A stretch of 6,014 nucleotides of DNA from an uncultured Lachnospiraceae bacterium (GTDB lineage Bacteria > Bacillota_A > Clostridia > Lachnospirales > Lachnospiraceae), in contig CAMOZF010000121.1 in the NCBI GenBank assembly GCA_946630765.1, positions 1-6,014 on the forward strand, written 5' to 3'. Made by a program: the position numbers and the translations under genes. The notes under the pieces were generated by a model, which made no database searches, was not told the origin of the DNA, and saw only the letters and a program-made list of their open reading frames with translations. Every line of letters starts with the position of its first letter. Position 1 is the stretch's first letter. Positions 1-6,014 of this stretch are shown piece after piece.

Positions 1-563
1 GGGTTTTTAATCTTGTCCGAAGCATAGCAGACGGTCGCACCGCCCATCGATACGCCGACAAGCAGGATCTTCTCCGCCTTCAGTTCCTGATCTGCATATT
101 CGATCCACGAGAGAACGTCATACTGCTCGCGCTGTCCGTAGCTGCAGACCCGGCCTTCACTCCCGAAAAAGGCCCGCTGGTGCACGAAAAGGATATTGAA
201 GCCCTGATCATAAAGGTCCTTTCCGAGGATTCCGTAGTTGTTGCCGACCGTCGTATGATAGCCGTGAAACAGGATCGCGGTCTTTTCGGATCCGGCGGAA
301 AGATAGCCGCCCTTCAGGCGGAAGCCCTCCCGGGAACGCACAGAGACATCCTGAAGCGGGAGGCTCCGGTACCAGTTCAGGCCCTCGTAAATCTTCGGAA
401 GATAGGGCCCGTACTGCGAAGAACTGAAGTCCTTTTTCACGCGGTCCAGATCCTCGCCCTCTCTTCCGGCATAGGTGTAGAGAAAGGCGATCAGAGAGGG
501 AAGAAAGCCAAAAAGAAGATATAAGCCGGCCGCAGCGCCGAGAATCCAAAAAAGGATTTTCAT
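1..563 (-). CDS. Membrane-anchored alpha/beta hydrolase, 3' end outside window (partial)
   Basis: This frame is open from an ATG at 563 to the left edge (187 residues seen), so the C-terminus with the expected catalytic Asp/His is missing. Residues 4-29 are a hydrophobic stretch (start MKILFWILGAAAGLYLLFGF) typical of a single N-terminal membrane anchor or uncleaved signal. The hydrolase core follows: FHGYHTT at 99-105 (oxyanion-hole region), HQRAFFGSEG at 128-137, matching the D-Q-R-x-x-G-x-S-x-G strand/turn of the family except that His replaces the usual Asp, and the nucleophile elbow GVSMGG at 170-175 with Ser172. This resembles the YqkD-like COG1073 group of Firmicute hydrolases, whose substrates are mostly unknown. 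The start overlaps the preceding stop as ATGA (563-560), with AGGA six bases upstream, so it is the last visible gene of the operon. In this context a lipase, esterase or thioesterase acting at the membrane is plausible but inferred. Confidence 0.88.
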   Translation of the reverse strand, partial: MKILFWILGAAAGLYLLFGFLPSLIAFLYTYAGREGEDLDRVKKDFSSSQYGPYLPKIYEGLNWYRSLPLQDVSVRSREGFRLKGGYLSAGSEKTAILFHGYHTTVGNNYGILGKDLYDQGFNILFVHQRAFFGSEGRVCSYGQREQYDVLSWIEYADQELKAEKILLVGVSMGGATVCYASDKIKN

Positions 564-1639
564 CTTACTTCCTGTTCCTCCAGTTCCGAAAGCGCGATCC
601 TTTCCGTTTTTCCGTCTCTTACCCGGTACAGCGTAAAAAGCTCCAGCTGATCGCCGGAAGCCGACAGCAGAAGCTCCGGATTTCCGGGGATCCTGCAGGT
701 TTTTCTGAGGTATTTCGCGGGATCAATCTGATCAGGAATGTATTTTTTACCGTCGTAGGCCTTGAAAATGCTCTCCTTCTGCGTCCAGCGCGTGAGAAAG
801 CGCATCAGCTCCTCAGGAAAGTCCAAAATGTCGCCGGAATCCGCTTCTTTCTCGGCAGGCGAGAGAATCCGCGTCTCAAGCTTCCGAAGCTTTTCCGGGG
901 CCTTTTCGTAGGTTTCCCGGCGTCTTCCGACATTCTCCACATCGACGCCGCAGGGTGCGTTTGAGACGACGACTGCACAGGCGCCCTCCGTGTGGGAAAG
1001 CGAGAAATAAAACTCCGGAACGGTCCATTTGCCCTCCCGGGTCTTTTTGAAATCGAGCGACTCGAAAGCATAGCCAAAAGACCGTGAAACCGCTTCCTCA
1101 AGAAGCTTCCAGACCGCGTAGCGCTGCCTTTTCACCGCCGGATTTCCGGTCAGAAGAAGCTCCCGGTTTCTCGATTTCGGGTAGATCTTTCCGACCTTCA
1201 GATCCTCCGGAATCTCTGCAAAGAAGACCGTAAACAGCGGGCGCTTGTTGTAGCGCTCCCGCGCCTTGTCCTCCTGCTCAGATCTCCGCTCACCGAAAAC
1301 GCATTCATTCACGAAATGCTCACAGTTATTGTGCAGCAGGCTGTAGCCGCCTTCCCCGACGCGGGCGCGCGCACGCGCGATCACCTCGCCTGGCGCGAGC
1401 GCTTTCTTCTTCTCCGAAACATTCATGACACCCCGCTCGACAAAGGCCCCCGCGCAGAAAACGTCAATATCCGTCGATACCACGCGGACATCCGAGTCCT
1501 TCTGCCCGAGAATGTTCACCGGAGGATAGCCAAAGGCGATCACTTCCTCTTCCGAGACAAATATTCCGTAATGATACACGGAGCCAATCTTCACGCGGAT
1601 GATGTCCGCAGGATGCAGCTCCTCCGGCAGCCATTTCAT
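560..1639 (-). CDS. LRAT/NlpC-like Cys-His domain fused to Sfp-type 4'-phosphopantetheinyl transferase
   Basis: This 359-residue protein has two domains. Residues about 8-115 match the lecithin-retinol acyltransferase (LRAT) branch of the NlpC/P60 superfamily: His23 in VYHYGIFV and the hallmark HNNCEHF at 103-109 with Cys106 as the presumed nucleophile. LRAT-type enzymes move or hydrolyse acyl groups through a Cys thioester. Residues about 132-359 are a Sfp-type phosphopantetheinyl transferase, which transfers phosphopantetheine from CoA to a carrier-protein serine: SHTEG at 215-219, GVDVE at 231-235 (Mg2+ ligands) and WTQKESIFK at 285-293 (W-x-x-KES-x-x-K). All key residues of both domains look intact, and the joint is one unbroken frame. 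The start ATG overlaps the ACP stop (ATGA, 1639-1636), with GAGG ten bases upstream. Two carrier-protein serines encoded in the same operon are the obvious substrates of the second domain. The role of the first domain (transferase, hydrolase or thioesterase) cannot be told from sequence. Confidence 0.92.
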   Translation of the reverse strand: MKWLPEELHPADIIRVKIGSVYHYGIFVSEEEVIAFGYPPVNILGQKDSDVRVVSTDIDVFCAGAFVERGVMNVSEKKKALAPGEVIARARARVGEGGYSLLHNNCEHFVNECVFGERRSEQEDKARERYNKRPLFTVFFAEIPEDLKVGKIYPKSRNRELLLTGNPAVKRQRYAVWKLLEEAVSRSFGYAFESLDFKKTREGKWTVPEFYFSLSHTEGACAVVVSNAPCGVDVENVGRRRETYEKAPEKLRKLETRILSPAEKEADSGDILDFPEELMRFLTRWTQKESIFKAYDGKKYIPDQIDPAKYLRKTCRIPGNPELLLSASGDQLELFTLYRVRDGKTERIALSELEEQEVR

Positions 1640-1887
1640 TTCAGCTTTTCCTCAATGTAGTCTACAACCTGTCCGAGCTTCTTGAAATCACCGATTCCGA
1701 CCTCCTCAAAGCGGATGCCGAAGCTCTCCTCGATGTCAATGACCATGTAGAGAAGGCCGACCGAATTAAAGCCGAAATCCTCCACAAGATCCATGTCCTC
1801 GGTGCAGTTTTCAATCAGTTCGCGCTTCCTGTCATCCTCCTGAAGAAGGATTTCTTTGAGGCGTTCGATAATTTCCTGTCTGTCCAT
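1636..1887 (-). CDS. Stand-alone acyl carrier protein
   Basis: This is an 83-residue acidic, all-helical acyl carrier protein. The phosphopantetheine site is at 38-44, FGFNSVG, with Ser42 as the attachment residue. The usual Asp just before the serine (D-S-L) is Asn here (N-S-V), which departs from housekeeping AcpP and is typical of specialised carriers. Helix I (2-16), helix II after Ser42 (IDIEESFGIRF) and a C-terminal helix (VVDYIEEKLK) are evident. I chose the ATG at 1887 because AAGGGAG lies just upstream at good spacing and the protein then has normal ACP length; an in-frame GTG at 1935 would add 16 basic residues unlike ACP and has poorer support. With this start there are 51 bases after the upstream acyltransferase stop, the longest gap in the operon. 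It is probably modified by the phosphopantetheinyl transferase encoded next and used by the ligase and acyltransferases as acyl donor. The choice of partner is inference. Confidence 0.93.
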   Translation of the reverse strand: MDRQEIIERLKEILLQEDDRKRELIENCTEDMDLVEDFGFNSVGLLYMVIDIEESFGIRFEEVGIGDFKKLGQVVDYIEEKLK

Positions 1888-1938
1888 TCTTTTCTCCCTT
1901 CTGCCAAAAATCACGCCCGAAAGGGGGATTTTCACGAG

Positions 1939-2610
1939 TTATTCGCCTTCCACCACGCGCCGAAGCTTCTCGAAGCGCTCCTGAAGGATTCTGGTAATCT
2001 CCTCAATCTCCTGCAGCGACGGGCGTTTTCCGTAGAAGGACGCCACGTCCACCGGCTCGCCGACGGCGGCCTCGAGTCTTGAGAAGACGGTTTTTCTTTT
2101 TTTCAGATACATCGGAATGATCGGCGTCCCGGCCATGAGAGACATCAGAACCATCCCGGACTTGAACTGCTCAATGTCCGCATTCTGCGCGGTGGAGGTA
2201 TTAATATGCCCCTCCGGGAACATCGATACCAGCTCTCCCGCCCGAAGGTGCGCGGCAATCTCGCGGATCGTCGCCGTTCCGGTATTCTCCTTGTCTACCG
2301 GAATGCACTGGAAGCAGTTGAAAATAAAGGCGAGAAGCGGCTTTTGATAGAACTCCTTCGTACAGATGAAGTGGTGGTTCCGGTGCCAGATGATAAACAT
2401 CATGTATAAAGGGTCCACATTGGTATGATGGTTCGATATCAGAAGCGCGCCGCCTTTGATGCGGTACTTCTTTCCTTCCGGATAGTGGACCTTCGGCCGG
2501 AAAAGAAGCATCGCCGGCGCTGCGGTGATCTTCACGAACCAGAAGCCCGCCTTATACACAATCTGCATAAGGCGCTCTTTCAGCGGTTTTTTCTGTCCGG
2601 AAGACTTCAT
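1939..2610 (-). CDS. PlsC-type (LPLAT) acyltransferase, second copy
   Basis: This 223-residue protein belongs to the PlsC/LPLAT glycerolipid acyltransferase family, which transfers an acyl group from acyl-ACP or acyl-CoA to a lysophospholipid or similar hydroxyl acceptor at the inner face of the membrane. Motif I is NHHTNVD (60-66, H61-x4-D66), motif II region IPVDKE (103-108), motif III FPEGHI (131-136, close to canonical FPEGTR), a following FKSG (149-152), and motif IV TPIIP (162-166). Residues 15-37 are hydrophobic and probably associate with the membrane; the N-terminus is basic. Its start overlaps the stop of the upstream paralogue (ATGA, 2610-2607), with AGGAG and AGGG upstream. It shares an N-terminal signature with that paralogue (KITA-x-PA, then FRxK and HY), so the pair arose by duplication or shares a subfamily. 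All catalytic motifs are intact. Acceptor specificity is unknown. Confidence 0.92.
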   Translation of the reverse strand: MKSSGQKKPLKERLMQIVYKAGFWFVKITAAPAMLLFRPKVHYPEGKKYRIKGGALLISNHHTNVDPLYMMFIIWHRNHHFICTKEFYQKPLLAFIFNCFQCIPVDKENTGTATIREIAAHLRAGELVSMFPEGHINTSTAQNADIEQFKSGMVLMSLMAGTPIIPMYLKKRKTVFSRLEAAVGEPVDVASFYGKRPSLQEIEEITRILQERFEKLRRVVEGE

Positions 2611-3257
2611 TTCTTTACCCTGCTCCTTTTCTCAAGCTCCTTCATCAGGTCGATCACGCGGTCTCGCATCGCATCGTTCACCCTTGAAATATTCTCCTTT
2701 TCGGAGCAGTCGTCCGAAAGAAATTCCTGCACGTTCATCGGCTTTCCGATCAGCACCTCGGCGCGCTTTTTGAAGTTGAAGTACGAGCCGTTCGTCACGA
2801 CCGGAATCACCGGCACCTCCGCGCGAAGCGCCGTAAATGCTGCCGAGGTCTTGAATGGAAGCGGCCGGGATTCTTCAGGTCTCGGGATCCGGCTTTCCGG
2901 AAAGATACCGACAACACCGCCCTTTTTCAGAATTCTGCAGCTTTTTTCGACAAAGCCGAAATCAAAGCTGTTCCGATCGACGCGGATGCCCCCGAGAAGC
3001 CGCAGAAGCCACCCGAGCGGCTTCTTCTCGAAAAGAAGCTCCGCCATCTGGACCCGTAAGGTCCTCGACCAGAAAACAAAAAGGTACACCGCGTAGTCAA
3101 AAACCGAGGTATGGTTGGAAATGATGATCGCGGGTCCCTTGATCATTCTTCCCTGAACTGCCCGGTCCTCATAGTGAATCTTCGTGCGAAAGCAGAAAAA
3201 CTGGGCCGGCCAGGCTGTGATTTTCGTAAACCAATTCCAGAAACAACTCCAGAACAT
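2607..3257 (-). CDS. PlsC-type (LPLAT) acyltransferase, first copy
   Basis: This 216-residue protein is a PlsC/LPLAT-family acyltransferase. Motif I is NHTSVFD (48-54, H49-x4-D54), motif II GGIRVDR (89-95), motif III FPESR (119-123, with Ser-Arg where FPEGTR is usual) and motif IV VPVIP (148-152). The N-terminus (FWSCFWNWF, then KITAWPAQFF) is aromatic and hydrophobic and probably sits in the membrane interface; the C-terminus is basic (KRSRVKK). I prefer the ATG at 3257, one base after the ligase stop (TAG-A-ATG), with GGGG seven bases upstream. An in-frame ATG at 3284, inside the ligase gene, would add nine residues and has a weaker ribosome site. The four-base overlap with the next gene and the shared N-terminal signature make the two acyltransferases a coupled pair, possibly acting in sequence on two positions of one acceptor. 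That division of labour is inferred. Confidence 0.92.
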   Translation of the reverse strand: MFWSCFWNWFTKITAWPAQFFCFRTKIHYEDRAVQGRMIKGPAIIISNHTSVFDYAVYLFVFWSRTLRVQMAELLFEKKPLGWLLRLLGGIRVDRNSFDFGFVEKSCRILKKGGVVGIFPESRIPRPEESRPLPFKTSAAFTALRAEVPVIPVVTNGSYFNFKKRAEVLIGKPMNVQEFLSDDCSEKENISRVNDAMRDRVIDLMKELEKRSRVKK

Positions 3258-3258
3258 T

Positions 3259-5214
3259 CTACATCCCCGCCTTGATATATTCATAGATTTCCCGAAGCGT
3301 ATTCAGGCTCTTCCCGCCTTCGACAGGGAAGGTCACCGAGAACTCCTTCTCGAGCTCCGCGATCAGCGCGAAATAGTCGAGGCTCGTGCCGCCAAGATCG
3401 AGGAAGAAGTCCGCCGTGTAGGGAATCTCCGCCGGATTCTTCTGAACCGCCGCCGCGAACATCGCGCGGATCCTCGGAAGGATCGGATCATCCGGCGCCT
3501 GGTCATTTCTCGCCTTTTCCGGGTCAAGAAGCGTGATCTCCCCGCTTCCCAGTACTCTCGAGAGCCGCCGCCGGTTCAGCTTGAATTCATCGCCCTTCAG
3601 AAGCTCCTCGCCGGTAAAATAAATCTTCCGCACCTCGGAGCTGAGTTTCAGCTCCACAAGCTTCGTCCGCACGGCTTCCCGGATCTCCAGAAGCTTTTCA
3701 CTCGTACTGAACTTGTTGACCGAGAGAAGCAGCACCGGCTTTACCGCGCCGTCTGTCGGCATACCGAGCATCGCAAGCTCCCGCACGCCGGGAACCATCA
3801 GCTTCGGCTCGAGAAGGTTCGGATTCAGGTTCTCGCCGGAAGCGCCGACAATCAGGTCGTCCTTCCTGCCGAGAATATAATAATTTCCGTCATGCTCCTC
3901 CGCAAGGTCATGGGAATTGAACCACTCCGGACGGTCCATCCGCTTTCCGTCGACAATGACGAAATGCGCCAGACTTTCGCCCTGGATCTCCAGCTCCTGA
4001 TCCCCGTTGATCCTGTAGCGGATCGATGTGAGCGGCTTTCCGACCGAGCCCGAATTCAGCGTTCCCGGATGGTCCGTCTGCTCGACGGAAGTGATGCCGA
4101 TCTCCGACATACCGTAGCCATTGCTCAGATGATAGCCGATGCCGTTGAAGAAGCGCAGCACCTCCGGCCGGATCGCACCGCCGCCGCTGATCAGGAAGGA
4201 AATGCTCTCCCCGAAAAGGTTCTCCCGCACCTCCGCGAAGGCCTTTTTACTGAAAGCCCGCGAAAGCTTCGGCATCTTTTCAAGCTTATCGGCAATCCGA
4301 AGGCCCCGCTGGAACTTTGCAAAGGTCTCGTCGCCGCGCTTCTTGATCGTACTGATCGCCTGCTGGTAAACCTTTTCCCAGAAAAGCGGAACCGCGAAAA
4401 TATGCGTCACCTGATGCCTGCGGATCGTATTGACAATCGTCTCCGGTGCCATGTCCCGAAGCTCCACAAAGGTTCTCGAGAAGAAGGCGAACCAGGTGTA
4501 CACGGCCACCAGCCCGAAAATATGGTAAAAAGGAAGGAAGCACAGCTGCTTCAGTTCCCCGTCATAGTGCCTTTTCATCAGCGTGCAGTCGCGCACGATT
4601 TCCCGGGCATTCCGGATGATATGGTAAAATTCCTCGCCCGTATACGCACAGATCTTCACATGCTCGGAGGTTCCCGAGGACATGACGTAGATCGCCTCGC
4701 CGAAAGGATCGTCTGCGATCGCCTCGCTGTAAACCTTCGCTTCCTCAGCGGATGCCGGCACAATGTCCTTCACAAGAACCGTCGGCAGATCGAAGCGCAG
4801 TCCATCCGACACCACCGCCGCGGCGCCCGCCGAACGGAGCGCGGAAAGCAGTACCTCCCGGTCAAGGCGCATATTCAGGAAAAGCGGACTGTGGCCCGCC
4901 CGAAGAATCGTCCAGAACATCTCGATCCATTCGATCGAATTCTCCATATAGACGCCGATCACCGAATGCGCCGGAATCCCTTCAAGAAGCCGTGAAAGCG
5001 TCACAGTTTTCTGCTCGATCGCAGCTCTGCACTGTCCGTAGGTTGTTTTCTGGATCCGGTAACCCGTGCTCCGCTCATACATCACATTGTTCTCTTCCGA
5101 GAAAAACAGCGGGAAAATTCCCTTAAAGCTATGCTCGGTCTCTTCCAGTTTCCGGATCTTCTGCTCGACGAACTCGTCAATTGACGCACATCCGGCAATA
5201 TTCTCGAGTGCCAT
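3259..5214 (-). CDS. AMP-forming acyl ligase with C-terminal acyl-carrier domain
   Basis: This 651-residue protein of the ANL (AMP-binding) superfamily activates a carboxylic acid with ATP and should load it as a thioester. Core motifs: A3-like SSGTSEHVK at 179-187, A5 NGYGMSE at 365-371, A7-like NSHD at 433-436, A8 LGRKDDLIVGASGEN at 448-462 and an A10-like FKLNRRRL at 544-551 with Lys545 the likely catalytic lysine. The phosphate loop deviates from the usual SGTTGxPKG: Glu184, Val186 and Ile188 replace Gly, Pro and Gly, though the lysine stays. Residues about 575-651 form a carrier-protein domain with LGGTSLDY at 607-614 and Ser611 as the phosphopantetheine site. The fusion suggests loading in cis. 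It is the first gene of the operon; AGAGGA lies just before the ATG at 5214 and a promoter lies about 30-58 bases upstream. There is no transmembrane segment. A long-chain acyl substrate is inferred from the acyltransferase neighbours; an aryl or amino acid is not excluded. Confidence 0.93.
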   Translation of the reverse strand: MALENIAGCASIDEFVEQKIRKLEETEHSFKGIFPLFFSEENNVMYERSTGYRIQKTTYGQCRAAIEQKTVTLSRLLEGIPAHSVIGVYMENSIEWIEMFWTILRAGHSPLFLNMRLDREVLLSALRSAGAAAVVSDGLRFDLPTVLVKDIVPASAEEAKVYSEAIADDPFGEAIYVMSSGTSEHVKICAYTGEEFYHIIRNAREIVRDCTLMKRHYDGELKQLCFLPFYHIFGLVAVYTWFAFFSRTFVELRDMAPETIVNTIRRHQVTHIFAVPLFWEKVYQQAISTIKKRGDETFAKFQRGLRIADKLEKMPKLSRAFSKKAFAEVRENLFGESISFLISGGGAIRPEVLRFFNGIGYHLSNGYGMSEIGITSVEQTDHPGTLNSGSVGKPLTSIRYRINGDQELEIQGESLAHFVIVDGKRMDRPEWFNSHDLAEEHDGNYYILGRKDDLIVGASGENLNPNLLEPKLMVPGVRELAMLGMPTDGAVKPVLLLSVNKFSTSEKLLEIREAVRTKLVELKLSSEVRKIYFTGEELLKGDEFKLNRRRLSRVLGSGEITLLDPEKARNDQAPDDPILPRIRAMFAAAVQKNPAEIPYTADFFLDLGGTSLDYFALIAELEKEFSVTFPVEGGKSLNTLREIYEYIKAGM

Positions 5215-5238
5215 AAAATCCTCTCAATTGCATAATTT

Positions 5239-5264
5239 CTATGATTATAACATAGTTTATAACA
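5239..5264. promoter_or_regulatory. Candidate operator over the operon -10 box (dyad and direct repeat)
   Basis: Positions 5239-5255 form a 17-base imperfect dyad, CTATG-ATTATAA-CATAG, centred on the -10 box. In addition TTATAACA occurs twice on the plus strand with a 12-base period (5245-5252 and 5257-5264). Symmetry covering the -10 and the spacer is a common place for a repressor to bind. It does not match the FapR or FabT consensus as I know them, so no regulator is named. AT-richness alone could create part of this symmetry. Confidence 0.4.
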
Positions 5265-5272
5265 AAGTACAA
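5244..5272 (-). promoter_or_regulatory. Promoter of the acyl-ligase operon
   Basis: Read on the minus strand, TTGTAC (5272-5267) is followed by exactly 17 bases and a perfect TATAAT (5249-5244). The transcript would begin about 20-25 bases before the ATG at 5214, just ahead of the AGAGGA ribosome site. The terminator at 5326-5385 lies directly upstream, so this is probably the main promoter for the whole operon. Box match and spacing are seen; activity is inferred. Confidence 0.75.
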
Positions 5273-5325
5273 ACACTTTATTTTTCGATACAAGGTCACA
5301 TTGTCTTCCAGATTATGAAGAAGTC

Positions 5326-5385
5326 AAAAAAATCCCGATCGGAGTTAATTTCCAGCCACTTTACGGAAATCATCCCCGATCGGGA
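5326..5385 (-). terminator. Rho-independent terminator of the small upstream gene
   Basis: Ten perfect base pairs join 5376-5385 and 5333-5342 (TCCCGATCGG against CCGATCGGGA). The long arm between them holds a further six-pair inner stem (ATTTCC/GGAAAT), and seven U follow in the minus direction (plus-strand A at 5326-5332). The final codons and stop of the interrupted small gene lie in the upstream arm of the stem. It insulates the acyl operon from minus-strand transcription arriving from the right. On the plus strand the stem lacks a U tract, so it acts in one direction. Confidence 0.85.
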
Positions 5386-5726
5386 AAAATTGTTTCAACC
5401 GGCCTTATCGCGGTTAGGCTTCGTCTTGAAGGATAGGCGCCGTTATCGATATACTCTTCCTCCGACAACGGTTTCTTCCCTTCGGCAATGAGGTTTTCAT
5501 TTTTGTATTGCAAGCGGTTTCTTGCATTGTTCCTGAGCTGCGCCATGTCAATGCTCGCGCCTCTTATCAATCTGCAGGACCAATCCAGATTGTTTCATTT
5601 TTCGCGCTCTTCGGGCGTCATCCGGGGCAGCTGGGTTTCATCATCATACATCTTATAGTTTATTCTCGTTGTAAAACCTGCGGCGTAGAGATCTCTCATC
5701 ACCTGAATATACTGTTCATAAGTCAT
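5370..5726 (-). pseudogene. Small unknown gene interrupted by one in-frame TGA
   Basis: An ATG at 5726 with a full AGGAGG eight bases upstream (5740-5735) opens a 43-codon frame (start MTYEQYIQVMRDLYAAGFTT) that ends at TGA 5597-5595. The very same frame then stays open for 74 more codons to a TGA at 5372-5370, with protein-like sequence such as NLDWSCRLIRGASID and EGKKPLSEEEYIDNGAYPSR. The second part has no ribosome binding site before its first ATG (5546). The context EREK-stop-NNLDW would fit a TGG (Trp) to TGA change. I read it as one gene of about 118 residues broken by a nonsense mutation. Alternatives are a genuine 43-residue small protein, or a sequencing error. TGA is a true stop in the neighbouring operon, so a changed code is unlikely. 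I recognise no family; it is charged, soluble-looking and lacks membrane segments. A terminator follows at once. Confidence 0.6.
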
Positions 5727-5734
5727 ATCCTTTT

Positions 5735-5740
5735 CCTCCT
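5735..5740 (-). promoter_or_regulatory. Strong ribosome binding site of the small gene
   Basis: A full AGGAGG lies eight bases before the ATG at 5726. It is the best Shine-Dalgarno match in the window and is the main reason for treating the 43-codon frame as truly translated, at least originally. Confidence 0.8.
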
Positions 5741-5779
5741 GTGAAAAACAGATTATCGATCATTTAGGCACATTTTACA

Positions 5780-5814
5780 CGCCCCTGTCCAACAACTGTC
5801 CAGCAAAGGGGCGG
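5780..5814. repeat. Leader hairpin with an 11-bp tandem repeat in its loop
   Basis: CGCCCCT (5780-5786) can pair with AGGGGCG (5807-5813), seven pairs around a 20-base loop. The stem edge and loop hold a direct repeat of period 11, CTGTCCAxCAA, at 5785-5795 and 5796-5806 (ten of eleven bases identical). It would lie in the leader of the small gene if transcription starts in the upstream tandem repeat. No U tract follows on either strand, so it is not an obvious terminator. Confidence 0.5.
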
Positions 5815-5821
5815 ATTAAAC

Positions 5822-5874
5822 GTTTTTACTGTCGTTTACTGTTTTAACAAGTTTTTACTGTCGTTTACTGTTTT
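5822..5874. repeat. 29-bp tandem repeat with evenly spaced TTTACTGT words
   Basis: A 24-base unit beginning GTTTTTACTGTCG occurs at 5822-5845 and again, identical, at 5851-5874 (period 29). Each unit carries TTTACTGT twice, ten bases apart (5825, 5835, 5854, 5864), one helical turn. Further ACTGT words lie at 5795-5799 and 5891-5895. Two near-identical promoter-like arrangements on the minus strand overlap these words, so they look like binding sites of a repressor or activator; iterons of a replication or excision function are another reading. Confidence 0.8.
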
Positions 5875-5880
5875 TGTCAA
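5852..5880 (-). promoter_or_regulatory. Probable promoter of the small gene
   Basis: On the minus strand a perfect TTGACA (5880-5875), a 17-base spacer and TAAAAA (5857-5852, four of six matches) form a promoter whose spacer is filled by the ACTGT-type repeats. The second repeat unit offers a weaker copy, TTGTTA (5850-5845), 16 bases, TAAAAA (5828-5823). A third possibility nearer the gene is TGGACA (5802-5797), 19 bases, TAAAAT (5777-5772). The first is the most convincing. It gives a leader of roughly 110-120 bases. Confidence 0.5.
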
Positions 5881-5961
5881 GGAGGGAAATACTGTTTGTC
5901 ACCCCCTACCTTCCATCACAGACAACCGCGCTATAAATCGTTCGAATTATCGTTCAATGAA

Positions 5962-5990
5962 TTGACATATCGATCGATTTTTAGTAAAAT
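5962..5990 (+). promoter_or_regulatory. Strong plus-strand promoter facing out of the window
   Basis: A perfect TTGACA (5962-5967), 17 bases and TAAAAT (5985-5990, five of six) point to the right; the gene served starts beyond 6014. The spacer contains the 10-base palindrome ATCGATCGAT (5969-5978), and just upstream ATCGTTC recurs at a 12-base period (5938-5944 and 5950-5956). This arrangement suggests a regulated promoter, divergent from the small gene. The rest of 5727-6014 holds no convincing gene. Confidence 0.65.
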
Positions 5991-6014
5991 AAAAGCAGAA
6001 AATAATCAATACGA

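Follow-up and report, generated by a model that had tools for sequence, protein, structure and literature searches.

Background

E. coli Aas and Vibrio AasS are acyl-ACP synthetases, which load fatty acids onto a carrier at the expense of ATP and couple this loading to acyl transfer. In the Lactobacillales, FakA/FakB works together with PlsX, PlsY and PlsC and with an auxiliary carrier of the AcpB type, and Lactobacillus johnsonii is without fatty-acid synthesis (sections of PMC6509188). The RF39 bacteria, uncultured members of the gut community, are likewise reported to be without fatty-acid synthesis and are thought to use external fatty acids (sections of PMC6784871). The uptake of external fatty acids into the lipids of rumen bacteria is described as largely unexplored (part of PMC12394162).

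The locus described here shares with the Lactobacillales system an external fatty acid, a fatty-acid kinase, a carrier, PlsC-type acylation and the lack of synthesis, but it also encodes a ligase fused to a carrier, in most cases a further ligase, two additional acyltransferases and a fusion of an LRAT domain with a phosphopantetheinyl transferase (PPTase), here called LRPP. Its ligase is predicted, as for Aas and AasS, to load fatty acids onto a carrier with ATP, coupled to acyl transfer. Compared to Aas, however, the functions lie in separate genes, the ligase has its own carrier, and scores against Aas models are far below the cut-offs. Most of the genomes that contain the locus resemble RF39 in coming from uncultured gut bacteria that apparently make no fatty acids, but RF39 belongs to another class (Bacilli), and the sections of PMC6784871 that deal with it describe no operon of this kind. 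We think it reasonably probable that the locus serves fatty-acid salvage and lipid acylation in uncultured gut Clostridia, with two ways of activation and with arming by LRPP, in parallel to PlsX/PlsY/PlsC. The gene cluster is widely conserved yet apparently undescribed; in the open-licence PubMed Central literature we found neither a description of the operon nor a paper joining 'lecithin retinol acyltransferase' and 'phosphopantetheinyl'.

Results and discussion

Operon layout

The window, ie the whole stretch of 6,014 nucleotides that was analysed, is positions 1 to 6,014 of contig CAMOZF010000121.1 (GCA_946630765.1) from an uncultured Lachnospiraceae bacterium. Open reading frames and Pfam matches give six genes within 1-5214, all on the minus strand, and neighbouring genes overlap or nearly so (Table 1). 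An earlier note on this DNA had read it as an acyl-transfer operon providing activation, carriers, arming and transfer. All the genes it named are present, and as their order recurs in relatives the arrangement is not a chance one. The LRAT domain and the PPTase, which had been listed separately, form one fused protein, and of the two carriers one is the tail of the ligase LIG1. The anchored hydrolase is there, with its hydrophobic N-terminal stretch, but the gene is incomplete. Motifs described as intact do keep most of their key residues, the exceptions being the second LRAT His, replaced by Ala, and an unusual ATP loop in LIG1. Searches of the window with Rfam and for tRNA genes gave no match, and a defence role was dropped when PADLOC gave no match for the six proteins.

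Table 1. Genes and domains of the operon in the window.
Feature	Positions	Strand	Evidence
LIG1: AMP-forming ligase with C-terminal carrier domain	3259..5214	-	PF00501 + PF00550 (residues 581-647)
LIG1 carrier domain, about residues 578-651, DLGGTSLDY	3262..3483	-	PF00550
AT1: PlsC-type acyltransferase, NHTSVFD and FPES motifs	2607..3284	-	PF01553, 76 bits
AT2: PlsC-type acyltransferase, NHHTNVD and FPEG motifs	1939..2610	-	PF01553, 78 bits; motifs from translation
Free acyl carrier protein (ACP), FGFNSVGLL, 83 aa from ATG 1887	1636..1887	-	PF00550 (sub-threshold) and NCBIfam carrier model
LRPP: LRAT/PLAAT-type domain fused to Sfp-type 4'-phosphopantetheinyl transferase	560..1639	-	PF04970 + PF01648
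LRPP LRAT/PLAAT domain, H23 and C106	1250..1639	-	PF04970, alignment
LRPP phosphopantetheinyl transferase domain, FSLSH, GVDVE, WTQKES	605..1243	-	PF01648, alignment
HYD: alpha/beta hydrolase, hydrophobic N-terminal stretch, cut by window edge	3..563	-	PF00561/PF12146; stretch from translation

Ligase, acyltransferases and free carrier

The residues E371, D436, R450 and K545 of LIG1 and S611 of its carrier domain are invariant in all 21 aligned ligases; the ATP loop departs from the textbook form. The nearest PDB matches are OSB-CoA ligases, with chlorobenzoate ligase and NRPS-type structures also among the closest, and because the closest structures are of these types a fatty-acid substrate for LIG1 is only putative. 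A second ligase, LIG2, whose structure matches place it nearest to FadD13, is found in most relatives, and the operon of the window is without it. The free carrier scores 20.4 bits with PF00550, just below the cut-off of 20.8, and 41.9 bits with an NCBIfam acyl-carrier model whose cut-off is 70. As a bifunctional enzyme of the E. coli Aas type the locus does not qualify, since the genes are separate and the acyltransferases reach only 17.7 and 17.5 bits against a curated cut-off of 886.

The shape of LIG1 bears on a different reading, namely a dedicated special-lipid or lipopeptide-like pathway in which A-T ligase-carriers would load amino or aryl acids in addition to fatty acids, and in which a non-housekeeping molecule would be built from imported fatty acids by the LRAT domain together with the acyltransferases. 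LIG1 does have the A-T shape, its DLGGTSLDY carrier motif resembles those of NRPS units, and its PDB matches include the A-T units of linear gramicidin synthase and McyG and a carboxylic acid reductase. The database name of P0143 is 'non-ribosomal peptide synthetase', and PlsC-type enzymes and FakA copies separate from the operon would also suit such a pathway. However, the carrier domain of LIG1 matches fatty-acid carrier structures too, and the identified families that recur at the locus are the kinase, DegV, transporter and hydrolases, with no condensation or tailoring gene among them. We regard this reading as unlikely.

Conserved order and downstream neighbours

The same gene order was sought in Clostridia genomes and found in many. 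The sample consists of 80 fetched relative loci, mostly from rumen and gut Clostridia drafts, and many of the stretches end early; almost all stretches of sufficient length show the same order, with the consensus LIG1-AT-AT-(LIG2)-ACP-LRPP. LIG1 precedes AT and AT precedes LRPP in 49 of the 55 loci with 6 kb upstream, and a carrier stands directly before LRPP in 77/80, the misses being L001 (at a contig edge), L036 and L065.

What the window covers is one end of a longer locus, its first six genes; in relatives the locus runs on past the window edge. About half of the loci add DegV/FakB, a GPH-type transporter, the fatty-acid kinase FakA and hydrolases, and LRPP-HYD-DegV are consecutive in 40 of the 80. 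Within the fetched stretches, many of them cut short, FakA is seen in 40/80, DegV in 45/80 and the GPH-type transporter in 51/80; there is no FakA downstream in 23 of the 54 loci with 6 kb downstream. The earlier suggestion that the pathway is complete in view is not supported, since relatives supply a second ligase, DegV/FakB, transporter, FakA and more hydrolases. The FakA neighbour in L019 has DAK2 together with FakA middle and C-terminal domains and scores 483.9 bits with TIGR03599 (YloV; cut-off 396.1), but with the stricter FakA_VfrB model it reaches 355 of 975, far below the cut-off, and the DegV neighbour is far below the FakB1 cut-off. A spirochaete (L079) has the same core with FakA, DegV and HYD next to it, encoded on the opposite strand.

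A class-wide scan found full-length LRPP in two of 291 genomes, G020 and G002 (the centre). It gave 20 rows in all, and besides these two there are 17 that cover chiefly the PPTase portion and one that covers chiefly the LRAT portion. Among 104 pattern matches on viral contigs there was no relative, and eight plasmid records matched just the LRAT part, each with less than 80% of the query covered.

Fatty-acid synthesis in genomes with the operon

Seventy genomes with the operon were examined for fatty-acid synthesis, the ten shortest loci among the 60 outside the first genome batch being omitted. All the genomes are drafts of unstated completeness, and smaller tests were made on subsets. A clear ketosynthase is present in 17 of the 70, weak partial pieces in five, and no match in 48. 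FabD is present in exactly the same 17 and absent in the same 53. Those 53, which lack FabD and have weak ketosynthase pieces at most, include L001-L003, the three nearest relatives of the window. The proportion without any ketosynthase match, 48/70, compares with 71/291 in genomes of the class (Fisher p about 9e-12, kinship ignored), and setting aside weak matches (E above 1e-8; eight further baseline genomes) on both sides gives 53/70 against 79/291. The ketosynthase profile matched in 14/14 control genomes, archaea included, and FabD in 10/14; as archaeal controls match too, the ketosynthase profile alone is loose. Gene recovery was good, judging from PlsY in 19 and PlsX in 17 of the 20 genomes of the first batch.

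Fatty-acid chains are very probably imported by most of the genomes with the operon. The earlier suggestion that chains are taken up rather than built is supported by the absence of FabD, with at most weak ketosynthase, in 53/70 genomes and by FakA in half of the loci. That loss of synthesis requires the operon was rejected, as 69 of the 291 class genomes have neither a ketosynthase match nor a full-length LRPP; the operon must therefore do something extra. The retention of fatty-acid synthesis in 17 of the 70 genomes runs counter to a salvage role.

With this locus there is a defined set of genes that may explain how many uncultured Clostridia of rumen and gut get by without synthesising fatty acids, and the prediction is that such bacteria need a fatty-acid supplement in culture. 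In 1979 Hazlewood and Dawson reported a rumen Butyrivibrio that requires fatty acids (cited in a section of PMC6784871), so that the link is testable in culture.

The LRAT-phosphopantetheinyl transferase fusion

The LRAT half of LRPP has a PLAAT-type fold, ie the permuted fold of the LRAT/PLAAT (permuted NlpC/P60) family, with the catalytic His and the Cys of NCEHF. These residues, H23 and C106, are invariant in 81/81 sequences, window included. The second catalytic His, at the position aligned to PLAAT3, is replaced by Gln in 59 sequences, Ala in 18 (the window among them) and Glu in four. LRPP differs from human PLAAT/HRASLS and S. aureus LnsA (part of PMC7387801) in being bacterial, in its fusion to a PPTase and in having Gln, Ala or Glu as third triad residue. 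According to Xu et al., LRAT might not depend on the residue at this position (part of PMC3142127). The other half is of the Sfp type, with the pseudo-dimeric fold and the GxDxE and WxxKE metal/CoA residues.

A PLAAT-type fold, together with several hydrolases in the locus and matches of the acyltransferases to the Aas-type model PRK08633 (87 and 42 bits, far below the cut-off of 1221), is also what lipid repair or turnover would call for, where the LRAT domain and hydrolases would deacylate lipids that are damaged or not wanted, and re-acylation would fall to the ligase and acyltransferases, as it does to Aas for lysophospholipid in E. coli. Taken alone, however, repair explains neither the link with absent fatty-acid synthesis nor the adjacency of FakA and DegV, and we consider it improbable.

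Of the 53 genomes without fatty-acid synthesis, 37 have LRPP as the only PPTase found, whereas L. johnsonii keeps AcpS (sections of PMC6509188). In these counts PPTase matches were assigned to LRPP by coordinates, and G326, which fits two places, was counted as having another PPTase. In 11 loci of one clade (100/100 support), in which fatty-acid synthesis and a separate PPTase are present, the PPTase motifs are degraded and the LRAT residues kept, and three further LRPPs reach the PPTase profile only below its cut-off. Such decay might suggest that LRPP acts mainly as an LRAT enzyme, with the PPTase domain carried along as a passenger after a chance join and no function shared between the halves. 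Against this stand the 37 genomes in which no other PPTase was found and the catalytic residues of that domain: among the 64 LRPP rows that do not come from the 17 genomes with synthesis, at least 60 conserve them. We find the passenger reading very hard to credit. The clade provides a natural split of a new fusion, the arming half being lost where there is synthesis and another arming enzyme, and the LRAT half staying.

Proposed scheme and parallel acyl routes

Domain make-up, folds, gene order, neighbours, PPTase counts and, for most of the genomes examined, the lack of ketosynthase and FabD are computed, and the reactions are predicted. In the salvage scheme that we prefer, anchored hydrolases would free fatty acids from external or membrane lipids. 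The ligase would activate them, loading its own tail carrier and probably the free carrier, and a second activation would proceed by way of DegV/FakB and the FakA kinase, encoded in relatives just past this stretch. The PPTase half of LRPP, to judge from its intact motifs and fold, would arm the carriers of the operon and, as the only PPTase found in most of the genomes without synthesis, every other carrier too. From their family, the two PlsC-like enzymes may pass acyl groups to an acceptor of the glycerol-phosphate type. Given a PLAAT-like fold and a Cys/His pair, the most likely task of the LRAT half is to form or cleave an acyl bond by way of an acyl-Cys intermediate on the cytosolic side of the membrane. 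The operon route would run beside a separate PlsX/PlsY/PlsC route.

The earlier proposal that the arming enzyme is private to the operon is not supported: LRPP is the only PPTase found in most of the genomes without synthesis, and 14/14 such genomes examined have other free carriers, which would depend on it. The idea that the carriers of the operon are the only ones of the cell was rejected on the same count; in G016 one such further carrier shares the contig of the operon and lies a few kb upstream of LIG1. The acyltransferases of the operon were likewise rejected as the cell's only PlsC, PlsC-type enzymes being found elsewhere in 22/22 genomes examined, and 28 of 36 genomes have at least two FakA matches that score 100 bits or more. 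Because of these outside PlsC-type enzymes and several FakA copies the operon is not the sole phospholipid route, and with a separate PlsC/carrier route in the genomes examined it looks like a second, parallel one. The separate acyltransferases and extra FakA copies point to a parallel, dedicated route, which may yield the dedicated product, rather than housekeeping phospholipid, argued for in the earlier note. It is possible, though doubtful, that gut Clostridia without synthesis make, by this second and hitherto undescribed acyl-lipid route fed with imported fatty acids, a lipid class peculiar to them, with one fusion arming all carriers and its LRAT domain moving the acyl group from carrier to a membrane lipid or amine. 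A carrier gene lies directly after PlsX in 6 of 14 genomes with the operon.

Operon content

The minus strand of the window holds six genes that, by their reading frames, overlap or are separated by minimal gaps (Table). All the families in the earlier note's gene list are present, except that its LRAT domain and its arming enzyme proved to be a single protein, LRPP, an LRAT/PLAAT-type Cys domain fused to an Sfp-type phosphopantetheinyl transferase (PPTase). Both of its two carriers are likewise there, one of them as the tail of the ligase LIG1 and not as a separate gene.

Table. Genes of the operon, in order of transcription, and features upstream of it
Feature	Coordinates	Strand	Domains or description	Order
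LIG1, ligase-carrier fusion	5214-3259	minus	AMP-binding PF00501 + C-terminal carrier PF00550	1st
AT1, PlsC-like acyltransferase	3284-2607	minus	PF01553	2nd
AT2, PlsC-like acyltransferase	2610-1939	minus	PF01553	3rd
Free carrier	ATG 1887 to 1636	minus		4th
LRPP	1639-560	minus	LRAT PF04970 + phosphopantetheinyl transferase PF01648	5th
HYD	563 to beyond position 3	minus	alpha/beta hydrolase; runs off window edge	6th
TATAAT hexamer	5249-5244	minus	~30 nt ahead of LIG1 start	
Inverted repeat	5333-5385		21 nt, arms TCCCGATCGG...CCGATCGGGA, 86% complementary, 11 nt spacer	
Two short ORFs	5370-5745	minus	differing frames	
Direct repeat	5822-5874		24 nt, two identical copies (GTTTTTACTGTCGTTTACTGTTTT), starts 29 nt apart	

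Across 21 aligned rows LIG1 never varies at five residues: E371 (the glutamate of GYGMTE), D436, R450, K545 (a late lysine) and S611, the serine of its carrier domain. Its ATP loop, MSSGTSxHVK, is atypical. When its profile was compared with the PDB, OSB-CoA ligase came out on top; further matches included NRPS A-T units and fatty-acid carriers. In most relatives another ligase, LIG2 (about 505 residues), is encoded as a protein of its own, and FadD13 was its best match in the same kind of comparison; LIG2 is missing from the operon in the window and in two of its nearest relatives, L002 and L003.

Upstream of the operon, the hexamer is accompanied by a weak -35 and the promoter scan gave no flag. 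The inverted repeat is possibly a terminator or a binding site. The first short ORF is preceded by a strong ribosome-binding-like site, and the pair may be leftovers of a small gene. The direct repeat lies in an AT-rich stretch.

Gene order in relatives

Genome contigs were scanned for relatives; 247 came up, and the analysis uses the best 80 loci, which by title are mainly rumen and gut Clostridia drafts, plus two spirochaetes. A carrier stands immediately ahead of LRPP in 77 of the 80, the exceptions being L001 (at a contig edge), L036 and L065. Where there was room upstream of LRPP, an acyltransferase was found in 72/74 loci, LIG2 in 66/74 and LIG1 in 49/55. LRPP, HYD and DegV form an unbroken series in 40 of the 80 loci, and the fetched stretches contain DegV in 45, FakA in 40 and a GPH-type transporter in 51 (identities from Pfam and NCBIfam on the neighbours in locus L019). 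With enough DNA downstream of LRPP, DegV was present in 39/67 and FakA in 31/54.

The arrangement varies. In the L017/L021/L030 lineage the transporter follows LIG1, and FakA and DegV do not adjoin; in the spirochaete locus L079 FakA, DegV and HYD adjoin the core on the opposite strand; and L036 retains LRPP alone, after histidine genes. In L079 (8346-11959) LRPP is also followed by a gene with no Pfam match and then by an MMPL/HpnN-like transporter, possibly a lipid export step.

Fatty-acid synthesis

Fatty-acid synthesis was mostly absent from the genomes examined that bear an LRPP locus. Ketosynthase (PF00109), sought in the genomes belonging to 70 of the 80 loci, gave a clear match in 17, only a weak partial one in 5 and none in 48, and FabD (PF00698) was found in exactly the same 17. 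The control set of 14 named genomes gave PF00109 matches in all 14, archaea included, and PF00698 in 10. Both ketosynthase and FabD are missing from the genomes of L001-L003, the three loci most closely related to the window. Missing DNA hardly accounts for these absences, since among 20 LRPP-bearing genomes PlsY was recovered in 19 and PlsX in 17. Of 291 genomes sampled from the class of L002's genome, 220 have a ketosynthase match; like for like, 48/70 against 71/291 lack one (Fisher p ~9e-12, a value that overstates the contrast because the genomes are related). Possession of a ketosynthase requires five changes on the LRPP tree. Counting against a simple story, 69 of the 291 class genomes have neither a ketosynthase match nor a full-length LRPP. 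The ketosynthases on two contigs, G015:C43 and G345:C196, are two-domain frames of ~770-800 aa with FabD on the same contig, unlike the usual FabF.

PlsC-type enzymes occur outside the operon in all 22 synthesis-lacking genomes examined. FakA was matched in 35 of 36 genomes, with at least two matches of at least 100 bits in 28 of the 36, and genome G007 has an additional FakA near PlsX and a carrier. The outside PlsC enzymes and extra FakA copies therefore make the operon look like a route parallel to the usual one, which keeps alive the idea, put forward in the earlier note, of a dedicated lipid.

The arming enzyme

The same note had given the pathway a private arming enzyme, and this did not survive. 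With PPTase matches assigned by coordinates (in one case by hand) to LRPP or elsewhere, LRPP contained one in all 53 genomes without fatty-acid synthesis (three below the Pfam cut-off) and was the only PPTase found in 37 of them; free carriers outside the core operon were present in 14/14 synthesis-lacking genomes examined, directly after PlsX in six. The three sub-threshold matches (22.5-23 bits; L015, L025 and L029) accompany a second PPTase and are possibly early PPTase decay.

In 12 of the 17 synthesis-bearing genomes LRPP gave no PPTase match, and each of these has a PPTase elsewhere; the other five retain the match, three of them with no further PPTase. Eleven of the 12 PPTase-less LRPPs fall in one clade (support 100/100, together with L063 from outside the 70-genome set), so the decay was one main event and not twelve. 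In the alignment GxDxE and KE are visibly degraded in these 11 and the LRAT residues kept; in the twelfth, L033, the motifs are degraded in part.

Known systems and a working scheme

The open-licence PubMed Central literature searched, largely by listings, yielded no account of this operon, and no paper there was found to join LRAT and phosphopantetheinyl terms. Of the systems described so far, FakAB-PlsX-PlsY-PlsC with AcpB, from Lactobacillales, comes closest (PMC6509188); among these bacteria L. johnsonii lacks fatty-acid synthesis yet retains AcpS. Uncultured gut RF39 are reported to have lost the synthesis (PMC6784871, which also cites a 1979 rumen Butyrivibrio needing fatty acid). S. aureus LnsA, a permuted NlpC/P60 protein, is reported to be required for lipoprotein N-acylation (PMC7387801).

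Domain make-up, fold, gene order, neighbours and gene absences, all computed, are the basis from which we infer the reactions of the most likely working scheme. Fatty acids, imported or freed, would be activated in two ways, the ligase loading them on carriers and FakAB turning them into acyl-phosphate, and the two PlsC-like enzymes would put acyl groups on an acceptor of the glycerol-phosphate type. Within LRPP, the PPTase half would arm the carriers, and the LRAT half would form or cleave an acyl bond.
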